From: Hyphomonadaceae bacterium
GTDB taxonomy: Bacteria > Pseudomonadota > Alphaproteobacteria > Caulobacterales > Aquidulcibacteraceae
Assembly: GCA_023384105.1 (NCBI GenBank)
Contig: JAHDXR010000010.1
Span: forward strand, 62,001 to 126,000
DNA: 64,000 nucleotides
Direction of reading: 5' to 3'
The translations under genes were made by a program, and so were the position numbers. Numbering within the stretch: the first letter of the stretch is position 1; every line of letters begins with the position of its first letter. The notes under the pieces are model-generated. The model searched no databases. It saw nothing but the letters and a program-made list of their open reading frames with translations, and had not been told where the DNA came from. Positions 1 to 64,000 of this stretch are shown in pieces.

Positions 1-1
1 G

Positions 2-34
2 CGGGGCGTGGAAGTCGAAGCGCTGCGGCGTTAG
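2..34 (+). CDS. 3' end of an upstream gene (partial)
   Basis: The first bases read as an open frame ending in TAG (tail ...GVEVEALRR). It stops 24 bases before the next start codon, which would make it the last codons of a same-strand gene cut by the window edge. Too short to identify. The frame could also be chance. Confidence 0.3.
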   Translation, partial: RGVEVEALRR

Positions 35-58
35 GACAGCGCCAACAGGAGATTTCCC

Positions 59-1483
<1,425 letters not shown>

Positions 1484-1495
1484 CGGACGCAACGC

Positions 1496-1517
1496 TATGG
1501 GGCGCCGGCGCCCCATA
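1496..1517. terminator. perfect palindrome between convergent genes
   Basis: TATGGGGCGCC/GGCGCCCCATA is a perfect 22-base palindrome in the 42-base gap between the M20 peptidase and the convergent hybrid kinase. It lacks a U-tract but could form a hairpin from either strand, so it probably ends or protects both transcripts. Its TATGG/CCATA ends and the preceding GACGCAACGC resemble the dispersed mosaic repeat found at other 3'-3' junctions in this window, so I read it as a reduced copy. Confidence 0.55.
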
Positions 1518-1525
1518 CTTGAATC

Positions 1526-3835
1526 TTAGCCGGCTTGCTTCTGTTCGCTGGCGGGCGCTGTAGCGGCTTGCGCGGCGGGCCGCGCGCGGGCGTAGCGCAT
1601 CACGGTGGCGGCGAGGCGGTCGCGGTCGGCGGGCTTGACGATGTGTTCGGCGGCGCCGAGCGCCAGCGCGTGGGCGCGGTCTTCGTTCACCGAAAGCACG
1701 ATGACGGGGATGTCCTGCGTCTTCGGATCGTGCTTGAGGCTTTGCAGCACGCGCCAGCCGGAGCGGTCGGGCAGGAAGATATCGAGCAGCACCAGCGCCG
1801 GCGCCTCGGTGCGCGCAAGCGCAAGCCCGGCCTCGCCGCCGCCGACGCCGAGCACGGAAAAGCCCGCGCGCGTCAGCGAGCGCGCCGCCAGTTCGCGCGC
1901 GTCGGGTTCGTCCTCGATGACGATGATCAGCGGGCCGTCGGCCGATCCCTGCAGCGCATCGACCTGCGCGGCCACGCCGAGCGCCTTGGCGGCGTCGGCG
2001 AAATCGGCGGGCGCGTGCAGGGTGAAGGTCGAGCCCTGGCCCAGCGCGCTCTCGACCTCGACGTCGCCGCCGAGCAATTGCGCCAGCCGGCGGGTGATGG
2101 TGAGGCCAAGGCCGGTGCCGCCATATTGCTGCGTGATGGTCGGGTCGGCCTGCACGAACGGCTGGAACAGGCGCGCGAGGCTTTCGTTCGACATGCCGAT
2201 GCCGGTGTCGCGCACGGTGATGAAAAGCTGCTCGACGCCGGCATAGTCGCGGCGCTCGAAGTGCAGCTCGATCTGGCCGTCGCGGGTGAACTTGCAGGCG
2301 TTGGAGAGCAGGTTGAGCACGCACTGGCGCAGCTTGGTGGAGTCGGTGTGCGCGGCGCCGGCCGCAGCCTGCCCGGTCATCGTGATGGCGTTGCCGTTCT
2401 GCTCGGCCAGCGGGCGCACCGTCTCGATCAGGTCTTCGAGCATCTCGTGGGGATCGAAGTGCGTGGGGCTCGCCTCCATGCGGCCGGCCTCGATCTTGGA
2501 GAGATCGAGAATCTCGTTGATCAGGCTGAGCAGGTGCTTGGCGGCGGCGAGGATGCGGTGCAGATCCTGCACCGTGGTTTCGTCGTCATTGTCGCGCGCG
2601 TCTTCCTGCAGCATCTCGGCATAGCCGATGATGGCGTTGAGCGGCGTGCGCAGTTCGTGGCTCATATTGGCCAGGAATTGCGACTTGGCGAGGTTGGCGC
2701 TCTCCGCGGCGTGGCGCGCATGCGCCAGCGCATCGACGCCGCGCTCCAGCGCGTCGCCGCGCTGGGCCAGCGTGCGCAGGATGGCGGCGAGATCGGTGGA
2801 GAGGGCGTCGATCTGGGCGCCGGCGTCGAGCGGGGTGGAGAGTTCGTTGCTGAGCGTCTTCAACGCTTCGGCCTGATGGGCCAGCGCTTCCACGGCGTCG
2901 AGCGTCACGCTCGGCGCGCCGGCTTGCGCCGCGGCCTGTTCGGCGAGGTTGCTGACGCAGGTCATGCGCACCGGCGTTCCGTCCGGCGTAGTGCGCACGA
3001 AACCCTGATGGCGGACGCGCGCAGTCGATCCGTCGGCGCGGAGCGCGTCGTGCTCGATCGAGATGCGGCGGATGGCGCCGGGGGCGGGCGCGAACGCGCT
3101 TCTCACCAGCGCGCGATCGTGCGGGGCGGCGAAGCAGGCGCGCTCGATCACGTCGGCGGCGTCGACGGGGCGGCCGAGCAGGGCGGCGAGACGGTCGGCG
3201 CCGGCGAGCTTGCCGCGCGCATAGTCGATCTCCCAGGCGGCGGATGTCTCGTCGCCGAAGCTCATATTGAGCTGGCGCACCCATTCGGCGTCCTGCATCC
3301 GCGCATGCGAGGCGCGGTGCGCGTGATGGAGCGCGGCGAGGCCGACATAGGCGACGCTCGCGCAGCACATCAGCACCGCCGTCGCGGCGCCGGCGGCGTT
3401 GAACGCGATGACGAGACCGAGCAGCGCGTAGGGCGCGCAGACGATAAGCGTGTGCAGGCGGCCGCGGCTGGCGCCGAGCGCGGCGTGGCTGACGGCGGCG
3501 CACATCATCGCCATGGCGAGCGCGGGGCCGGCGCTGCTCTGCGCGTACCAGGCAAGCGCGCACGCAGCGGCGAGCGAGGCCGACGAGGCGAGATCGAGCG
3601 CCAAGCGGCCGGCGCGCGCCTGCATCGGCGAGAGCGCGGAAAGGCGCGGCGCCACGGCTTTTTGCGCTTCTTCCACGAGCAGGGCGAAGCCGAACCAGAT
3701 GGCGGCGAGGGCGACGCTCGAAGCGGCCGCCAGGCCCAGCGCCAGCAGCCCCATGAGATAGTAACGTGCGTGCGCGCCGGTGAAGACTTCAGCCGCTGCG
3801 CGCTCGATCGCCGCACGGTTTATGAAGTGTTGCAC
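1526..3835 (-). CDS. membrane hybrid sensor histidine kinase with C-terminal receiver
   Basis: Hybrid two-component kinase of 769 residues. The first ~190 residues hold several hydrophobic membrane segments, followed by a PAS-like region (~190-300), a helical linker, HisKA with the phospho-histidine motif NMSHELRTPLNAIIGYAE, an HATPase_c domain (DTGIGM, GGTGLGLTI) and a receiver domain with acidic pocket EDE and acceptor Asp in VLLDIFLPD. There is no HPt domain and no adjacent response regulator, so the partner lies elsewhere. The start is GTG, chosen because AAGGGG sits 6 bases upstream. HisKA and REC are closely similar to the second hybrid kinase at 57.7-60.0 kb, so the two look like paralogs with different sensor halves. 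The signal is unknown. Confidence 0.9.
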   Translation of the reverse strand: MQHFINRAAIERAAAEVFTGAHARYYLMGLLALGLAAASSVALAAIWFGFALLVEEAQKAVAPRLSALSPMQARAGRLALDLASSASLAAACALAWYAQSSAGPALAMAMMCAAVSHAALGASRGRLHTLIVCAPYALLGLVIAFNAAGAATAVLMCCASVAYVGLAALHHAHRASHARMQDAEWVRQLNMSFGDETSAAWEIDYARGKLAGADRLAALLGRPVDAADVIERACFAAPHDRALVRSAFAPAPGAIRRISIEHDALRADGSTARVRHQGFVRTTPDGTPVRMTCVSNLAEQAAAQAGAPSVTLDAVEALAHQAEALKTLSNELSTPLDAGAQIDALSTDLAAILRTLAQRGDALERGVDALAHARHAAESANLAKSQFLANMSHELRTPLNAIIGYAEMLQEDARDNDDETTVQDLHRILAAAKHLLSLINEILDLSKIEAGRMEASPTHFDPHEMLEDLIETVRPLAEQNGNAITMTGQAAAGAAHTDSTKLRQCVLNLLSNACKFTRDGQIELHFERRDYAGVEQLFITVRDTGIGMSNESLARLFQPFVQADPTITQQYGGTGLGLTITRRLAQLLGGDVEVESALGQGSTFTLHAPADFADAAKALGVAAQVDALQGSADGPLIIVIEDEPDARELAARSLTRAGFSVLGVGGGEAGLALARTEAPALVLLDIFLPDRSGWRVLQSLKHDPKTQDIPVIVLSVNEDRAHALALGAAEHIVKPADRDRLAATVMRYARARPAAQAATAPASEQKQAG

Positions 3836-3984
3836 GCCATGCCCCTTTGGCTAATTTCCCGGTAACGCTAGCGCGGCTCCGTAAAGCAAAGGTTCGTGGA
3901 GCTGCGTTTTATGAGGCTGAAGCGCGGAAAACTTGCGCGGCGCATGAACGAAAGCTTGCCGGCGGTTCGCAGAGGTAAGGGTGC

Positions 3985-5001
3985 ATGAACTTCAAGTCCG
4001 ACAACACCGCCACGGCGGCGGGGGAAATTCTCGCCGCGTTAACGGCGGTCAACGAAAAGCCCGCCGGTGCCTATGGCGACGATCCCTGGTCGCGCAAACT
4101 GGATGAGGCGTTCGGCGCATTGTTCGAGCGCGAGGTGCGCGTGTTCACGGTGGCGAGCGGCACGGCCGCGAACGCAATCGCGCTCGCCAGCGCGATTCCG
4201 CCGTGGGGCGCGATCCTGTGTCATCGCGAAGCGCATATCGAGTGCGACGAATGCGGCGCACCGGAGTTCTTTTCCGGCGGCGCCAAGCTGGTGCTGATGG
4301 AGGGCGAGGCGGCGAAGGTGACGCCGGACGCATTGCGCGAAGCCATCGGCCGCAACGCGCGCGGCATCCACTCGGTGCAGCCGGCGGCGCTCTCGATCTC
4401 GCAGACCACCGAGCGCGGCGCGGTCTATCGGCCCGAAGAAGTGGCCGCGCTCGGCGAGATCGCGCACGCGGCCAAGCTCGCCCTGCACATGGATGGCGCG
4501 CGCTTCGCCAACGCGGTCGCCGCGCTCGGCTGCACGCCGGCTGAGATCACATGGCGGGCGGGCGTCGATCTGTTGTCGTTCGGCGCGACCAAGAACGGCG
4601 CGCTGGCGGCGGAGGCGGTCGTCGTGTTCGACCTCGACCGCGCAGAAGGCGTGGCGCGGCGGCGCAAGCGCGGCGGACACCTGTTCTGCAAGGGCCGTTA
4701 CCCGGCGGCGCAGTTCCTGGCCTATCTCGAGAACGGTCTGTGGCTGAAGCTCGCCCGCCGCGCCAATGCGCTGGCGGCGAAGCTGGCGGAAGCGGCGGGT
4801 CCGCACCTGTCGCTGCCGGCGGAGAGCAACCAGGTGTTCATCAAGCCGGGCGCGGCGGCGCTGGCGGGGCTGCGCGCGGCGGGCGCGGAATTCTACGATT
4901 GGGGCGGCGAGGGCGCAGGCGAGGCGCGCCTTGTCGTGTCCTGGAACCAGGGCGAGGCCGAGGTCGAGCGCATGTGCGCGCTGCTCAAAGCGCTGCGCTG
5001 A
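3985..5001 (+). CDS. ltaE: low-specificity L-threonine aldolase family protein
   Basis: PLP enzyme of the beta-eliminating lyase fold, predicted to split L-threonine/allo-threonine to glycine and acetaldehyde. Visible features: the N-terminal MNFKSDNTATAAGEIL signature, VASGTAANAIAL in the cofactor-binding region, the HMDGARFANA aspartate/arginine segment, and the PLP lysine in SFGATKNGALAAEAV. At 338 residues it has family length. It is transcribed alone, divergent from the hybrid kinase and convergent with the glycosyltransferase. A related aldolase specificity such as phenylserine aldolase is possible. Confidence 0.85.
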   Translation: MNFKSDNTATAAGEILAALTAVNEKPAGAYGDDPWSRKLDEAFGALFEREVRVFTVASGTAANAIALASAIPPWGAILCHREAHIECDECGAPEFFSGGAKLVLMEGEAAKVTPDALREAIGRNARGIHSVQPAALSISQTTERGAVYRPEEVAALGEIAHAAKLALHMDGARFANAVAALGCTPAEITWRAGVDLLSFGATKNGALAAEAVVVFDLDRAEGVARRRKRGGHLFCKGRYPAAQFLAYLENGLWLKLARRANALAAKLAEAAGPHLSLPAESNQVFIKPGAAALAGLRAAGAEFYDWGGEGAGEARLVVSWNQGEAEVERMCALLKALR

Positions 5002-5005
5002 AGTC

Positions 5006-5085
5006 GATGCAAGCGTTTCAGCTTCGCACCTGTGTGCAGGATGAAACGGTGTTGCCGGCAAGATGCCGGCGGTCCATAGCGCATC
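5006..5085. repeat. mosaic palindromic repeat, families A and F
   Basis: The junction between ltaE and the convergent glycosyltransferase holds two modules. The first, GTTTCAGCTTCG...TGCAGGATGAAAC, folds on itself (GTTTCA/TGAAAC, GCAC/GTGC) and recurs in opposite orientation at about 32.1 kb. The second, TGCCGGCAAGATGCCGGCGGTCCATAG, is a single arm of the dispersed TATGGACCGCCGGC family. The preceding GTCGATGCAAGCG also recurs at other loci. Confidence 0.75.
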
Positions 5086-5091
5086 CGGTCT

Positions 5092-6564
5092 TCAGCGCGA
5101 TGCTTTAGCGGCGGCGGCCGTTTGCGGTTGCGCCGGCGAGGCGAAGCGGCGCAGCGCGCGCGGCGAAACGCCGTGGGCGGTCTTGGCCCAGTGGTGCGGG
5201 CGGACGATCAGTTCGAACAGCGCGCAGCCGGCGGCGATGCTGGCGAGCGGCCAGTAGAACGGCATCGTCAGCGCCGCGCGCGTATGGCTCAGATTGCCGC
5301 TGACGCCGGTGGCGACCAGGGCCGAAAATACGGCGACGCAATAGCCGAACACGGCGAGCGCGAGGCCTGTGGCCCCCAGCAGATTGTAGGGCGAGAGCGC
5401 GGCGATCACGATCACGCCGGCGAGCGGTCCATGAGCGAAGGCGCCGACGAGGCCGCCGCCCAGCACCAGCTGCATCGCCAGGAAGCCCGCGGGGCCCAGC
5501 TCCCGCAGCGTCCGCGGCGGATCGCGCATCAGCACCAGCCACGTCTGCATGTGGCCCTTGATCCAGCGCGTGCGCTGCTTGAGCCAGGCGGCGAAGCCGA
5601 TGGGCGCTTCTTCGTAGGTCGGCGGGCCGATGACGTCGGCGCGATAGCCGTCGCGGGCGAGGCGATAGCCGAGATCGGCGTCTTCCGTGACATTATACGG
5701 ATCCCAGCCGCCCACTGCTTTAAGCGCGTCGGTGCGGAAGTGGTTGCTGGTGCCGCCGAGCGGCAGCGGCAGTTTGAGCCGCGCCAAGAGCGGCAGGATC
5801 TCGTGGAACTGGATTGCATATTCGGCGGCGAACTGGCGGACGATCCAGGAGACGGCGCCGTTGTCGATGTCGAGCGGCGCCTGTGCGCAGGCCAGTCTCT
5901 CGCCGCCGCGCTCGAACGCCGCCAGCGCCGCCGACAATTGCGCGGGGTGCGGGCGGTCCTCCGCGTCATAGACGACGACGTACTCGCCGCGCGCCAGGGC
6001 AAGCCCGACGTTCAGCGCCTTCGGCTTGGTGCGCGGCGCCGCGGCGGGAACGATGACGACATCGACATGAGGCGCGCCGGAGACGGCGAGCGCCGCGGCC
6101 ATGGTGTTGACGTCGTCGCCTTCCACCAGCAGCTTTATGTCGAGCGCGTGCTTGGGATAGTCGAGCCGGTCGAGCGCGGCGACGAGATCGGCGACGACAT
6201 TGGCCTCGCGATAGAGCGGGCAGAGGATGGTGTAGACCGGATGACGCGCGGGCGCCGCCAGCGGCGTCAGTAGCGGGCTGACATGGGCGGCGGCGGCGAA
6301 ACGCAGGGCGATGGCGCTGGCGAACACGGCGAGCGCCGCGAGATGGAGCGCCTTGCCGGTCGGGCCGGGATAGGTGGCGAAGCACCAGACAAGCGCGGCG
6401 GCGAGGGCCGCGAAGGCAAGCAGCTGAGTGATATAAAACGTGCGCTTGGCGGAGCGGCCGGGCTGCGTGCGGTGGAAGCCGTAGCGGGCGGCGTTGAGCT
6501 GATCCGCGGCGATCGTTGTCGCCGCGGGGCGAAGTTCGTCAGCCCGCCGGATTGCCCCACCCAT
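5092..6564 (-). CDS. membrane family 2 glycosyltransferase
   Basis: Processive-type GT2 enzyme of 490 residues. Two hydrophobic segments follow the basic N-terminus (about residues 45-95). The GT-A domain starts at YTILCPLYREANVVADLV and holds the nucleotide-sugar aspartates YDAEDRP, the acceptor-side TEDADLGYRLA and the processivity-type QRTRWIKGHMQTW. Several C-terminal membrane helices follow. This is the architecture of polysaccharide synthases of the cellulose/N-glycan type, so it probably extrudes or elongates a cell-surface polysaccharide. It lacks a PilZ domain and has no visible polysaccharide operon around it, so the product is not predictable. Its stop codon lies just beyond the repeat arm. 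Confidence 0.85.
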   Translation of the reverse strand: MGGAIRRADELRPAATTIAADQLNAARYGFHRTQPGRSAKRTFYITQLLAFAALAAALVWCFATYPGPTGKALHLAALAVFASAIALRFAAAAHVSPLLTPLAAPARHPVYTILCPLYREANVVADLVAALDRLDYPKHALDIKLLVEGDDVNTMAAALAVSGAPHVDVVIVPAAAPRTKPKALNVGLALARGEYVVVYDAEDRPHPAQLSAALAAFERGGERLACAQAPLDIDNGAVSWIVRQFAAEYAIQFHEILPLLARLKLPLPLGGTSNHFRTDALKAVGGWDPYNVTEDADLGYRLARDGYRADVIGPPTYEEAPIGFAAWLKQRTRWIKGHMQTWLVLMRDPPRTLRELGPAGFLAMQLVLGGGLVGAFAHGPLAGVIVIAALSPYNLLGATGLALAVFGYCVAVFSALVATGVSGNLSHTRAALTMPFYWPLASIAAGCALFELIVRPHHWAKTAHGVSPRALRRFASPAQPQTAAAAKASR

Positions 6565-6624
6565 CTACGGATGCAGATGTTACGGCAACAAATTACCCAC
6601 AATACACCAAAGGTTGTATATCGC

Positions 6625-7833
6625 TCAGGCCGGCGCGGGCGGCGGCGTTTCGGTCTTGCTCGCGATTGCGTCCGCGACGCGGAACATGACCGGGTTGAGC
6701 GCAATCGAGATCAGCGCGCTGGCGAGGATGAGGTTGTAGGTCTCGTCCGACAGCAGGTCGAGGCGCACGCCCATGCCGGCGAGCACGAACGAGAACTCGC
6801 CGATTTGCGCCAGCGAGGCGGCGATCATCAGCCCGGTGCGCAAAGACAGCTTGTAGAGCGAGGTGATGGCGAGCGCTGCGGCGCTTTTGCCGATGATGAT
6901 GATGAACACCACCGCCAGCACGCCGATCGGTTCGCGCACCACCGTCATCGGGTCGAACAGCATGCCGACCGAGACGAAGAACAGCACTGCGAAGGTGTCG
7001 CGCAGCGGCAGCGAATCCTCGGCGATCTTGTGGGTGAACTTGGTGCCGTTCATCACCACGCCGGCCAGGAACGCGCCGAGCGCGAACGAGGCGTCGAACA
7101 GCTCGGAGGCGAGATAGGCCACGCCAAGCGCCAGCGTGAGCGTGCCCAGCGACATGAGCTCGCGCGACTTCAGATGCGCGATCTGGACGATCAGCCACGG
7201 GAACAGCCGCGCGCCGACGAACAGCATGAGCGCGACGAAGACGGTGATCTTGCCGAGCGTCAGCGCCAGCGCGCCCAGCGTGTCCTGGACCGAAGCGCCG
7301 CCATTGCCGGTCGCCGCTGCCGCGAGGGAAGGCAGCAGCACGATAGCGAGGACAATGGCGATATCCTCGACTACCAGCCAGCCGACGCAGATGCGGCCGT
7401 TTTCGGTCTTCACCAGCTGGCGGTCCTCGAGCGCGCGCAGGAGCACCACCGTGCTCGCCACCGAAAGCGAAAAGCCCAGCGTGACGGCCTCGGCCGCACC
7501 CATGCCCATCAGCGTGCCGACGACATAGCCGAGCAAGGTGGCGGCGCTCATCTGCACCAGCGCCCCCGGTATGGCGATGCCGCGGACGGCCCACAGGTCC
7601 GTCAGCGAGAATTTCAGCCCGACGCCGAACATCAGCAGGATCACGCCGATTTCGGCGAACTGAAAGGCCAGTTCGGCGTCGCCGACGAATCCCGGCGTGA
7701 ACGGCCCCACGGCGACGCCGGCGAGCAGGTATCCGACCAGCGGGGAGATGCGAAAGCGCTGCGCGATGGCGCCCAGGAAGAACGCCAGCACGATCGCGGC
7801 GACGAGGTTCACGATGAGCGAATGATCTTCCAC
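6625..7833 (-). CDS. CPA2-family cation:proton antiporter
   Basis: Inner-membrane antiporter of the monovalent cation:proton antiporter-2 family (KefB/YbaL/RosB type), about 402 residues and largely hydrophobic. GYLLAGVAVGP, GVILLMFGVGL and the discontinuous-helix region VVEDIAIVLAIVLLP with its conserved Glu-Asp are characteristic. FVSVGMLFDP near the end is also typical. The TrkA-N regulatory domain of KefB/KefC is missing; the protein ends soon after the last helix. The ORF opens further upstream, but I prefer the GTG at VEDHSLIVNL, where the first membrane helix begins. It is divergent from the PLP decarboxylase. Ion specificity (K+ or Na+) is not known. Confidence 0.85.
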   Translation of the reverse strand: MEDHSLIVNLVAAIVLAFFLGAIAQRFRISPLVGYLLAGVAVGPFTPGFVGDAELAFQFAEIGVILLMFGVGLKFSLTDLWAVRGIAIPGALVQMSAATLLGYVVGTLMGMGAAEAVTLGFSLSVASTVVLLRALEDRQLVKTENGRICVGWLVVEDIAIVLAIVLLPSLAAAATGNGGASVQDTLGALALTLGKITVFVALMLFVGARLFPWLIVQIAHLKSRELMSLGTLTLALGVAYLASELFDASFALGAFLAGVVMNGTKFTHKIAEDSLPLRDTFAVLFFVSVGMLFDPMTVVREPIGVLAVVFIIIIGKSAAALAITSLYKLSLRTGLMIAASLAQIGEFSFVLAGMGVRLDLLSDETYNLILASALISIALNPVMFRVADAIASKTETPPPAPA

Positions 7834-8006
7834 GCGGCGGCTCTGCTCCCGGGACACGGAGGCCGTCCGGCCGTCGCTGCGCGGCGGTCGCCGGTCGGCG
7901 TATTGTGATGCGTGGACGCACTGCAACGGATTACGGCGTCGCTGTCAAACACGATCTCTGGATGACGGCCCGATGCGGGCCTATGTCCGGCGCCGGAGGA
8001 ACGCCG

Positions 8007-9425
8007 ATGACGGATCGTATGTGGCGCGCCGTGCTGGCGGATGTGGCCGAGCGCGCGGCGGCGTACCGGGAAGCCGCGCCGCAGCGGCCGCACAGCCCGC
8101 GCCGGAGCTACGCCGAAGCGCGCGCGGCGTTCGACGCCCCGACGCCCGAACGCGGCGCGGACGGCGCGCAGGTGATCGCCGAGCTGGCGCGGCTGGCCGA
8201 GCCCGGATTGGCCAATATCGTCGGCCCGCGCTTCTTCGGCTGGGTGATGGGGCAGAGCCATCCCACCGGCGTCGCGGCGGACTGGCTGCTCAGCGCCTGG
8301 GGACAGAATGTCGGCAACGCGCATGCGACGCCGTCGGCCTCCGCCTGCGAAGAGGTGGTGGCGCGCTGGCTGCTCGATCTGCTCGACCTGCCGCGGCAGT
8401 CGTCGGTCGGTTTCGTCAGCGGGGCGACGATGGCGAACTTCACCTGCCTGGCGGCGGCGCGCGGAGAGGTGCTGCGGCGCGTGGACTGGGACGTGGAGGC
8501 GGACGGGCTGATCGGCGCGCCGCCGGTGCATGTGATCGTCGGCGAGGAGGCGCACTCGACGGTGTTCTCGGCGCTGCGCTATCTGGGGTTCGGCGCCAGG
8601 CGCATCGTCAGCGCGCCGGCGGATGACGAGGGGCGCATGCGCGCCGGCGCGTTCGCGCGCGCGATTGCACCGCTGGATGGGCCGATCATCGCCATCGCGC
8701 AGGCCGGCCACATCAATTCGGGCGCGTTCGATCCGTTCGAGGAGATCGCCGAAGCCGCGCGCGCGAAAGGCGCGTGGCTGCATGTCGACGGCGCGTTCGG
8801 ACTGTGGGCGCGCGCCTGCGGGGACCGCGCGCATCTGGGGCGCGGGCTGGAGCTGTGCGACTCGTGGGGCGTGGACGGACACAAGTGGCTGCAGACGCCG
8901 TACGACAGCGCCTACGCCATCGTCCGCGACGCCGATGCGCACCGTCGCGCGACGGGCATTTCCGCCAGCTACCTGCCGGAAGGCGAGGAACGCCATCCGG
9001 CGGACTACACGCCCGAACTGTCGCGCCGGGCGCGCGGTTTCGCCGCCTGGGCCACGATCAAGGCGTTCGGGCGCGAAGGGATCGACGCGCTGGTCAGCCG
9101 CGATTGCGCGCTGGCGCGGCGGATGGCCGAACGGCTGAACGCGGCGCCGGACGTCGAGGTGCTGAACGATGTCGTGCTGAACCAGGTGGCGGTGCGCCTC
9201 GGCTCGGACATGGACGGCGCGCTTGCCGATGCGCTGACGGCGCGCACGATCGCGCGGATTCAGCGCGAAGGCGTCTGCTTCGTCGGCGGCGCGCATTGGC
9301 GCGGGCGCCAGATCATCCGCATCTCCGTGTGCGGTATGAACACGACCGAAGCCGACGCCGACGCCAGCGCCGAAGCGATCCTCGGCGCGTGGCGAGCGGA
9401 GCGCGCCGCCGGCGGCGCACGCTGA
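8007..9425 (+). CDS. PLP-dependent group II decarboxylase family protein
   Basis: Fold-type I PLP enzyme of the group II decarboxylase family (aromatic amino acid/glutamate decarboxylase-like), 472 residues from the ATG preceded by GGAGGA at 6 bases. The ORF track extends 34 codons further upstream without support. Visible: TPSASACEEVVARWLL early, GFVSGATMANFTCLAAAR for cofactor binding, WLHVDGAFGLWA with the PLP aspartate, and the Schiff-base lysine in SWGVDGHKWLQTPYD. Substrate is uncertain; many homologs are named only aminotransferase or decarboxylase. It stands alone, divergent from the antiporter and convergent with rnk. Confidence 0.8.
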   Translation: MTDRMWRAVLADVAERAAAYREAAPQRPHSPRRSYAEARAAFDAPTPERGADGAQVIAELARLAEPGLANIVGPRFFGWVMGQSHPTGVAADWLLSAWGQNVGNAHATPSASACEEVVARWLLDLLDLPRQSSVGFVSGATMANFTCLAAARGEVLRRVDWDVEADGLIGAPPVHVIVGEEAHSTVFSALRYLGFGARRIVSAPADDEGRMRAGAFARAIAPLDGPIIAIAQAGHINSGAFDPFEEIAEAARAKGAWLHVDGAFGLWARACGDRAHLGRGLELCDSWGVDGHKWLQTPYDSAYAIVRDADAHRRATGISASYLPEGEERHPADYTPELSRRARGFAAWATIKAFGREGIDALVSRDCALARRMAERLNAAPDVEVLNDVVLNQVAVRLGSDMDGALADALTARTIARIQREGVCFVGGAHWRGRQIIRISVCGMNTTEADADASAEAILGAWRAERAAGGAR

Positions 9426-9442
9426 ATCCGCCGCAACGGCGC

Positions 9443-9519
9443 ATGGACCGCCGGCGTTCCGCCGGCATGCGCCAACATTTCAGAACATAGCGCATGCCGG
9501 CGGGACGCCGGCGGTCCAT
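9443..9519. repeat. mosaic palindromic repeat, family A, paired arms
   Basis: Two 30-base arms in inverted orientation (ATGGACCGCCGGCGTTCC... and its complement with one mismatch) around a short loop containing CAACATTTCAGAACATA. Each arm is itself hairpin-forming through CCGGCG/CGCCGG. It lies between the convergent decarboxylase and rnk genes, and the flanks TGAATCCGCCGCAACGGCGC and GGCGGTTCAG (the rnk stop) match the flanks at other copies. Confidence 0.85.
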
Positions 9520-9529
9520 AAGCGGCGGT

Positions 9530-9925
9530 TCAGTGCGGCTTCGCGCCGTCGACCTTGAGCACGGTGAGGCGATGGACGGCGCGCTGGTCCTGGTCGCCCG
9601 GCCACCAGAGGGTCTGGCCTTCGGCCAGGCCGATCAGCGCCGCGCCGACCGGCGTCAGCACGGAAATGCGGCCATTCGCGAAGTCGGCGCAGTTCGGATA
9701 CACCAAATGGAAATCGCGATAGAGACTGCCGTCATACTCGAAGTCGACCGCGCCGTTCATCGCCAGCACCTTCGGCGGCACTTCACTCACCACTTTCGCG
9801 CGCTCCATTTCCTGCAGCAGCAGCGCCGCGCCGGGCGCGCGGCCGAGCGCTTTCAGCGCCAGGCTGATCAGCTCTTCGTGGTCGTCCTGGTTGACGTAGA
9901 TATCGGGTTTGGTCTGCGTGGACAT
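9530..9925 (-). CDS. rnk: Rnk-type nucleoside diphosphate kinase regulator (GreA/GreB C-terminal fold)
   Basis: 131-residue protein with the Rnk/GreA-GreB FKBP-like C-terminal domain. In this family the domain binds near the RNA polymerase secondary channel and the name comes from an effect on nucleoside diphosphate kinase. The N-terminal helical part has EELISLALKALGRAPGAALL. The barrel part contains VDFEYDGSLYRDFHLVYP, ISVLTPVGAALIGLAEGQTL and the terminal VHRLTVLKV. The short N-terminus lacks the Gre coiled-coil, so it should not stimulate transcript cleavage. It is a single gene with its stop at the edge of the mosaic repeat. Confidence 0.8.
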   Translation of the reverse strand: MSTQTKPDIYVNQDDHEELISLALKALGRAPGAALLLQEMERAKVVSEVPPKVLAMNGAVDFEYDGSLYRDFHLVYPNCADFANGRISVLTPVGAALIGLAEGQTLWWPGDQDQRAVHRLTVLKVDGAKPH

Positions 9926-10000
9926 TGGCGTAGCCTCATGGGCGCCGGGCCGTTAACCCGCACGCCGCGTTTCCTCGAATTTTTCAGTGTGCGTAGCCGT

Positions 10001-10062
10001 CCCCTAGCTCGGACGGAGGGCGAGCTAGGGGTTAAGCGCAGTCGGCCGTGCGGTCCGCACGG
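10001..10062. repeat. two strong hairpins in the rnk-lysS gap
   Basis: In the 220-base gap between the rnk start and the lysS stop there are two inverted repeats. CCCCTAGCTCG/CGAGCTAGGGG has a perfect 11-base stem with a 9-base loop, and CCGTGCGG/CCGCACGG has 8-base arms around one base. Neither has a U-tract. They could be the lysS terminator, part of the rnk leader, or another dispersed palindrome. No ORF is credible here. Confidence 0.6.
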
Positions 10063-10145
10063 AGAAAGATGGACAGAAGGGGCGCGCTCGTACGCATGCC
10101 CCTAAGGTCGTGCCTAAACGCGGAAAGTCAAGCGGTGCGGCTGTT

Positions 10146-11747
10146 TCACGCCGCTTTCAGGAACGCGCCGTCGAGGCCCTTGCGCAGCAGGACGCTGGTT
10201 TCGCGCACGCCGAAGATGGCGGCGAACTGGCCGAAGCGCGGGCCGCTTTCGACGCCGAACAGCACCTCGTAGAGCGCCTTGAACCAATCGCGCAGCGGTT
10301 CGAAGCCGTGCGCCTTGCCGACGGCGTAGACTTCGTTCTGGATCGTTTCGCCGTCGGTGGTGTCGGCCGGCAGCGCGTCGAGACGGCGGATCAGCTCCTC
10401 GAACGCGGCGCGCTCCTTGTCGGTGGCGGCGCGGAAGACCTTGGTGGGTTTCACGAAGTCGTTGAAGTAGCGCAGCGCATAGTCCGTCAGCTTGTCGAGG
10501 AACGGATGCGTCTGCGGCGAGGCGCCCGGCGCGTACTTGCGGATGAAAGCCCAGAGCTGATCCTTCGTCTCGGCGTTGGCGGCGGAGACGAGGTTCATCA
10601 GCAGCGCAAACGAGATCGGCGAGACGTTCGCGGGCGGATGGCCGGAATGGATATGCCACACCGGGTTCTCCAGCCGCTCGGCCTCGTTCTGCTTCTGATA
10701 GGCGTCGATGAAGGAAAGATATTCGTCCACCGCCTTCGGGATGACGTCGAAATAGAGCTTCTTGGCGGTCTTCGGCTTCTGGAACATGTAGAGCGAAAGG
10801 CTCTCCGGCGCGGCGTAGGTCAGCCATTCGTCGATGGTGAGGCCGTTGCCCTTCGACTTCGAAATCTTCTCGCCCTTGTCGTCGAGGAAGAGTTCGTAAT
10901 TGAAGCCTTCCGGCGGGGTTCCGCCCAGCGCGCGGCAAATCTTCGAACTCTGCTGCACCGAGTCGATCAGATCCTTGCCGGCCATTTCGTAATCGACGCC
11001 GAGCGCGGTCCAGCGCAGCGCCCAATCGGGCTTCCATTGGATTTTCACATTGCCGCCGGTGACGGGGACTTCGGTTTTCGTCCCGTCCTCATCCTCGAAC
11101 GTGATCGTGCCGCGCTCGAAATTGCGCGCGAGCGTGGGGACTTGCAGCACGCGGCCGGTCTTCGGACTGATCGGCAGGAATGGCGAATAGGTGGCGCGGC
11201 GCTCCTCGCCCAAGGTGGGCAGCATGATCGCCATCACCTGGTCGTAGCGGTCGAGCATGGTCAGCAGCGTCTTGTCGAACGCGCCGGACTTGTACGCCTC
11301 AGTCGAGGACATGAACTCGTACTCGAAGCCGAAGCTGTCGAGGAACGCGCGCAGCTGCTTGTTGTTGTGATGGGCGAAGCTTTCGCAGCAGCCGAACGGG
11401 TCCGGCACCTTGGTCAGCGGCAGGTGCAGGTGCTTGGCCAGCATTTCCCGGTTCGGCAGATTGGTCGGCACCTTGCGGAAGCCGTCCATATCGTCGCTGA
11501 AGGCGATCAGCCGCGTCTTGATCTTGTCGCCGGTGATGCAGCGGAAGGCGTGGCGCACCATGGTGGTGCGCGCCACTTCGCCGAACGTGCCGATGTGCGG
11601 CAGTCCGGACGGGCCGTAACCGGTTTCGAAAATCACCGTGTCCTTCGGCTGCTTTTTCAGCCGTTCCACCACCAGGCGCGCTTGTTCGAACGGCCAGGCC
11701 TTGGCGGCGGCGGCGAGTGTGGCGAGATCTGACATCGGCGAATCCAA
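10146..11747 (-). CDS. lysS: lysyl-tRNA synthetase, class I
   Basis: Class I lysyl-tRNA synthetase, charging tRNA-Lys in the cytoplasm. The class I signatures are clear: the HIGH equivalent LPHIGTFGE (about residue 50) and the KMSKS equivalent [13 protein letters not shown] (about 295), with the all-helical anticodon-binding region after it. Class I LysRS replaces the usual class II enzyme in most alphaproteobacteria, which fits this genome. There are two nearby in-frame ATGs (MDSPMSDLA, with the second at 11735). Neither has a strong ribosome site, so the start is uncertain by four residues. It is divergent from the SixA gene. Confidence 0.93.
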
Positions 11748-11868
11748 AAGCGGGCGTTCTGCTTAGACCGGCTGGGCGGGCGATGCCAAATCCAGGTTCC
11801 AGGCGGCGCCGGCCGGCTGCCGCAACAGCCCGTTGCGCTTTCCGCCGGGCAAGGCAGAGTTCGAGTCG

Positions 11869-12375
11869 ATGCGCACGCTGATCCTGTTTCGCCACGCCAA
11901 AGCCGTCCGTCTGCACGAGGCTCAGAGCGACAAGGCGCGCGGCCTTACCGGCCGCGGCCGCCGCGACAGCGCCGCCGCAGGCGCGGCGATGGCCGACGCC
12001 GGGCTCAAGCCCGCGCTGGCGCTCGTCTCCACGGCGCAGCGCACGCGCGAGACGGCGGAGTTCGCCCTGCAGAGCTTCGCGCTGGAAACGCGCTGCGAGG
12101 AAGCGCTCTATCACGCCTCGCCCGAAGGCATTTGGGACGCGTTCAGCGCCGGCGACGCCGAGAGCCTCATCATCGTCGGCCACAATCCGGGCGTCGGCGA
12201 ACTGGTGACGATGCTGGTGCACCAGGCCCATGACGGCTCGAAACTGGCGCGCGAGTTCAGCGGGCATTTTCCGACCGCGGCGTGGGCGGCGTTCGAGGTG
12301 AAGGGCGACCTGATGCGCGCGGCGGGCCCGCGTCTGCTCGCGGCGTGGAAGCCGCTGCGGGATCGCGACGATTAG
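11869..12375 (+). CDS. sixA: SixA-type histidine phosphatase
   Basis: Histidine phosphatase superfamily protein of 168 residues. The catalytic RHAK motif lies immediately after the start (MRTLILFRHAKAV). The remaining phosphate-binding residues are in STAQRTRETAE and the second histidine in IIVGHNPGVGEL. Length and the missing lid fit the SixA branch, which removes phosphate from phosphohistidine proteins such as HPt domains. The ORF track starts 12 codons earlier; I chose the ATG that places RHAK correctly. Its last bases overlap the tail of the parE remnant on the other strand. Confidence 0.8.
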   Translation: MRTLILFRHAKAVRLHEAQSDKARGLTGRGRRDSAAAGAAMADAGLKPALALVSTAQRTRETAEFALQSFALETRCEEALYHASPEGIWDAFSAGDAESLIIVGHNPGVGELVTMLVHQAHDGSKLAREFSGHFPTAAWAAFEVKGDLMRAAGPRLLAAWKPLRDRDD

Positions 12376-12565
12376 CCGGTCTCGCGACGTCGGCGGAGCG
12401 CGGTGAATACGTCACGTCCACGATAGAAGACGCCGAGTATCGCGAAATGACGCGGTCGATAAAGGCATCCGCGAACTCGCGGCCGCGGACGCCGGCGATG
12501 TGGTTGCGGATGGCGATCAGATCTTCTGTTGCGTCGCGATCGAAGATGACCGCGTAGCGCGCCAC
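12372..12565 (-). pseudogene. degenerate ParE/RelE-superfamily toxin with internal deletion
   Basis: The frame starting at GTG 12565 reads a good ParE N-terminus (MARYAVIFDRDATEDLIAI, then AFIDRV), then runs into meaningless sequence antisense to sixA. In another frame starting at the same point, the DNA encodes a textbook ParE C-terminus, FAILGVFYRGRDVFTALRR, ending in TAA at 12372. The middle ~40-45 residues of a normal ParE are missing and the frame is changed, so this is an internal deletion, not a sequencing slip. The toxin should be dead. It begins 3 bases after the ParD-like antitoxin, the normal layout. Confidence 0.8.
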
Positions 12566-12568
12566 GGA

Positions 12569-12817
12569 TCAGGCCTTGAGCAGGCGCGTGCGGACTTCCT
12601 CAGCGCTCAGGGCGCGCGACGGATCGGCGGCGAGCGCATCCGCGCGTGCGGCGACGACATCCCGAAGCCACGCGTCGAGGTCTGAGGCGCGGCTCTCTTC
12701 CAGGGCGTCGAGCGCGTCCTCGATCGCCTCTTCCGGTCGTGCGTATTTCTGTTCAGCCACCAGGCGCAGGAGGCGATCAGCGGCCTCGCCGCTCAGCGTA
12801 ACTTTCACATCGGACAT
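12569..12817 (-). CDS. ParD-like antitoxin (orphaned)
   Basis: 82-residue protein with an N-terminal ribbon-helix-helix-like segment (MSDVKVTLSGEAADRLLRLV) followed by an acidic, alanine-rich helical tail. This is the normal plan of a ParD-type antitoxin that binds its own promoter and the toxin. It lies just upstream of the broken parE, so it is an antitoxin without a functional local partner. A 5-base inverted repeat (GCGCA/TGCGC) about 12 bases upstream of the start could be an operator remnant. Confidence 0.7.
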   Translation of the reverse strand: MSDVKVTLSGEAADRLLRLVAEQKYARPEEAIEDALDALEESRASDLDAWLRDVVAARADALAADPSRALSAEEVRTRLLKA

Positions 12818-12849
12818 TTTATTATTCTAGCGCAATTCTCTGCGCAGCA

Positions 12850-13473
12850 CTACTGGCTCGCCCAGACGATGCGGGCGATCCAGTCCACGTCGGCGGTCGG
12901 CAGCTCGCGCGGCGGGTGGTCGGGGTTGAGCGAGACGAGTTCGATCAGCTGGTCGTTGCGGCGGCCGAGCATCTTGGCCATCACTTCGCCGGCGCGCGTG
13001 CGCACGACGACGCGGTCGCCGCGGCGCACGGCGGCGCCGGGCTGGACGATGACGATGTCGCCGGCGCGGTAGGTCGGCTCCATCGAGTCGCCGGCGATCT
13101 CGAGCGCATAGACGCGATCGTCGCCGAGATCGGGGAAGCGCACGGTCTCGTCGGCGCCGACGGGAAAGCCGTTCTCGTCGAAGAAGCCGTCGGCGCCCGC
13201 GCGCGCCATGCCGACGATGGGAATGGCGCGCCCGGCGCCGCCGGCGCGGCCGGCGAGCAGGGCGGCGAATTCGTCCCAGCTCGCGTCCGCCGCGGCCAGG
13301 GCGCGGGCGATGCTCTCGGTCGAGGGCCAGCGCGGCTTGCCGTCCGCCGCCTGGCGCTTGGACTTGTTGAACGTGGTCGGGTCCAGCCCGGCGGCGCGCG
13401 CGAGGCCGGACGCGGAAAGACCGCGCCGGGCCGCCAAGGCGTCAATCGCGCGCCAGATCTGGCCGTGCTGCAT
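12850..13473 (-). CDS. S24/LexA-type transcriptional repressor with N-terminal HTH
   Basis: About 207 residues: an N-terminal helix-turn-helix (LSASGLARAAGLDPTTFNKS, residues ~20-45) and a C-terminal S24 peptidase fold with catalytic serine in IAGDSMEPTYRAGD and lysine in GEVMAKMLGR. An Ala-Gly pair in MARAGADGFF between the domains sits where LexA/CI-type repressors self-cleave. I placed the start at MQHGQIWRAID; the ORF opens 15 codons further up. It is divergent from pyrD across ~135 bases. The helix-turn-helix differs from LexA, so it is a LexA-like regulator rather than LexA itself. Its targets are unknown. Confidence 0.8.
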   Translation of the reverse strand: MQHGQIWRAIDALAARRGLSASGLARAAGLDPTTFNKSKRQAADGKPRWPSTESIARALAAADASWDEFAALLAGRAGGAGRAIPIVGMARAGADGFFDENGFPVGADETVRFPDLGDDRVYALEIAGDSMEPTYRAGDIVIVQPGAAVRRGDRVVVRTRAGEVMAKMLGRRNDQLIELVSLNPDHPPRELPTADVDWIARIVWASQ

Positions 13474-13608
13474 CCTGTTACCCATACCGCAACAGCGGAG
13501 GACTTTCAACCACATCATAGGAAGAAAATCTTAGCGGTAAGACGCCGGGGCATAGGCGGGACGCGATGGCGGGCGACAGCGGCGCCAGAATCGGCGAAGC
13601 GCAGCGGC

Positions 13609-14673
13609 GTGAGCTTTGCGCACGATCTCGCAACCGGCGCGCTGCGCCTGATCGACCCGGAAACGGCGCATGAAGCGGCGCTGACCGGGTTGCGCCTGGG
13701 GCTCGGGCCGCGCGTGCGCGCCGACAAGTTTCCACGGCTGAAGACGACGCTGGCGGGGCTCGATCTGCCGAACCCGGTCGGCATGGCGGCGGGGTTCGAC
13801 AAGAACTGCGAGGCGCCGGATGCGCTGTTTGCGGCGGGCTTCGGCTTCGTCGAGTGCGGCACGGTCACGCCGCGCCCGCAGGCGGGCAATCCGCGGCCGC
13901 GCATTTTCCGGCTCAGCGAGGACCGCTCGGTGATCAACCGGCTCGGCTTCAACAATAAAGGGCTCGACTATTTCGCCGATCGCCTCTCCGCGCGCGCGGG
14001 CAGGCCGGGCGCGCTCGGCGCCAATGTCGGCGCCAACAAGGACAGCGAGGACCGCGCCGCCGATTACGTGCTCGGCATGGGGCGGGTATGGAAGTGCGCG
14101 TCCTATGTGACGGCGAATATCTCCTCGCCTAACACGCCGGGCTTGCGCGGGCTGCAGGAGCGCGGCGCGCTGGAGAATTTGTTGGGACGCCTGCGCGAGG
14201 CGCGCGCGCCGCTCGAAGCGGCGCACGGCAGGCGCCCGCTGTTCTTGAAGGTGGCGCCCGATCTCGACGAGACGGCGGTGCGCGACATCGCCGAACTGGC
14301 GCTGGCGTACGGGCTCGACGCGCTGATCGTCTCCAACACGACGCTGCAGCGGCCCGCGCACCTGACCTCCGACCGTCGCGACGAGGCGGGCGGGCTGTCG
14401 GGCCAGGCGCTGTTTCAGATCTCGACGCACACGCTGCGCCTGTTCGCGCAAGCGCTCGGCGGGCGCTTGCCGCTGATCGGCGTCGGCGGCGTCGCGAGCG
14501 GGCTGACGGCGCTGGCGAAGATCAAGGCCGGCGCGAGCGCGGTGCAGCTCTATTCGGCGATGGCGTACGAGGGGCCGGGGCTGGTCGCGCGCGTGCTCGA
14601 CGAGCTGGACGGCCTGTTGGCGGCCGACGGCTTCGATTCAGCGGCCGAAGCCGTCGGCGCCGATCTGCGCTGA
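13609..14673 (+). CDS. pyrD: dihydroorotate dehydrogenase (quinone), class 2
   Basis: Membrane-associated class 2 dihydroorotate dehydrogenase of pyrimidine synthesis: dihydroorotate to orotate with quinone as acceptor. The N-terminal amphipathic helices (LATGALRLIDPETAHEAAL) are the class 2 quinone-binding part. FDKNCEAPDALFAAGFGF, RPRIFRLSEDRSVINRLGF, the catalytic-serine motif NISSPNTPGLRGLQ and the FMN motif LIGVGGVASG are all present. The ORF track extends 231 codons upstream through antisense sequence of the S24 gene. The GTG at VSFAHDLATG gives the correct 354-residue length. The gene is alone and convergent with mlaC. Confidence 0.92.
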   Translation: MSFAHDLATGALRLIDPETAHEAALTGLRLGLGPRVRADKFPRLKTTLAGLDLPNPVGMAAGFDKNCEAPDALFAAGFGFVECGTVTPRPQAGNPRPRIFRLSEDRSVINRLGFNNKGLDYFADRLSARAGRPGALGANVGANKDSEDRAADYVLGMGRVWKCASYVTANISSPNTPGLRGLQERGALENLLGRLREARAPLEAAHGRRPLFLKVAPDLDETAVRDIAELALAYGLDALIVSNTTLQRPAHLTSDRRDEAGGLSGQALFQISTHTLRLFAQALGGRLPLIGVGGVASGLTALAKIKAGASAVQLYSAMAYEGPGLVARVLDELDGLLAADGFDSAAEAVGADLR

Positions 14674-14727
14674 ATCCGACGCAAGCGCGCTATGGAGCGC
14701 GGCGCGTCCGATATCTGGCGCGACGCT
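14674..14727. repeat. vestigial mosaic repeat, family A
   Basis: The 54-base junction of convergent pyrD and mlaC holds ATCCGACGCAAGCGCGCTATGGAGCGCGGCGCG...GACGCTTTA. The outer flanks (TCCGACGCAAGCGC, and GCTTTA providing the mlaC stop) and the CTATGG start match other copies, but the CCGGCG arms are missing. Confidence 0.55.
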
Positions 14728-15396
14728 TTAGGCGTTGCGCGCCATGATGCGCTGACGCATCGAGGCGGTCAGTTCGCGCAGGTTGCCCATCAGCGCGCGG
14801 ATGTCGCCATTGTTGCGGCCGAGCACGGCGAGAAACTCGCTCTGCTGCTGCTGCGCCAGCCAGATCTGGTTGCCTTCCAGGATCAGCGAGACGTCGACCA
14901 CCTTCCAGACGTCGCCGTTGCGCAGCAGCCGCCATTGCACCGGCTGCGCGCGGCCGCCGCCGCGCGGCTGGATTTCGCTGGTGACGATGACGTCGCGGCC
15001 GGCGACGCGCTCGACGGAGTCGGTCACGCGCAGCCCTGCGCCGTTATAGCTTTGCAGCCGGTCTTCATAGACCGCGATCGAGTATTCCTGGAACACGCGG
15101 TTCCATTCGGCGCGCAGCGCCGGATCGGCGCGCAACTGGGCGCCGTGGCGGCCGAGCACGAAATTGGCGATGCGCGGCATGTCGGCGAACTGCTCCATCA
15201 GGCGATCGAACGTCTGACGGCGCTGCGTTGCGCTGATCGAGCGGTCGCCCAGCGTGCGCAGTGCGGCGGTCGCGTGCTCCTGCACGTAGCGCTCGGCGTC
15301 GGCGTTGCGCGCCGCGTGCGCGTCAGGAGCGGCAGCGAACACGCCAAGCCCCAGCAAGCCTGCAAAGAACGCGGCGCGGGTGATTGGGAGGTTCAC
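14728..15396 (-). CDS. mlaC: MlaC-type periplasmic phospholipid-binding protein
   Basis: Periplasmic shuttle of the Mla (maintenance of lipid asymmetry) pathway, 222 residues. A cleavable signal peptide (AAFFAGLLGLGVFAAAPDAHA) is followed by the MlaC/Ttg2D domain with FADMPRIANFVLGRHG, EYSIAVYEDRLQSY and VWKVVDVSLILEGNQI. It carries phospholipid between outer-membrane MlaA and the inner-membrane MlaFEDB complex. It overlaps mlaA by ATGA and is translationally coupled to it. The permease genes are not in this window and must be elsewhere. Confidence 0.88.
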   Translation of the reverse strand: MNLPITRAAFFAGLLGLGVFAAAPDAHAARNADAERYVQEHATAALRTLGDRSISATQRRQTFDRLMEQFADMPRIANFVLGRHGAQLRADPALRAEWNRVFQEYSIAVYEDRLQSYNGAGLRVTDSVERVAGRDVIVTSEIQPRGGGRAQPVQWRLLRNGDVWKVVDVSLILEGNQIWLAQQQQSEFLAVLGRNNGDIRALMGNLRELTASMRQRIMARNA

Positions 15397-16232
15397 TGTG
15401 CTTCTCCTTCAAAATAGTCCAATGCGAAGTAGGTCAGACCGATCTCGTCTGGTGCAGAGGGTGCGTAGCTTACGGCTTCGCCGCCCCCCGGCGATGTGTC
15501 CTCGGTCTCAGGGATGTCCTCGAAATCGGGCAAGTCTTGGACGCCGCCGCGTCCGTTTTCGATCGCGCTCGCGCGCAGCAAGCCGTACGAGGTGCGGAAA
15601 GAGGCGTACGGATCGACCGAGTTGGCGCGCACGTCGTCGACGGTTTCCAGCAAGTGCTCGCGCACCGACAAGCCGGTCAGCGCGCCGCGCGCGATGCGCG
15701 CCGCGTCAGCGTCTTCGCCATTGGCGTAGTTGAGCGGATCGAGCGCCAAGTCGACCAGGCGCCCGGCGGTGTCGCGCACATTGCTCGGGCCGAAGATCGG
15801 CACGAACAGATACGGGCCGGCCGGCACGCCCCACACGGCGAGCGTCTGGCCGAAGTCCTCGTGGTGATATTCAAGTCCGGCGCTGGCGGCGGGGTCGAAC
15901 ACGCCGGCGATGCCGATCGTGGTGTTGAGGCCGAAGCGCGCGGCGGTGACGCCGGCGCGCGCGAACTCGGCCTGCAGCAGGTCGTTGGCGAAGATCACGG
16001 GGCCGCGCAGGTTGCGCAGAAAGTTGCGCACGCCCTGGCGCACGGGGCCGGGCGTTGCGGCGCGATAGCCGCGCGCGAACGGCTCGATCACGGCGTTGTC
16101 GATCGACTCATGCACGGCGAACAGGTCGCGGTTGAGCGGCTCCCACGGATCGCTCACCGGCGCTTGCGCCAACGCAAGGCCGGGCACGGCCAAATAGGCC
16201 ATGAATGCGAACGTCGGCACTTGTCCCCGCAT
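15393..16232 (-). CDS. mlaA: MlaA/VacJ-family outer-membrane lipid-asymmetry protein
   Basis: 279-residue MlaA-family protein that removes misplaced phospholipid from the outer leaflet. Typical motifs: DPWEPLNRDLFAVHESID, FLRNLRGPVIFANDLLQ, FGLNTTIGIAGVFDPA, DFGQTLAVWGVPAGPYLFVP. E. coli MlaA is a lipoprotein, but here the leader ends LAVPGLALAQAP with no lipobox cysteine, which suggests signal peptidase I processing and a soluble or hydrophobically anchored form. It is first in the mlaA-mlaC pair, with 250 bases of non-coding DNA before it. Confidence 0.88.
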   Translation of the reverse strand: MRGQVPTFAFMAYLAVPGLALAQAPVSDPWEPLNRDLFAVHESIDNAVIEPFARGYRAATPGPVRQGVRNFLRNLRGPVIFANDLLQAEFARAGVTAARFGLNTTIGIAGVFDPAASAGLEYHHEDFGQTLAVWGVPAGPYLFVPIFGPSNVRDTAGRLVDLALDPLNYANGEDADAARIARGALTGLSVREHLLETVDDVRANSVDPYASFRTSYGLLRASAIENGRGGVQDLPDFEDIPETEDTSPGGGEAVSYAPSAPDEIGLTYFALDYFEGEAQ

Positions 16233-16473
16233 TGGTCCTTACCCTTGCGCCGGCGAGATAATAAGCCGTTTGGGTTAATCAACTTTGCGAGTGAACTGCG
16301 CCGCCCGGCGCTCGGCTGCGACCGCGGTCACGCCTTCGCCGCAGTGAATTAACCAACAGAAAACGCAAGGTTTTTGAAAAGGCGAGGCGTCTCGGCCACA
16401 CCTCCGATTAGTTTTTTGCGGCGCCGAAGACGGGACGCAAGAAAGGGCTTCCCAAGCGCCCGCCGATCACGTC

Positions 16474-16493
16474 ATATAAAGATATGTTTATAT
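16474..16493. promoter_or_regulatory. inverted-repeat operator containing the start codon of the methionine regulator
   Basis: ATATAAA-GATATG-TTTATAT has perfect 7-base arms around a 6-base spacer. It is strikingly AT-rich in this GC-rich DNA and contains the ATG of the ArsR-methyltransferase gene. The layout matches the ATATAAA/TTTATAT-type sites I associate with SahR-type regulators of methionine genes, so it is probably the autoregulatory operator for the metF-metH operon. No clear Shine-Dalgarno precedes the ATG, so the transcript may be leaderless or nearly so. Confidence 0.7.
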
Positions 16494-17461
16494 CTCCAAT
16501 TCAGCTCGCGCCAGAGCGCCGCGACGCCGAGCGCGTCGTCGGCGCGCTGCGGGCGGCGGGGGAGCAGACCAGGCTGCGCATGCTGGCGCTGCTCACGGAA
16601 GGCGAGTTGGCGGTCGGCGAACTGGCGCAGGCGCTGGGGCAGAGCCAGCCGCGCGTGAGCCGGCACCTGAAGCTGCTGACCGAAGCGGGGCTGGTGGAGC
16701 GCGCGCCGGAGGGCGCATGGGTGTTCTACCGGCTGCCGCGCGCGCACACGACCGAGCGGCATTTCGCGGAAGCGGCGCTCGGCATGCTCGATCCGAACGA
16801 TCCGCTGCTGGTGCGCGACGCCGAGCGGCTGCAGGAAATCCGCGCCGCGCGCGAAGCGGCGGCGGCGGAATACTTTGAGCGCAACGCCGCCGACTGGGAG
16901 CGGGTGCGGGCGCTGCACCTGCCGGAGGCGGACATCGACAGCGCCATTCTGGCGGCGGCGGGCGAGGGGCCGTTCGAGCTGATGGTCGATGTCGGCGTCG
17001 GCCAGGGACGGATGATCCAGCTGTTCTCGGACCGCGTGCGGCGCGCCGAGGGCTTCGACACCTCGCGCCAGATGCTGGCGATCGCGCGCGCCTCGCTCGA
17101 CGATCTCAAGGCGAAAGCGGCGGTGCGGTTCGGCGACGCCTATGCGCCGCCGATCGAGCGCGGCGCCGCCGACCTCGTGACCATTCACCAGGTGCTGCAC
17201 TTCCTGGCCGATCCGGGCCGGGCGATCGCGGAGGCGGCGCGCCTGCTGAAGCCGGGCGGACGGCTCGTCATCGTCGATTTTGCGCCGCATGCGCTCGAAT
17301 TCCTGCGCGAGGAGCACGCGCATCGCCGGCTGGGGTTCGCCGATTCCGAGATCGCCGACTGGTGCGCCGCCGCCGACATCGCGCAGCTGAAGACGACGGC
17401 GCTTGCGCCGCAGAAGAGCGGCGCGCTCACAGTGAAGATCTGGGTGGGAGATAAGGCATGA
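16484..17461 (+). CDS. ArsR-type regulator fused to a SAM-dependent methyltransferase (SahR-like)
   Basis: 325 residues in two domains. An ArsR winged helix (about 15-95; ALLTEGELAVGELAQALGQS, QPRVSRHLKLLTEAGLVER) is followed by a class I methyltransferase fold (about 130-310; VDVGVGQGRMIQLF as motif I, GGRLVIVDFAPH). Fused ArsR-methyltransferase proteins upstream of methionine genes in proteobacteria are linked to sensing S-adenosylhomocysteine. The ATGA overlap with metF and the inverted repeat over its own start support a role as autoregulated repressor of this operon. Whether the methyltransferase half is catalytic or only a ligand sensor is unknown. Confidence 0.85.
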   Translation: MFISPIQLAPERRDAERVVGALRAAGEQTRLRMLALLTEGELAVGELAQALGQSQPRVSRHLKLLTEAGLVERAPEGAWVFYRLPRAHTTERHFAEAALGMLDPNDPLLVRDAERLQEIRAAREAAAAEYFERNAADWERVRALHLPEADIDSAILAAAGEGPFELMVDVGVGQGRMIQLFSDRVRRAEGFDTSRQMLAIARASLDDLKAKAAVRFGDAYAPPIERGAADLVTIHQVLHFLADPGRAIAEAARLLKPGGRLVIVDFAPHALEFLREEHAHRRLGFADSEIADWCAAADIAQLKTTALAPQKSGALTVKIWVGDKA

Positions 17462-18369
17462 GCGGAGCCCACGCACACAACCTGATCGCGGAAGCGGCCG
17501 AGCGTCTGGCGGCGCCGCGCGTCTCGTTCGAGTTCTTCCCGCCGAAGACCGAGGCGCTGGAGACGCAGCTCTGGGACTCGATCCGCAAGCTCGAACCGTT
17601 GGCGCCGAGCTTCGTCTCGGTGACCTACGGCGCCGGCGGCTCGACGCGCGACCGCACTCACCGCACTGTCGCGCGCATCGTCGCGGAGACGAAGCTGAAG
17701 CCGGCGGCGCATCTCACCTGCGTCGGCGCCAGCCGCGAGGAGATCGACGGCGTGCTGCGCGACTATTGGAGCGCGGGCGTTCGCCATATCGTGGCGCTGC
17801 GCGGCGATCCGCCGGGCGGCGTCGGCGCGGCTTATGCGCCGCATCCCGAGGGCTATGCGGGCGCGGTCGATCTGGTCGCCGGCGCACGGAAGGTGGCGGA
17901 GTTCGAAGTCTCCGTCGCGGTGCATCCGGAGCGGCATCCGGCCAGCGCCACCTGGGCCGCCGACATCGAGAACTTCAAGCGCAAGCTCGAAGCCGGCGCC
18001 ACGCGCGGCATTTCGCAGTTCTTCTTCGACGCGGACGTGTTCCTGCGTTTCCGCGACCGGCTCGCGGCGGCGGGCGTCGCCGCGCCGGTCGTGCCGGGGA
18101 TCATGCCGGTGACCAACGTCAAGGGCCTGAAGAAGATGGCCGACGGCTGCGGCGCGACGCTGCCGGGCTGGCTGGCGCGGCTGTTCGACGGGCTCGACGA
18201 CGATCCTGACACGCGCCGCCTGGTGGCGTCGGCGACGACGGCGCAATTGTGCGCGCATCTCGCCGCCGAGGGCGTCGAGGATTTTCATTTCTACACGCTG
18301 AACCGCGCCGATCTGACGCTCGCGATCTGCCGCATCATCGGCGTGCGCGCCAAGGAGCAGGCGGTATGA
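17458..18369 (+). CDS. metF: 5,10-methylenetetrahydrofolate reductase
   Basis: FAD-dependent reductase making 5-methyltetrahydrofolate for methionine synthase. The 303-residue TIM barrel carries VSFEFFPPKTEALE, VSVTYGAGGSTRDRT, AAHLTCVGASREE, HIVALRGDPPGG and the later GIMPVTNVKGL. Length equals that of E. coli MetF, with no C-terminal SAM-binding domain, so control is expected at the operator rather than by allostery. It overlaps the regulator by ATGA and is followed, after a 73-base hairpin-rich gap, by metH. Confidence 0.95.
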   Translation: MSGAHAHNLIAEAAERLAAPRVSFEFFPPKTEALETQLWDSIRKLEPLAPSFVSVTYGAGGSTRDRTHRTVARIVAETKLKPAAHLTCVGASREEIDGVLRDYWSAGVRHIVALRGDPPGGVGAAYAPHPEGYAGAVDLVAGARKVAEFEVSVAVHPERHPASATWAADIENFKRKLEAGATRGISQFFFDADVFLRFRDRLAAAGVAAPVVPGIMPVTNVKGLKKMADGCGATLPGWLARLFDGLDDDPDTRRLVASATTAQLCAHLAAEGVEDFHFYTLNRADLTLAICRIIGVRAKEQAV

Positions 18370-18386
18370 GCCGTGAACGATGGAGC

Positions 18387-18426
18387 GCGCGTCTTCGGAC
18401 GCGCCTGTGCGGGCCTGAAGGCCCGC
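18387..18426. repeat. tandem hairpins between metF and metH
   Basis: Two 7-base stems: GCGCGTC-TTCG-GACGCGC, with a stable UUCG-type tetraloop, and GCGGGCC-TGAA-GGCCCGC. A third GC-rich segment (TTCCGGAGGCGCGCC) supplies the metH ribosome site. No U-tract follows, so read-through is expected. They could tune expression or stabilise the upstream metF message. Confidence 0.55.
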
Positions 18427-18442
18427 GTTCCGGAGGCGCGCC

Positions 18443-19504
18443 ATGAACCGCGCCCAGCGTCTCGCCGCGCTCAACGCCGAACTGGCCAAGCGCATCCTGA
18501 TCCTGGACGGATCGATGGGCGCCTATCTGCAGGGCTTCGGCCTCACCACCAACGATTTCCACGGCACCCGCTTCGTCGAGCACCCGATGTCGCTGAAGGG
18601 CGACAACGACGTCCTGGTGCTGACGCAGCCGGAGACGATCGCCAAGGTGCACGAGGCTTATGTCGCCGCCGGAATCGACATCGTCTCCACCAATACGTTC
18701 AACGCCACGCGCATCAGCCAGGGCGAGTACGCGCTGGAAGACGTCGTCTATGAGATCAATGTCGAGGCGGCGCGGCTGGCGCGGGAGGTCTGCGACCGCG
18801 CCGAGGCGCAGGACGGCAAGCCGCGCGCGGTGGCGGGTTCGATCGGGCCGACGACGAAGCTTCTGTCGATGTCGCCCGAAGTCGGCGATCCGGGCCGGCG
18901 CGATGCGGATTTCGACGGCATGGCCAAGGGCTACGAGGAGCAGGTTCTCGGCCTGATCGAGGGCGGCGCCGACCTGCTGCTGATCGAAACCGTCACCGAT
19001 ACGCTGAACGCGAAGTCGGCGCTGTGGGGCGCGTGGGAGGCGTTCGACAGGACCGGCGTCGAGCTGCCGCTGTGGATCAGCGGCACGATCACCGACCGTT
19101 CCGGCCGCACGCTGTCGGGGCAGACGGTGGAGGCGTTCTACAGTTCCGTGCGCCACGCCGATCCGTGGGCGGTGGGCTTGAACTGCGCGCTCGGGCCCGC
19201 CGACATGCGCGCGTTCCTCGCCGATCTCGCGCGCGTCGCGGAATGCGCGGTGAGCGCCTATCCCAACGCCGGCCTGCCCAACGCCATGGGCGGCTATGAC
19301 GAGACTCCGCATTCGATGGAAGACCACTACGCCGAGTGGGCGCGCGCCGGCTTGCTCAACATCGCCGGCGGCTGCTGCGGCACGACGCCGGAGCATATCG
19401 AGCACATGAAGCACGCGGTCGAAGGCGTCGCGCCGCGGAAAATTCCCGTGCGCGACGTGCGCCTAAAACTCGCCGGCCTCGAACCTTTCACGGCGGCGGC
19501 GTAG
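18443..19504 (+). CDS. metH: methionine synthase, homocysteine-binding half
   Basis: 353-residue homocysteine S-methyltransferase domain equal to the N-terminal module of MetH. The N-terminus [13 protein letters not shown], the zinc cysteine in [14 protein letters not shown] and the paired zinc cysteines in [14 protein letters not shown] are visible. It needs the folate/cobalamin half, encoded two genes downstream, to work. In E. coli MetH is one chain of about 1,200 residues; the split into two genes is known in alphaproteobacteria. A GGAGG site precedes the ATG. Confidence 0.92.
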
Positions 19505-19505
19505 C

Positions 19506-20066
19506 ATGAGCAAGACCTATGACGCGCTCGACGATCGCTTGATCGGCTTCATCCGCGCACAAAAGATGTTCTTCGTGGCGACGGCGCCGCTGTCAGGCGA
19601 GGGGCGCGTGAACGTGTCGCCGAAAGGCTATGACAGCTTCGCAGTTCTCGATCCCAACACCGTCGCCTATCTCGACCTCGGCGGGTCGGGCGTGGAGACG
19701 ATCGCGCATGTGCGCGAGAACGGGCGCATCACGATCATGTTCTGCGCCTTCGAGGGCGCGGCCAACATCCTGCGTCTTTACGGGCGCGGAGAGGCGGTCT
19801 GCATGGGCGAGCCCGGCTTCGATGCGCTCAAGGCGCTGTTCCCGAACTTCGACCGAGCCCGCGCAGTGATCCGGGTTAAGCTCGACCGGATTGCGGACAG
19901 TTGCGGGTGGGGCGTGCCGTTCTACGACTTCCGCAGTGAACGCGACCAGCTGCAGCGCTGGGTCGAAGCGCGTCCGCGCGAGGAATGGGAAGAGCGCCGC
20001 TATGCGACGAATGGGCGGAGCATCGACGGCCTGACCGGGCTGGTGAAACCGGAGCCACGTTCATGA
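19506..20066 (+). CDS. pyridoxamine 5'-phosphate oxidase-fold FMN protein inside the met operon
   Basis: 186-residue split-barrel flavin protein (PNPOx superfamily). [20 protein letters not shown] and [19 protein letters not shown] are typical of the FMN-binding 'pyridoxamine 5'-phosphate oxidase family' proteins. It is not canonical PdxH, because the substrate-binding C-terminal region is absent. It starts 1 base after the metH N-part stop and overlaps the metH C-part by ATGA, so it is certainly co-translated with methionine synthase. A role in reduction or reactivation of the cobalamin enzyme, or in flavin supply, is conjecture. It could equally be an unrelated passenger. Confidence 0.8.
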
Positions 20067-22708
20067 CCGGGTCAAACCCCTTCGCCAACTTCGTCATCGT
20101 CGGCGAGCGCACCAACGTCACCGGCTCGGCGAAGTTCCGCAAGCTGATCGAGGCGGACGATTACGCCGGCGCGCTCGACGTCGCGCGCCAGCAGGTCGAG
20201 TCGGGCGCCAACGTGCTCGACGTGAACGTGGACGCGGCGCTGATCGACGGACCGGCCGCGATGCGCCGTTTCCTCAACCTGATCGCGTCCGAACCCGACA
20301 TCGCGAAAATCCCGCTGATGATCGACAGCTCCAAATGGGAGGTGATCGAGGCGGGGCTCAAATGCGCGCAGGGCAAGTCGATCGTGAACTCGATCTCGCT
20401 GAAGGAGGGCGAGGAGGCGTTCCTGCACTACGCCAGGCGCGTGCGCCGCTACGGCGCGGCGGCCGTGGTGATGGCGTTCGACGAGCAGGGGCAGGCGGAT
20501 ACGACCAGGCGCAAGATCGAAATCTGCACGCGCGCCTATCATTTGCTGGTCGACCACGGCTTCCCGCCCGAAGACATCATCTTCGACCCGAACATCTTCG
20601 CGGTGGCGACGGGGATCGAGGAGCACGCCGACTATGCGCTCGCCTTCTTCGAGGCGACGCGCATCATCCGCGAGTCGCTGCCGCATGCGCATGTCTCGGG
20701 CGGCGTCTCCAACGTCTCGTTCTCGTTCCGCGGCAACGAGCCGGTGCGCGAGGCGATGCATGCGGTGTTCCTCTATCACGCCATCCGCGCCGGCATGGAC
20801 ATGGGCATCGTCAACGCCGGTTCGCTCACGCTCTATGACGAGGTCGAGCCGGAACTGCGCGAGCGCGTCGAGGACGTGCTGCTGAACCGCCGCGACGATG
20901 CGACCGAGCGGCTGCTCGAGTTCGCCGAGACGGTGAAGGGCGGCAAGAAGAAGGACGCCGCGCGCGATCTGTCCTGGCGCGAGAAACCGGTGAAGGAGCG
21001 GCTCGCGCACGCGCTGGTGCACGGCATCAACGAATTCATCGTCGAGGATGCCGAACAGGCGCGCCTCGAGGCCGAGCGTCCGCTGCACGTGATCGAAGGG
21101 CCGCTGATGGACGGCATGTCCATCGTCGGCGACCTGTTCGGCGCGGGCAAGATGTTCCTGCCGCAGGTGGTCAAGTCGGCGCGGGTGATGAAGCAGGCGG
21201 TGGCGCACCTCATTCCGTACATGGAAGAGGAGAAGGAGCGCACCGGCATGGCCGGCAAGTCGAACGGCAAGATCGTGATGGCGACCGTGAAGGGCGACGT
21301 GCACGATATCGGCAAGAACATCGTCGGCGTCGTGCTGCAATGCAACGGCTACGAGATCGACGATCTCGGCGTGATGACGCCGTGCGAGAAGATATTGGAG
21401 CGGGCGAAGGAAATCGGCGCCGATGCGATCGGCCTCTCCGGGCTGATTACGCCCAGCCTCGACGAGATGGTGTTCGTGGCGAGCGAGATGGAGCGGCTGG
21501 GCATGAACCTGCCGCTCCTGATCGGCGGCGCCACCACCTCGCGCACGCACACCGCGGTGAAGATCGCGCCCGCCTATTCGGGGCCGACGATCTACGTGCC
21601 GGATGCGTCCAAGGCGGTGCCGGTGGTGCAGAAGCTGCTGGGCGACGACCGCGATGCGCTGATCGCCGAAACGAAGTCCGACCAGGGCGCGGCGCGCGAG
21701 AGCTACTTCTCCGGCCAGGACAAGCGCCCGCGCCTGCCGCTCGCCAAGGCGCGCCAGCGCGCGCCCAAGCTCGACTATGCGCCGGTCAAGCCCAGCTTCC
21801 TCGGCGTCCGCGCGTTCGAGCATTACCCGCTCGAACAGCTTGTGCCGTATATCGACTGGACGCCGTTCTTCGCGTCATGGGAATTGATGGGCCGCTACCC
21901 GGCGATCCTCGAAGACGACATCGTCGGCGAGGCGGCGCGCAATCTCTATCGCGACGCGCGCGCGATGCTGGATCAGCTCGTCGCCGAGAAATGGGTGACC
22001 GCCTCCGGCGTCGTCGGCTTCTGGCCGGCCAATCGCGACGGAGACGATATCGTTCTTTGGCGGGACGAGCGGCGCGACGGCGAACTGGCGCGCCTGCACA
22101 CGCTGCGCCAGCAGATGGACAAGGGCGAAGCCAAGGGCAATTTCGCGCTCGCCGATTTCGTTGCGCCGGAAGCCGATTATGTCGGCGCCTTCGCGGTGAC
22201 CGCCGGCATCGGCGAGGAAGAGATCGCCATCCGCTTCAAGCGCGCCAACGACGATTACTCCGCCATCGTGGCGCAGGCGCTGTGCGACCGCCTGGCCGAA
22301 GCGTTCGCCGAAGCGATGCACGCGAAGGTGCGGCGCGAACTCTGGGGCTATGCGCGCGACGAAGCGCTGAACTATGACGATCTCATCGCCGAGAAGTATC
22401 GCGGCATCCGCCCTGCGCCCGGCTATCCGGCGCAGCCCGACCACACCGAAAAGCGCACCGTCTTCGATCTGCTCGACGCCACCGCGCGCGCCGGCATCGG
22501 CCTCACCGAAGGCTTCGCGATGACGCCGCCGTCGTCCGTCAGCGGGCTCTATTTCGCGCATCCGCAAGCGGAGTATTTCGGCGTCGGCAAGATCGATCGC
22601 GATCAGGTCGAGGATTATGCGCGGCGCAAGGGCTGGGACGTCGCGACCGCCGAACGCTGGCTGGCCCCGATCCTCAGCTACGATCCGCTGCTGAAGCGGG
22701 CCGGCTAG
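20063..22708 (+). CDS. metH: methionine synthase, folate/cobalamin/activation half
   Basis: 881 residues from the ATGA-overlapped start (the ORF track begins 26 codons too early). Order: pterin-binding domain ([16 protein letters not shown] to ~residue 260), cobalamin-binding four-helix cap and Rossmann domain with the base-off histidine motif [19 protein letters not shown] (about residues 415-430), and the C-terminal SAM-binding activation domain ([20 protein letters not shown]). It transfers the methyl group from methyl-THF via B12 to the homocysteine bound on the separate N-part. The activation domain means it relies on reductive methylation, hence on a flavoprotein reductant. Confidence 0.95.
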
Positions 22709-22715
22709 CTTTACC

Positions 22716-22746
22716 TTGGACCGCCGGCGTCTCGCCGGCGTCGCCG
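22716..22746. repeat. single-arm mosaic repeat, family A
   Basis: TTGGACCGCCGGCGTCTCGCCGGCGTCGCC lies 8 bases after the metH stop and forms a CCGCCGGCG/CGCCGGCG hairpin. It is one of the few copies between co-directional genes, so it may act as terminator or attenuator between metH and the M16 protease. The remaining ~155 bases up to the M16 start hold no gene. Confidence 0.7.
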
Positions 22747-22902
22747 TTCGAATTTTCGCGCCGGGTCGAAGCGGAACCGTCTCCGCCGGCGATCCAAAAA
22801 GGGGAAGGTCGCCGTTCGTCCCCCGACGGCGACGCGCCCGTCGCAATTTTGTGGCGCCGCAGGCCGCCGCTGCTAGAACGGCCCGAATCCGTTGGGGGTC
22901 TC

Positions 22903-25725
22903 ATGAAACGTATCATCACGATGGTCGCCGCCGCGCTCGCGCTGGTTGCGTGCGCGACGTCTTCCGCGCCGCAGCGGAGCGCTGCGCTCGACGTCGCGCC
23001 GCTCGCCTACACGATGCGCACGCTGGAGAACGGCTTGCGCGTCTACGCGATGCCCGATCCGAACACCGCGAACGTCTCGGTGCAGGTCTGGTACGACGTC
23101 GGCTCCGTCGACGATCCCGAAGGCCGTTCGGGCTTCGCGCACCTGTTCGAACACATCATGTTCAAGTCGACGCGCAACATGCCGGAGCAGTTCTTCGACC
23201 GGCTGACGGAAGATGTCGGCGGCTTCAACAACGCCTCCACCTATGACGACTTCACCAACTATTACGAGGTCGTTCCCGCCAATCATCTCGAGCGCGTGCT
23301 GTGGGCCGAGGCCGACCGGATGGGCTCGCTGGTCGTCAACGAAGAAAGCTTCGCCTCCGAGCGCAACGTGGTGAAAGAAGAGCTGCGCCAGCGCGTGCTG
23401 GCTTCGCCCTACGGCCGGCTGTTCTACTTCTATCTGAACCAGGCCAATTACGACGTGCACCCGTACGGCCGTCCGGGCATCGGCTCGATCGAAGATCTCG
23501 ACGCCGCCACGGTCGAGGACGTGCGCGCGTTCCACGCGACGTACTATCGCCCGGACAATGCGGTGCTGGTCGTCGCCGGCAATTTCGATCAGGCGCAGCT
23601 CGACCGCTGGATCGATCGGTATTTCGGCGACATCGCCCGTCCGAGCCGCGCCATCCCGCGCGACTATCCGGCCGAACCTGCGCGCACGCAGCCGCGCGAC
23701 TACACCGTCTATGCGCCGAACGTGCCGCTGCCGGCGGTGATGATCTCGTACCCGCAGCCGGCCTCGACCGATCCCGACCTGCCGGCGCTGTTCGTGCTCG
23801 ATGCGATCATGTCGCGCGGCAATTCCTCGCGGCTTTATCAGTCGCTGGTCTATGAGCAGCAGATCGCCGCGCAAGTGTTCACCAATCTGGAGGCGACGCA
23901 GGATCCGGGCGCCTACGGCCTGTTCGCGATCCTGTCGGAGGGCCAGTCGGCCGACGCCGGCGTCGCCGCGCTGACCGCCCAGATCGCGCGCATGCGCGAC
24001 GAGCCGGTGACGCCGGCCGAACTCGACGAAGCCAAGAACGAGATCGTCACTTCCACCATCGAGAACCGCGAGACCGCTTACGGCCGCGCGTTCGAACTGG
24101 CGGACGCGGTGATCCGCTACGGCGACGCCGGTTACGCCGACCGCCTGCTCGCGGCCGTGCAGGCGACGACGGCGGCGGACGTGCAGCGCGTCGCGCGCCG
24201 CATCCTCAACGACCAGCGCCGCGTCGTGGTGCGCTACCTGCCGGAGCAGGAGGGCGCCGCCGGCGACACGATCCGGACCTCGCCGCACATCCAGGCGCGC
24301 CGGCTCGACATCCCGCAGTCGGAAATCCCGACCTACACGCTCGCCGCCGAAGCCCAGCGCGAGCAGCCCCCGGCGCCCGGCGCGCCGGTCGACGCGCGCA
24401 TTCCGCAGACCTCGCAGCGCACGCTGGCGAACGGCCTGCGCGTGATCGTGGCGCCCAACCGCGCCTTGCCGCTGGTCAGCGCCGACCTGCGCGTCGCCTC
24501 CGGCGGCAGCGCCGATCCCGCCGACCGCGCCGGTCTCGCCAGCATGACGGCGGACCTGCTCACGCGCGGCACCGCCACGCGCAGCGCCACCGAGATCGCG
24601 CGTCAGATCGAGTCGCTGGGCGCGAGCATCGGTTCGGGCGCCGGCGTCGATTCGTCCGCCGTCTCGCTGATGACGCGCTCGGACCGCGCCGACGACGCCT
24701 TCGCCGTGTTCGCTGACGTCGCGCGCAACCCGGCGTTCGCGCAGGACGAACTTGAGCGCGCGCAGCAGGAGGCGCTCGACGGTTTGCAGGTGGCGCTGAG
24801 CCAGCCCGGCTCGATCGGCCAGATGGCGATGACGCGGGCGATCTATGGCGAGGCGCCGTACGGCGCAGTGGCATCGCCGCGCAGCATCGGCGCGATCACG
24901 CGCGAGGAAATGGGCGGCTTCCACCGCACTTTCTGGCGTCCCGACAACGCCGTGCTCGTCATCACCGGCGACGTTTCCGCCGACGAGGGCTTTGCGCTGG
25001 CCGAACGCCATTTCGGCGGCTGGGCGCGCCCCGAGGCGCCGCTGCCGGCGCGTCCGGATGCATCGGCCCACGCGGCCTCCGCGCGCACCATCGTCGTCGA
25101 CCTGCCGCAGACCGGCCAGGCCGCCGTGCTGATGGGATTGCGCGGGGTCGCGCGCACCGACGCGGACTATTTCCCGCTCCTGGTCGCCAACAACGTGCTT
25201 GGCGGCGGCTACTCGGCCCGGCTCAACACCGAGATCCGCATCCGCCGCGGGCTCTCCTACGGCGCCGGCTCCAGCCTGCAGGCGCGCATGGCGCCGGGTC
25301 CGATCGTCGCCTCGGCGCAGACGCGCAACGATGCGGCGGTGCAGGTGTACGAACTGATGCGGGCCGAGATCGACCGCATCGGCGACACCCCGGCGCCGGA
25401 AGCGGAGCTTACCGCCCGCAAGGCGGTGCTGATCGGCGGCTTCGGCCGCAGCATCGAGACGACGGCGGGTCTGGCCGGGCAAATCTCGACGCTGGCCCTT
25501 TACGGCCTGCCGCCGGAGCGGCTTGGCGCCTACGTCGCCGACATCACCAGCGTGACGCCGGCGCAGGCGCAGGCCGCGGCGCAGCGTTATTTCGATCCCG
25601 ATCGCGCCGATCTGGTGATCGTTGGGGACGCGCGGCATTTCTACGACGGCGTCCGCCGGGTGCGGCGCAACGCCGAGCGCATTCCGGTTTCAGAATTGAA
25701 TCTGGACGAGGAATCGCTCCGCTGA
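22903..25725 (+). CDS. M16 family zinc protease lipoprotein (two fused M16 halves)
   Basis: 940 residues. The start at MKRIITMVAAALALVAC gives a lipoprotein signal with lipobox LVAC and a GGGGG-rich ribosome site; the ORF track begins 18 codons earlier. The first M16 half has the inverted zinc motif HLFEHIMFKST (HxxEH) with the downstream ligand glutamate near NEESFASERNVVKEE. The second half (from ~residue 500) lacks HxxEH and is the usual inactive partner that closes the peptide chamber. Probably a periplasmic, membrane-anchored peptidase for small unfolded peptides. Long single-chain double M16 proteins of this kind are common in this group. Confidence 0.9.
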   Translation: MKRIITMVAAALALVACATSSAPQRSAALDVAPLAYTMRTLENGLRVYAMPDPNTANVSVQVWYDVGSVDDPEGRSGFAHLFEHIMFKSTRNMPEQFFDRLTEDVGGFNNASTYDDFTNYYEVVPANHLERVLWAEADRMGSLVVNEESFASERNVVKEELRQRVLASPYGRLFYFYLNQANYDVHPYGRPGIGSIEDLDAATVEDVRAFHATYYRPDNAVLVVAGNFDQAQLDRWIDRYFGDIARPSRAIPRDYPAEPARTQPRDYTVYAPNVPLPAVMISYPQPASTDPDLPALFVLDAIMSRGNSSRLYQSLVYEQQIAAQVFTNLEATQDPGAYGLFAILSEGQSADAGVAALTAQIARMRDEPVTPAELDEAKNEIVTSTIENRETAYGRAFELADAVIRYGDAGYADRLLAAVQATTAADVQRVARRILNDQRRVVVRYLPEQEGAAGDTIRTSPHIQARRLDIPQSEIPTYTLAAEAQREQPPAPGAPVDARIPQTSQRTLANGLRVIVAPNRALPLVSADLRVASGGSADPADRAGLASMTADLLTRGTATRSATEIARQIESLGASIGSGAGVDSSAVSLMTRSDRADDAFAVFADVARNPAFAQDELERAQQEALDGLQVALSQPGSIGQMAMTRAIYGEAPYGAVASPRSIGAITREEMGGFHRTFWRPDNAVLVITGDVSADEGFALAERHFGGWARPEAPLPARPDASAHAASARTIVVDLPQTGQAAVLMGLRGVARTDADYFPLLVANNVLGGGYSARLNTEIRIRRGLSYGAGSSLQARMAPGPIVASAQTRNDAAVQVYELMRAEIDRIGDTPAPEAELTARKAVLIGGFGRSIETTAGLAGQISTLALYGLPPERLGAYVADITSVTPAQAQAAAQRYFDPDRADLVIVGDARHFYDGVRRVRRNAERIPVSELNLDEESLR

Positions 25726-25788
25726 AGCTGTGGGCAGCGTCGCGTTTGAAGGCGTGACGCTGCCCGCGACTCAGTTAATGTCCGGCCG

Positions 25789-26148
25789 GTGATCGGAAAA
25801 AACGCCATCCGGATCGGCGCTATAGCGCTTGCGCTCTGCACGCTTTCGTTCGCGGCGGGCATCGCGGGCGACCTGGCCGAGCCGCCGCGCTCGGGCGTGC
25901 GGGTGGTGGTGCGGATTCCGCCGGAGCTGCCGCAGGACGCGGTTCGCGCCGGCCCGATCGCCGGGATGATGGCGACCAGCGCCGCGGCCGCCGCCGCGCC
26001 GTACCGCGCGCCGCGCCAGCTCAGGGCGGCGCAGCCGGCGGTCGAGGCCGAAGAGGTGATTCTCCCGATCGAGAAGCCGCGGCGCGCCGAGGCCCGCGCC
26101 GACATTAAGCAAGACCCCGACCGCGCCCCGAAGCCGGCTGACGCATAG
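25789..26148 (+). CDS. small secreted/anchored hypothetical protein
   Basis: 119 residues from a GTG start. The N-terminus looks like a signal peptide or anchor (AIRIGAIALALCTLSFAAGIA), followed by a proline/alanine-rich low-complexity stretch (AATSA-like, APYRAPRQLRAAQPAVE) and a charged tail. I recognise no domain. It lies 64 bases after the M16 gene and might be co-transcribed. Its last codons fall in a tandem 16-base repeat. The opposite strand also carries long ORFs, but these lack a start in a credible context. Confidence 0.5.
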   Translation: MIGKNAIRIGAIALALCTLSFAAGIAGDLAEPPRSGVRVVVRIPPELPQDAVRAGPIAGMMATSAAAAAAPYRAPRQLRAAQPAVEAEEVILPIEKPRRAEARADIKQDPDRAPKPADA

Positions 26149-26178
26149 GCCAGCTGACGTGCAGGCCAGCTGACGTAC
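26131..26178. repeat. tandem 16-base repeat
   Basis: Three successive units, AAGCCGGCTGACGCAT, AGGCCAGCTGACGTGC and AGGCCAGCTGACGTAC, followed by a partial AGGTAAGTGCGG. The first unit encodes the last residues and stop of the small ORF; the rest is non-coding. The core CAGCTGACGT repeats every 16 bases. Possible slippage array or spaced protein-binding sites. The remaining ~90 bases to the next gene show nothing further. Confidence 0.65.
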
Positions 26179-26266
26179 AGGTAAGTGCGGCTTTGCCGCA
26201 ACATGGGCGCAGGCTGTCTGCAACACGCCAAAAAAGCGCCCAGGTCAAAGGCTCATCTCTTCGCCT

Positions 26267-27034
26267 ATGAGCCAATCCGGCGGGCCGAGTCTGACGGGAC
26301 GAGGCGCTGCGGCCGTCGCCGCTGCGCTCGCCTTGGCTGCGCCCGGGCTGGCCGGGGCCCAGCAACAGCCGCAGCGCCAGACGGCGCCGCCGGTGCAGGG
26401 GCTCTATTCCACCTCCGCCGGGGCGACCCGCTACGCCACGCCCGACGGCGCCGTCCGCTTCGTGCTCGACCGCTCGGGCGGCCGCGCGGCCCTGGTGCAG
26501 TTCGAGGGCGATCCCGAGGTGCACGTGCTGCGCCCGGCCATGGCGGCCGGCGGCGGCGAAATCTACCGCACCGAGGATGGCGACGTCGCGCTGCGCATCA
26601 CCCCGCACGGCGGCATCATCGTTTATACGCGCGCCCTGCGCACCGGCGCGGCGGCTTCGGAAGAAGCGCGCGTCGCGCCGCTGACGCCGGAAGCCATCGC
26701 CTTCGCCGAGATGCAGGAGCGCTTTCGCCGGCTGCAGGTCAGCGCGCGGCGCAGCGTCGGCGCGCCGATCACGTTCACGGTGCCGGCGCGCATGTCGGCG
26801 CCGGCGGCGGGCGTGGTGGTCGACGCGGCGGAACGCGCGGCGGAGGGGCTGGCGGCGGCGCCGATGACCAATGTGCGCCGGGTGATCATCAGCTTCGGCC
26901 CGCAGCCGCGCGTGGTGCTGGACGGCGACCAGCTTTACATCCAGGTCGCGCCCCAGCTCGGCTACGCCGGGCGCCCCTCGTCGAACACGATCCGCAATGT
27001 CGTGACCGGCGAAGTCCAAGGCCCGACGCAATAG
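26267..27034 (+). CDS. secreted hypothetical protein (possibly DUF4908)
   Basis: 255 residues with a signal peptide (GRGAAAVAAALALAAPGLAGA) and a periplasmic domain starting YSTSAGATRYATPDGAVRFVLD. It contains EVHVLRPAMAAGGGEIYRT and two short stretches around RRSVGAPITFTVPA and VRRVIISFGPQPRVVLDG. The layout recalls the Caulobacterales DUF4908 family; I am not certain of that assignment. No catalytic motif is visible. The gene is convergent with the DUF5615 toxin gene across a 354-base repeat region. Confidence 0.65.
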   Translation: MSQSGGPSLTGRGAAAVAAALALAAPGLAGAQQQPQRQTAPPVQGLYSTSAGATRYATPDGAVRFVLDRSGGRAALVQFEGDPEVHVLRPAMAAGGGEIYRTEDGDVALRITPHGGIIVYTRALRTGAAASEEARVAPLTPEAIAFAEMQERFRRLQVSARRSVGAPITFTVPARMSAPAAGVVVDAAERAAEGLAAAPMTNVRRVIISFGPQPRVVLDGDQLYIQVAPQLGYAGRPSSNTIRNVVTGEVQGPTQ

Positions 27035-27142
27035 GTCGCCCGGAGAAGCGGCTTTCTTCTAAAGCGCCGCGCTGAATATCGGACGCGCCCCTATGGACCG
27101 CCGGCGTCCCGCCGGCATGCGGTTTCGTTTACAAGCCAGCGA

Positions 27143-27248
27143 GTCATTCCGGGCGGAGGCGCGCATGCGCCGCAGACCCGGAACCCAGGGCGAGCGGCGT
27201 ATCGCTCGCCCTGGGTTCCGGATCGCGCTCCGCGCGTCCGGTAATGAC
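27143..27248. repeat. family B palindrome (GTCATTCCGG type) nested in family A
   Basis: Starts GTCATTCCGG and ends CCGGTAATGAC, with a central perfect 19-base hairpin CCGGAACCCAGGGCGAGCG around a 6-base loop, then GATCGCGCTCCGCGCGTCCG. A second copy is at 35.8-35.95 kb. Comparable RIME/REP-like palindromes are common in alphaproteobacterial intergenic DNA. Confidence 0.85.
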
Positions 27249-27283
27249 TCGCGCGATGGGGCCGGTGCCGGGCGTCGCCTTGG

Positions 27284-27312
27284 CGTCATGCTGAGCTTGT
27301 CGAAGCATGACG
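27284..27312. repeat. family C palindrome (GTCATGCTGAGC type)
   Basis: CGTCATGCTGAGCTTGTCGAAGCATGACG: arms CGTCATGCT/AGCATGACG around GAGCTTGTCGA. I recognise this as a widely dispersed bacterial intergenic palindrome. Here it is packed beside family B inside a family A element. Confidence 0.8.
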
Positions 27313-27388
27313 CCATTCTCACGTGGCGCATGCCGGCGGGACGCCGGCGGTCCATATCAGGCTTGCGTCGAATTTGGCGCGCGGCGCT

Positions 27389-27751
27389 TTAGCCGAGGTC
27401 GAATGGACGCGATCGTACGCGTTTCACCTCGATCACGTGCACGGCCCGGTAGATGCTTTCGCCCAGCCGTTTGAGTTCCGACGCGATCCGAGCCCCCTCA
27501 GCCGAGACGTCCGCTTCGTCGAAAGCGATAATCACGACGCCGGCGGAGTTGGCGAATCCGCGCAGCGCCAGTTCCGCCATGTCATAGTCACGCGCCAGCA
27601 CGACGCGGCCATCGGCGAACGCCGTCTCCATAACTTGAAGGTCGGAGCTGTTGAGCGGCAATACCTCGCGCTGGGCGACGACATCGAAGCCGTGACCGCC
27701 GAGAGCCTTGGCCAGTGCTGGCGATACGCTTGCGTCCAGGAACAAGCGCAT
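27389..27751 (-). CDS. DUF5615 PIN-like toxin
   Basis: 120-residue protein of the DUF5615 PIN-like family. It has the N-terminal aspartate in RLFLDASVSPALAKAL, the GHGFDVV segment, and the second acidic site in VVLARDYDMAELAL, as expected for a Mg-dependent PIN-type RNase. It starts directly at the antitoxin stop codon (TAAATG, no gap), so the two are co-translated. Paired with DUF433 it forms a VapBC-like toxin-antitoxin module. Activity has not been shown for most members, so the RNase role is inferred from the fold. Confidence 0.8.
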   Translation of the reverse strand: MRLFLDASVSPALAKALGGHGFDVVAQREVLPLNSSDLQVMETAFADGRVVLARDYDMAELALRGFANSAGVVIIAFDEADVSAEGARIASELKRLGESIYRAVHVIEVKRVRSRPFDLG

Positions 27752-27976
27752 TTACTTCGCAGCGACTAGACCGTCGTGGCGCACCAACTCCGCCGCGTAG
27801 GCGGTGGCCGCAAGTACGTCGTCTCGGGTCAATTCGGGGAATTCAGCGGCGATCTGATCCGCAGAAAGCCCCGTCGACAAGCGGCGCATAATAACCTCGA
27901 CGCTAATGCGCGTGCCGACAATACAGGGTTTGCCGAGCAAGACGGCCGGATCCCGGGTGATACGCTCGTGCGCCAT
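27752..27976 (-). CDS. DUF433 antitoxin
   Basis: 74-residue DUF433 protein (RITRDPAVLLGKPCIVGTRI, VEVIMRRLSTGLSADQIAAE, FPELTRDDVLAATAYAAEL), a winged-helix-like DNA-binding fold usually encoded before a DUF5615 PIN protein. The ATG at MAHERI is preferred over the TTG two codons earlier. It acts as DNA-binding antitoxin and likely autorepressor. No clear palindrome was found upstream. Confidence 0.8.
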   Translation of the reverse strand: MAHERITRDPAVLLGKPCIVGTRISVEVIMRRLSTGLSADQIAAEFPELTRDDVLAATAYAAELVRHDGLVAAK

Positions 27977-28008
27977 GCACAAAACTTAGCTTCCCGGCGT
28001 CGGCTTCG

Positions 28009-28773
28009 CTAGCCCTTGAAAGTGTCCTTACGCTTGCGGACCTCGGCGAAGGCTTGCCAGTCCGGCGCGCCGGCCAGGCCGAGCGACGCCTTCAGCAGCG
28101 GCGCGCGCAGGAACGGGTTGGTGTCCTTCTCCACTCCGAGCCGCATCGGCACGGTGGGCCGGCCTGCGGCGCGGAGCCTGTCGATCTCTGCGGCGCGCGC
28201 GGCGAGCGTTTCGTTTCCGGCGTCCACGGCGACGGCGAAGCGGGCGTTCGACTGAGTGTATTCGTGCGCGCAATAGAGCGTGGCGTCGTCCGGCAGCGCG
28301 GCGATTTTCTGCAGACTCGCCCACATCTGTTCGGCTGTGCCTTCGAAGATGCGGCCGCAGCCGAGCGCGAACAGCGCGTCGCCGACGAACGCGGTGTTCT
28401 CGGCGTCGAACACGTAGGCGATGTGCCCCAGCGTGTGCCCCCCGACATCGAGCACGCGCGCTTCGGCGCCGCCCAGCTTCACCACGTCGCCTTCGGCGAC
28501 GATGCGGTCCGGCGCCGCGCCGATCCGCTCGACCTCGGCGGGGCCGGTCACGCGCGCGCCGGTGGCGGCCTTGAGCGCCGCGTTGCCGCCGGCGTGATCG
28601 GGATGCCAGTGCGTGTTCCAGATGTCGGTGATGCGCCAGCCCTTCGCCTGCGCCTGGCGCAGAATCTCGTCCGCGTCCGGCGTGTCGATGGCGGCGGTCG
28701 CGCCGCTCTGCGGCTCGTGGACCAGGAAGCCGTAATTGTCGCTGAGACAGGGGAATTGGTGGATTTGAAGCAT
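28009..28773 (-). CDS. gloB: hydroxyacylglutathione hydrolase (glyoxalase II)
   Basis: 254-residue metallo-beta-lactamase-fold thioesterase hydrolysing S-lactoylglutathione in methylglyoxal detoxification. The metal-binding THWHPDHAG, the GHTLGHIAYV histidine, FVGDALFALGCGR with the bridging Asp, and the late histidine in YCAHEYTQSN are all in place, and the C-terminal glutathione-binding domain ends in RKRKDTF. It is divergent from a methyltransferase, as often seen in alphaproteobacteria. Its start codon is directly preceded by a C-rich repeat instead of a normal ribosome site. Confidence 0.93.
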   Translation of the reverse strand: MLQIHQFPCLSDNYGFLVHEPQSGATAAIDTPDADEILRQAQAKGWRITDIWNTHWHPDHAGGNAALKAATGARVTGPAEVERIGAAPDRIVAEGDVVKLGGAEARVLDVGGHTLGHIAYVFDAENTAFVGDALFALGCGRIFEGTAEQMWASLQKIAALPDDATLYCAHEYTQSNARFAVAVDAGNETLAARAAEIDRLRAAGRPTVPMRLGVEKDTNPFLRAPLLKASLGLAGAPDWQAFAEVRKRKDTFKG

Positions 28774-28901
28774 CGATTAGGGATTGGGGATTAGGGGCTA
28801 GGGAGCCGTGCGTACTGTTCCGCCGCCGCGGCGGACCTTAATGTAGAGCCGCCGCCCGCATTGTCCTACCCCAATCCCTGATCCCAGCCCCCAGTCCCCA
28901 A
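28774..28901. repeat. inverted GGATTAGGGATTGGGG-type repeats filling a divergent promoter
   Basis: The 128-base gap between divergent gloB and the methyltransferase begins with CGATTAGGGATTGGGGATTAGGGGC next to the gloB ATG. It ends with ACCCCAATCCCTGATCCCAGC, running up to AATG of the methyltransferase. The two blocks are imperfect inverted copies, so both genes carry a C-rich AATCCC... leader right at their start codon. A GCCGCCGCGGCGG palindrome lies in the middle. AATCCCTAATCCC repeats are dispersed in many genomes. Here they seem to have replaced the normal leaders. Confidence 0.7.
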
Positions 28902-29654
28902 ATGCGCGTCGATGTTCTTGCCCTGCAGCGCTTCTACGCCTCGCCCTTGGGCGAAGCGGTGCGGCGCGCCGCGTCGCGGCGGCTCGCGACGCTGTGGCCG
29001 CAGGCGGATGGGCTCGACGTGCTGGGGCTGGGCTATCCCTCGCCCTATCTCGGCCGCTTCCAGAAGGGCGCGCGCCGCACGGTGGCGATGATGCCGGCCG
29101 CGCAAGGGGCCGAGCCGTGGGCCGGCGACAACGGCCGCGTGCTGACCGCGCTCGCCGACGACCGGCGCTTGCCGTTCATGGACGCCGTGTTCGACCGCGT
29201 GCTGCTGGTGCATGCGCTCGAAGAGGCGGAGGCGCCCAACGTCATGCTGCGCGACGTGTGGCGCGTGATGGCGCCTGAGGGGCGGCTGGTCGTCATCGTC
29301 GCCAACCGCTGGAGCCTGTGGGCGCAGTCCGGCGCGACGCCGTTCGGGCATGGCCGGCCCTATTCGCGCACGCAGCTGGCGACGCTGCTGTCGGACTCCA
29401 TGTTCGAGCCGGTTGTCTCGGCCCGCGCGCTATACGCGCCGCCGCTGAGCTGGGCGCCGATCGTGCGCACCGCCGATGCGTTCGAGAGCGTTGGCGAACT
29501 GCTCTGGCCGGCGCAGGGCGGGCTGGTGCTGATGGAGGCGGTGAAACGGCTCTACGCCAATACCGCGCGCTCGGAGGGGCGTGTCCTTTTGGCCAAGGCG
29601 CCGCGCCGAACGCCGCAGGGAGCGCCGGGAAACTTGCCCAAGCGCGATCGGTGA
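28902..29654 (+). CDS. class I SAM-dependent methyltransferase
   Basis: 250-residue methyltransferase of the family commonly found beside gloB in alphaproteobacteria. GLDVLGLGYPSPYLGRF is a degenerate motif I, PFMDAVFDRVLLVHALEEAE is motif IV-like and MAPEGRLVVIVANRWSLWAQ the following strand. The substrate is unknown. The glycine-rich SAM loop is atypical (GLGYPSP rather than GxGxG), so activity should not be taken for granted. There is no Shine-Dalgarno because the repeat reaches the ATG. Confidence 0.75.
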   Translation: MRVDVLALQRFYASPLGEAVRRAASRRLATLWPQADGLDVLGLGYPSPYLGRFQKGARRTVAMMPAAQGAEPWAGDNGRVLTALADDRRLPFMDAVFDRVLLVHALEEAEAPNVMLRDVWRVMAPEGRLVVIVANRWSLWAQSGATPFGHGRPYSRTQLATLLSDSMFEPVVSARALYAPPLSWAPIVRTADAFESVGELLWPAQGGLVLMEAVKRLYANTARSEGRVLLAKAPRRTPQGAPGNLPKRDR

Positions 29655-29685
29655 GGCTTATGTTGCGTGTGCGAAGGGGGGCCTT

Positions 29686-30030
29686 GTGAAGCTGATTACC
29701 GCCATCATCAAGCCGAGCCGGCTCGACGCCGTGCTCGAAGCCTTGAAGGACGCCGGCATTGGCGGCCTGACCGTCTCGGAAGTGCGCGGTTTCGGCCGCC
29801 AGAAGGGCAAGACGGAAGTCTATCGCGGCGCCGAATACGAAGTGAAGCTGCTGCCCAAGGTGAAGATCGAAATCGCCGCCGACGAGGCTATCGTCGAAAA
29901 GGCGGTCGAGGCGATCGCCGCCACGGCCAAGACCGGCAAGATCGGCGACGGCAAGATCTGGGTCGCCGACCTCGACTACATCCAGCGCATTCGCACCGGC
30001 GAAACCGGGCAAGCCGCCGTCGAGGGCTGA
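29686..30030 (+). CDS. glnB: PII nitrogen regulatory protein
   Basis: 114-residue PII signal protein sensing glutamine, 2-oxoglutarate and ATP/ADP. The start is GTG with AAGGGGGG upstream (VKLITAIIKPSRLDAVLEAL); the ORF track begins 35 codons too early, inside the methyltransferase tail. Tyr51 of the T-loop (YRGAEYEVKLLP) is conserved, so uridylylation is expected. The B-loop TGKIGDGKIWV is intact. No amtB or glnA is adjacent, which makes the GlnB/GlnK choice unclear. The gene lies 31 bases after the methyltransferase. Confidence 0.88.
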   Translation: MKLITAIIKPSRLDAVLEALKDAGIGGLTVSEVRGFGRQKGKTEVYRGAEYEVKLLPKVKIEIAADEAIVEKAVEAIAATAKTGKIGDGKIWVADLDYIQRIRTGETGQAAVEG

Positions 30031-30135
30031 AGCCGCGCGACCAAAGACGTTCGTCGCAACCCCTCGTGCGGAGCTGGCGGGTTCCGCTAAACTGCGGCCG
30101 GAACTTCTCCCCCAACATCGCAAGGGACAGATCAC

Positions 30136-31983
30136 ATGCAACTCTCAAGGCGCGCGCTGCTTGGCGCGACCGCGGCCGGCTTGGCGCTCGCCGCGTGCGG
30201 CCGCCAGGCGCAGAGCGGCGATCTCAACGGCATTCTCGAGCGGCTCTCGACCGACATCCTGCGTGAGATCCCCGAATACGCGACCAGCCTCGCCGTCTCC
30301 GAAGAGCAGGCCGGCGGGCGCTACATCGACCGTCTGAGCGATTACTCGAAAGAAGGGGCGCTGCGCCTGCGCGGCGTCGCCGAGCGCGCTCTCGGCGAAT
30401 TGCGCGCGTTGAACCGCGAGCGGCTCGAACCGAACGATCGCGTCACCTATGATATCGTGGCCACGGCGCTGCAGGACAGCGTCGACGCCGCCCGCTTCGA
30501 GCACGGCGGCGGCGCCCAGTCGCCCTATGTCGTGACCCAGCTCACCGGCGCCTACACCAGCATTCCGGACTTCCTCGCCAGCCAGCATCCGGTGACGAAC
30601 CGCGAACAGGCGGACGCCTATCTCGCGCGGCTCTCGGCTTACGCCCGCGCGCTCGATCAGGAAACCGCGCGCATCGGCGAGGATGCGGCGACCGGCGTGA
30701 TCCAGCCGAACTTCACCATCGCCGGCGCGGACGGCAATGGCGGCGCCGTCGCCCAGCTGGGCACCTTCGCGGCCACGGCGCCGGCGCAGACGGTGCTGGT
30801 GACGTCGTTGCAGAGCCGCCTCGCCGGCGTCGCCGACATCGCCGACGCCGACAAAGCCGCGCTCGCGCAGCGCGCCGAGCAGATCGTGCGCGACGAGGTG
30901 CTGCCGGCCTATCGGCGCCAGATCGACGCGCTCAACGCGGTCTTGCCGCGCGCGACCGCCGACGCCGGCGTATGGCGCCTGCCGAACGGCGCCGATCTCT
31001 ACGCGACCGCGCTGCGCGCCTACACCACCACCACCATGTCGCCGGAAGAATTGCACCAGATGGGCGTCGACCTCATCGCGCAGTTCACCGGCGAGATGGA
31101 TGCGATCTTCCGCGCGCAAGGCATGACCCGCGGCACGGTCAACGAGCGCATCAACGCGCTGGGCCGCCGTCCGGATCAGATCTTCCCGAGCACGGACGCG
31201 GGGCGCGAGGCGCTGCTGGCGATGCTCAACGAGCAGATGCGCGTCATCACCGCGCGCATGCCGGAGGTGTGCGGCGTGCAGGCGCGCGCGACGCTCGAAA
31301 TCAAGCGCGTGCCGGAATATATCGAAGCGGGCGCGCCGGGCGGCTATTATCAGGTCGCCGCGCTCGACGGTTCGCGGCCGGGCGCCTACTACATCAACCT
31401 GCGCGATCCGGCGAACGAGTGGCCGAAATTCACGCTGCCGACGCTGACCTATCACGAAGGCACGCCGGGCCATCACTGGCAGCTGTCGCTCCAGCAGGAA
31501 GCGGGCGAGATGCCGTTCATCCGCCGCGCGCTCCTGGGCTTCAGCGGCTTCAGCGAGGGCTGGGGCCTCTACGCCGAACAGCTCGCGGACGAGATGGGCA
31601 TGTACCGGAACGATCCGTTCGGCCGCATCGGCTATCTGCAATCGATGACGTTCCGCGCCTCGCGCCTCGTCGTCGACACCGGCATCCATCACATGCGCTG
31701 GACGCGCGAGCAGGCGATCGACTCGATGATGCAGGCGACGGGCGATCAGCGCTCAAACGTCACCACCGAAGTCGAGCGCTATTGCGTGTGGCCGGGCCAG
31801 GCGTGCAGCTACATGGCGGGCCGCCAGGCGCTCAACCGCATGCGCGACGGCGCGCGCGCGGCGCTGGGCGACCGCTTCGACCTGCGCGCGTTCCACGACC
31901 GCGTGCTCACCAACGGCTCGACGCCGCTGACGGTGACGGACGGGCTCGTGAACGAGTGGGTCGCGGAAGTGCAGCGCGCTTAA
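30136..31983 (+). CDS. DUF885 lipoprotein (putative metal-dependent hydrolase)
   Basis: 615 residues, with a leader MQLSRRALLGATAAGLALAAC that has both a twin-arginine-like RR and a lipobox LAAC. The DUF885 domain follows, with the HExxH-like YHEGTPGHHWQLS (about residue 440) typical of this peptidase-like family and GFSGFSEGWGLYAEQLADE after it. Predicted envelope-anchored hydrolase, possibly a peptidase; the substrate is not known. An AAGGGA site precedes the ATG. It is convergent with metW. Confidence 0.85.
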   Translation: MQLSRRALLGATAAGLALAACGRQAQSGDLNGILERLSTDILREIPEYATSLAVSEEQAGGRYIDRLSDYSKEGALRLRGVAERALGELRALNRERLEPNDRVTYDIVATALQDSVDAARFEHGGGAQSPYVVTQLTGAYTSIPDFLASQHPVTNREQADAYLARLSAYARALDQETARIGEDAATGVIQPNFTIAGADGNGGAVAQLGTFAATAPAQTVLVTSLQSRLAGVADIADADKAALAQRAEQIVRDEVLPAYRRQIDALNAVLPRATADAGVWRLPNGADLYATALRAYTTTTMSPEELHQMGVDLIAQFTGEMDAIFRAQGMTRGTVNERINALGRRPDQIFPSTDAGREALLAMLNEQMRVITARMPEVCGVQARATLEIKRVPEYIEAGAPGGYYQVAALDGSRPGAYYINLRDPANEWPKFTLPTLTYHEGTPGHHWQLSLQQEAGEMPFIRRALLGFSGFSEGWGLYAEQLADEMGMYRNDPFGRIGYLQSMTFRASRLVVDTGIHHMRWTREQAIDSMMQATGDQRSNVTTEVERYCVWPGQACSYMAGRQALNRMRDGARAALGDRFDLRAFHDRVLTNGSTPLTVTDGLVNEWVAEVQRA

Positions 31984-32008
31984 GCGCTGCGCCGGCGAGC
32001 TGGCGATA

Positions 32009-32034
32009 CGCCGGCGGTCCATGGACCGCCGGCG
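32009..32034. repeat. tail-to-tail fused mosaic repeat, family A
   Basis: CGCCGGCGGTCCA/TGGACCGCCGGCG is a perfect 26-base palindrome. Here two arms are joined by their TCCATGGA ends, the reverse of the usual order in which CATGCG ends face each other. It lies between the convergent DUF885 and metW genes, flanked by CGCCGGCG hairpin remnants on both sides. Confidence 0.85.
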
Positions 32035-32098
32035 CCCTCGCCGGCATGGCGCGACGGCTGCGGTTGGTGTTGACGCCTATCCGATAAGGCGCAGGCCG

Positions 32099-32139
32099 GC
32101 GTTTCATTTCATCCTGCACGTGGGTCGAAGCTGAAACGC
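32099..32139. repeat. family F palindrome, second copy
   Basis: GCGTTTCATTTCATCCTGCACGTGGGTCGAAGCTGAAACGC is the reverse complement, with small differences, of the module after ltaE (5.01 kb). GCGTTTCA/TGAAACGC form its outer stem. As at the first copy, it stands beside a family A arm. Confidence 0.75.
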
Positions 32140-32163
32140 CGTCGCAACGGACGACGATGCGCT

Positions 32164-32784
32164 TCATGGCGCCAGGACGAACACCGCCTGTTCGGCGAAC
32201 CAGTTGGCGCGCCACAGCGTCCTGGCGAACGGCGCGCCGGTGTGGCCGCGCGAGATCGGCACGGCGCGCTCGACGCTCATGCGCATGTCGCGGGCGAGGC
32301 CGGCGAAATCGCGGACCGTGCAGGGCGCATCGTCGGTCCAGCGCGCCAGCTTGCCCTGAAATATCATGCGCAGCCGCGGGCGCCAGTGCCCGGCGTTGTT
32401 GATCGAGACGATCACCCGTTCGCCCACGCGCGCGGCCGTGCGCAAGACGGCGGCGGGATCGTGCAGCTTCATCAGCGCGTGCGAGAAGATGATGTAATCG
32501 AACGCTGCGCTCGGGAATTGTTCGAGGTCACGCTCAGCGTCGCCCTGCACCACCGAAAGCCCGCGCGAGACGCAGCGGTGCACTTTCGCCGGATCGATAT
32601 CCAGGCCGCGGACGCTGGCGCTGCATTCCTTGATCAGCATGCGCATCAGCGCGCCGTCGCCGCAGCCGACATCGAGCACGCGCGCGCCGTCGGCGACGAT
32701 CTGGGCGATCACGTCGTGATCGGCGCGCGGCTGAAGGCCGGTGCGTTCGACCGGCGCCGGATGAACGAGTTCAAGCTGCGCCAT
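32164..32784 (-). CDS. metW: MetW, methionine biosynthesis protein
   Basis: 206-residue class I methyltransferase-fold protein, obligate companion of MetX in many proteobacteria. Motif I is ARVLDVGCGDGALMRMLI, followed by GLDIDPAKVHRCVSRGLSVV and DYIIFSHALMKLHDP. It shares one base with the metX stop (TGATG), so the two are translated together. MetW is thought to be needed for MetX activity in some species. Its methyltransferase activity is unproven. Confidence 0.9.
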   Translation of the reverse strand: MAQLELVHPAPVERTGLQPRADHDVIAQIVADGARVLDVGCGDGALMRMLIKECSASVRGLDIDPAKVHRCVSRGLSVVQGDAERDLEQFPSAAFDYIIFSHALMKLHDPAAVLRTAARVGERVIVSINNAGHWRPRLRMIFQGKLARWTDDAPCTVRDFAGLARDMRMSVERAVPISRGHTGAPFARTLWRANWFAEQAVFVLAP

Positions 32785-33950
32785 CAGCGGGCTCCTGCCT
32801 GCAGCGCCAGGCCGCGGGCGGTGGCGGCCGCGTCGATGAAGCCGGTCAGCGCCGCTTCGAACGCGGGTTCCTCGCCCAGATAGGCGTCGTGGCCGTTGTC
32901 GCTCTCGATCTCGATATACGAAGCCTCGGCCCCGGCGCCGATCAAGGCGCGGGCGATCTCGCGGCTTTCCTCGACCGGATAGCGCCAGTCGCTCGAAAAC
33001 GCGAACACGCCGTGCCGCGTCGCGGCGCTTTGGAACGCGTTGGAGAGCCGGCCGCCGAAATCGCTGGCGAGATCGAAGCCGTCCATCGCCCGCGAGAGAT
33101 AGAGATACGAATTGGCGTCGAAGCGATCAACATAGCCGGCTTGGTTCGGGCGCGCGAGGCCGCTGTCGTTCTCGACGGTGAAGCCGAAGCGCTCCTTGCT
33201 GCGCGCGCCGTCGCAGCGCGCCCGCACCTCGCTCGCGGAGAGGCCGGCGATCTGCGCCGCGGTGCGCGCCACGCCGACGCCGCGCGTGGGGCGCACGCCG
33301 TGGGTCAGGTAGGCGCCGTTGCGCCAGTCCGGGTCGGCCATGATGGCCTGGCGGCCGAGTTCGGCGAAGGCGATGTTCTGCGCCGACTGTTTCGCCGCCG
33401 CCGCCACCGTGGCGCAGGCGAAGACCCGGCGCGGATAGGCGCTCGCCCAGTTGAGCGCCTGCATGCCGCCGAGCCCCGGGCCGATGACGAGGAACAGGCT
33501 CTCGATGCCGAGCGCTTCGACCAGCATCGCTTGCGCGCGCATGGTGTCGCCGATGGTGATCGCCGGCAGGCGCAGGCCGTAGGGCTGGCCGTCCGGCGCG
33601 ATCGAGCCTGGGCCGGTCGAGCCCATCGAGCCGCCGAGCGTGTTGGCGCAGACGACGAAGAAGCGATTGGTGTCGATCGGCCGGCCGGGGCCGACGATGC
33701 GCGGCCACCAGGCCGGACGGCCCGTCACCGGGTTGGGGCTGGCGACGAACTGGTCTCCCGCCAGCGCGTGGCACACCAGCACCGCATTGGTGCGGTCATG
33801 GTTGAGCGCGCCATAGGTCTCGAACGCGATGGTCAGCGGCGCAAGCGTCTCGCCGCTCTGCAGCTGGAGCGGCGAGGTCTTGTCGAAGCTCAAGGAGCGC
33901 ACGCCGCCCGCCGCTTGCAGTTTCGCCGCCGCTCCGCCCGTGTGAATCAT
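32784..33950 (-). CDS. metX: MetX homoserine O-acyltransferase family protein with altered nucleophile site
   Basis: 388-residue alpha/beta-hydrolase of the MetX family, which acylates homoserine in methionine synthesis. VLVCHALAGDQFV, TGRPAWWPRIVGPGRPIDT, CANTLGGSMGSTGPGS and the catalytic FAFSSDWRYP aspartate and SDNGHDAYLG histidine are conserved. The nucleophile elbow reads IGPGLGGMQALNW: the catalytic serine of the family motif (GGSMGGMQ) is glycine, about residue 159. I set the start at MIHTGG; MLKRRSS at 33986 is an alternative, while the ORF track runs antisense through the chorismate mutase gene. It is coupled to metW. Either this enzyme is inactive or it works differently. Confidence 0.85.
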   Translation of the reverse strand: MIHTGGAAAKLQAAGGVRSLSFDKTSPLQLQSGETLAPLTIAFETYGALNHDRTNAVLVCHALAGDQFVASPNPVTGRPAWWPRIVGPGRPIDTNRFFVVCANTLGGSMGSTGPGSIAPDGQPYGLRLPAITIGDTMRAQAMLVEALGIESLFLVIGPGLGGMQALNWASAYPRRVFACATVAAAAKQSAQNIAFAELGRQAIMADPDWRNGAYLTHGVRPTRGVGVARTAAQIAGLSASEVRARCDGARSKERFGFTVENDSGLARPNQAGYVDRFDANSYLYLSRAMDGFDLASDFGGRLSNAFQSAATRHGVFAFSSDWRYPVEESREIARALIGAGAEASYIEIESDNGHDAYLGEEPAFEAALTGFIDAAATARGLALQAGAR

Positions 33951-34073
33951 GGAGCGTATGCATAGACTGCTTCGCCTCTTAAGCATCCCCCGAAGCGGTG
34001 CGCCGCTGTTGATGACGCGCATCTGGCGCGGACGTTGGCGGTAGCGGCGAAAGGCGGCTATGGTCGCGCCGAT

Positions 34074-34898
34074 ATGAACGACGCCGCTCCCCCGCCGCCG
34101 GACGACCCGAACGATCCGATCGGATCGGTTCGGCGCCAAATCGACGACCTCGACTCCCAGCTGCTCGCGCTGGTGACGCAGCGGCTTCAGCTTGCGGAGA
34201 AGATCGTCCAGGCCAAGGCGCCGCAGTCGGGACTGCCGATCCGGCCCGGCCGGGAAGTGGCGCTGCTGCGCCGGCTTGTTTCGGAGGCGCAGCCGCCGCT
34301 GGAGCGCGAACTGGTGGTTGAGCTGTGGCGGGCGCTGATCGGCGCCAGCCTGCGCCGCCAGCGCGTGATCGATGTCGTCGTCGGCGGCGGCCGCGGCGAT
34401 CCCACGCGGCTGTTCGACATCGCCCGGCGTCATTTCGGCGCCCGAACGCGGATCAAGGATGTCGGCGAGCCGCAGATGGCGCTGCAGAAGGCGGCCGAGA
34501 ATCCGGACGCATTGGTGGCCATCACCTGGTGGCCGTCCGCGCCCGGCGTCGGCGCCTGGTGGCCGGCGCTGAGCGAGCGGCGTTTTCACTCCCTCAACAT
34601 CATCGCCGGCCTGCCGCTGCTCGCGACCACCGACGAGCCGGAAGCGGCGCTGTTCGCCGCCAGCCCGATCGAGCAGGCGGGCGGCGACCAGACCATGCTG
34701 TTCGTGTTCGACCGCCATCACCGGCTGCAGCGCGCGCTGAAGGAGGCGGGTCTCGCCGGCGTCGAGGCGGCGCGGGCCGAGCCGCGGGCGCTGGTCCGTG
34801 TCGAGGGCTTCGTGCCGGCGGACGATCCGCGGCTTGCGTTGATGCAGCGGGCGCTGTCCGACGACGTGCGCGTGCTTGGCTCCTACGCGCGGGTCTGA
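34074..34898 (+). CDS. chorismate mutase with C-terminal prephenate-dehydratase-like extension
   Basis: 274 residues. The N-terminal AroQ-type chorismate mutase (about 15-95) has RRQIDDLDSQLLALVTQRL, LAEKIVQAKA and RELVVELWRALIGASLRRQ. The C-terminal ~170 residues (VDVVVGGGRGDPTRLFDIA, ENPDALVAITWW, GLPLLATTDEPEAALFAAS) resemble a degenerate type-2 periplasmic-binding/prephenate dehydratase fold, but lack a TRF motif, so a dehydratase activity is unlikely. A real dehydratase is encoded at 56.7 kb. ATG at MNDAAPPP chosen over the ORF-track start. 2 bases separate it from tyrC. Confidence 0.8.
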   Translation: MNDAAPPPPDDPNDPIGSVRRQIDDLDSQLLALVTQRLQLAEKIVQAKAPQSGLPIRPGREVALLRRLVSEAQPPLERELVVELWRALIGASLRRQRVIDVVVGGGRGDPTRLFDIARRHFGARTRIKDVGEPQMALQKAAENPDALVAITWWPSAPGVGAWWPALSERRFHSLNIIAGLPLLATTDEPEAALFAASPIEQAGGDQTMLFVFDRHHRLQRALKEAGLAGVEAARAEPRALVRVEGFVPADDPRLALMQRALSDDVRVLGSYARV

Positions 34899-34900
34899 AC

Positions 34901-35818
34901 ATGGCTGTTGTCTTTGAACGCGTCGCCGTCATCGGCGTGGGCTTGATCGGCGCCTCGATCGCGCGCGCCGCGCGGGCCGAAGGCGCTGCCGGCGAGGTGG
35001 CGCTCTACGACGCCGACGAAGGCGTTCGCGCCCGCGCGCGCGCGCTTGAACTGGGCGAGGTGTGCGACAGCGCGGCAGCCGCCGCGGCGGGCGCCGATCT
35101 GGTGATCCTCGCCGTGCCGGTGGGCGCGATGGCCAAGGCGCTCGAGGCCGCAGCGCCCGGCGTGAAGCCGGGCGCGATCATCACCGACGTCGGCTCGGTG
35201 AAAGGCGCGGTGGTGCAGGCGCTGCGGCCGCTCGCGCCGCGAGACGCGCTGCTGATCCCCGGCCACCCGATCGCCGGCACCGAGCATTCCGGACCGGACG
35301 CCGGCTTCGCCACGCTGTTCAAGGGACGCTGGCACATCCTGACGCCGCTCGACGATCCGCGCCCGGAATACGCCGCCGGCCTCGACCGGCTCGAAGCGTT
35401 CTGGCGCGCGCTCGGCGCCAATGTCGAACGCATGGACCTGGCGCGCCATGACGTGGTGCTCGCGGTCACCAGCCACTTGCCGCACCTGATCGCCTTCAAC
35501 ATCGTGGCCATGGCGGAGGATCTGGAGAGCGTCACCGAAAGCGAGGTGGTGAAGTTCTCCGCGTCGGGCTTCCGCGACTTCACCCGCATCGCCGCCTCCG
35601 ATCCGACGATGTGGCGCGACGTGTTCCTGAACAACCGCGAAGCCGTGCTCGAAGTGCTCGGCCGCTTCTCGGAAGACCTGGCCGCGCTGCAGCGCGCGAT
35701 CCGCTGGGGCGAAGGCGATGCGCTCTACGACCTGTTCGACCGCGCCCGCCGCATGCGCCGCGAAGTGATCGAAGCCGGACAAGACACGCCCGCGCCGAAC
35801 TGGGGGCGGGAGAATTAG
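34901..35818 (+). CDS. tyrC: prephenate/arogenate (cyclohexadienyl) dehydrogenase
   Basis: 305-residue NAD(P)-dependent dehydrogenase of tyrosine synthesis. Rossmann motif VAVIGVGLIGASIARAARA at the N-terminus, then ADLVILAVPVGAM, ITDVGSVKGAVV, the catalytic histidine region LIPGHPIAGTEHSGPDAG and TSHLPHLIAFNIV. The ORF track starts 192 codons too early inside the chorismate mutase. It forms an operon with chorismate mutase (chorismate to prephenate to hydroxyphenylpyruvate). The TAG stop lies in the arm of a family B repeat. Preference for prephenate or arogenate is not evident. Confidence 0.9.
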   Translation: MAVVFERVAVIGVGLIGASIARAARAEGAAGEVALYDADEGVRARARALELGEVCDSAAAAAAGADLVILAVPVGAMAKALEAAAPGVKPGAIITDVGSVKGAVVQALRPLAPRDALLIPGHPIAGTEHSGPDAGFATLFKGRWHILTPLDDPRPEYAAGLDRLEAFWRALGANVERMDLARHDVVLAVTSHLPHLIAFNIVAMAEDLESVTESEVVKFSASGFRDFTRIAASDPTMWRDVFLNNREAVLEVLGRFSEDLAALQRAIRWGEGDALYDLFDRARRMRREVIEAGQDTPAPNWGREN

Positions 35819-35952
35819 GCGTCAGGCGCCAGAGTCATTCCGGGGCAATGCGCAGCATTGAACCCGGAACCCAGGGCCGCCGGTACGACATTGGCCCTGG
35901 GTTCCGGATCGCGCTCCGCGCGTCCGGAATGACTCTGACGCCTGACGCCTAA
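35815..35952. repeat. family B palindromic element providing both convergent stop codons
   Basis: A 138-base element with 29-base terminal arms, TTAGGCGTCAGGCGCCAGAG... and its complement with one mismatch. It contains a central 15-base hairpin CCGGAACCCAGGGCC/GGCCCTGGGTTCCGG and GATCGCGCTCCGCGCGTCCGGAATGAC. The TAG stops of tyrC (35816) and of the DUF2125 gene (35951) both fall inside the arms. It shares its core with the nested copy at 27.1 kb. Confidence 0.9.
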
Positions 35953-36953
35953 TACACAGGCGGCAGCGTCCGCACGGTGACGCCTTCGAGCCGCAGCACG
36001 CCGTTCCCGGCGTCGATGTCGAGGTCGATGTCGTCGCCGCTCAGCGCGAACGCGGCGGCGAGCAGGCCGAGGGCGCGGCGCGCGTCCCGGTCGACGTTCG
36101 GGCCGTTGGCGATGGCGCCGAACACCGGGCCGGGCCGCTCGATCGGCAGCTCCAGCGCGCCTTGCAGGCGGCGCTGGTCGTCGAGCCCGCCCCAGCCCGC
36201 GCCGGTGGTCTGCAGCGGCCCCCAATGCAGTTCGAGCGCTTCGAAGCGCAGACGGCCGCCGGCTTCGCGCCAGGCCGCCAGCGGATCGCCGGGCGACGGC
36301 CGCGTCAGCGCCTCGGCCTGCTCGACCACGATCGCCGCGCGCGCCGCAGACACATCCTGGCCGAACGCCTCGAAGCTGCGCACCGGGCGCGGCAATTGCA
36401 GCGCCTGAGCGTCGAACGCGACTTGGTACTCCCCGGCCGCGCGCGGGTCGGGGCGCACGTTGAGCACGATCTTGCGCGCGCGCAGCACGCCGTCCTTGGC
36501 GGGATCGTCGAGCGTCAGATTATCGGCTTCGATCCCGGCCGTCGCCAACCGGCCGCCGTTCATGCGCAGCGTCGCAATCAGCGCGTCGCCGGCGATGTTG
36601 GTGACGTCGCCGCCGGCGCGGGCGAAGGCGATCGGCGCCTTGGCCTCGAACGTCGCGTGTTGCGGGTTCAGCATGTTGAGGTGAAGGTCGCCGCGCGCGG
36701 TCGACGCTTCCCAGCCGCCGCCGGCCGGACCGTACGCGAGGTCATGCAGTTCGAACCGCAGCATCACCGGAAAGCCGTGACGGACGATGCGGCCGACATG
36801 GGCGCTGGCGCCTTCGGCCTGCTGCTCGGCGACGATTGCGCGGATGCGCTGCTCGGCCGCATTCGCGACGAAGTTCCAGTAGGCGATCCAGCCGATCGCC
36901 AGCACGATGAACACGGCCCACGGAACCGCGAGCCAAAGCCAGTTGCGTTTCAT
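35949..36953 (-). CDS. DUF2125 membrane-anchored protein
   Basis: 334 residues with one N-terminal membrane anchor (WLWLAVPWAVFIVLAIGWIAYW) and a large periplasmic beta-rich domain: HVGRIVRHGFPVMLRFELHD, GDLHLNMLNPQHATFEA, GDDIDLDIDAGNGVLRLEGV. This matches the alphaproteobacterial DUF2125 family, related in style to AsmA/YdbH-like envelope proteins; function unknown. It is last in the ftsE-ftsX-ydcF-plsC operon and overlaps plsC by ATGA. Its stop lies in the family B repeat. The ORF track start is 253 codons too early. Confidence 0.8.
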   Translation of the reverse strand: MKRNWLWLAVPWAVFIVLAIGWIAYWNFVANAAEQRIRAIVAEQQAEGASAHVGRIVRHGFPVMLRFELHDLAYGPAGGGWEASTARGDLHLNMLNPQHATFEAKAPIAFARAGGDVTNIAGDALIATLRMNGGRLATAGIEADNLTLDDPAKDGVLRARKIVLNVRPDPRAAGEYQVAFDAQALQLPRPVRSFEAFGQDVSAARAAIVVEQAEALTRPSPGDPLAAWREAGGRLRFEALELHWGPLQTTGAGWGGLDDQRRLQGALELPIERPGPVFGAIANGPNVDRDARRALGLLAAAFALSGDDIDLDIDAGNGVLRLEGVTVRTLPPVY

Positions 36954-37678
36954 GCGGCGATGGTTCTGCGCTGATCGGGCGGCAACAAGGCGTCGCCCTC
37001 GGTTTCGATCACGCGCTCCAGTTCGCGCATGAACTCTTCGCGCGGGAGGCCCGGCGGGATCGGCGGCAGAATCTTGAAGGTCACGCTGCCGGGGCTGCGC
37101 ATGAGGCCCTTCGGCTTCCAGATCAGCCCAGTGTTCAGCGCCACCGGCGTCACCGGGATGCCGAGGTCCTTGTACATGGCGGCGATGCCCGGCTTGTAGT
37201 CGGGCGGCGCGCCCAGCGGCTGGCGGGTGCCCTCCGGGAAGATCACCACCTGCCGGCCCTTCGCCACCGCTTCGCGCGCGCCGCGCACGACGCTCTTCAG
37301 CGCCTTGGCGTGGCCGCCGCGATCGACGGCGATCTGGTTCTGCTTCAGATAGGCGCCCATCACCGGCGCGCTGCCGAGTTCGGCCTTGTAGATGAAGGTC
37401 GGCTGCTTCAGGAACAGCGACGGCGCGATCGTGTCGAGCATCGACTGGTGCTTCATCGCGATCAGCGCGCCGCCCTCCGGAATGTTTTCCAGGCCTTCGA
37501 AGCTCACGCGCGCGCCGACGATCCAGCGCAGGCCCCACAGCGTCGTGCGCGCCCAGCAGCGCAGCGCGGTGTAGACGTATTTGTCGTCCGCCAGCACGAA
37601 CGGCCACAGCGCAAGGCCGATGACGGCCATCGCGCCGTAAAGCCAGACGACGAAAATGAGCGAGCGCAGCAGCTTCAT
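36950..37678 (-). CDS. plsC: 1-acyl-sn-glycerol-3-phosphate acyltransferase
   Basis: 242-residue membrane acyltransferase making phosphatidic acid. N-terminal membrane segment (LIFVVWLYGAMAVIGLALWP), the catalytic HxxxxD in MKHQSMLDTIAPS, the substrate-binding FPEGTRQPLGAPP and the downstream PVALNTGLIW are all present. ATGA overlaps on both sides couple its translation to ydcF and the DUF2125 gene. Confidence 0.92.
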   Translation of the reverse strand: MKLLRSLIFVVWLYGAMAVIGLALWPFVLADDKYVYTALRCWARTTLWGLRWIVGARVSFEGLENIPEGGALIAMKHQSMLDTIAPSLFLKQPTFIYKAELGSAPVMGAYLKQNQIAVDRGGHAKALKSVVRGAREAVAKGRQVVIFPEGTRQPLGAPPDYKPGIAAMYKDLGIPVTPVALNTGLIWKPKGLMRSPGSVTFKILPPIPPGLPREEFMRELERVIETEGDALLPPDQRRTIAA

Positions 37679-38286
37679 GCGTCGTCTTTAGCAGCGCCGT
37701 CGCCGCGGCCAAGGTCGATCACCGCTTCGCGGCCGCGGATCACGAGATACTTCACGTACTCGGAAGCCAGCCGCGTCGCCGCGCGCAGATCGGTGCGCCA
37801 GAGCGCCGGGTCGGTCCAGCGCGTGCGCACCGGGTAGGGATGAATCTCCACCTCCGGCAGCGCCAGCGACAGCTCCGCCTGCGAGCGCGGCATGTGATAG
37901 TCGTCGGTGACGAGGATCAGGCTCTTGTAGCGGTGCTGGCGCGCCCAGGCCGCCGTCTCCGATGCGTTGCCCAGCGTGTCTTCCGCCGCGCGGCCGAGAT
38001 CGATGCAGCAGTCGCCGAGTTCGCGGTCGACCCCCAGCACTTCGTACAATTCCGCGTCGGTGACGATGCGGTTGACGCCTGAGATCAGCAGCCGCTCGCC
38101 CTTGCGCTCCTCCAGCAGACGCACGCCGGTGGCGAGCCGCTCCAGCGAGCCGCCGGTGAGGGCGACGATCGCTTCCGCTTGCGGCGGCTCGGCCGGCGCT
38201 TCGCGCACGCGTTCGGCAAAGCTCCAGAAGCCGGCGATGAACAGCAGCACGAAGCCGATGCCGAGCCAAGTCGCGAGAACGCGCAT
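37675..38286 (-). CDS. YdcF/ElyC-family (DUF218) membrane protein
   Basis: 203 residues. A single N-terminal membrane segment (LATWLGIGFVLLFIAGFWSF) precedes a DUF218 domain with AEAIVALTGGSLERLATGV, LLISGVNR, EDTLGNASETAAWARQH and LILVTDDYHMPRSQAELSL. Family members such as ElyC affect envelope polysaccharide or lipid-carrier metabolism. The exact role here is unknown. It is sandwiched between ftsX (TGATG) and plsC (ATGA). The ORF track starts far too early, antisense to nothing real. Confidence 0.82.
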   Translation of the reverse strand: MRVLATWLGIGFVLLFIAGFWSFAERVREAPAEPPQAEAIVALTGGSLERLATGVRLLEERKGERLLISGVNRIVTDAELYEVLGVDRELGDCCIDLGRAAEDTLGNASETAAWARQHRYKSLILVTDDYHMPRSQAELSLALPEVEIHPYPVRTRWTDPALWRTDLRAATRLASEYVKYLVIRGREAVIDLGRGDGAAKDDA

Positions 38287-39143
38287 CAGCCCAGCCTTGC
38301 CGCCTGCGCATGGAAGTGCGCGGCGGCGCCGCGCGCGCCCGCGCCGGCCGCGACCGCTGCGCCGAGCGGCGCGGCGACGATGGGCGCGAGATCGATCGGC
38401 AGAATCATGTCGCGCAGAGTCTCGACGCTCGCGCCGGGAATGACCAGCAGCATCACTGCGCCGGCCGCGAGCCCCGCCAGCGCGGCGCCGGCGGCGCCGG
38501 CATAGAGCCCAAGCACCGCCGCCTCGTCGGCGATGCGGCCGGAGGCCTGGCTGCGCATCGCGCCGAGATCGCACATCACCGTCACCAGTTCGCGCCGCCG
38601 CGCCGCCAGCCCGCGCGCGGCGAGCCAGACGATCGCCGCCATCAGCGCGGCGAAGGCGAGCGCGCCCCACAGCGCCGCCGTCCGCACCCGCGCGGAAACG
38701 CCGCCGCCCGCGATCTCGCGCGGCGCCTCGATCACCTCCGCCGTCACCCCGCCCTGGGCGAGCGCGGCGACGATGTCGCCGGCGACGTCGGCGCCGGGCG
38801 AGGGCGTCAGCTCGATCTCGATCAGGCGGATGTCCGGCACGCTGGCCGGGCTGATCTCCACGCCGCCCCATTGGCTCAGCAATTCGGCGGCGCGGTTGGC
38901 GGTCATCCGGGCGGCGGTGAGCACGTGCGGAGCGTGCGCCAGCGCCGCTTCCGCCGCCGCCATGCCCTCCGGCCCCTCGGGCGCCAGCACCCGGACGACG
39001 GCGTAGGCGCTGCGCTGCTGCTCGTAATGGACGGCCAGCCGGTCCGCCGCGCGGGCGCCCAGGCCCGCCAGGGTCGCGGCGAAAGCGGCGAACACCAGCG
39101 TCAGGATCAGGGCGCGTTCTACGCCCGCGAACGGGTTCTTCAT
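38286..39143 (-). CDS. ftsX: FtsX-like ABC permease
   Basis: 285-residue membrane protein with one N-terminal and three C-terminal membrane segments around a periplasmic domain, the FtsX layout. The C-terminal part has ARRRELVTVMCDLGAMRSQA, a coupling-helix type region, and VLGLYAGAAGAALAGLAAGAV. It partners the FtsE ATPase (ATGA overlap). FtsEX transmits ATP hydrolysis to periplasmic cell-wall hydrolases at division. Sequence is quite diverged and alanine-rich, so the FtsX call leans on topology and gene order. Confidence 0.8.
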   Translation of the reverse strand: MKNPFAGVERALILTLVFAAFAATLAGLGARAADRLAVHYEQQRSAYAVVRVLAPEGPEGMAAAEAALAHAPHVLTAARMTANRAAELLSQWGGVEISPASVPDIRLIEIELTPSPGADVAGDIVAALAQGGVTAEVIEAPREIAGGGVSARVRTAALWGALAFAALMAAIVWLAARGLAARRRELVTVMCDLGAMRSQASGRIADEAAVLGLYAGAAGAALAGLAAGAVMLLVIPGASVETLRDMILPIDLAPIVAAPLGAAVAAGAGARGAAAHFHAQAARLG

Positions 39144-39871
39144 TCCTGCGCCTCGGCTTCCAGCGGCGCGGCGGCCTTGCTGATCCGGCCGCGCTCGATC
39201 CGCCAATGCTGCACCGGGGCGCATTCGGCCAGGCTCTCGTCCTGGCTGGTGATCACAACGCCAGCGCCCACCCGGCGCATTTCCGACAGCAGCCGCACGA
39301 CGCGCTTACCGTCAGCGGGCGACATGCCGGCGGTGGGATCGTCGGCCAGGATCAGTTCGGGCTTGCCCGCCAGCGCGCGGGCGATGGCGACGCGGCGCCG
39401 CTCCGCGCCCGAGAGCTGCGCGACCGGCAAATCGGCCGCTTCGCCGATGCCGACGAAATCCACAAGTTCGCGCACGTCCTCGCCATATTCACGCGGCTTC
39501 CTGCCTGTCATGCGCAGCGGCATCGAGATGTTGTCGAAGGCGCTCCATTGCTCAATGAACGTTGGATTTTCAGCGATGTAGCCGATTTTGCGCTTGGCTT
39601 GCGCGAGCTGGCGTTCGCCGGCGCGGCCGACATCGGCGCCGAGAATTAAAGCCCGTCCAGAACGGATCGGCAGCGCTAGGCGCAACAGATGCGTTAACGT
39701 AGTCTTTCCAGCGGCGGCGGGACCGGTGACGAGCGCGACTTCGCCAGCGCGCGCTTCGAAATTCACCCCCATCAGAACGGTGGCGGCGCCATAGCCCGCG
39801 TCGACGTCCGAGAGGCGGATCAATACGCCGCGCTCGAACAGTTCGAGATCAATGGGATTTAACCGGGCCAT
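39140..39871 (-). CDS. ftsE: FtsE-like ABC ATPase
   Basis: 243-residue ATPase with Walker A VTGPAAAGKTTLTHLL, Q-loop region IGYIAENPTFIEQWSAFDNI, signature LSGAERRRVAIARALAG and Walker B ELILADDPTAGMSP. The order FtsE then FtsX matches cell-division ftsEX operons. The first ~15 residues (MARLNPIDLELFERG) are extra compared with usual FtsE, which starts at IRLSDVDAGYG; a TTG there is an alternative start. First gene of a five-gene operon, divergent from the zinc-ribbon gene. Confidence 0.85.
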   Translation of the reverse strand: MARLNPIDLELFERGVLIRLSDVDAGYGAATVLMGVNFEARAGEVALVTGPAAAGKTTLTHLLRLALPIRSGRALILGADVGRAGERQLAQAKRKIGYIAENPTFIEQWSAFDNISMPLRMTGRKPREYGEDVRELVDFVGIGEAADLPVAQLSGAERRRVAIARALAGKPELILADDPTAGMSPADGKRVVRLLSEMRRVGAGVVITSQDESLAECAPVQHWRIERGRISKAAAPLEAEAQE

Positions 39872-39939
39872 AACTAGACAAGATAAATAGAATCAAGGCA
39901 CGACCAACCGTTACTGGGGCAGCTGAACGTTTCATTACC

Positions 39940-40815
39940 ATGATCCTAACATGCACGTCTTGCTCAACCCGCTATTACGCTGACGACGCGGCCATCGGTC
40001 CGGCGGGGCGTACGGTGCGTTGCGCCGCCTGCGGGTTCTCATGGTTCGCCGAACCGCAGCTCGAACTGCGCACCGCCGCGGAAGCGCCGGAAGCCGCGCG
40101 CGCCGAAGCGCCGGCGCAGGAGCCGCTGACGCGCGAGCGGGTCGAGCGCCTGCGCCGCGCCGCCGAGCAACCGGGGCCGGCCCCATCCGCCGCCGCCAAG
40201 TTTCGCGCCCAGCAGGCCGAGCGCATGCGCAAGGAGCGCGCCCGCGCCGCCGCCGTGGTCTGGACCGCCACGGGCGCCGCGCTAGCCGCCTCCGCGACCG
40301 GCATGGTCGCGTTCCGTCAGGACGTGGCCGAGATTTGGCCGCGCTCGGCCAGCGCCTTCGCCGCGCTCGGTCTCGACGTGAACGTCTACGGTCTCGAATT
40401 CTACGACCTCGCCGTCGAACGCGCCTTCGACGGGCCGACGCCGGTCCTCCTGGTCACCGGCGAAATCCGCAATATCGGCCGCGACGACAAACTCGTGCCG
40501 CCGGTGCGCGTGTCGCTGCGCGACACCAACTCGAACGAGATTTTCGAGCTGGTGAACCAGATCACCGACCAGCCGATTGCGGCCGGCGCGGCGATGCCGT
40601 TCCAGATTCGCGTCGAGAACCCGCCGTCGGATGCGGTCGATCTTGAAGCCACGTTCGCGAGCTTCAGCGAAGCGGCGCTCGCGGGCGGCGCGCCGCTCGT
40701 ATCGCCCGCGGCGCACGCCGACGAGCCGCTGCTGCTCGACCAGCCGGCCGAGGCGCCGCACGAAACGGTGAGCGAACTCGGCCCGGTGGAAGGCCTGCGC
40801 TTCACGAATGGCTGA
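39940..40815 (+). CDS. MJ0042 zinc-ribbon membrane protein (DUF3426-like)
   Basis: 291 residues. N-terminal MJ0042 zinc ribbon with two CxxC pairs (LTCTSCSTRYYADD, VRCAACGFSW), an acidic/basic linker, one membrane segment (VVWTATGAALAASATGMVAF), then a periplasmic domain (FDGPTPVLLVTGEIRNIG, PVRVSLRDTNSNEIFELVN) as in DUF3426 proteins. Function unknown; often near ftsE in alphaproteobacteria. It overlaps hpt by 8 bases. The 68-base gap to ftsE serves as divergent promoter region. Confidence 0.82.
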   Translation: MILTCTSCSTRYYADDAAIGPAGRTVRCAACGFSWFAEPQLELRTAAEAPEAARAEAPAQEPLTRERVERLRRAAEQPGPAPSAAAKFRAQQAERMRKERARAAAVVWTATGAALAASATGMVAFRQDVAEIWPRSASAFAALGLDVNVYGLEFYDLAVERAFDGPTPVLLVTGEIRNIGRDDKLVPPVRVSLRDTNSNEIFELVNQITDQPIAAGAAMPFQIRVENPPSDAVDLEATFASFSEAALAGGAPLVSPAAHADEPLLLDQPAEAPHETVSELGPVEGLRFTNG

Positions 40816-41326
40816 GACGCGCCTGCGCGTCCTGCTCGACGAAGCCGAGATCGCCAGACGCGTAGAGCAGCTTGCCGATGCGCTTGCGCAAGTCGACGAC
40901 GGCTGGACCGTCGTCGCGCTGCTGCAGGGCGCGATTCCGTTCACGGCCGATCTGATGCGCGCGTTCGAGCGGCGCGGACGCCATCCGATCTACGATTCAC
41001 TTTGGCTCGAGAGCTATCGCGACGCGCGCGAAAGCTCGGGCAAGGTCATGGTGCGCGCCGACATCTCGCGGCCGATCGAAGGCCGGCCGGCGCTGATCGT
41101 CGACGACGTGTTCGACAGCGGCCGCACCATCGCCTATGCGCGCGCGCATCTGCTGGCGAAGGGCGCGACGCACGCCATCGCCTGCGCGTTCGTGCGCAAG
41201 CCGCAAGCCGTGGGCGAGCCGATCGAGGCGATCGGCTGGGACGCCCCGGACGCCTTCCTGGTCGGCTACGGCATGGACGAAAAGGGCCGCTACCGCGGCC
41301 TGCCCCACATCGCCGCGATCGACTGA
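40808..41326 (+). CDS. hpt: hypoxanthine phosphoribosyltransferase
   Basis: 172-residue purine salvage enzyme joining hypoxanthine (or guanine) to PRPP. The PRPP-binding motif ALIVDDVFDSGRTIAYA is clear. WTVVALLQGAIPFTADLMRA matches the pyrophosphate-loop region and PDAFLVGYGMDEKGRYRGLP the C-terminal purine site. Translationally coupled to the zinc-ribbon gene. Convergent with a damaged lipoprotein gene. Confidence 0.92.
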   Translation: MAETRLRVLLDEAEIARRVEQLADALAQVDDGWTVVALLQGAIPFTADLMRAFERRGRHPIYDSLWLESYRDARESSGKVMVRADISRPIEGRPALIVDDVFDSGRTIAYARAHLLAKGATHAIACAFVRKPQAVGEPIEAIGWDAPDAFLVGYGMDEKGRYRGLPHIAAID

Positions 41327-41337
41327 TCGGACGCCCC

Positions 41338-41478
41338 CTATGGACCGCCGGCGTCCCGCCGGCCTGCGCGAATCTATGAAGGTTGGATCGCGCGGCTCCA
41401 CCGCGCATGCGGCGCTGGATGCGCCGCGCCCCCTCTTTCAAAAGGTGGCGCATGCCGGCGGACGCCGGCAGTCCATAG
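41338..41478. repeat. mosaic palindromic repeat, family A, paired arms
   Basis: CTATGGACCGCCGGCGTCCCGCC... and its complement (with a one-base loss and one substitution in the right arm) enclose ~75 bases with smaller palindromes such as GCGCATGCGGCGCTGGATGCGCCGCGC. It fills the hpt/lipoprotein junction. The flanks ATCGGACGCC and ATCCGGCGTTCAG (lipoprotein stop) match other copies. Confidence 0.85.
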
Positions 41479-41489
41479 CGATCCGGCGT

Positions 41490-42016
41490 TCAGCGCCGTT
41501 CGAACGTCAGCTGCAGCGCGCCGTTGGCGCCGTCGGCCAGGCGCAGGTCGAGCGTGCGTTCGGCCGCGGCGAAGCTTGCGTCGACCTCGCCGATGCGGCC
41601 GCAGCTGTAGGCCAGCCGCGCTTGCGGCGCGTCCGTCAGCGTCGCCGTCCAGCGGTCGATCAGGCTTGTCGGCGTCGTGCCGGCCCAGTTGAGCGTGACC
41701 GCGCCCCGGTCTGCGCGTCCTCCGATATGTCGAGCGCGACCGCGCGCGTGCCTTGCCAGCCGGTGGCGCCGCCGATGCGCTGGGCGGCAGTGAGATCGTA
41801 CACGCCCGGCGCGATGCGTCCGCCGCGCAAATCCGCCGCCGCGGCCGTGACCGGCGCTTCGACGACGCCGACCTGCTTGCCGACATCCGGCGCCACGCTG
41901 TTGCAGGCGATTTCCTGCGCCGGCTCGGGTTGCGGCGCCTCGGCTTTTTCCTGGGGCGCCGGCGTGCAGGCGCCGATTGCGAAAACCGCAGCGGCGAGGA
42001 GCGTGCGTCTCAGCAT
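41490..42016 (-). pseudogene. lipoprotein gene with a frameshift
   Basis: GGAGG precedes an ATG opening a lipoprotein leader (MLRRTLLAAAVFAIGAC, lipobox IGAC). The frame runs through NSVAPDVGKQVGVVEAPV and GRIAPGVYDLTAAQRIGG to ALDISEDAQTGA, then derails. In another frame coding continues sensibly: VTLNWAGTTPTSLIDRWTAT, LAYSCGRIGEVDASFAAAE, LQLTFERR, stop. One missing base (or two extra) in the GGGG run ACCGGGGCGCGG explains it. The repaired product would be ~175 residues of unknown function. Natural mutation and sequencing error are both possible at a homopolymer. Confidence 0.75.
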
Positions 42017-42066
42017 TGTGGACCTCCGGCGCGCACCAATGGAACGGCTGCGGCCGATGCGCAAGC

Positions 42067-44643
42067 TCAACTGTCGCCGAAGCGGTCGAGTAGGCGGCGC
42101 AGATATTCGCGTTCGGCTTCGGGCCGGTTCGGGTCCTGGGCGCGGCGGCGGATTTCGTCGAAGATCTGACGCGCGCGCGCGGGATCGGATTGCGAAGGCA
42201 CGGTCGCGCCTTCGCCGCTGTCGGCGCCGCCGGTGGCGCGGCCGAGCGGATCGCGGTTGCCGGCCGAGCCTTGTTCGCCTTGCTGGCCCTGCCGCTCGCG
42301 GCCGCGCGCGCGCATTTCGGCGGCGAGCGCTTCGGCGCCCCCGCGCAGATTGTCGAGCGCGGCCGATTGCGCCTGTTCGGCGCCTTCGAAATCGCCGCGG
42401 CGCAACGCCTCTTCCGCGCGCCGCATGGCTTCGCCGGCGGCGTTCAGATCCTCGCTCGGCGCGCCGCCGGCTTGTTCGGCCATACGCTGGGCTTCGGCGA
42501 GGCCCTGGCGAATGTCCGCCTGGCGCTGCGCCAGCTCGTCGCCGCCCACGCCGCCTTGCTGGTCGCCGCCGCTGCCGCCCTGGCTCTGCTGTCCTTGCTG
42601 CTGTTGCGCCTGCTCGGTCTGGTCGCGCAGCGCGCGCTGTTCGCCCATCGCTTCGGAGAGCTGGTCCATGCTCTGCTGCATCTGGCCGTCGCCGTCGCCT
42701 TGCTCGCCGTTGCCGCTTTGGCTTTCGGCGAGCTGGACGTCGAGATTCTGCAGGATGTTGGCCAGCATTTCGAGCATGCGCTGCGCCTCGGCGTGGCGGC
42801 CCTGTTCGGACAGGCGCTGCACTTCGTCGAGCAGGCTTTCGATGTCGCGTTCGCTGAGCGAGGTCTGCTCTTCGGTGTCTTCCATGTTGGCGCGTTCGCC
42901 GTTGCGCAGCGCTTCCTGCACCAGCGCCTGCATGTAGTTCTCGGTGGCGCGGCGCAGCGCCTCCATCAGCTGGCGGATGCGCTCCTGGGGCGCGCCTTCG
43001 GCCAGGGCCTGCGCGAGCTGGCGCTGCGCTTCTTCCAGCGCGCGGCGCGCGTCGGCGGCGCCGCCATACTCGGCGCGCAGCGCCGTGCGCCAGAGCGTGT
43101 CGGCGGCGTTGGCGGCGGCGTCGATGTCGCGGGCGACGCCGAGTTCGGCCCGCGCGGTGCGGAAGCCGAGATAAACGGCGAGGTCGCGGAAATAGCCGTC
43201 CTGCGGCGTCATCGTCAGCGCGTCGATGAGGCGCGCGGCGCGGCGCACGCCTGCGGGCGCGCGCTGCAGCGCCGGCCGGCGGTCATAGTCGCGGATTTCG
43301 ATGCGTTGATTGCCGAGCAGGATGTCGCCCGCCGGGACCATGCGCCGAAGCGTCGGCTGCGCGTCGCGATAGGGGCGGCGTTCGGCGAGGATGTGGCGGC
43401 GAATCTCGATCGCCGCGCGCGCGAGCGGCTGCAGGAACACTTTCTCCGGCAGCGTGAAGCGCATCGCGTCGCTCACGCCTTCCTGTCCCAGCGCATCGAA
43501 CGCCACGATCCGCGCTTCGACGTCCATGCCCGCATAAGGATGCGCGGCGAGGTCGATCTGGGTATGGCTCTCCGCTTCGCGCGGGTCGCCCGCCGGCGTT
43601 TCGAGTTCGGTGTCGATCGGATCGGCGTGGGCGAGGCCGGGCGGCGGCTCCACCGGGCGTATGCGCAGCGCCAGGCGGCGGACGCCGTAATCGTCGCGCG
43701 CGCGCCAGCCGATCAGCACCCGCTCGTCGGAGAGCTGCGCCAGCGGCGCGGTGAACGCGGCGGCGGGGCGTGCGTCCGGCGCGGGGCGCATCAGCCAATG
43801 GCCGCGGCTGTGGAAGCGCACGATCTTGAGCCGGCCCGCGCCCGGCAGCTGCATGTGCGCTTCCCAGGCGCCGTCCGCGGCGCGCGCAAAGCGCACGCTC
43901 CGGTCGCGCCCGGCGCCGTCGAACACCAGACGCGGCGCGCCGGCGGGACCAGTGAGGCGCACGGTGACCTCCACCGAAGGCGGCGTCGCCACGGCCTCGC
44001 CCAGCCGGTCGCTCAGCGAAACCGGCGCGGCGTGGGTGTATTCCGCCGGCGCCGCCCAGGCCTCGATCGCCATCTCCCGGTCGCCGAACAGCGGGCCGGG
44101 ATCGGGCAGGAACGCGCGCGCCAGCCGATCGGGCGCGTCGGGCCCGCCGACGACGAATGCGAGCAGCAGGGCGGCGCCGAGCCCATAGCGCAGGCGGTAG
44201 CGGTCGCTCTTGTTGAGATCGGGTCCGCCCGGCGCGGCGCGCGTTTGCTCCACGCGCTCCAGCGCGCGCTCGCGTTCGCGCTTCCACAGCGCGACGGAGA
44301 ACGGATCGTAGCGCGTCGGCTGGTCGCGCAGCGCGTCGAAAGCGCCGGCGTCGAGGCGGCAATCCTGCGCCAGCCGCGCGCGCGCGTCCGCGTCCGTCGG
44401 CGCCCGCCAGCGCCGCGCGATGCGCCAGCCGAAATAGACGAAGCCCGCCAGCGCCGCAGCGGCGGTGAGGCTCTGCAGCAGGAGCGGCAGCGCCTCGTGC
44501 AGGCCGAGCAGGGCGATCACCGCCCACGCGCCAATCGCCAGCGCCAGCGGCAGCGCCGCGGCGAAGGCGCGTTCGAGCGCGAGCCGGCGCCGGGCGCGGG
44601 CCGTCTCGCGGGCGAGCTGGTCGAGGGCGTCCTGTAGCTTCAT
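42067..44643 (-). CDS. TIGR02302/DUF4175 family membrane protein
   Basis: 858 residues. Two membrane segments near the N-terminus (FAAALPLALAIGAWAVIALL, LTAAAALAGFVYFGW), a third at LGAALLLAFVVGG, a large middle domain, and a C-terminal third very rich in Gln/Glu/Ala (DQTEQAQQQQGQQSQGGSGG, LAEMRARGRERQGQQGEQGS-like) likely to be coiled and disordered. This is the alphaproteobacterial TIGR02302 (DUF4175) family, function unknown, typically found near lysA and argH as here. It begins 85 bases after the preceding lipoprotein gene. Confidence 0.88.
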   Translation of the reverse strand: MKLQDALDQLARETARARRRLALERAFAAALPLALAIGAWAVIALLGLHEALPLLLQSLTAAAALAGFVYFGWRIARRWRAPTDADARARLAQDCRLDAGAFDALRDQPTRYDPFSVALWKRERERALERVEQTRAAPGGPDLNKSDRYRLRYGLGAALLLAFVVGGPDAPDRLARAFLPDPGPLFGDREMAIEAWAAPAEYTHAAPVSLSDRLGEAVATPPSVEVTVRLTGPAGAPRLVFDGAGRDRSVRFARAADGAWEAHMQLPGAGRLKIVRFHSRGHWLMRPAPDARPAAAFTAPLAQLSDERVLIGWRARDDYGVRRLALRIRPVEPPPGLAHADPIDTELETPAGDPREAESHTQIDLAAHPYAGMDVEARIVAFDALGQEGVSDAMRFTLPEKVFLQPLARAAIEIRRHILAERRPYRDAQPTLRRMVPAGDILLGNQRIEIRDYDRRPALQRAPAGVRRAARLIDALTMTPQDGYFRDLAVYLGFRTARAELGVARDIDAAANAADTLWRTALRAEYGGAADARRALEEAQRQLAQALAEGAPQERIRQLMEALRRATENYMQALVQEALRNGERANMEDTEEQTSLSERDIESLLDEVQRLSEQGRHAEAQRMLEMLANILQNLDVQLAESQSGNGEQGDGDGQMQQSMDQLSEAMGEQRALRDQTEQAQQQQGQQSQGGSGGDQQGGVGGDELAQRQADIRQGLAEAQRMAEQAGGAPSEDLNAAGEAMRRAEEALRRGDFEGAEQAQSAALDNLRGGAEALAAEMRARGRERQGQQGEQGSAGNRDPLGRATGGADSGEGATVPSQSDPARARQIFDEIRRRAQDPNRPEAEREYLRRLLDRFGDS

Positions 44644-44728
44644 GCCGGCTGGGCGAGCCTAACAGCGCGGCTCTGGCCAAACCATGACCAAGGCCAGCCG
44701 GGAACAGCCGTTCGTCGCTAACGCCTGC

Positions 44729-45331
44729 TTAATGTGCGTGCGCCGCGACCGGGGCGACGCCCCAGGACGGCGGCGGCGTGTCGACCGGGCGTGTGAGATC
44801 GAACTCGACGCGGAAGTGCCGGTTCGGGCGGCGCAGCTCGTAAGCGAAGATCCGGCCGGTGTGAACCTCCACAGCCCAGACGTTGGTCACCGATTGCGGG
44901 ATGTTGTTGGCGGTGAAGAGCTGGCGCGAATGCTCGTCGGCCGGGAAGTCCTGGCGCTCGGCCGAGCCTTCGCCGGCGGTGTCGCCGCCATATTGCGTCA
45001 GCACGTCCTCGGATCCGTCCTGGTGGCGGTGGTCGTGCTTCAGCCTGAGGCCGCTTTCGGTGCGGGTGACGACCCAGGTGCGCGAGCGGTCCTCGCCGAC
45101 ATTGAACGGAATGCGCACCTCTTCGGCGCTGCAGTCGCGCACGTGCATGACGAGCCGCTCCGACGCGAAGCTCGCATCGGCGGCGTCGGTGGTGACGACG
45201 CGGCCTTCATAGCTCTGCCCGCACAAGGCGCGCAGGTTGCTCATGAACGCATCCTGCGGCGCAGTGGGCGCAGCGGGTGCGGTGGCGCACGCCGCAAGCA
45301 TGAGCGCCGAGGCCGCGATCCAGGTTTTCAT
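44729..45331 (-). CDS. hypothetical lipoprotein in the argH-lysA operon
   Basis: 200 residues: leader MKTWIAASALMLAAC with lipobox LAAC, then a soluble periplasmic domain with LCGQSYEGRVVTTDAADASF, LVMHVRDCSAEEVRIPFNVG, DHRHQDGSEDVLTQYGGDTA and FPADEHSRQLFTANNIP. No recognised domain; it looks like a conserved family in this group. It starts one base after the lysA stop, so it is co-translated with lysA although no metabolic link is evident. Confidence 0.75.
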   Translation of the reverse strand: MKTWIAASALMLAACATAPAAPTAPQDAFMSNLRALCGQSYEGRVVTTDAADASFASERLVMHVRDCSAEEVRIPFNVGEDRSRTWVVTRTESGLRLKHDHRHQDGSEDVLTQYGGDTAGEGSAERQDFPADEHSRQLFTANNIPQSVTNVWAVEVHTGRIFAYELRRPNRHFRVEFDLTRPVDTPPPSWGVAPVAAHAH

Positions 45332-45332
45332 C

Positions 45333-46601
45333 TTATGTCCTTTCCAGCCAATCCGGCGTGCGCTCCAGCGCGAGCTGATCTTCCAGCGTCCAGCGCCGGC
45401 GCACGATCTCGTACCTGTCGCCGCGCACCAGCACTTCGGGCGCGAGCGCGCGGGCGTTGTAGGTGGAGGCCATCACCGCGCCATAGGCGCCTGCGGTGAG
45501 GAAGGCGACCAGATCGCCCGGCCGAAGCTCGGGCAGGGAACGATTGCGGGTGAAGGTGTCGCCGGTCTCGCAGATCGGGCCGACGACGTCATAGGCCTTC
45601 GGCGGCGCGCTCTGCGCCTGCTTGAGCGGCTTGATGTCGTGATAGGCGTCGTAGATCGCCGGGCGGATGAGATCGTTCATGCCGGCGTCGAGCACCAGGA
45701 TCGGCCGGCCCGGGCGCTCCTGCAGCCGGATCACGCGCGCGAGCAGCACGCCGGCGTTGCCGGCGATCATGCGGCCCGGCTCGAACGCGAGCGAGACGTC
45801 GAAGCCGTCGAACACGCGCAGCACCATCGCCGCGTACTCCGCAGGCGAAGGCGGATCAGGCTCGTGGAAATAGGGCACGCCCAGGCCGCCGCCGAGATCG
45901 AGCCGTTCGATGCTCACGCCGTCGCCGCGCAGCCGTTCGGCCATGCCGCGCAGCACTCCGAACGCGGCTTCGAGCGGCGCGAGGTCCTTGATCTGGCTGC
46001 CGATATGGACGGCGAGGCCCTTGGCGGCGAGATGCGGATCGGCATGCGCGCGCCTGTAGAGCGCGAGCGCCTGGTCGATCGAGACGCCGAACTTGGCGTC
46101 GCCCTTGCCGGTGGAGATTTTCTCGTGCCCGCCGGCGCCCACGTCCGGGTTCACGCGGATGGCGATGGCCGGCTTGGCGCCGAGCGCGGCGGCGCAGCGC
46201 GACAGCGTCTCCAGTTCGGCGATGCTCTCGACATTGATCTGGTGCACGCCGGCGCCGACCGCGAAGGCGAGTTCGTCCTCGGTCTTGCCGACGCCGGAGA
46301 AGATGATGCGCGACGCCGGAACGCCGGCGCGCAGCGCGCGTTCGATCTCGCCCGCGCTTACCGTGTCGGCGCCTGCGCCCTTGCGCGCGAGCGTCGCCAG
46401 CACGGCGAGGTTGGCGTTGGCCTTGACCGCGAACGCGACCAGCACCTCGCGCGGTGCGAACGCATTTTTGAACACATCATAGTGCCGCTCGAGCGTGGCG
46501 CTGGAATAGACATAGACCGGCGTGCCGACGGTTTCGGCGATGTCGGCAAGCCGCACGCCTTCGCAGTAGAACTCGCCGTCGCGATAATCGAAATGGTTCA
46601 C
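45333..46601 (-). CDS. lysA: diaminopimelate decarboxylase
   Basis: 422-residue fold-type III PLP enzyme converting meso-diaminopimelate to lysine. PLP lysine in VAFAVKANANLAVLATL, the glycine-rich LDLGGGLGVPY, EPGRMIAGNAGVLL, and the active-site cysteine segment VVGPICETGDTF are present. The start is GTG at [12 protein letters not shown] in a GTGA overlap with lptM; the ORF track begins 94 codons earlier in antisense sequence. Third gene of argH-lptM-lysA. Confidence 0.95.
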   Translation of the reverse strand: MNHFDYRDGEFYCEGVRLADIAETVGTPVYVYSSATLERHYDVFKNAFAPREVLVAFAVKANANLAVLATLARKGAGADTVSAGEIERALRAGVPASRIIFSGVGKTEDELAFAVGAGVHQINVESIAELETLSRCAAALGAKPAIAIRVNPDVGAGGHEKISTGKGDAKFGVSIDQALALYRRAHADPHLAAKGLAVHIGSQIKDLAPLEAAFGVLRGMAERLRGDGVSIERLDLGGGLGVPYFHEPDPPSPAEYAAMVLRVFDGFDVSLAFEPGRMIAGNAGVLLARVIRLQERPGRPILVLDAGMNDLIRPAIYDAYHDIKPLKQAQSAPPKAYDVVGPICETGDTFTRNRSLPELRPGDLVAFLTAGAYGAVMASTYNARALAPEVLVRGDRYEIVRRRWTLEDQLALERTPDWLERT

Positions 46602-46792
46602 TGGGTCCCGGCGCCGCTCTGATATTGAGCGCAGCGCGGGTCGAGCGGCTCGTTGCGCTCCATCTGGCGCTGGCATTCGCGGCGGATCGCCTCTTCGCTG
46701 TTCCAGAGCGGATCGGGGCGGGCGAGATCGCCCTGCACGCCGCAGGCGGAGACCAGCGTGAGCGCGGCGAGCGCAAGAACGAAGCGGCTCAT
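46598..46792 (-). CDS. lptM: small LptM/YifL-like lipoprotein
   Basis: 64 residues: signal [17 protein letters not shown] with lipobox VSAC, then [17 protein letters not shown], close to the CGxKGxLxxP start of LptM/YifL lipoproteins that assist LptDE maturation in E. coli. The position between argH and lysA is the classic one for this small lipoprotein. Overlaps both neighbours by four bases. Confidence 0.82.
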
Positions 46793-48198
46793 TTGAACAA
46801 TCCCTTCCAGCGTTCGATCTGCTCGCGCACGCGCAGCGGCGCGGTCCCGCCATAGCTATCCCGGCTCTCGACCGATTTTTCAACCGTCAGCAGCGCCCGC
46901 GCCTCCTCGGTGATGCGCGGGTCGACGGCCTGGAAGTCGGCGAGCGGCATAAGGCCGAGCTCGGAAACGCCGGCCTCCTCGGCGCGGCGGACGATCCGGC
47001 CGGTGATCTCGTGCGCTTCGCGGAACGGGACCTTGAGTTCGCGCACCAGCCAGTCGGCGAGGTCGGTGGCGGTGGAATAGCCCCTGGCCGCCGCCGCGCG
47101 CATGGCCTGGCGCTCGAACCGCATCGTCTCGATCATGCCGATCATGGCGGTGAGCGAGAGCGCGAAATTGTCGAACGCGCCGAACGTGAGCGCTTTGTCT
47201 TCCTGCAGGTCCTTGGCGTAGGCGAGCGGCAGCTTCTGCACGACGCCGTTCAGCGCCGCGAAGTCGGCGCCGATGCGCGCGGCCTTGGCGCGGATCAGTT
47301 CGGCGGCGTCGGGGTTGCGCTTCTGCGGCATGATCGAGGAGCCGGTGGACCATTGATCGCTCAGCCGCGCGAAGCCGAACTGCGGGCTGGTCCACAGCAC
47401 GATCTCTTCGGCCAGGCGCGAAAGATGCGTGACGGCGATGGAAAGATTGGCCAGCGCCGCGAGCGCGAAATCGCGCGAGCCGACGGCGTCGAGCGAATTG
47501 TGCGCCGGTTCGTGAAAGCCGAGCGCGGCGGCGGTGCGTTCGCGGTCGATCGGATAGGGCGTGCCGGCGAGCGCGGCCGCGCCGAGCGGGCACTCCCACG
47601 CCGCCTCCAGCGCGCCGCTGATGAGGCGCACGCGGTCGCGCTCGAACATCGAGACGTAGGCGAGCAGGTGATGGCCGAGCGTGACCGGCTGCGCCGTCTG
47701 CAGGTGCGTGAAGCCGGGCATGATCCAGTCGGCGTGCGCTTCGGCCGGCCCGAGCAGCGCCTTCTGCAGCGCGCGCAGGCCTTCGCCGGCTTCGCGCGCC
47801 GCGCGCATGGTCCAGAGCTTGAAATCGGTGGCGACCTGGTCGTTGCGCGAGCGGCCGGTGTGCAGGCGTTTGCCGGCCTCGCCGATGCGTTCGGTCAGCC
47901 GCGCTTCGATGTTGAGATGGATGTCCTCCAGCTCGGCGGAGAACTCGAACCGGCCGTCGAGGATTTCCGCGGCAATCTGATCCAGCCCGGCTTGTATCGC
48001 CGCATTGTCCTCTTGCGTAATGATCCCCTGCGCGGCCAGCATGTCGGCGTGCGCTTTCGAGCCCTCGATGTCTTCGCGCCACAGGCGCTTGTCGACGTCG
48101 ATCGAAGCGTTGATCGCCTGCATGGCGTCGGCGGGCTGGGCGGCGAAGCGGCCGCCCCACATCTTTTGCCCTTTGGACGAAGGATCGGAATTGGACAC
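46789..48198 (-). CDS. argH: argininosuccinate lyase
   Basis: 469-residue fumarase/aspartase-superfamily enzyme releasing arginine and fumarate. Signatures: [59 protein letters not shown] and the family motif [12 protein letters not shown]. The ORF start is a GTG at 48198 that overlaps the divergent tlpA start; MWGGRF (48162) is a shorter alternative. First gene of the argH-lptM-lysA-lipoprotein operon. Confidence 0.95.
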
Positions 48199-48814
48199 GA
48201 ACGCGGATACCTCTGGATCGCAAAAGCCGTGGGCTTTGTGGGCGGCGCTGGCGATGCTGGCGCTGGGACTGGCCGCCGTCCTTTACGTGCTTTTCGCCGC
48301 GTCTTCAAAGCCCGAGCGGGGCCAGGGTGTGACGCGATTCGCGCGGGGCGAAATGCAGCAGCTGGCGGTGCTGCCGGACCCGCCGCCGCTGCCGCGGCGG
48401 ACGCTGCGCGACGCCGAGGGCGCGGAAACCAGTCTGGCCGCCTTCACCGGCGAGGTGATGGTGGTGAACCTGTGGGCCACCTGGTGCGCGCCCTGCATGG
48501 ACGAGATGCCTACCCTGGGCGAGTTGCAGCGCCGGTTCGAGGGCCGGCTGCGCGTGGTTCCGGTGAGCGTCGACAGCGAGGCGGACCGCGAAAAGGCGCG
48601 GGCCGAGCTGGCGCGGCTGAGCGGCGGCTCGCTGCCGTTCCTGATCGACATCAGCCGCGGCGTGCTGTTCGACGTCCAGGCCGCCGGCATGCCGACGACG
48701 ATCATCTATGACCGCGACGGCCGCGAGGTGGCGCGGCTCGCCGGCGGCGCCGATTGGGCGAGCGGCGAGGCCGTGGCGCTGATGGAGGCGGTGTTGGGGG
48801 GAGAACCATCGTGA
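48191..48814 (+). CDS. tlpA: TlpA/ResA-type thiol:disulfide oxidoreductase, membrane anchored
   Basis: 207 residues from a TTG ([11 protein letters not shown]) preceded by AAGGA. One N-terminal anchor ([21 protein letters not shown]) is followed by a periplasmic thioredoxin fold with the active site [17 protein letters not shown] and cis-proline [11 protein letters not shown]. It reduces cysteines of secreted or haem proteins. The ORF track opens 62 codons earlier, antisense to argH. With the TTG start the divergent argH and tlpA genes overlap at their 5' ends. A GTGA overlap links it to the GNAT gene. Confidence 0.85.
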
Positions 48815-49323
48815 CGCCGGTGATCGAGACGGAGCGGCTCAGGCTGCGCGGCCATGAGCTGCGCGACTTCGACAATTCTGCGGCGATGTGGGCGGACGAG
48901 ACCGTCACCCGCTTTATCGGCGGCAAGCCGTCCTCGCGCGAGGACAGCTGGCGGCGGTTCCAGACCTATGTCGGGCACTGGGCGCTGATGCGGCACGGCT
49001 TTTGGCTGATCGAGGAGAAGGCCGGGGGGCGTTTCCTCGGCGAAGGCGGTTTCGGCGCGTTCAAGCGCGAAATCGATCCCCCGTTCGACGCGCCGGAGCA
49101 GGGCTGGGCGTTCGCGCCGCACGCGCATGGCCAGGGCTTTGCCTACGAGGCGATGAGCGCGGCGATCCGCTGGGGCGAGGATCACTTCAAGCGCGGTGAT
49201 TTCGTCTGCCTGATCACGCCGGAGAATGCGCCCTCGCTGAAGCTCGCCGGCAAGCTCGGCTACCGCGAGTATGGCCGCGCGCCCTATCGCGGCGAGCCCT
49301 CTGTGCAGCTGCGCCGCGCCTAA
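48811..49323 (+). CDS. GNAT family N-acetyltransferase (RimJ/RimL-like)
   Basis: 170 residues from the GTG of a GTGA overlap with tlpA, preceded by GGGGGGAG. ETERLRLRGHELRDFDNSAA is the typical RimJ/RimL start, WRRFQTYVGHWALMRHG and EGGFGAFKREIDPP form the core, and HGQGFAYEAMSAAIRWGED with the later ENAPSLKLAGKLGYREYGR form the acetyl-CoA site and C-terminal motif. The substrate is unknown. Confidence 0.87.
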   Translation: MTPVIETERLRLRGHELRDFDNSAAMWADETVTRFIGGKPSSREDSWRRFQTYVGHWALMRHGFWLIEEKAGGRFLGEGGFGAFKREIDPPFDAPEQGWAFAPHAHGQGFAYEAMSAAIRWGEDHFKRGDFVCLITPENAPSLKLAGKLGYREYGRAPYRGEPSVQLRRA

Positions 49324-49368
49324 AACGCCGGGCCGAATATCCTTGAGGCGGGCGAGAAGCGGAAACGC

Positions 49369-49398
49369 TGCATGCCGGCTGGGAAGCCGGCGGTCCGA
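49369..49398. repeat. single-arm mosaic repeat, family A (degenerate)
   Basis: TGCATGCCGGCTGGGAAGCCGGCGGTCCG in the GNAT/small-membrane-protein convergent junction: CCGGCT/AGCCGG hairpin with the family ending GCCGGCGGTCC. The flanking AACGCCGGGCCGAATATCC and GTGTCGAATTTAG resemble flanks of the copy at 27.06-27.39 kb. The rest of the 143-base gap is featureless. Confidence 0.65.
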
Positions 49399-49466
49399 AG
49401 CGGCGTCGTTTCGCCAGTCCTGCAGAACGAGTCGCGACGGGTCCGCTTCGGGCCTTGGTGTCGAAT

Positions 49467-49892
49467 TTAGTCCGCGTCGCGATCCAGGGCGATGTAGGCG
49501 AAGATCAGCGCGGAGATGAAGGCGACCGGCAGCGCCAGGATCAGCGTCAGCGGGATCGCCGCAAAGGCCATATCGAGCGTGAAGGCGGGGGACGCCGCCG
49601 CGCGGGCGAGGGGCGCAAGCAGCGCAACCGCCGTCGCGGCCATGAGGACGTGGCGGACAATGTCGCGCCGCGCCTTCGGAACCCGGCCAAGCGCGAAGGC
49701 CGCGCCGAGCGATGCGAGAGCCACGGCGAAAACAGCGATGGCGCCGAGCAGGGCCAGGCGCTGCAGGCCGGGCTGCTGGGCGAACAGCGCCGCCGGCCAG
49801 CCGGCGGCGAGCGCCAGCGCCAGCGGCGTCCAGATGAACGCCGGCTTGCGCCAGCTCAGCGGCGCGATGCGTTGCGGGATGGGTGCGCGCAT
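49467..49892 (-). CDS. hypothetical four-helix membrane protein
   Basis: 141 residues from ATG (MRAPIPQRIAPLSWRK); the track's TTG start adds 13 residues. Four hydrophobic segments: PAFIWTPLALALAAGWPAAL, LALLGAIAVFAVALASLGAA, VLMAATAVALLAPLARAAA and PLTLILALPVAFISALIFAY. The basic loop GRVPKARRDIVRH lies between helices 2 and 3. No family recognised. Confidence 0.65.
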   Translation of the reverse strand: MRAPIPQRIAPLSWRKPAFIWTPLALALAAGWPAALFAQQPGLQRLALLGAIAVFAVALASLGAAFALGRVPKARRDIVRHVLMAATAVALLAPLARAAASPAFTLDMAFAAIPLTLILALPVAFISALIFAYIALDRDAD

Positions 49893-49985
49893 GCGCGGGA
49901 GTGTAATGGCTGCAACGCCGCCGGCGAACAATTTCTCGTGGATGTTCGACCGCTAAAGCGCCGCCCAAAAGGAACGCGCCGCGCC

Positions 49986-50110
49986 CTATGGACCGCCGGC
50001 GTCCCGCCGGCCTGCGCCATCTTTTGAAAGGGGAGCGCGGCGTGTCCCGCACCGCATGCGCGGCAACTTGGACAGGTGGTGCAGGCCGGCGCGGGCGCCG
50101 GCGGTCCATA
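49986..50110. repeat. mosaic palindromic repeat, family A, paired arms
   Basis: TATGGACCGCCGGCGTCCCGCC... and GGCGCGGGCGCCGGCGGTCCATA enclose ~60 bases (CCATCTTTTGAAAGG, CACCGCATGCGCGG). The left flank TAAAGCGCCGCCC and right flank GGGGCGGCGCGTTAG, which holds the stop of the next gene, are the usual outer arms. This copy lies between two minus-strand genes, not at a convergent junction. Confidence 0.85.
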
Positions 50111-50121
50111 GGGGCGGCGCG

Positions 50122-50583
50122 TTAGGCGAGGGCCTCGATCATCTGCGCGTTGGTCTGCGGCGCCCGATCGACGCCGGCGGCTTCGCGCAGCCTCTCTTCG
50201 ATCATGGCGCGGATCTTGTCCTCGGTGGCGCGGCGCTCGTCCGGCGACATTTGCGCGATCGCCTCCTCGGTCAGGCCCAGTTCTTCGAGTATCCGCTCGC
50301 GCATGCGCTCGATCGGGGACTTGCGCGCTTCCTCCAGGAATTTTTCCTCGGCGGTGGCCCCGGTGGGCTTCACCGGCGCCGGTTCGTCGAGGCTTTGCAG
50401 ATTCATAATGGTCTCGAACGAGAGCGTCATCGTCGCGCCCATCGGCAGGATGGTCGCCGGCGGCCCGGCAGAATTTGCCGGACGCTGGGCAGCGTTTGAC
50501 CAGACGGACTGGCCCGCCGCAGGCGCGTTTGGCCGCATTTGCGGCGAAAGAAGCGGATTTGCCGTGACGGCGCCGATGCTCAT
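50122..50583 (-). CDS. conserved hypothetical protein, helical
   Basis: 153 residues from MSIGAVTANPLLSPQM, preceded by GGGGGA. The N-terminal half is low complexity (alanine, proline). The C-terminal half is a charged helical region, EKFLEEARKSPIERMRERIL and GLTEEAIAQMSPDERRATED, of a type I associate with conserved alphaproteobacterial proteins of unknown function. Cytoplasmic, no signal peptide. Confidence 0.65.
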   Translation of the reverse strand: MSIGAVTANPLLSPQMRPNAPAAGQSVWSNAAQRPANSAGPPATILPMGATMTLSFETIMNLQSLDEPAPVKPTGATAEEKFLEEARKSPIERMRERILEELGLTEEAIAQMSPDERRATEDKIRAMIEERLREAAGVDRAPQTNAQMIEALA

Positions 50584-50742
50584 GCGCGTTTGTCCCCCAA
50601 CGTGCTGTGACGTCGATGCAAGCGCGGCGCCGGATTCCGCCAACCTCAATCCGAATTAATGCCGGCGCCATTTTCCCGTTGCGGCGCGCTCCTATCTCGG
50701 CGGCGCGGACACCTCCCCGTCCGCGCAACCGGGGAAACACGA

Positions 50743-50853
50743 ATGCGCAAAGCAATCACACTGCTCGAACTGAGCATTGGCGCGGCTTTCGCCATCGCCG
50801 TCGCGGCGTACATGGCGAAAGGGCTGCTGCTGATGGCCAGCATGGCCGCGTGA
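50743..50853 (+). CDS. 36-residue single-span membrane peptide
   Basis: MRKAITLLELSIGAAFAIAV... : two basic residues, then one hydrophobic stretch to the end. GGGGAAA lies 8 bases before the ATG, and a strong hairpin follows the stop, giving a complete small transcription unit. TLLELSIG recalls a prepilin N-terminus but there is no cleavage glycine before it. Function unknown. Confidence 0.5.
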   Translation: MRKAITLLELSIGAAFAIAVAAYMAKGLLLMASMAA

Positions 50854-50868
50854 GGCGCATCGCGCGGG

Positions 50869-50893
50869 GCGCGCGGGCAGAACGCCCGCGCGC
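50869..50893 (+). terminator. terminator-like hairpin after the small membrane peptide
   Basis: GGCGCGGGC-AGAAC-GCCCGCGCG forms about a 10-base GC stem 15 bases after the stop, followed by TTCGCGCACTCCGCTTTT. Plausible intrinsic terminator for the short gene; on the other strand it follows the 3' end of the dehydrogenase gene by about 40 bases. Confidence 0.55.
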
Positions 50894-50933
50894 TTCGCGC
50901 ACTCCGCTTTTGACGCAAAAATGCCGACGGCTG

Positions 50934-51824
50934 TCAGCGCGTCGGCGTGGGGGGATCGGTCCGGTAGTCGTAGAAGCCGCGTTGGGTCTTGCGGCCGAGC
51001 CAGCCGGCTTCGACATATTTCACCAGCAGCGGACAGGGGCGATACTTGGAATCCGCGAGGCCTTCGTACAGCACCTGCATGATCGAAAGACACGTATCGA
51101 GGCCGATGAAGTCGGCCAGTTCGAGCGGCCCCATCGGATGGTGCGCGCCCAGGCGCATCGCCTTGTCGATCGCCTCGACCGACCCCACGCCTTCGTACAG
51201 CGTGTAGATCGCCTCGTTGATCATCGGCACCAGCACGCGGTTGACGATGAAGGCTGGGAAGTCCTCGGCGTTGGCGATCTGCTTGCCGAGGCTGGTCACG
51301 AAGGCGACGGAGGCGTCGTAGGTTTCCTGGCTGGTGGCGAGGCCGCGGATGATCTCCACCAGCTCCATCACCGGCGCCGGGTTCATGAAGTGGACGCCGA
51401 TGAACTTGTCGGGACGATCGGTGGTCGCGGCGAGGCGCGTGATCGAGATCGACGAGGTGTTGGAGGCGAGCAGCGCTTCCGGCTTCAGCACCGCGCGCAG
51501 ATCGGCGAACACTTTGCGCTTCGCTTCGTCCTGCTCGACGATCGACTCGATGACGAAGTCGCAGGCGCCGAAATCGGAAAGCGACGCAGCCGGCTTGATA
51601 CGCTTGAGCGCGGCGTCGGCGTCGGCCTTGGTGATGAGTTGGCGGCCGACCTGGCGCCTGAGATTCTTGTCGATGGTGCCGATGGCGGCGTCGATGCGGG
51701 CGGCGTCCGCGTCGTGCAGCAGCACGTCGTAACCGGCCAGCGCGCAGACGTGCGCGATGCCATTGCCCATCTGTCCGGCCCCGACGACGCCGACCGTGCG
51801 AATTTGAATCATTGTACCAGCCAT
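50934..51824 (-). CDS. 3-hydroxybutyryl-CoA dehydrogenase
   Basis: 296-residue NAD-dependent 3-hydroxyacyl-CoA dehydrogenase of the short (HbdA/MmgB) type. Rossmann motif VGVVGAGQMGNGIAHVCALA, then NTSSISITRLAATT, the catalytic histidine in GVHFMNPAPVMELVE and the glutamate region, and HHPMGPLELADFIGLDTC in the C-terminal dimer domain. It interconverts acetoacetyl-CoA and 3-hydroxybutyryl-CoA for fatty-acid, butyrate or PHB metabolism. It fits with etfBA nearby. A palindromic site lies ~32 bases upstream. Confidence 0.93.
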   Translation of the reverse strand: MAGTMIQIRTVGVVGAGQMGNGIAHVCALAGYDVLLHDADAARIDAAIGTIDKNLRRQVGRQLITKADADAALKRIKPAASLSDFGACDFVIESIVEQDEAKRKVFADLRAVLKPEALLASNTSSISITRLAATTDRPDKFIGVHFMNPAPVMELVEIIRGLATSQETYDASVAFVTSLGKQIANAEDFPAFIVNRVLVPMINEAIYTLYEGVGSVEAIDKAMRLGAHHPMGPLELADFIGLDTCLSIMQVLYEGLADSKYRPCPLLVKYVEAGWLGRKTQRGFYDYRTDPPTPTR

Positions 51825-51855
51825 AGGCGCTCAGGCGCTGCTGAAAAGCAAATCT

Positions 51856-51870
51856 TGTTGCAGTGCAGCA
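51856..51870 (-). promoter_or_regulatory. near-palindrome TGCTGCACTGCAACA (PhaR-like site)
   Basis: On the minus strand TGCTGCA-C-TGCAACA lies 32-46 bases before the dehydrogenase start. It resembles the TGCTGCACTGCAACA-type sequences I associate with PHB-related (PhaR) promoters in alphaproteobacteria. The assignment rests on memory of that motif. It would fit control of a 3-hydroxybutyryl-CoA gene by storage-polymer state. Confidence 0.45.
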
Positions 51871-51905
51871 TACGCCTGGGCTGGGCAGGCGCAAGGGGGC
51901 GCTGC

Positions 51906-52682
51906 TTATTGTGCGTCGCGAGGCGCTCCGAGACGAAAGCCTGTGACGGCAGCTAGCAGCAGACCGGCCCCGAGCCAAATCCCCGCGTTGATCCACCAAA
52001 GCCGGGTCAGGCTCGCGCCATCAAAGAACTGGAACGCCCAGCCGGCGCCGACCGTGTTCACCATGGCGTGGCAGATGATCGGCGCCAGCACCGATTGAGA
52101 CACGTTGCGCAGCCAGCCCAAGACAAACGCTGCGGCGACTATGCCGATGAGGAAAGGCGCCCAGAGAGCTGGTCCGATCTCGGCGCGGAAAAGCGGGGCG
52201 TGCCACGCAGCCCAAATCAGCGAGAGCACAAGCGCTGCAGCGAACGGGTGGAAGCGCTTCTGGAGCTCCGGCTGCAGGAAGCCGCGCCAGCCTGTCTCTT
52301 CGCCGAGTCCGATGAACAGCAGGATGAACACGAACTGCCCGATCATGTTGGGCCATGTGGCGAGTTGTTCGAGAGTCGGCGTCGGCGCCCCGAGCGCTAC
52401 GTTTGCTGCGACCGCCGCGCCGCTCAGCACGATCGGGATGGCGATGGCTGCGAAGAGGGGCCAAAGGCCGCAGCGAAAGCGCACGAATTGCGCAAGCCAT
52501 TGCTTGATCCGCGACCACCCGCCTACGAGCCAGCACGTAATGAACGCGGCGGCGAGCGGGCCGAGCGGATTGAGGCCAGTGCTGCCGATCCGGTCGGCGA
52601 TGCCGAGCAGCCACGAATACCAGGACAACGGAAAAACGAGCGCGACAAAGGTCGCGATCGGATGACGCGAAAAGAAACCCAC
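51906..52682 (-). CDS. CPBP family intramembrane glutamic endopeptidase
   Basis: 258 residues from a GTG with GGGAG eight bases upstream; the ORF track adds 16 residues that run into a repeat. About seven to eight membrane segments. The CPBP/Abi motifs GLGEETGWRGFLQPELQ (paired glutamates), LIWAAWHAPLF (histidine) and ICHAMVNTVGAGW (histidine) are present. Intramembrane proteases of this family process prenylated or leader peptides; the target here is unknown. Confidence 0.82.
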   Translation of the reverse strand: MGFFSRHPIATFVALVFPLSWYSWLLGIADRIGSTGLNPLGPLAAAFITCWLVGGWSRIKQWLAQFVRFRCGLWPLFAAIAIPIVLSGAAVAANVALGAPTPTLEQLATWPNMIGQFVFILLFIGLGEETGWRGFLQPELQKRFHPFAAALVLSLIWAAWHAPLFRAEIGPALWAPFLIGIVAAAFVLGWLRNVSQSVLAPIICHAMVNTVGAGWAFQFFDGASLTRLWWINAGIWLGAGLLLAAVTGFRLGAPRDAQ

Positions 52683-52700
52683 CTGCAATGCTCCCGTGGA

Positions 52701-52729
52701 TGATGCTGGCAAGATGCCGGCAAGCATCA
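52701..52729. repeat. short palindrome related to family A
   Basis: TGATGCTGGCAAGATGCCGGCAAGCATCA folds as TGATGCT/AGCATCA with GGCA/TGCC inside. The core GGCAAGATGCCGGC equals the single arm at 5.05 kb (GCCGGCAAGATGCCGGCGG), so it is a shortened relative. It sits between etfA and the CPBP gene, both on the minus strand. Confidence 0.6.
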
Positions 52730-52746
52730 CCGTGGATGCATTGAGT

Positions 52747-53691
52747 TCAGAGGCCAGCCTTGGTGAGTTCGTCCATCAATTCTGGGATCGCAGTTTTGTA
52801 GTCCGCCACCAGGCCGTAATCGGCGACTTGGAAGATCGGGGCGTCCTCATCCTTGTTGATGGCGACGATGACCTTCGAGTCCTTCATGCCGGCGAGGTGT
52901 TGGATCGCGCCGGAGATGCCGACCGCGACGTAAAGCTCCGGGGCGACGACCTTGCCGGTCTGGCCGACCTGGTAGTCGTTCGGGGCGTAGCCGGCGTCGA
53001 CCGCGGCGCGCGAGGCGCCGACGGCGGCGCCGAGCTTGTCCGCCAGCGGTTCGAGCACGCGGTGGAATTCATCGCTTGAACCCAGGGCGCGGCCGCCGGA
53101 GACGACGCGCTTGGCCGCCGTGAGTTCGGGGCGGTCGGATTTGGCCAGCTCTTCGCTGACGAACGCCGACTTGAACGGGCCGCTCGGGGCGGCGACGGTC
53201 TCGACAGCGGCGCCGGCGCCTTCGCCTGCGGCCTTGAAGGCCGTCGGCTGGACGGTGATGACCTTCTTCGGCTGGCTGTCCTGCACCGTGATGATGGCGT
53301 TGCCGGCGTAGATCGGGCGCACGAACGTGTCGGCGCTTTCGACGCCGATGACGCCGGAGAGCTGCATCACATCGAGCTTGGCGGCGATCCGCGGCGCCGC
53401 ATTCTTGCCCGTCGTGGTGGCGGGGAAGAGGACGGCGTCATAGTTCGCCATCAGCGGCGCGATCAGCGCTTCCATCGGCTCGGCGAGCTGCTTGGCCAGC
53501 GTCGCCCCGTCGGCGTGCAGCACCTTGCGCACGCCTTCGATCTTGGCGGCGGCCTGGGCTGCGGCGGAGGCGTTGGAGCCGGCGACCAGCACATCGACGT
53601 CGCCGCCCATCGCCTTGGCGGCGGTGACGACCTTGTTCGTCGCGTCTTTCAGCGAAGCGTTGTCGTGCTCAGCGATAACCAGAACGGCCAT
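52747..53691 (-). CDS. etfA: electron transfer flavoprotein subunit alpha
   Basis: 314 residues, starting [18 protein letters not shown]. The C-terminal FAD-binding domain has [60 protein letters not shown] and [17 protein letters not shown]. Passes electrons from acyl-CoA dehydrogenases to ETF-quinone oxidoreductase. Coupled to etfB by TAATG. The ORF track start is ~270 codons too early. Confidence 0.95.
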
Positions 53692-54455
53692 TAGAGGACT
53701 CCCGCTTCCTTGAGCTTGCCGACGAGTTCGGCGGCGCTTTTCACTTTGACGCCGGCTTGGCGCTTGCCCGGCTCGGCGGTTTTCAGGACCTTGAGGCGCG
53801 GCGTGACGTCGACGCCGAAATCCGTCGGCGCCTTCACGTCGATCGGCTTCTTCTTCGCCTTCATGATGTTCGGCAGCGACGCATAGCGCGGCTCGTTGAG
53901 GCGCAGGTCGGTGGTGATGATGGCCGGCAGATCGACATCGAGCGTCTGCAGGCCGCCGTCGACCTCGCGCGTCACGGTCGCCTTGCCGTCCTGCAGCACG
54001 ATCCTCGACGCGAACGTCGCTTGCGGCCAATCGAGCAGGGCGGCGAGCATCTGGCCGGTCTGGCTGGCGTCGTCGTCGATGGCCTGCTTGCCGAGGATGA
54101 CGATGTCGGGTTTCTCCGCTTCGACCACGGCTTTGAGGATCTTGGCCACCGCGAGCGGTTCGACTTCGCCGTCGGCCTTCACCAGGATGCCGCGGTCGGC
54201 GCCGATCGCGAGCGCGTTGCGCAGCGTTTCCTGCGCCTGTTCCGGGCCGATCGAAACGGCGACGACTTCCTTGGCCGCGCCGGCTGTATGTCCGCCGCCG
54301 CCTTCCTTCATGCGCACGGCTTCCTCGACCGCGATCTCGCAAAACGGGTTGATCGACATCTTGAGGTTCGAGAGGTCGACCCCAGAGCCGTCCGGCTTCA
54401 CCCGGACCTTGAGATTGAAATCGAGCACCCGCTTGACCGGGACGAGGACTTTCAT
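53691..54455 (-). CDS. etfB: electron transfer flavoprotein subunit beta
   Basis: 254 residues: [20 protein letters not shown], then [55 protein letters not shown] and [17 protein letters not shown], the canonical EtfB sequence with the AMP site and recognition loop. First gene of etfBA; forms the heterodimer with EtfA. The start is the ATG at 54455; the track adds a 19-residue upstream extension. Confidence 0.95.
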
Positions 54456-54628
54456 CGTTGAAATCCTTGAGGATTGGCGGCGTGTCGCCACGCCTTGTTC
54501 GCACGCGCACATAAAGCCCGTAAGAAATGGCCCGTCAATGCGACTATCGAGACAGAACGCCGTCCGGCATCCGTTCCAGGCGCGGTCGGCATCCCAATGC
54601 GTGACAACCGCTAATAAGGGGACCCAAC

Positions 54629-56059
54629 ATGATCACTGCCAGACGCCCGCTGCTGTTGGGCGCCGCTGCGGCAAGCCTGACGGTCGGCGACGCCTTCGCC
54701 CAGACCGCCGCGGATTTCATGGGCGAGTGGTTCGGCGCGCTCGATCTGGGTTCGCAGCGTCTGCGGCTCCGGCTCGTTGTCGCCGAGGGGCCGAACTCCA
54801 CGCTCTACAGCATCGACCAGGGCAATGTGGCGATCCCCGTCGGCGAAACGCGGATCGACGGCGATCGGCTTTCGCTGGCGCTGCCGGTGATCGAGGCGAG
54901 TTTCCGGGGCCGTCTGAGCGGCGGCCGCATCGAAGGCGAATTCACCCAGCGGGGCACGCTGCCTCTGGTGTTCGCGCGCGAGGCGGAGACACGGCAAGCG
55001 CCGCCGCGAGAAACGCTCACGCAAGAGCGGCTCGCGGCGCTGCGGGCGCAGTGCGGCGCGCCAGCCTTCGCGGCCGCTGCTGCAAGGCGCGGCGGCCGCT
55101 CCCTCGCTTTGGTCGACGGCGTTCGCGCCATCGGGCGACCGGAACGCGCGACCATGTCGGACAAGTGGCATCTGGGCTCGATCACCAAGTCGATGACGGC
55201 GACGCTGGTCGCGCGCGCGGTCGAAGCCGGGCGCGTGCGGTGGACCGATACGGTCGGCGCCGTGCTCGGCGCGGCCATCCCCGAGATGCGCGCAGAATAT
55301 CGCGACATCAGCTTCCGGCATCTGCTCAGCCATCGCTCCGGCCTGCCGGCGAACATCGAGCTTGGACAATTGCTGGCGTTTCCGCGCGAGAGCGCGGACG
55401 CGCGCCAGGACCGCATCGCCTACGCGCGGCTCGGCCTGCAGCAGCAGCCGGCCGGCGCGAAGGAGGAGCACTTCGAGTATTCCAACACCGGCTACGTCAT
55501 CGCCGGCGCGATGCTGGAAGCGAAGCTCGGCGCGCCGTGGGAAGAGCTGATTCAAAGGCGCGTGTTCGATCCGCTCCGCATGACCGGTGCCGGCCAAGGC
55601 GCGCCCGGCGCGCCGGGCGCCTACGATCAGCCGGTGGGGCACGCCTTGGGTCCGGCGACGGTGACGGACGGCCAGGCGACGGCTTCGCTTGCGCCCCATC
55701 CGCCGGGCGCGCCGATCACCGACAATCCCGCCGTGCTAGGGCCGGCGGGCCGCGTGCACGCCTCGTTTGAAGACGTGTTCAAGTATCTCGCCGCGCATCG
55801 CGACCGCACGTCGTTCCTGCGCCGTGAGAGCTGGGACGCGCTGCATACGCCGCCGTTCGGCGGGCCGTACGCGATGGGATGGTCCGAGCGCGAAGGCATG
55901 CTCTGGCACAACGGCTCGAACACGCTCTGGTACGCCGAAGTGATGTTCGACCGCACGCGCGGCATTATCGCCGCAGCCGCCGTCAATGACGGCCGGGTCG
56001 GCGAAGTCGCCCAGCCGGTCGGCGCGGCGCTGGTCGGCGCGGCGCAAGCGGTGGCGTGA
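54629..56059 (+). CDS. secreted serine hydrolase of the beta-lactamase/class C fold
   Basis: 476 residues. Leader [21 protein letters not shown] (export), an N-terminal beta domain ([20 protein letters not shown], up to ~120), then the beta-lactamase-like domain with SxxK in [16 protein letters not shown], the YxN in [12 protein letters not shown] and the third motif as HNGSN ([12 protein letters not shown]). These make it a class C-type esterase, D-aminopeptidase or PBP4*-like enzyme; resistance is not implied. It is divergent from etfBA and ends 6 bases from convergent parE. Confidence 0.87.
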
Positions 56060-56065
56060 GCTCGG

Positions 56066-56389
56066 CTACGAGTCGTCGTTGGCGAGGTGAGCCGCGAAAT
56101 CCATGCTGGCGTGAAGGATGCGGACGACGTCGAGCACGTCGTCGTCCGCGAGATAGAAGATGACATGGCTGCCGCAGACGCGTCTGAGAAAGGGCGCCTG
56201 CGCGTCTCTTAGACGCCGCCCGATTTCAGGCCGTTCCCGCACGCGTTCCAGTTCGGCTCTGAGGGCGGCGACATAACGGTCCGCTTGCTGACGCGACCAT
56301 TGCCGCCGCGTGTACGTGTAGATGCCCGCCAGATCGCGCCGCGCCGCGGGACGGAGGCGCAGCTCACGCGTCGCGATCGGCTTCGGCAT
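56066..56389 (-). CDS. parE: ParE-family toxin
   Basis: 107 residues with the full RelE/ParE fold: [68 protein letters not shown] and [10 protein letters not shown]. ParE toxins poison DNA gyrase. It overlaps the parD gene by 26 bases. Unlike the copy at 12.4 kb this one is intact. Confidence 0.88.
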
Positions 56390-56615
56390 GCATTTCTTTC
56401 ATGAACCCGTCGAAATCGAAGGGCTGAGGTTCGCCGCTGTCCAAACCTTCCTGCAGCGCTTCGCGCAGCCGCTGCAGCTTCGTTTCGTTTTCTTCGAGCA
56501 GCCGCAAGCCGGCGCGGATCACGTCGCTGGCGGACGCGTAGCGGCCGGTCGCCACCTGCTGCTCGATGAAGCCGTTGAAGTGATCCCCAAGCGAAACCGA
56601 GGTGTTCTTGCTCAT
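56364..56615 (-). CDS. parD: ParD-family antitoxin
   Basis: 83 residues of CopG-type ribbon-helix-helix: [40 protein letters not shown], then an acidic tail that should wrap ParE. Typical first gene of parDE, overlapping parE. A perfect inverted repeat 11 bases upstream is the likely autoregulatory operator. Confidence 0.9.
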
Positions 56616-56625
56616 ATTAGCAAAA

Positions 56626-56640
56626 TACCAAAAATTGGTA
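56626..56640. promoter_or_regulatory. inverted repeat upstream of parD (operator)
   Basis: TACCAA-AAA-TTGGTA, perfect 6-base arms, 11 bases before the parD start, in a short AT-rich stretch. Position and symmetry fit binding of a ParD dimer. Confidence 0.65.
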
Positions 56641-56651
56641 CTAGGTGCAAC

Positions 56652-57488
56652 TCATGTCCGCCGGAACGGATCGGCCGGGTACGCGCCGAGCACTTTGAGC
56701 GATGCCGAGAAGAAGGCCAGCTCTTCGAAGGCGAGCTTTACGTTGCGCTCGTCGGGATGGCCCTCGACCTCGCAGAAGAACATGGCCGCGGCGAAGGCGC
56801 CGCCTTCGATATAGCTCTCGAGCTTGGTCATGTTCACGCCGTTGGTGGCGAAGCCGCCGAGCGCCTTGTAGAGCGCGGCCGGCACGTTGCGGACGCGGAA
56901 GACGAAGCTGGTCATGCATGGGCCGGCGCCGAGGGCGAGGTTCTGCGGCTCGCGGGAGAAGACCAGGAAGCGCGTGGTGTTGTGCGGCGCGTCGGCCAGA
57001 TCGGCCCGCAGCACTTGGAGGCCGTGAATTTCGCCGGCGAGCGCGGAGGCGAGCGCGCCGACCTTGGGATCGCCGATTTCGGCGATCTCGCGCGCGGCGC
57101 CGGCGGTGTCGGCGGTCTTCACCGCGACGACGCCAAGCTCGCGCAGCTGCTTGCGGCATTGGCCGAGCGCCTGCGGATGCGAGCGGACATGGGTGAGGCC
57201 TTCGAGCGTCGCGTCCTTCAGCCCGAGCAGCTGGTGCTTGATCGGCACGAAGCGCTCGCCGACGATGTAGAGGCCGCTTTCGGGAATGAGCGTATGCACG
57301 TCGGCGACGCGGCCGGCGACCGAGTTCTCGACCGGGATCATCGCATAGCGCGCCTGGCCTTCGCTCACGGCGGCGAACGCGTCCTCGAAGCTGGCGCAGG
57401 GCAGCGGCTGGAGGTCGGGATAGGCTTCGCGCGCGGCGATGTGCGAGTTCGCCCCGGGTTCGCCTTGGAAGGAGATATAGTCAGTCAT
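56652..57488 (-). CDS. pheA: prephenate dehydratase
   Basis: 278 residues, from ATG MTDYISFQGEPGANSHIA. PDT domain with VSEGQARYAMIPVENSVAG, and the catalytic ADAPHNTTRFLVFSRE (TRF). A C-terminal ACT domain follows (SFVFRVRNVPAALYKALGGF, MTKLESYIEGGAF), giving phenylalanine feedback control. It converts prephenate to phenylpyruvate. No fused chorismate mutase; that activity is supplied at 34.1 kb. In many alphaproteobacteria it directly follows kdsB; here a hybrid kinase gene lies between. Confidence 0.94.
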   Translation of the reverse strand: MTDYISFQGEPGANSHIAAREAYPDLQPLPCASFEDAFAAVSEGQARYAMIPVENSVAGRVADVHTLIPESGLYIVGERFVPIKHQLLGLKDATLEGLTHVRSHPQALGQCRKQLRELGVVAVKTADTAGAAREIAEIGDPKVGALASALAGEIHGLQVLRADLADAPHNTTRFLVFSREPQNLALGAGPCMTSFVFRVRNVPAALYKALGGFATNGVNMTKLESYIEGGAFAAAMFFCEVEGHPDERNVKLAFEELAFFSASLKVLGAYPADPFRRT

Positions 57489-57572
57489 GCCGGCGGCGAG
57501 CGTTAGCGCATGGACCGCGGCTGCGGTAGAGGCGTTAGCGCAATGGGCGTGGCGCAAAGTGTCGAAAGCGCC

Positions 57573-57674
57573 CTATGGACCGCCGGCGCCCCGCCGGCAG
57601 GGCGCGACAGCTGCCGACCGGCGTTGACGTTTGTTCGATCGGGCGCATGCCGGCGGGGCGCCGGCGGTCCATAG
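57573..57674. repeat. mosaic palindromic repeat, family A, paired arms
   Basis: CTATGGACCGCCGGCGCCCCGCC... and GGCGGGGCGCCGGCGGTCCATAG enclose ~40 bases. Right flank GCGCGGCGCTTCAG contains the stop of the second hybrid kinase; left flank is AAAGCGC. It lies upstream of pheA, between two minus-strand genes. The remaining ~85 bases to pheA show no other feature. Confidence 0.85.
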
Positions 57675-57684
57675 GCGCGGCGCT

Positions 57685-60039
57685 TCAGGCGCTCAGCTTC
57701 ATTTCCAGCGTCCGCGGCTGGGGACGGATGCGGGCCAGGCGCAGCGCCGCGGCGCACAGCATGTCGCGCGTCGCCGGCTTCACCAGGTGCTCGGCCGCGC
57801 CCAGCTCGATCGAGCGGCGGCGGTCTTCCTCGATCGACAGCACGAGGATCGGCGCGCCCTGCGTTTCCGGATCGAGCCCGAGATCGGAGATCACGCTCCA
57901 GCCGTCGCGGTCGGGCAGGTTGATGTCGAGGATGACGAGCGAGGGCTTGAGCGTGCGCGCAAGCTCAAGCCCCGCATTGGCCGTGCGCGCGCCCTGCACG
58001 GCGAAGCCGACCTGGGTGAGCGCGCGCACGGCGAGATCGCGGGCGCTGGCCTCGTCGTCGATGACCAGCGCAAGCGGGGCGTCCTCGTCGCCGTGCCGCT
58101 CGAACACGTCCCGTTCGCCGCTGGCGCCGAAGCCTTTGTAGAATTGCGGAATCCAGAGCGTGAAGGTCGCGCCCTTGCCAAGCTCGCTTTCGACGCTCAC
58201 CTCGCCGCCCATCATCTGCGCCATCCGGCGCGTGATCATGAGGCCGAGGCCGGTGCCGCCGAATTCGCGCGCGGTGCTGGCGCTGGCCTGCTCGAACGCC
58301 TGGAACAGGCGGCCCGTCTGCTCTTCGCTGAGGCCGATGCCGGTGTCGGCGACGCTGAACACGAGCCGCGCCTCGCCGTCTTCCTCGACCCGGCGCATGC
58401 TGAGCCGCACCTCGCCCTGCTTGGTGAATTTGCAGGCGTTGGAGAGCAGGTTGAGCAGGCACTGGCGCAGCTTCTGCGTGTCGATGTAGGACTCGGCGAT
58501 CTCTTCGATTTCCGCCGTCAGCGTGTTGCGGTTCTTGCCGGCGAGCGGCTTGGTCGTGGCGATCGCTTCGGCGACGATCGCGCGCGGATCGGCCGGCGCG
58601 GCGATCACGTCCATGCGGCCGGCTTCGATCTTCGACAGGTCGAGAATGTCGTTGATCACGGCGAGCAGGTGGCGCGCGGCCATGTTGATGCGTTCCAGGT
58701 CCGCGGTGGAGGCGGCGTCGCCGCGATCCTCTGCGTCCTCGGCGAGAATCTCGGCGTAGCCGATGATGGCGTTGAGCGGCGTGCGCAGCTCATGGCTCAT
58801 ATTGGCGACGAATTGCGACTTGGCGCGGTTGGCGGTTTCCGCGGCGATGCGGGCGGCGTCGGCGCTGATGCGGGCTTCGGCGGCGTCGCGCAGAACCGCC
58901 AGCGCGCGGGCCATGTCGCCGATTTCGTCGCCGCGCGCGAGCGCCGGAATCTCGGAATCGTAATTGCCGTCGGCGATGGCGCGGATCGAGGCGGACAGCG
59001 AGTCGATCGGCTGCACCAGGCCCACGCGCAGCAGCGCGACGACAGAGCCGAGAACGACGAGGAAGAGCAGCGCCGCCAGCAGCAGCGTGCCGGTGCGTTC
59101 GTTGGCGAGGCGGTCGATCCGCGCCACGAGCATGTCGTCGAGCCTGTTCGAGACGCGGCCCGAGAGATCGGCGAGGGCGAGTTGGGCGCCGGCTTCCCTG
59201 GCGATCAGCTCGGCCATGTTCACGCGGCCGCGGTTGAGCGCCTGTTCGACATAGGCGCGGTACGAGGCGAGATTGGTGATCGCCGCATAGGACGGCGGAC
59301 CGAGCGAGGCGGCGAGGCGTTCGTTGCCGGCGCTTTCGGTCATGCGGTCGATGGCTTCGCTCAGCGAGGCGGTGGCGCGCTCGAGCACGGCCAGTTCCTG
59401 CAGCATCTGCGTGCGCTCGCCTTCGCCGATGCGGCGGTCGGCGAACACGTCGTCGGCCAGCGCCGCGAGATCGCGCGCCTGCTGCGCCAGCACCGGCGCG
59501 CGGTCCATCACGATGGCGGCGGCGAGATGGCTGGCGCGTTCGGCGTCGCGCACCAGATTGGCGCGGTCGCCGACCTGGTGGGCGAGATCGTAAAGCGCCA
59601 TCGCCGCCGCGCCGGCGGCGGTTTTGCGCGCGCGTTCGTTGGTCAGCGCCACGCGCATGGCGGTGATGGCGCGCTCCGAAAGGTCGGCCGTCTCCAGGCC
59701 TTCGCCGTAGCGGCGCTCGGCCAGGCGCAGCGCGCGGATCGCGGGGGAGATGTTGTCGATGCCGTCGTGGCCGAGATCCTGCGCGCGCGACTGCATGTTG
59801 AGCAGCGCATGCGCTTCGTTGATGACGCGCAGATAGGCCGCGCCGTCGCGTTCCACCAGGGTCATGTCGACGCTGCGCTGCTGCTCGTCGGCGAGCTTGC
59901 CGGCGACGAAGCCGAGCGGGATCAGGAACAGCGCGAAAGCGACAGCCAGTTTCTGGCTGGTGGACGCGGTCTGTGCGACGCTCCACGCGCTCCGGCGCGT
60001 GTTGGCGATGCCCCGCGCAAAAGTTTCCTTCGCGTTCAT
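57685..60039 (-). CDS. membrane hybrid sensor histidine kinase with HAMP and receiver
   Basis: 784 residues from ATG MNAKETFARG, preceded by GGGGAG (the track adds 33 codons). Membrane segment 1 LAVAFALFLIPLGFVAG, a ~250-residue helical periplasmic domain, membrane segment 2 LLLAALLFLVVLGSVVALL, HAMP (IRAIADGNYDSEIPALARGD), HisKA with NMSHELRTPLNAIIGYAE, HATPase_c (DTGIGLSEEQTGRLF, GGTGLGLMI) and a receiver with VIDDEAS and acceptor Asp in VILDINLPD. Kinase and receiver parts are near-copies in layout of the 1.5-3.8 kb kinase. No response regulator nearby. It lies between kdsB and pheA on the same strand. Confidence 0.9.
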   Translation of the reverse strand: MNAKETFARGIANTRRSAWSVAQTASTSQKLAVAFALFLIPLGFVAGKLADEQQRSVDMTLVERDGAAYLRVINEAHALLNMQSRAQDLGHDGIDNISPAIRALRLAERRYGEGLETADLSERAITAMRVALTNERARKTAAGAAAMALYDLAHQVGDRANLVRDAERASHLAAAIVMDRAPVLAQQARDLAALADDVFADRRIGEGERTQMLQELAVLERATASLSEAIDRMTESAGNERLAASLGPPSYAAITNLASYRAYVEQALNRGRVNMAELIAREAGAQLALADLSGRVSNRLDDMLVARIDRLANERTGTLLLAALLFLVVLGSVVALLRVGLVQPIDSLSASIRAIADGNYDSEIPALARGDEIGDMARALAVLRDAAEARISADAARIAAETANRAKSQFVANMSHELRTPLNAIIGYAEILAEDAEDRGDAASTADLERINMAARHLLAVINDILDLSKIEAGRMDVIAAPADPRAIVAEAIATTKPLAGKNRNTLTAEIEEIAESYIDTQKLRQCLLNLLSNACKFTKQGEVRLSMRRVEEDGEARLVFSVADTGIGLSEEQTGRLFQAFEQASASTAREFGGTGLGLMITRRMAQMMGGEVSVESELGKGATFTLWIPQFYKGFGASGERDVFERHGDEDAPLALVIDDEASARDLAVRALTQVGFAVQGARTANAGLELARTLKPSLVILDINLPDRDGWSVISDLGLDPETQGAPILVLSIEEDRRRSIELGAAEHLVKPATRDMLCAAALRLARIRPQPRTLEMKLSA

Positions 60040-60163
60040 TTCTCTCCCCGGCGCGCGCTGGCGCGAGCGCATAAAGCGCACCGAGGTGATAACGAGCGCT
60101 AAAGGAGCGGCGCGAAAAACGAAGCCAAATATTGGCAAATCGCAAATGGCGCTGCGCCGGCGC

Positions 60164-60901
60164 TTAACGCGCGCTTACGTCTGCTCGGCGCGCGGCGAGA
60201 ACCGCGCGCGCGGCCTCCAGATCGGGCGGACTGTCGACGCCCTTGGGGAAGTCTGTGATCGCATCGGCGACGATGGTCATGCCCATTTCGAGCGCGCGCA
60301 TCTGTTCGAGCTTCTCGCGCAGTTCGAGCGGCGAGGGCGGCGCGGCGACGAAGCGCGCCAGCGCGTCGCGGCGATAGACGTAGACGCCGACATGGCGTTC
60401 GATCGGGCCTTCGCCCCATGGCGCGGGCGCGCGGGTGAAAGCCAGGCAGCGGCCGTCCTGGGCCCGAATGGCCTTGACGATGTTCGGATTGGCGCGTTCG
60501 GCCTCGTCGTTCGACGGCGAAACGAGCGTTGCGATGTCGGCGCCGGGTCTGAGCGCGGCCACGGCGCGGGCGATGTCGGCGGGCGCCATGGTCGGCATGT
60601 CGCCCTGCAGATTGACGGCGACGTCGAAACGGCGGGCGGGGTCGAACGCCTCCAGCGCGGCGTGGACGCGGTCGGAGCCGGAGGGGAGTTCGGGGTCGGT
60701 CAGCGTCACATGGGCGCCGGCGCGCAGCGCCGCTTCGGCCACCTCTTCCTCGGCGGCGGCCACCAGGACAGGGCCGACGCCGGCGGCGCGGGCGAGGTCC
60801 GCCACCCAGGCGATCATCGGCCGCCCGTGGATATCGGCGAGCGGCTTGCCGGGCAGGCGCGTGGAGGCCATGCGGGCCGGAATGACGATGACCGGGTTCA
60901 T
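60164..60901 (-). CDS. kdsB: 3-deoxy-manno-octulosonate cytidylyltransferase
   Basis: 245 residues from MNPVIVIPARMASTRLPGKP (CMP-Kdo synthetase signature). VNLQGDMPTMAPADIARAV holds the catalytic aspartate region, RHVGVYVYRRDALARF and LEMGMTIVADAITDFPKGVD follow the family. It activates Kdo for lipid A core assembly, so this organism makes Kdo-containing LPS. Divergent from the cytochrome c gene. Confidence 0.93.
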   Translation of the reverse strand: MNPVIVIPARMASTRLPGKPLADIHGRPMIAWVADLARAAGVGPVLVAAAEEEVAEAALRAGAHVTLTDPELPSGSDRVHAALEAFDPARRFDVAVNLQGDMPTMAPADIARAVAALRPGADIATLVSPSNDEAERANPNIVKAIRAQDGRCLAFTRAPAPWGEGPIERHVGVYVYRRDALARFVAAPPSPLELREKLEQMRALEMGMTIVADAITDFPKGVDSPPDLEAARAVLAARRADVSAR

Positions 60902-61035
60902 AGGCCCTCGCATGCCGTGCGGCGGTTCGCCGCGCAAGGCCGGCGCAGTGCGTCCGCGTCGCAGCCCCCGCTTGGCGTAGCGCGCAACGCACGCCATAAA
61001 CCGCCCGTCAATTTCGGCCAGTCAGGGCAGGGCTA

Positions 61036-61647
61036 ATGAGCGATCTGCGGATGAATTCGGTGTTCGGGGCCGTCCTGGCCTCGGTGTTGGGCGTCATGGG
61101 CGTGGGCGTGCTGGCCGGTTCGCTGGTGCAATCGAATTATCCGGAGACGGCGGGCTACCTGCCGGAAGTGCAGCTGGACGCCCCCGGCGGCGGCCCGGCC
61201 GCGCCGGCCGGTCCGCCGGACTTCGGCCGCCTGTTCGCCGATCAGGCCCAGCTCAGTGAGCTGATTGCGCGGGGCGAGCGCATCACGGCCCAATGCACCG
61301 CCTGCCACACGTTCGACGCCGGCGGCCCGAACCGGATCGGCCCCAACCTGCATGACGTGTTCGGGCGCGCCGTCGCCAGCCACGCCGGCTTCGCCTATTC
61401 GGACGCGATGGCCGGTCATGGCGGCGGCTGGGACTATCTCGCGCTGAACGATTTCTTGCTCTCGCCCGCGCGCGACGTGCCGGGCACTAAGATGGCGTTC
61501 GCGGGTCTGCGCAACGAGCAGGACCGGGTGGCGCTGATCGCTTATCTGCGCTCGATCTCGCCGAACAACGTGGCGCTGCCAGCGCCGTTGCCGGAAGCGG
61601 TTGAGACCGCGGCGCCGGCCGAAGGCGCGTCCGCAGGCGGCGGCTAA
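61036..61647 (+). CDS. cycM: membrane-anchored class I cytochrome c (CycM-like)
   Basis: 203 residues. Uncleaved N-terminal anchor (VFGAVLASVLGVMGVGVLAG), a linker rich in Pro/Ala/Gly, then a cytochrome c fold with haem motif CTACH and axial methionine in VPGTKMAFAGLRNEQDR. GPNRIGPNLHDVFGR is typical of cytochrome c552/CycM. It carries electrons to an aa3-type oxidase. The divergent cycM-kdsB arrangement is conserved in alphaproteobacteria. Confidence 0.9.
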   Translation: MSDLRMNSVFGAVLASVLGVMGVGVLAGSLVQSNYPETAGYLPEVQLDAPGGGPAAPAGPPDFGRLFADQAQLSELIARGERITAQCTACHTFDAGGPNRIGPNLHDVFGRAVASHAGFAYSDAMAGHGGGWDYLALNDFLLSPARDVPGTKMAFAGLRNEQDRVALIAYLRSISPNNVALPAPLPEAVETAAPAEGASAGGG

Positions 61648-61656
61648 AGCACCGCG

Positions 61657-61693
61657 CCTATGGCCCGCCGGCGTCCCGCCGGCGGGCCATAGG
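61657..61693. repeat. mosaic repeat, family A, perfect 17-base hairpin
   Basis: CCTATGGCCCGCCGGCG-TCC-CGCCGGCGGGCCATAGG is a perfect 17-base stem with a 3-base loop, at the convergent cytochrome c/NlpC junction. Left flank TAAAGCACCGCG and right flank GATTTGGCGCACGGCGCTTTAA (NlpC stop) are the family's outer arms. A strong bidirectional terminator candidate. Confidence 0.85.
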
Positions 61694-61722
61694 ACGTTGC
61701 GTGGGATTTGGCGCACGGCGCT

Positions 61723-62547
61723 TTAAAGCCGGCGGATCGTGCGCGGCGGACCGTTGCGGGCGATCGCCGCGCTCAGCGGCTCGATCACTGTCTGCATGTG
61801 GAAGGCGTTGGCGTGCAGCAGCTCCGCCGCGCTGCGCATGACGCCGACATGGCCGCTCCAGAACACGAGATCGCCGCGCTGAAGCGGCGCATCGGGCGGA
61901 ATGGCTCGACCCACCGCCTGTTCCTGCATGTCGGCGTCGCGCGGCGCCGGCACGCCGCCGGTTTCAAGCGCGCTCTGCACCATGCCAGAGCAATCGACGG
62001 CGCTCGAATCCTTGCCGCCCCATAGATAGGGCAAGCCGACGAAGCGCTCGGCGCTGGCGACCCAGTCTTCGACCGTCGCGTCGATCGGCGCGATGTGCGC
62101 GGCATAGACCCAGCCGCCGCGGCTCAGCGCCGCGAAGCCGTTCTCGTAGGTCGCGATCCTGAGCTTGGCGTTGAGGCTGAGCGGCGAGGGCGGTTGCGAT
62201 TTCTTGTCGGGCTTGGGAAACACCAGCGTGCGCAGCACGGCGACGCGATGCGTCGGCGCGTGGATGTCGGTGTCGAAACTGTCGGCGCGGGCGTAGCCGA
62301 CATATCCGTCGAGCCGCGCCTGGCCCCAGACCCAGCCCTGATCGTCGCGGTCGTAGACGTCGAAGATTTCGCCGTAGAGCAGCTGCGTTTCCAGCCGCGC
62401 AACGAAAGACGGCGCCTCGCGCAGAACGGAGGCGCCGACTTTGACCTGATGCGGAACGGCCTCGACGAACCGTTCCGCATCGACCTGGCCTTTGAGCTTC
62501 GCCGCCGCCACATCGCTGCGCGCCGGCGTCAGCCGCGGATCGTTCAT
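61723..62547 (-). CDS. NlpC/P60 peptidase with N-terminal SH3-like domains
   Basis: 274 residues. N-terminal SH3-like region (YGEIFDVYDRDDQGWVWGQA, LDGYVGYARADSF) and C-terminal NlpC/P60 domain with catalytic cysteine DSSAVDCSGMVQSALE, histidine SGHVGVMRSAAE and a following polar residue. GLPYLWGGKDS precedes the cysteine as usual. No signal peptide is visible, so a cytoplasmic murein-peptide recycling role (dipeptidyl-peptidase VI type) is more likely than cell-wall cutting. Coupled to MarR by ATGA; the track start is 111 codons too early. Confidence 0.88.
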   Translation of the reverse strand: MNDPRLTPARSDVAAAKLKGQVDAERFVEAVPHQVKVGASVLREAPSFVARLETQLLYGEIFDVYDRDDQGWVWGQARLDGYVGYARADSFDTDIHAPTHRVAVLRTLVFPKPDKKSQPPSPLSLNAKLRIATYENGFAALSRGGWVYAAHIAPIDATVEDWVASAERFVGLPYLWGGKDSSAVDCSGMVQSALETGGVPAPRDADMQEQAVGRAIPPDAPLQRGDLVFWSGHVGVMRSAAELLHANAFHMQTVIEPLSAAIARNGPPRTIRRL

Positions 62548-62918
62548 GAGACCGCTTGTAGCATCGGCCGCTGCTGCTGTTCGCCCTCGTCCTGTAGAAT
62601 GGTGGCGCCCAGCTGCTCCAGGAACGCGTCGCCCTTTTCGGTGCGCTCGACGAACACGTTGCGGCCGTCCTTCGGGTCGCGGCGGCGCTGCACGAAGCCG
62701 AGCCGCGAGAGGGTGTCGAGCGCCCGCGTGATCGCCGGCTTGCCGACGTTCAGCGCGGCCGCCAGTCCGCGCACGGTATGCGGCGCCGGCTGCAGCCGGA
62801 CCGTCATCAGCACCGCCAGCTGGCGGGCCGTCAGGTCCGGGGCGTCCGAACGCACCGTGCTGACGGTGACCCGCCGCCAAAGATCCAGGGCTTCCACTTT
62901 ATTTTGGATGAGGTCCAT
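62544..62918 (-). CDS. MarR-family transcriptional regulator
   Basis: 124 residues from ATG MDLIQNKVEALDLWRR with GGAGGGGAG upstream. Winged helix LTARQLAVLMTVRLQPAPHT, VRGLAAALNVGKPAITRALD, LGFVQRRRDPKDGRNVFVER. Shorter than typical MarR (~145). First gene of the pair with NlpC/P60, and may regulate it. The track start is 48 codons earlier without support. Confidence 0.85.
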   Translation of the reverse strand: MDLIQNKVEALDLWRRVTVSTVRSDAPDLTARQLAVLMTVRLQPAPHTVRGLAAALNVGKPAITRALDTLSRLGFVQRRRDPKDGRNVFVERTEKGDAFLEQLGATILQDEGEQQQRPMLQAVS

Positions 62919-62985
62919 GCCGCTCCCCTCCGGTTGAATCGCAAGTGGAAGATTCGCTGATTTGGTGGTCCTTGCAAGCGCGAAA

Positions 62986-63001
62986 CCACAAGATGTTGTG
63001 G
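62986..63001. promoter_or_regulatory. inverted repeat upstream of the MarR gene
   Basis: CCACAA-GATG-TTGTGG, 6-base arms, 68 bases upstream of the marR start in a 179-base gap that has lower GC than its surroundings. Could be a MarR operator or promoter element; the symmetry is short. Confidence 0.35.
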
Positions 63002-63097
63002 AAGAGGCAAAATGGTTAACAAGAGGTGGACGGCGACCTCCGAAACGATCCAGGCGCGGCAAGGGCTGGACCGGGGCTTCCGCCTCTGAGACAGCCG

Positions 63098-63511
63098 TTA
63101 GCGGGCGTCGTAGACGCTCACGCCCTCCTGCAAGGCCGCCGCGAGAAGAGGCGCGTCACGTGTGGCCAATTTCGCGCCCAGGCGAAGCGCGGCTTCAAGA
63201 TAGCAGGCGTCGTAGAATGAGAGGTGACGCCGGCGCGAGAGCGAAAGCGTCTCCGTGAGAATGAGTTCGTCCGGCGGCGCCTCGATGTGCACGACAGCAT
63301 GCAGAATCTGCAGCGCCGTATCCGTGGCGCTTGCAGACAGGCGCTGCTGACGTTCGGCTTTGGCGAGGCCGCTGCGGATCTCGAACGAGAAGATGAAAGG
63401 CGCGACAAATGCCGTATTTGCAAGCGTTCTGAGCGCAAACGCGGCGGCGGTTTTTTGCGACTGCAACACCCATGCGTGGGCGACCGAAGCGTCAATGACG
63501 GTGACGCTCAT
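63098..63511 (-). CDS. vapC: VapC-type PIN-domain toxin
   Basis: 137 residues with the PIN acidic quartet: TVIDASVAHAWVL, APFIFSFEIRSGLAKAE, LSFYDACYLEAALRLGAKLA and TRDAPLLAAA. Predicted Mg-dependent tRNA/RNA endonuclease. Overlaps its antitoxin by ATGA. Confidence 0.88.
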   Translation of the reverse strand: MSVTVIDASVAHAWVLQSQKTAAAFALRTLANTAFVAPFIFSFEIRSGLAKAERQQRLSASATDTALQILHAVVHIEAPPDELILTETLSLSRRRHLSFYDACYLEAALRLGAKLATRDAPLLAAALQEGVSVYDAR

Positions 63512-63765
63512 TCACGCCCTTCTTCGACCGCTTCCTTCCAATCAAACGGAGGAAATCCGGCGTCGGTCTGAGTTTCTTGAAGCCGCGCCAGTTCGTCGAG
63601 AAGACGCTGGCGTTCGGCAGGCCCCAACTGTCGGCGCGCAGGCGACAGCCGCGCCACGGCCTTGCCATGGCGGGTGATGATGACCTCCGCGCCGGTCTGC
63701 TCCACTTCCTGGATCAACGAGGAGAGCCGGTTCTTGGCCTCGTGCAGCGCGACTTGCTTGCTCAT
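63508..63765 (-). CDS. vapB: Phd/YefM-type antitoxin
   Basis: 85 residues from MSKQVALHEAKNRLSSLIQE, with GAEVIITRHGKAVARLSPAR, the Phd/YefM DNA-binding fold, and an acidic toxin-binding tail. Paired with the PIN toxin. The ORF track starts six codons earlier; either ATG is possible. It follows the aminopeptidase gene after 33 bases with its own palindrome. Confidence 0.87.
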   Translation of the reverse strand: MSKQVALHEAKNRLSSLIQEVEQTGAEVIITRHGKAVARLSPARRQLGPAERQRLLDELARLQETQTDAGFPPFDWKEAVEEGRE

Positions 63766-63786
63766 AGAGATAAGATTACACATATT

Positions 63787-63806
63787 TTGGCTAAAATTCT
63801 AGCCAA
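63787..63806. promoter_or_regulatory. inverted repeat upstream of vapB (operator), overlapping the aminopeptidase stop
   Basis: TTGGCTA-AAATTC-TAGCCAA, perfect 7-base arms, about 22 bases before the vapB ATG. The right arm contains the TAG stop of the upstream aminopeptidase. Likely binding site for VapB/VapBC autoregulation. Confidence 0.65.
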
Positions 63807-64000
63807 ATCGCCCTTTCAGCACGCGGTACACGGCGCGCAGCGCTTGTGCGTCGCCGCCTTGGGGGCGGCTGGGCTTTTCTTTCGGCGACCAGGCGAAGAT
63901 GTCGAAATGGGCCCAGTTCGCAACGCCGACGAAACGGCGCAGGAACAGCGCGCCGTAGATCGAGCCCGCCATCGCGCCGTCGCCGGTGTTCTTCAGGTCG
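63799..64000 (-). CDS. M17 leucyl aminopeptidase family protein, C-terminal end (partial)
   Basis: The minus-strand frame entering from the window edge reads DLKNTGDGAMAGSIYGALFL, FVGVANWAHFDIFAWSPKEK, then GGDAQALRAVYRVLKGRFG and TAG. This matches the end of M17 cytosol aminopeptidases, with the GSIYGALFLRRF helix and WAHFDI near the dimanganese site. The gene is cut at its 5' side by the window edge. Confidence 0.85.
   Translation of the reverse strand, partial: DLKNTGDGAMAGSIYGALFLRRFVGVANWAHFDIFAWSPKEKPSRPQGGDAQALRAVYRVLKGRFG

Follow-up and report, generated by a model that had tools for sequence, protein, structure and literature searches.

In the 64,000-nucleotide window analyzed here, metX1 (32784..33950, minus strand, 388 aa) encodes a MetX homolog in which glycine occupies the position of the catalytic serine nucleophile. 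We propose, with moderate confidence, that this protein is a conserved pseudo-acyltransferase freed of homoserine acylation, most likely serving as an obligate partner, structural or allosteric, to the co-diverged, SAM-binding MetW encoded next to it. As in a pseudoenzyme, the catalytic residue has been lost while purifying selection persists. The genus mostly relies on a second homolog, MetX2, and the metX1-metW pair has probably acquired a function that differs from the textbook one.

The window protein is recognized as MetX by the NCBIfam model PRK00175 (409.5 bits, cut-off 331) and does not reach the cut-off of TIGR01392 (357.7 vs 500). Its elbow reads V-I-G-P-G-L-G-G-M-Q, with no serine nucleophile, and codon 159, mapped by alignment position, is GGG (33474..33476, minus strand), confirming the replacement that the initial annotation had read from the sequence. 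That annotation was also right that the acid and base of the ancestral triad are retained (Asp321, 32988..32990; His354, 32889..32891; both minus strand) and that metW is coupled downstream: the metW ATG (gene at 32164..32784, minus strand) overlaps the metX1 stop codon by 1 nt. On the other side, metX1 has a chorismate-mutase-type gene as its divergent neighbor (34074..34898, plus strand). The order tyrA - chorismate mutase - metX - metW is identical in the lineages that bear serine, so metX1 is the ortholog altered in place and not a spare paralog. In G009, a hisC-like aminotransferase gene lies between the chorismate mutase gene and tyrA (L050, ~7100-8460), whereas in the Gly-clade genomes with which it was compared this site has closed up. 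No SAM-II riboswitch was found at metX1-metW in the window or in the other metX1 loci scanned, and nothing above chance level was detected when promoters and terminators were sought around metX1.

The comparison set was the window's genus, represented by 30 Hyphomonadaceae-type genomes, most of them MAGs, and metX1 was present in every one that was more than 79% complete. The intact Gly-clade genes encode glycine in 24 of 25 cases and glutamate in one (G006). Two further copies with split frames (L034 in G023 and L036 in G015) also read GPGMGG, and all readable Gly-clade copies together give glycine in 26/27 and glutamate in 1/27. In both, the frame breaks at a CCCCC run, the assemblies are of long-read type, and the breaks are likely to be long-read indels, not biology. 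The sole congener keeping serine in metX1 is G009. Relatives were sought more widely in a scan of 84,980 species, from which the best 80 matches were taken; 72 have serine and 8 have glycine. All 8 glycine-bearing relatives belong to the window's genus, being labeled Hyphomonadaceae or Alphaproteobacteria MAGs, and the nearest relatives outside the genus among these best 80 have serine without exception (72/72). In a maximum-likelihood tree the glycine sequences form one clade, with G009 as its neighbor, split from G009 and all serine sequences with a branch support of 100, which indicates that the serine was lost once.

The alignment with close relatives that the initial annotation had proposed as a check thus finds glycine fixed in the clade. 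A sequencing or assembly error as the source of Gly159 is ruled out by its fixation in 26 independent genomes. An error had already been judged unlikely, and this judgment holds through the clade-wide fixation, but the argument first given for it, that GGG lies two changes from AGC or AGT, is not what decides the matter; close serine-bearing relatives encode the nucleophile by TCN codons.

The loss of serine is accompanied by changes elsewhere in the active site. The tunnel residues of mycobacterial MetX are Thr61, Arg227, Tyr234, and Asp351 (M. tuberculosis numbering; PMC6937278). In the Gly clade (n=25), Tyr234 is lost from 25/25 sequences, with Gly236 in its place in the window (33243..33245, minus strand), and Thr61 of the HALTGD motif is kept in 15/25, the window having Ala64 (33759..33761, minus strand). 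Arg227 and Asp351 are each kept in 24/25. In the numbering of the window protein, Asp321 is kept in 25/25, His354 in 24/25, and the tunnel residue Arg229 in 24/25, and these three could point to remaining chemistry. One genome, G017 (L024), has Asn for the triad His, and G006 (L018), in addition to its Glu at the elbow, has Glu for Asp355, the Asp that follows the triad His.

The 127 columns that are invariant across 73 serine sequences were compared with the Gly clade, in which 32 of them fall below 50% and 74 (58%) remain at 90% or above. The lost columns include Cys108 (25/25) and the FQxESYLRxQG motif of the lid, whose ESYL is degraded or deleted across the clade; the corresponding segment of the window protein spans residues ~253-278 (33117..33194, minus strand). 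Gln188, Leu198, His313, and Arg323 are newly near-invariant in the Gly clade, a pattern that may point to a new active site instead of one that has gone dead. Neither the elbow nor the catalytic loops have gained an invariant Ser, Cys, or Thr in the clade, which argues against the option, raised in the initial annotation, of another nucleophile.

The retained fold was evident in an AlphaFold model built from 64 sequences (pLDDT 86.7, pTM 0.89), which replaced a model from 23 sequences (pLDDT 69). The alpha/beta-hydrolase fold with its helical lid is kept, residues 260-276 of the lid being disordered in the model (pLDDT <50). The top PDB match is the MetX structure 2pl5 (TM 0.80-0.85), and the closest solved structures are MetX enzymes. 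The model has a strand at 152-158, residue 159, and a helix at 160-171, the arrangement of a nucleophile elbow. Because residue 159 alone stands between strand and helix, the model leaves no other residue to fill the elbow slot, and a different serine there, which would have overturned the original observation, is absent.

A second MetX or a MetA had been suggested as something to look for, and only the former was found: MetA is absent from all 30 genomes. The second, distant MetX of the window genome (MetX2; L049:5851-6951:-) scores 315 bits against PRK08775 (cut-off 296), has an intact GASYGG elbow, and is followed by metB (TIGR02080, 556 bits, cut-off 504.55). The MetX2 and MetB pair occurs in 22/27 Gly-clade genomes, and MetX2 has serine in all 19 sequences read. 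In the window genome, metX2-metB lies downstream of a SAM-II riboswitch (RF00521; L049:7218-7295, minus strand), as it does in most genomes with the pair. Second SAM-II matches were seen at G021:C1:2987076-2987153, at G015:C5:1697607-1697689, and on C348 and C504 of G003, and one genome encodes a second MetX2-like gene (L080, G019:C5:41120-42109), 43% identical to the MetX2 of the window genome.

The serine-bearing G009 has MetZ and no MetX2, with a SAM-II riboswitch upstream of metZ (L051:5550-5627). The serine-bearing sister genomes G046-G049 likewise have a MetZ ortholog and no MetX2, so that the pattern holds for 5/5 close serine lineages. No MetZ ortholog was found in any glycine genome, where the best matches are paralogs ~40% identical. 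Because the serine lineages have MetZ and the glycine lineages do not, the ancestral route was MetX1 and MetW with MetZ, and MetX2 with MetB replaced it. Fisher tests of the MetZ association (p 5e-6) and the MetX2 association (p 1e-3) take no account of relatedness, and since roughly one evolutionary switch underlies both associations, the values are not used as proof. As for methionine uptake by MetQ as a reason for the loss, the 30 genomes yielded one marginal match only.

Selection on the gene, asserted in the initial annotation from the locus alone, can now be given a value, with an omega of ~0.10. In a codon model of the 18 shared species, omega was 0.103 for metX1, 0.162 for metW, 0.160 for metX2, and 0.101 for metB; with all Gly-clade species it was 0.096 for metX1 and 0.144 for metW, and in a functional Phenylobacterium reference 0.079 for metX and 0.082 for metW, all from a single omega fitted per tree with quite diverged synonymous sites, so that small differences should not be over-read. 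Both metX1 and metW are under strong purifying selection that is mildly relaxed. A metW gene adjoins every metX1, and MetW has diverged in step with it. The window MetW matches PF07021 (159.5 bits), carries the SAM-binding motif VLDVGCGDGAL, and falls under the equivalog cut-off of TIGR02081 (147.7 vs 189.5). MetW of the Gly clade retains the SAM-binding motif, but the PNFGHW and WWxTPNIHLCT motifs are missing from it; both are present, slightly varied, in G009. The function of MetW beside MetX is poorly defined; in the literature found, the statement in PMC4239095 that cites Alaminos and Ramos (2001) goes no further than the suggestion that MetW facilitates homoserine acylation.

MetX2 was not found in five glycine genomes, of which G010, G022, and G045 are nearly complete (93-99%) and G014 and G024 less so, which leaves MetX1 as the only homoserine acyltransferase homolog found in them. 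The three nearly complete genomes also lack MetB, MetZ, MetA, and SAM-II, and keep metX1, metW, and metH. They appear to have lost the branch from homoserine to homocysteine, although three of these absences relate to a single locus and could come from one assembly gap in each genome. As metX1-metW is kept where the homoserine branch seems to be gone, its role is in our view not homoserine acylation. We tentatively suggest that the glycine form of MetX1 and MetW make up a new functional module, derived from a methionine enzyme and its partner, whose SAM-binding methyltransferase either cooperates with a remodeled pseudo-acyltransferase or is under its control; the persistence of the pair in lineages without the whole MetX2/MetB/MetZ branch would place its job outside homoserine acylation.

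The main rival explanation, possible but in our judgment doubtful, is that MetX1 is an enzyme of a different, nucleophile-free chemistry, with His354 and Asp321 together acting as general base, Arg229 binding a carboxylate, and perhaps a CoA ester or some other acyl acceptor taking part. In its favor are the strong purifying selection on metX1, the retention of Asp, His, Arg, and Asp355 in 24-25 of 25 sequences, and the four new near-invariant residues, one of which, Arg323, lies two residues from Asp321. This account is weakened by the Asn that replaces His354 in G017, a complete genome, and by the double substitution of G006; moreover, with 58% of the serine family's invariant columns kept in any case, a few kept residues weigh little, and the lid segment that lines the tunnel has become shorter and is modeled with little order. 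We consider it unlikely that MetX1 is still a homoserine acyltransferase which, possibly aided by MetW, transfers the acyl group directly within a ternary complex and so bypasses the acyl-enzyme. The Asp-His pair and the substrate Arg are kept, and G010, G022, and G045, which retain MetX1 and metH without MetX2, MetB, or MetZ, need a source of homocysteine or methionine, but the tunnel Tyr is lost in all 25 sequences, Thr is variable, and the riboswitch-controlled MetX2-MetB of most of the clade would be redundant. Those three genomes also lack a consumer of acyl-homoserine of the MetB or MetZ type, only MetC-like and PRK07049-like proteins having been found.

A different nucleophile, in the form of a Ser, Cys, or Thr elsewhere in the protein, is very improbable. 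The invariant residues of this kind are Cys60, Cys101, and Thr112, and Ser170 and Cys179 have newly become near-invariant. Ser170, however, is 11 residues distant, where the elbow helix ends, Cys179 is 20 residues distant, in the strand that follows, and the model has only residue 159 at the elbow, where the clade has Gly or, in G006, Glu. Least credible of all is that metX1 is a decaying remnant awaiting loss, as might be read from the missing catalytic and tunnel residues and from a rate slightly above that of functional MetX (omega 0.096-0.103 vs 0.079). Its frame is open in 25/25 well-sequenced species despite deep divergence (to ~69% identity), the other two copies being split only at the CCCCC run. 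MetB has the same omega of ~0.10 in these species, and the gene is absent from no genome above the 79% completeness mark.

In the pseudo-acyltransferase account that we prefer, the ancestor of the clade would have switched its route from homoserine to homocysteine from MetX1 and MetZ, with SAM-II acting on MetZ, to MetX2 and MetB, again under SAM-II. MetX1, freed from homoserine acylation, would then have lost its nucleophile to glycine, together with the tunnel Tyr and the lid motif. Glycine is the residue that most easily adopts the strained conformation of the elbow. The fold, the Asp-His pair, and the tight coupling to MetW have been kept, and what remains for MetX1 would most likely be an obligate partnership with MetW, either structural or allosteric. 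The first option of the initial annotation, an inactive enzyme, is strongly supported as far as the ancestral reaction is concerned, by the concerted loss of tunnel residues and the replacement of the pathway step. We infer that MetX1 has no acyltransferase activity; a physical MetX1-MetW complex, and its output, are likewise putative.

A clade with a nucleophile-less MetX and a MetX-MetW pair that nonetheless remains under strong selection sets the pair apart from the reaction, so that MetW's own function can be tested directly. The change is also a clear-cut non-orthologous replacement: one riboswitch class, SAM-II, sits at the committed step both beforehand, at metZ in G009, and afterwards, at metX2-metB in the glycine genomes. 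For annotation, the consequence is that metX1, like its counterparts across the genus, satisfies the MetX model and would be miscalled homoserine O-acetyltransferase. In the literature searched, we found no report of MetX pseudoenzymes or of a MetX with serine replaced by glycine.

With the known MetX enzymes (2pl5, 2b61, 6pux; PRK00175 and TIGR01392), MetX1 shares the fold, the order with metW, the Asp and His of the triad, and the substrate Arg, and it scores 301.9 bits to 2pl5. Unlike them, it has no Ser nucleophile and no tunnel Tyr, its Thr is not conserved, and its lid motif is degraded; its setting also differs, with no SAM-II control and, in most of the clade, a second MetX. MetX2 of the same genome, a homoserine O-succinyltransferase of the PRK08775 type, belongs to the same superfamily, but it has an intact GASYGG and GHD, is only ~29-31% identical to MetX1 over part of its length, and sits beside metB and behind SAM-II. 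The window MetW resembles the MetW family (PF07021, TIGR02081) in its Pfam match, its SAM motif, and its position after metX, and differs from it in the sub-cut-off TIGR02081 score and the two lost motifs. Partner pseudoenzymes of bacteria and eukaryotes, such as the iRhoms (PMC3149277, PMC6451368), offer the closest parallel to the reading we favor: partner functions have been demonstrated for proteins of the iRhom type, to which MetX1 is likened by analogy only, and there too the catalytic residue has been lost while the protein and its fold are conserved.
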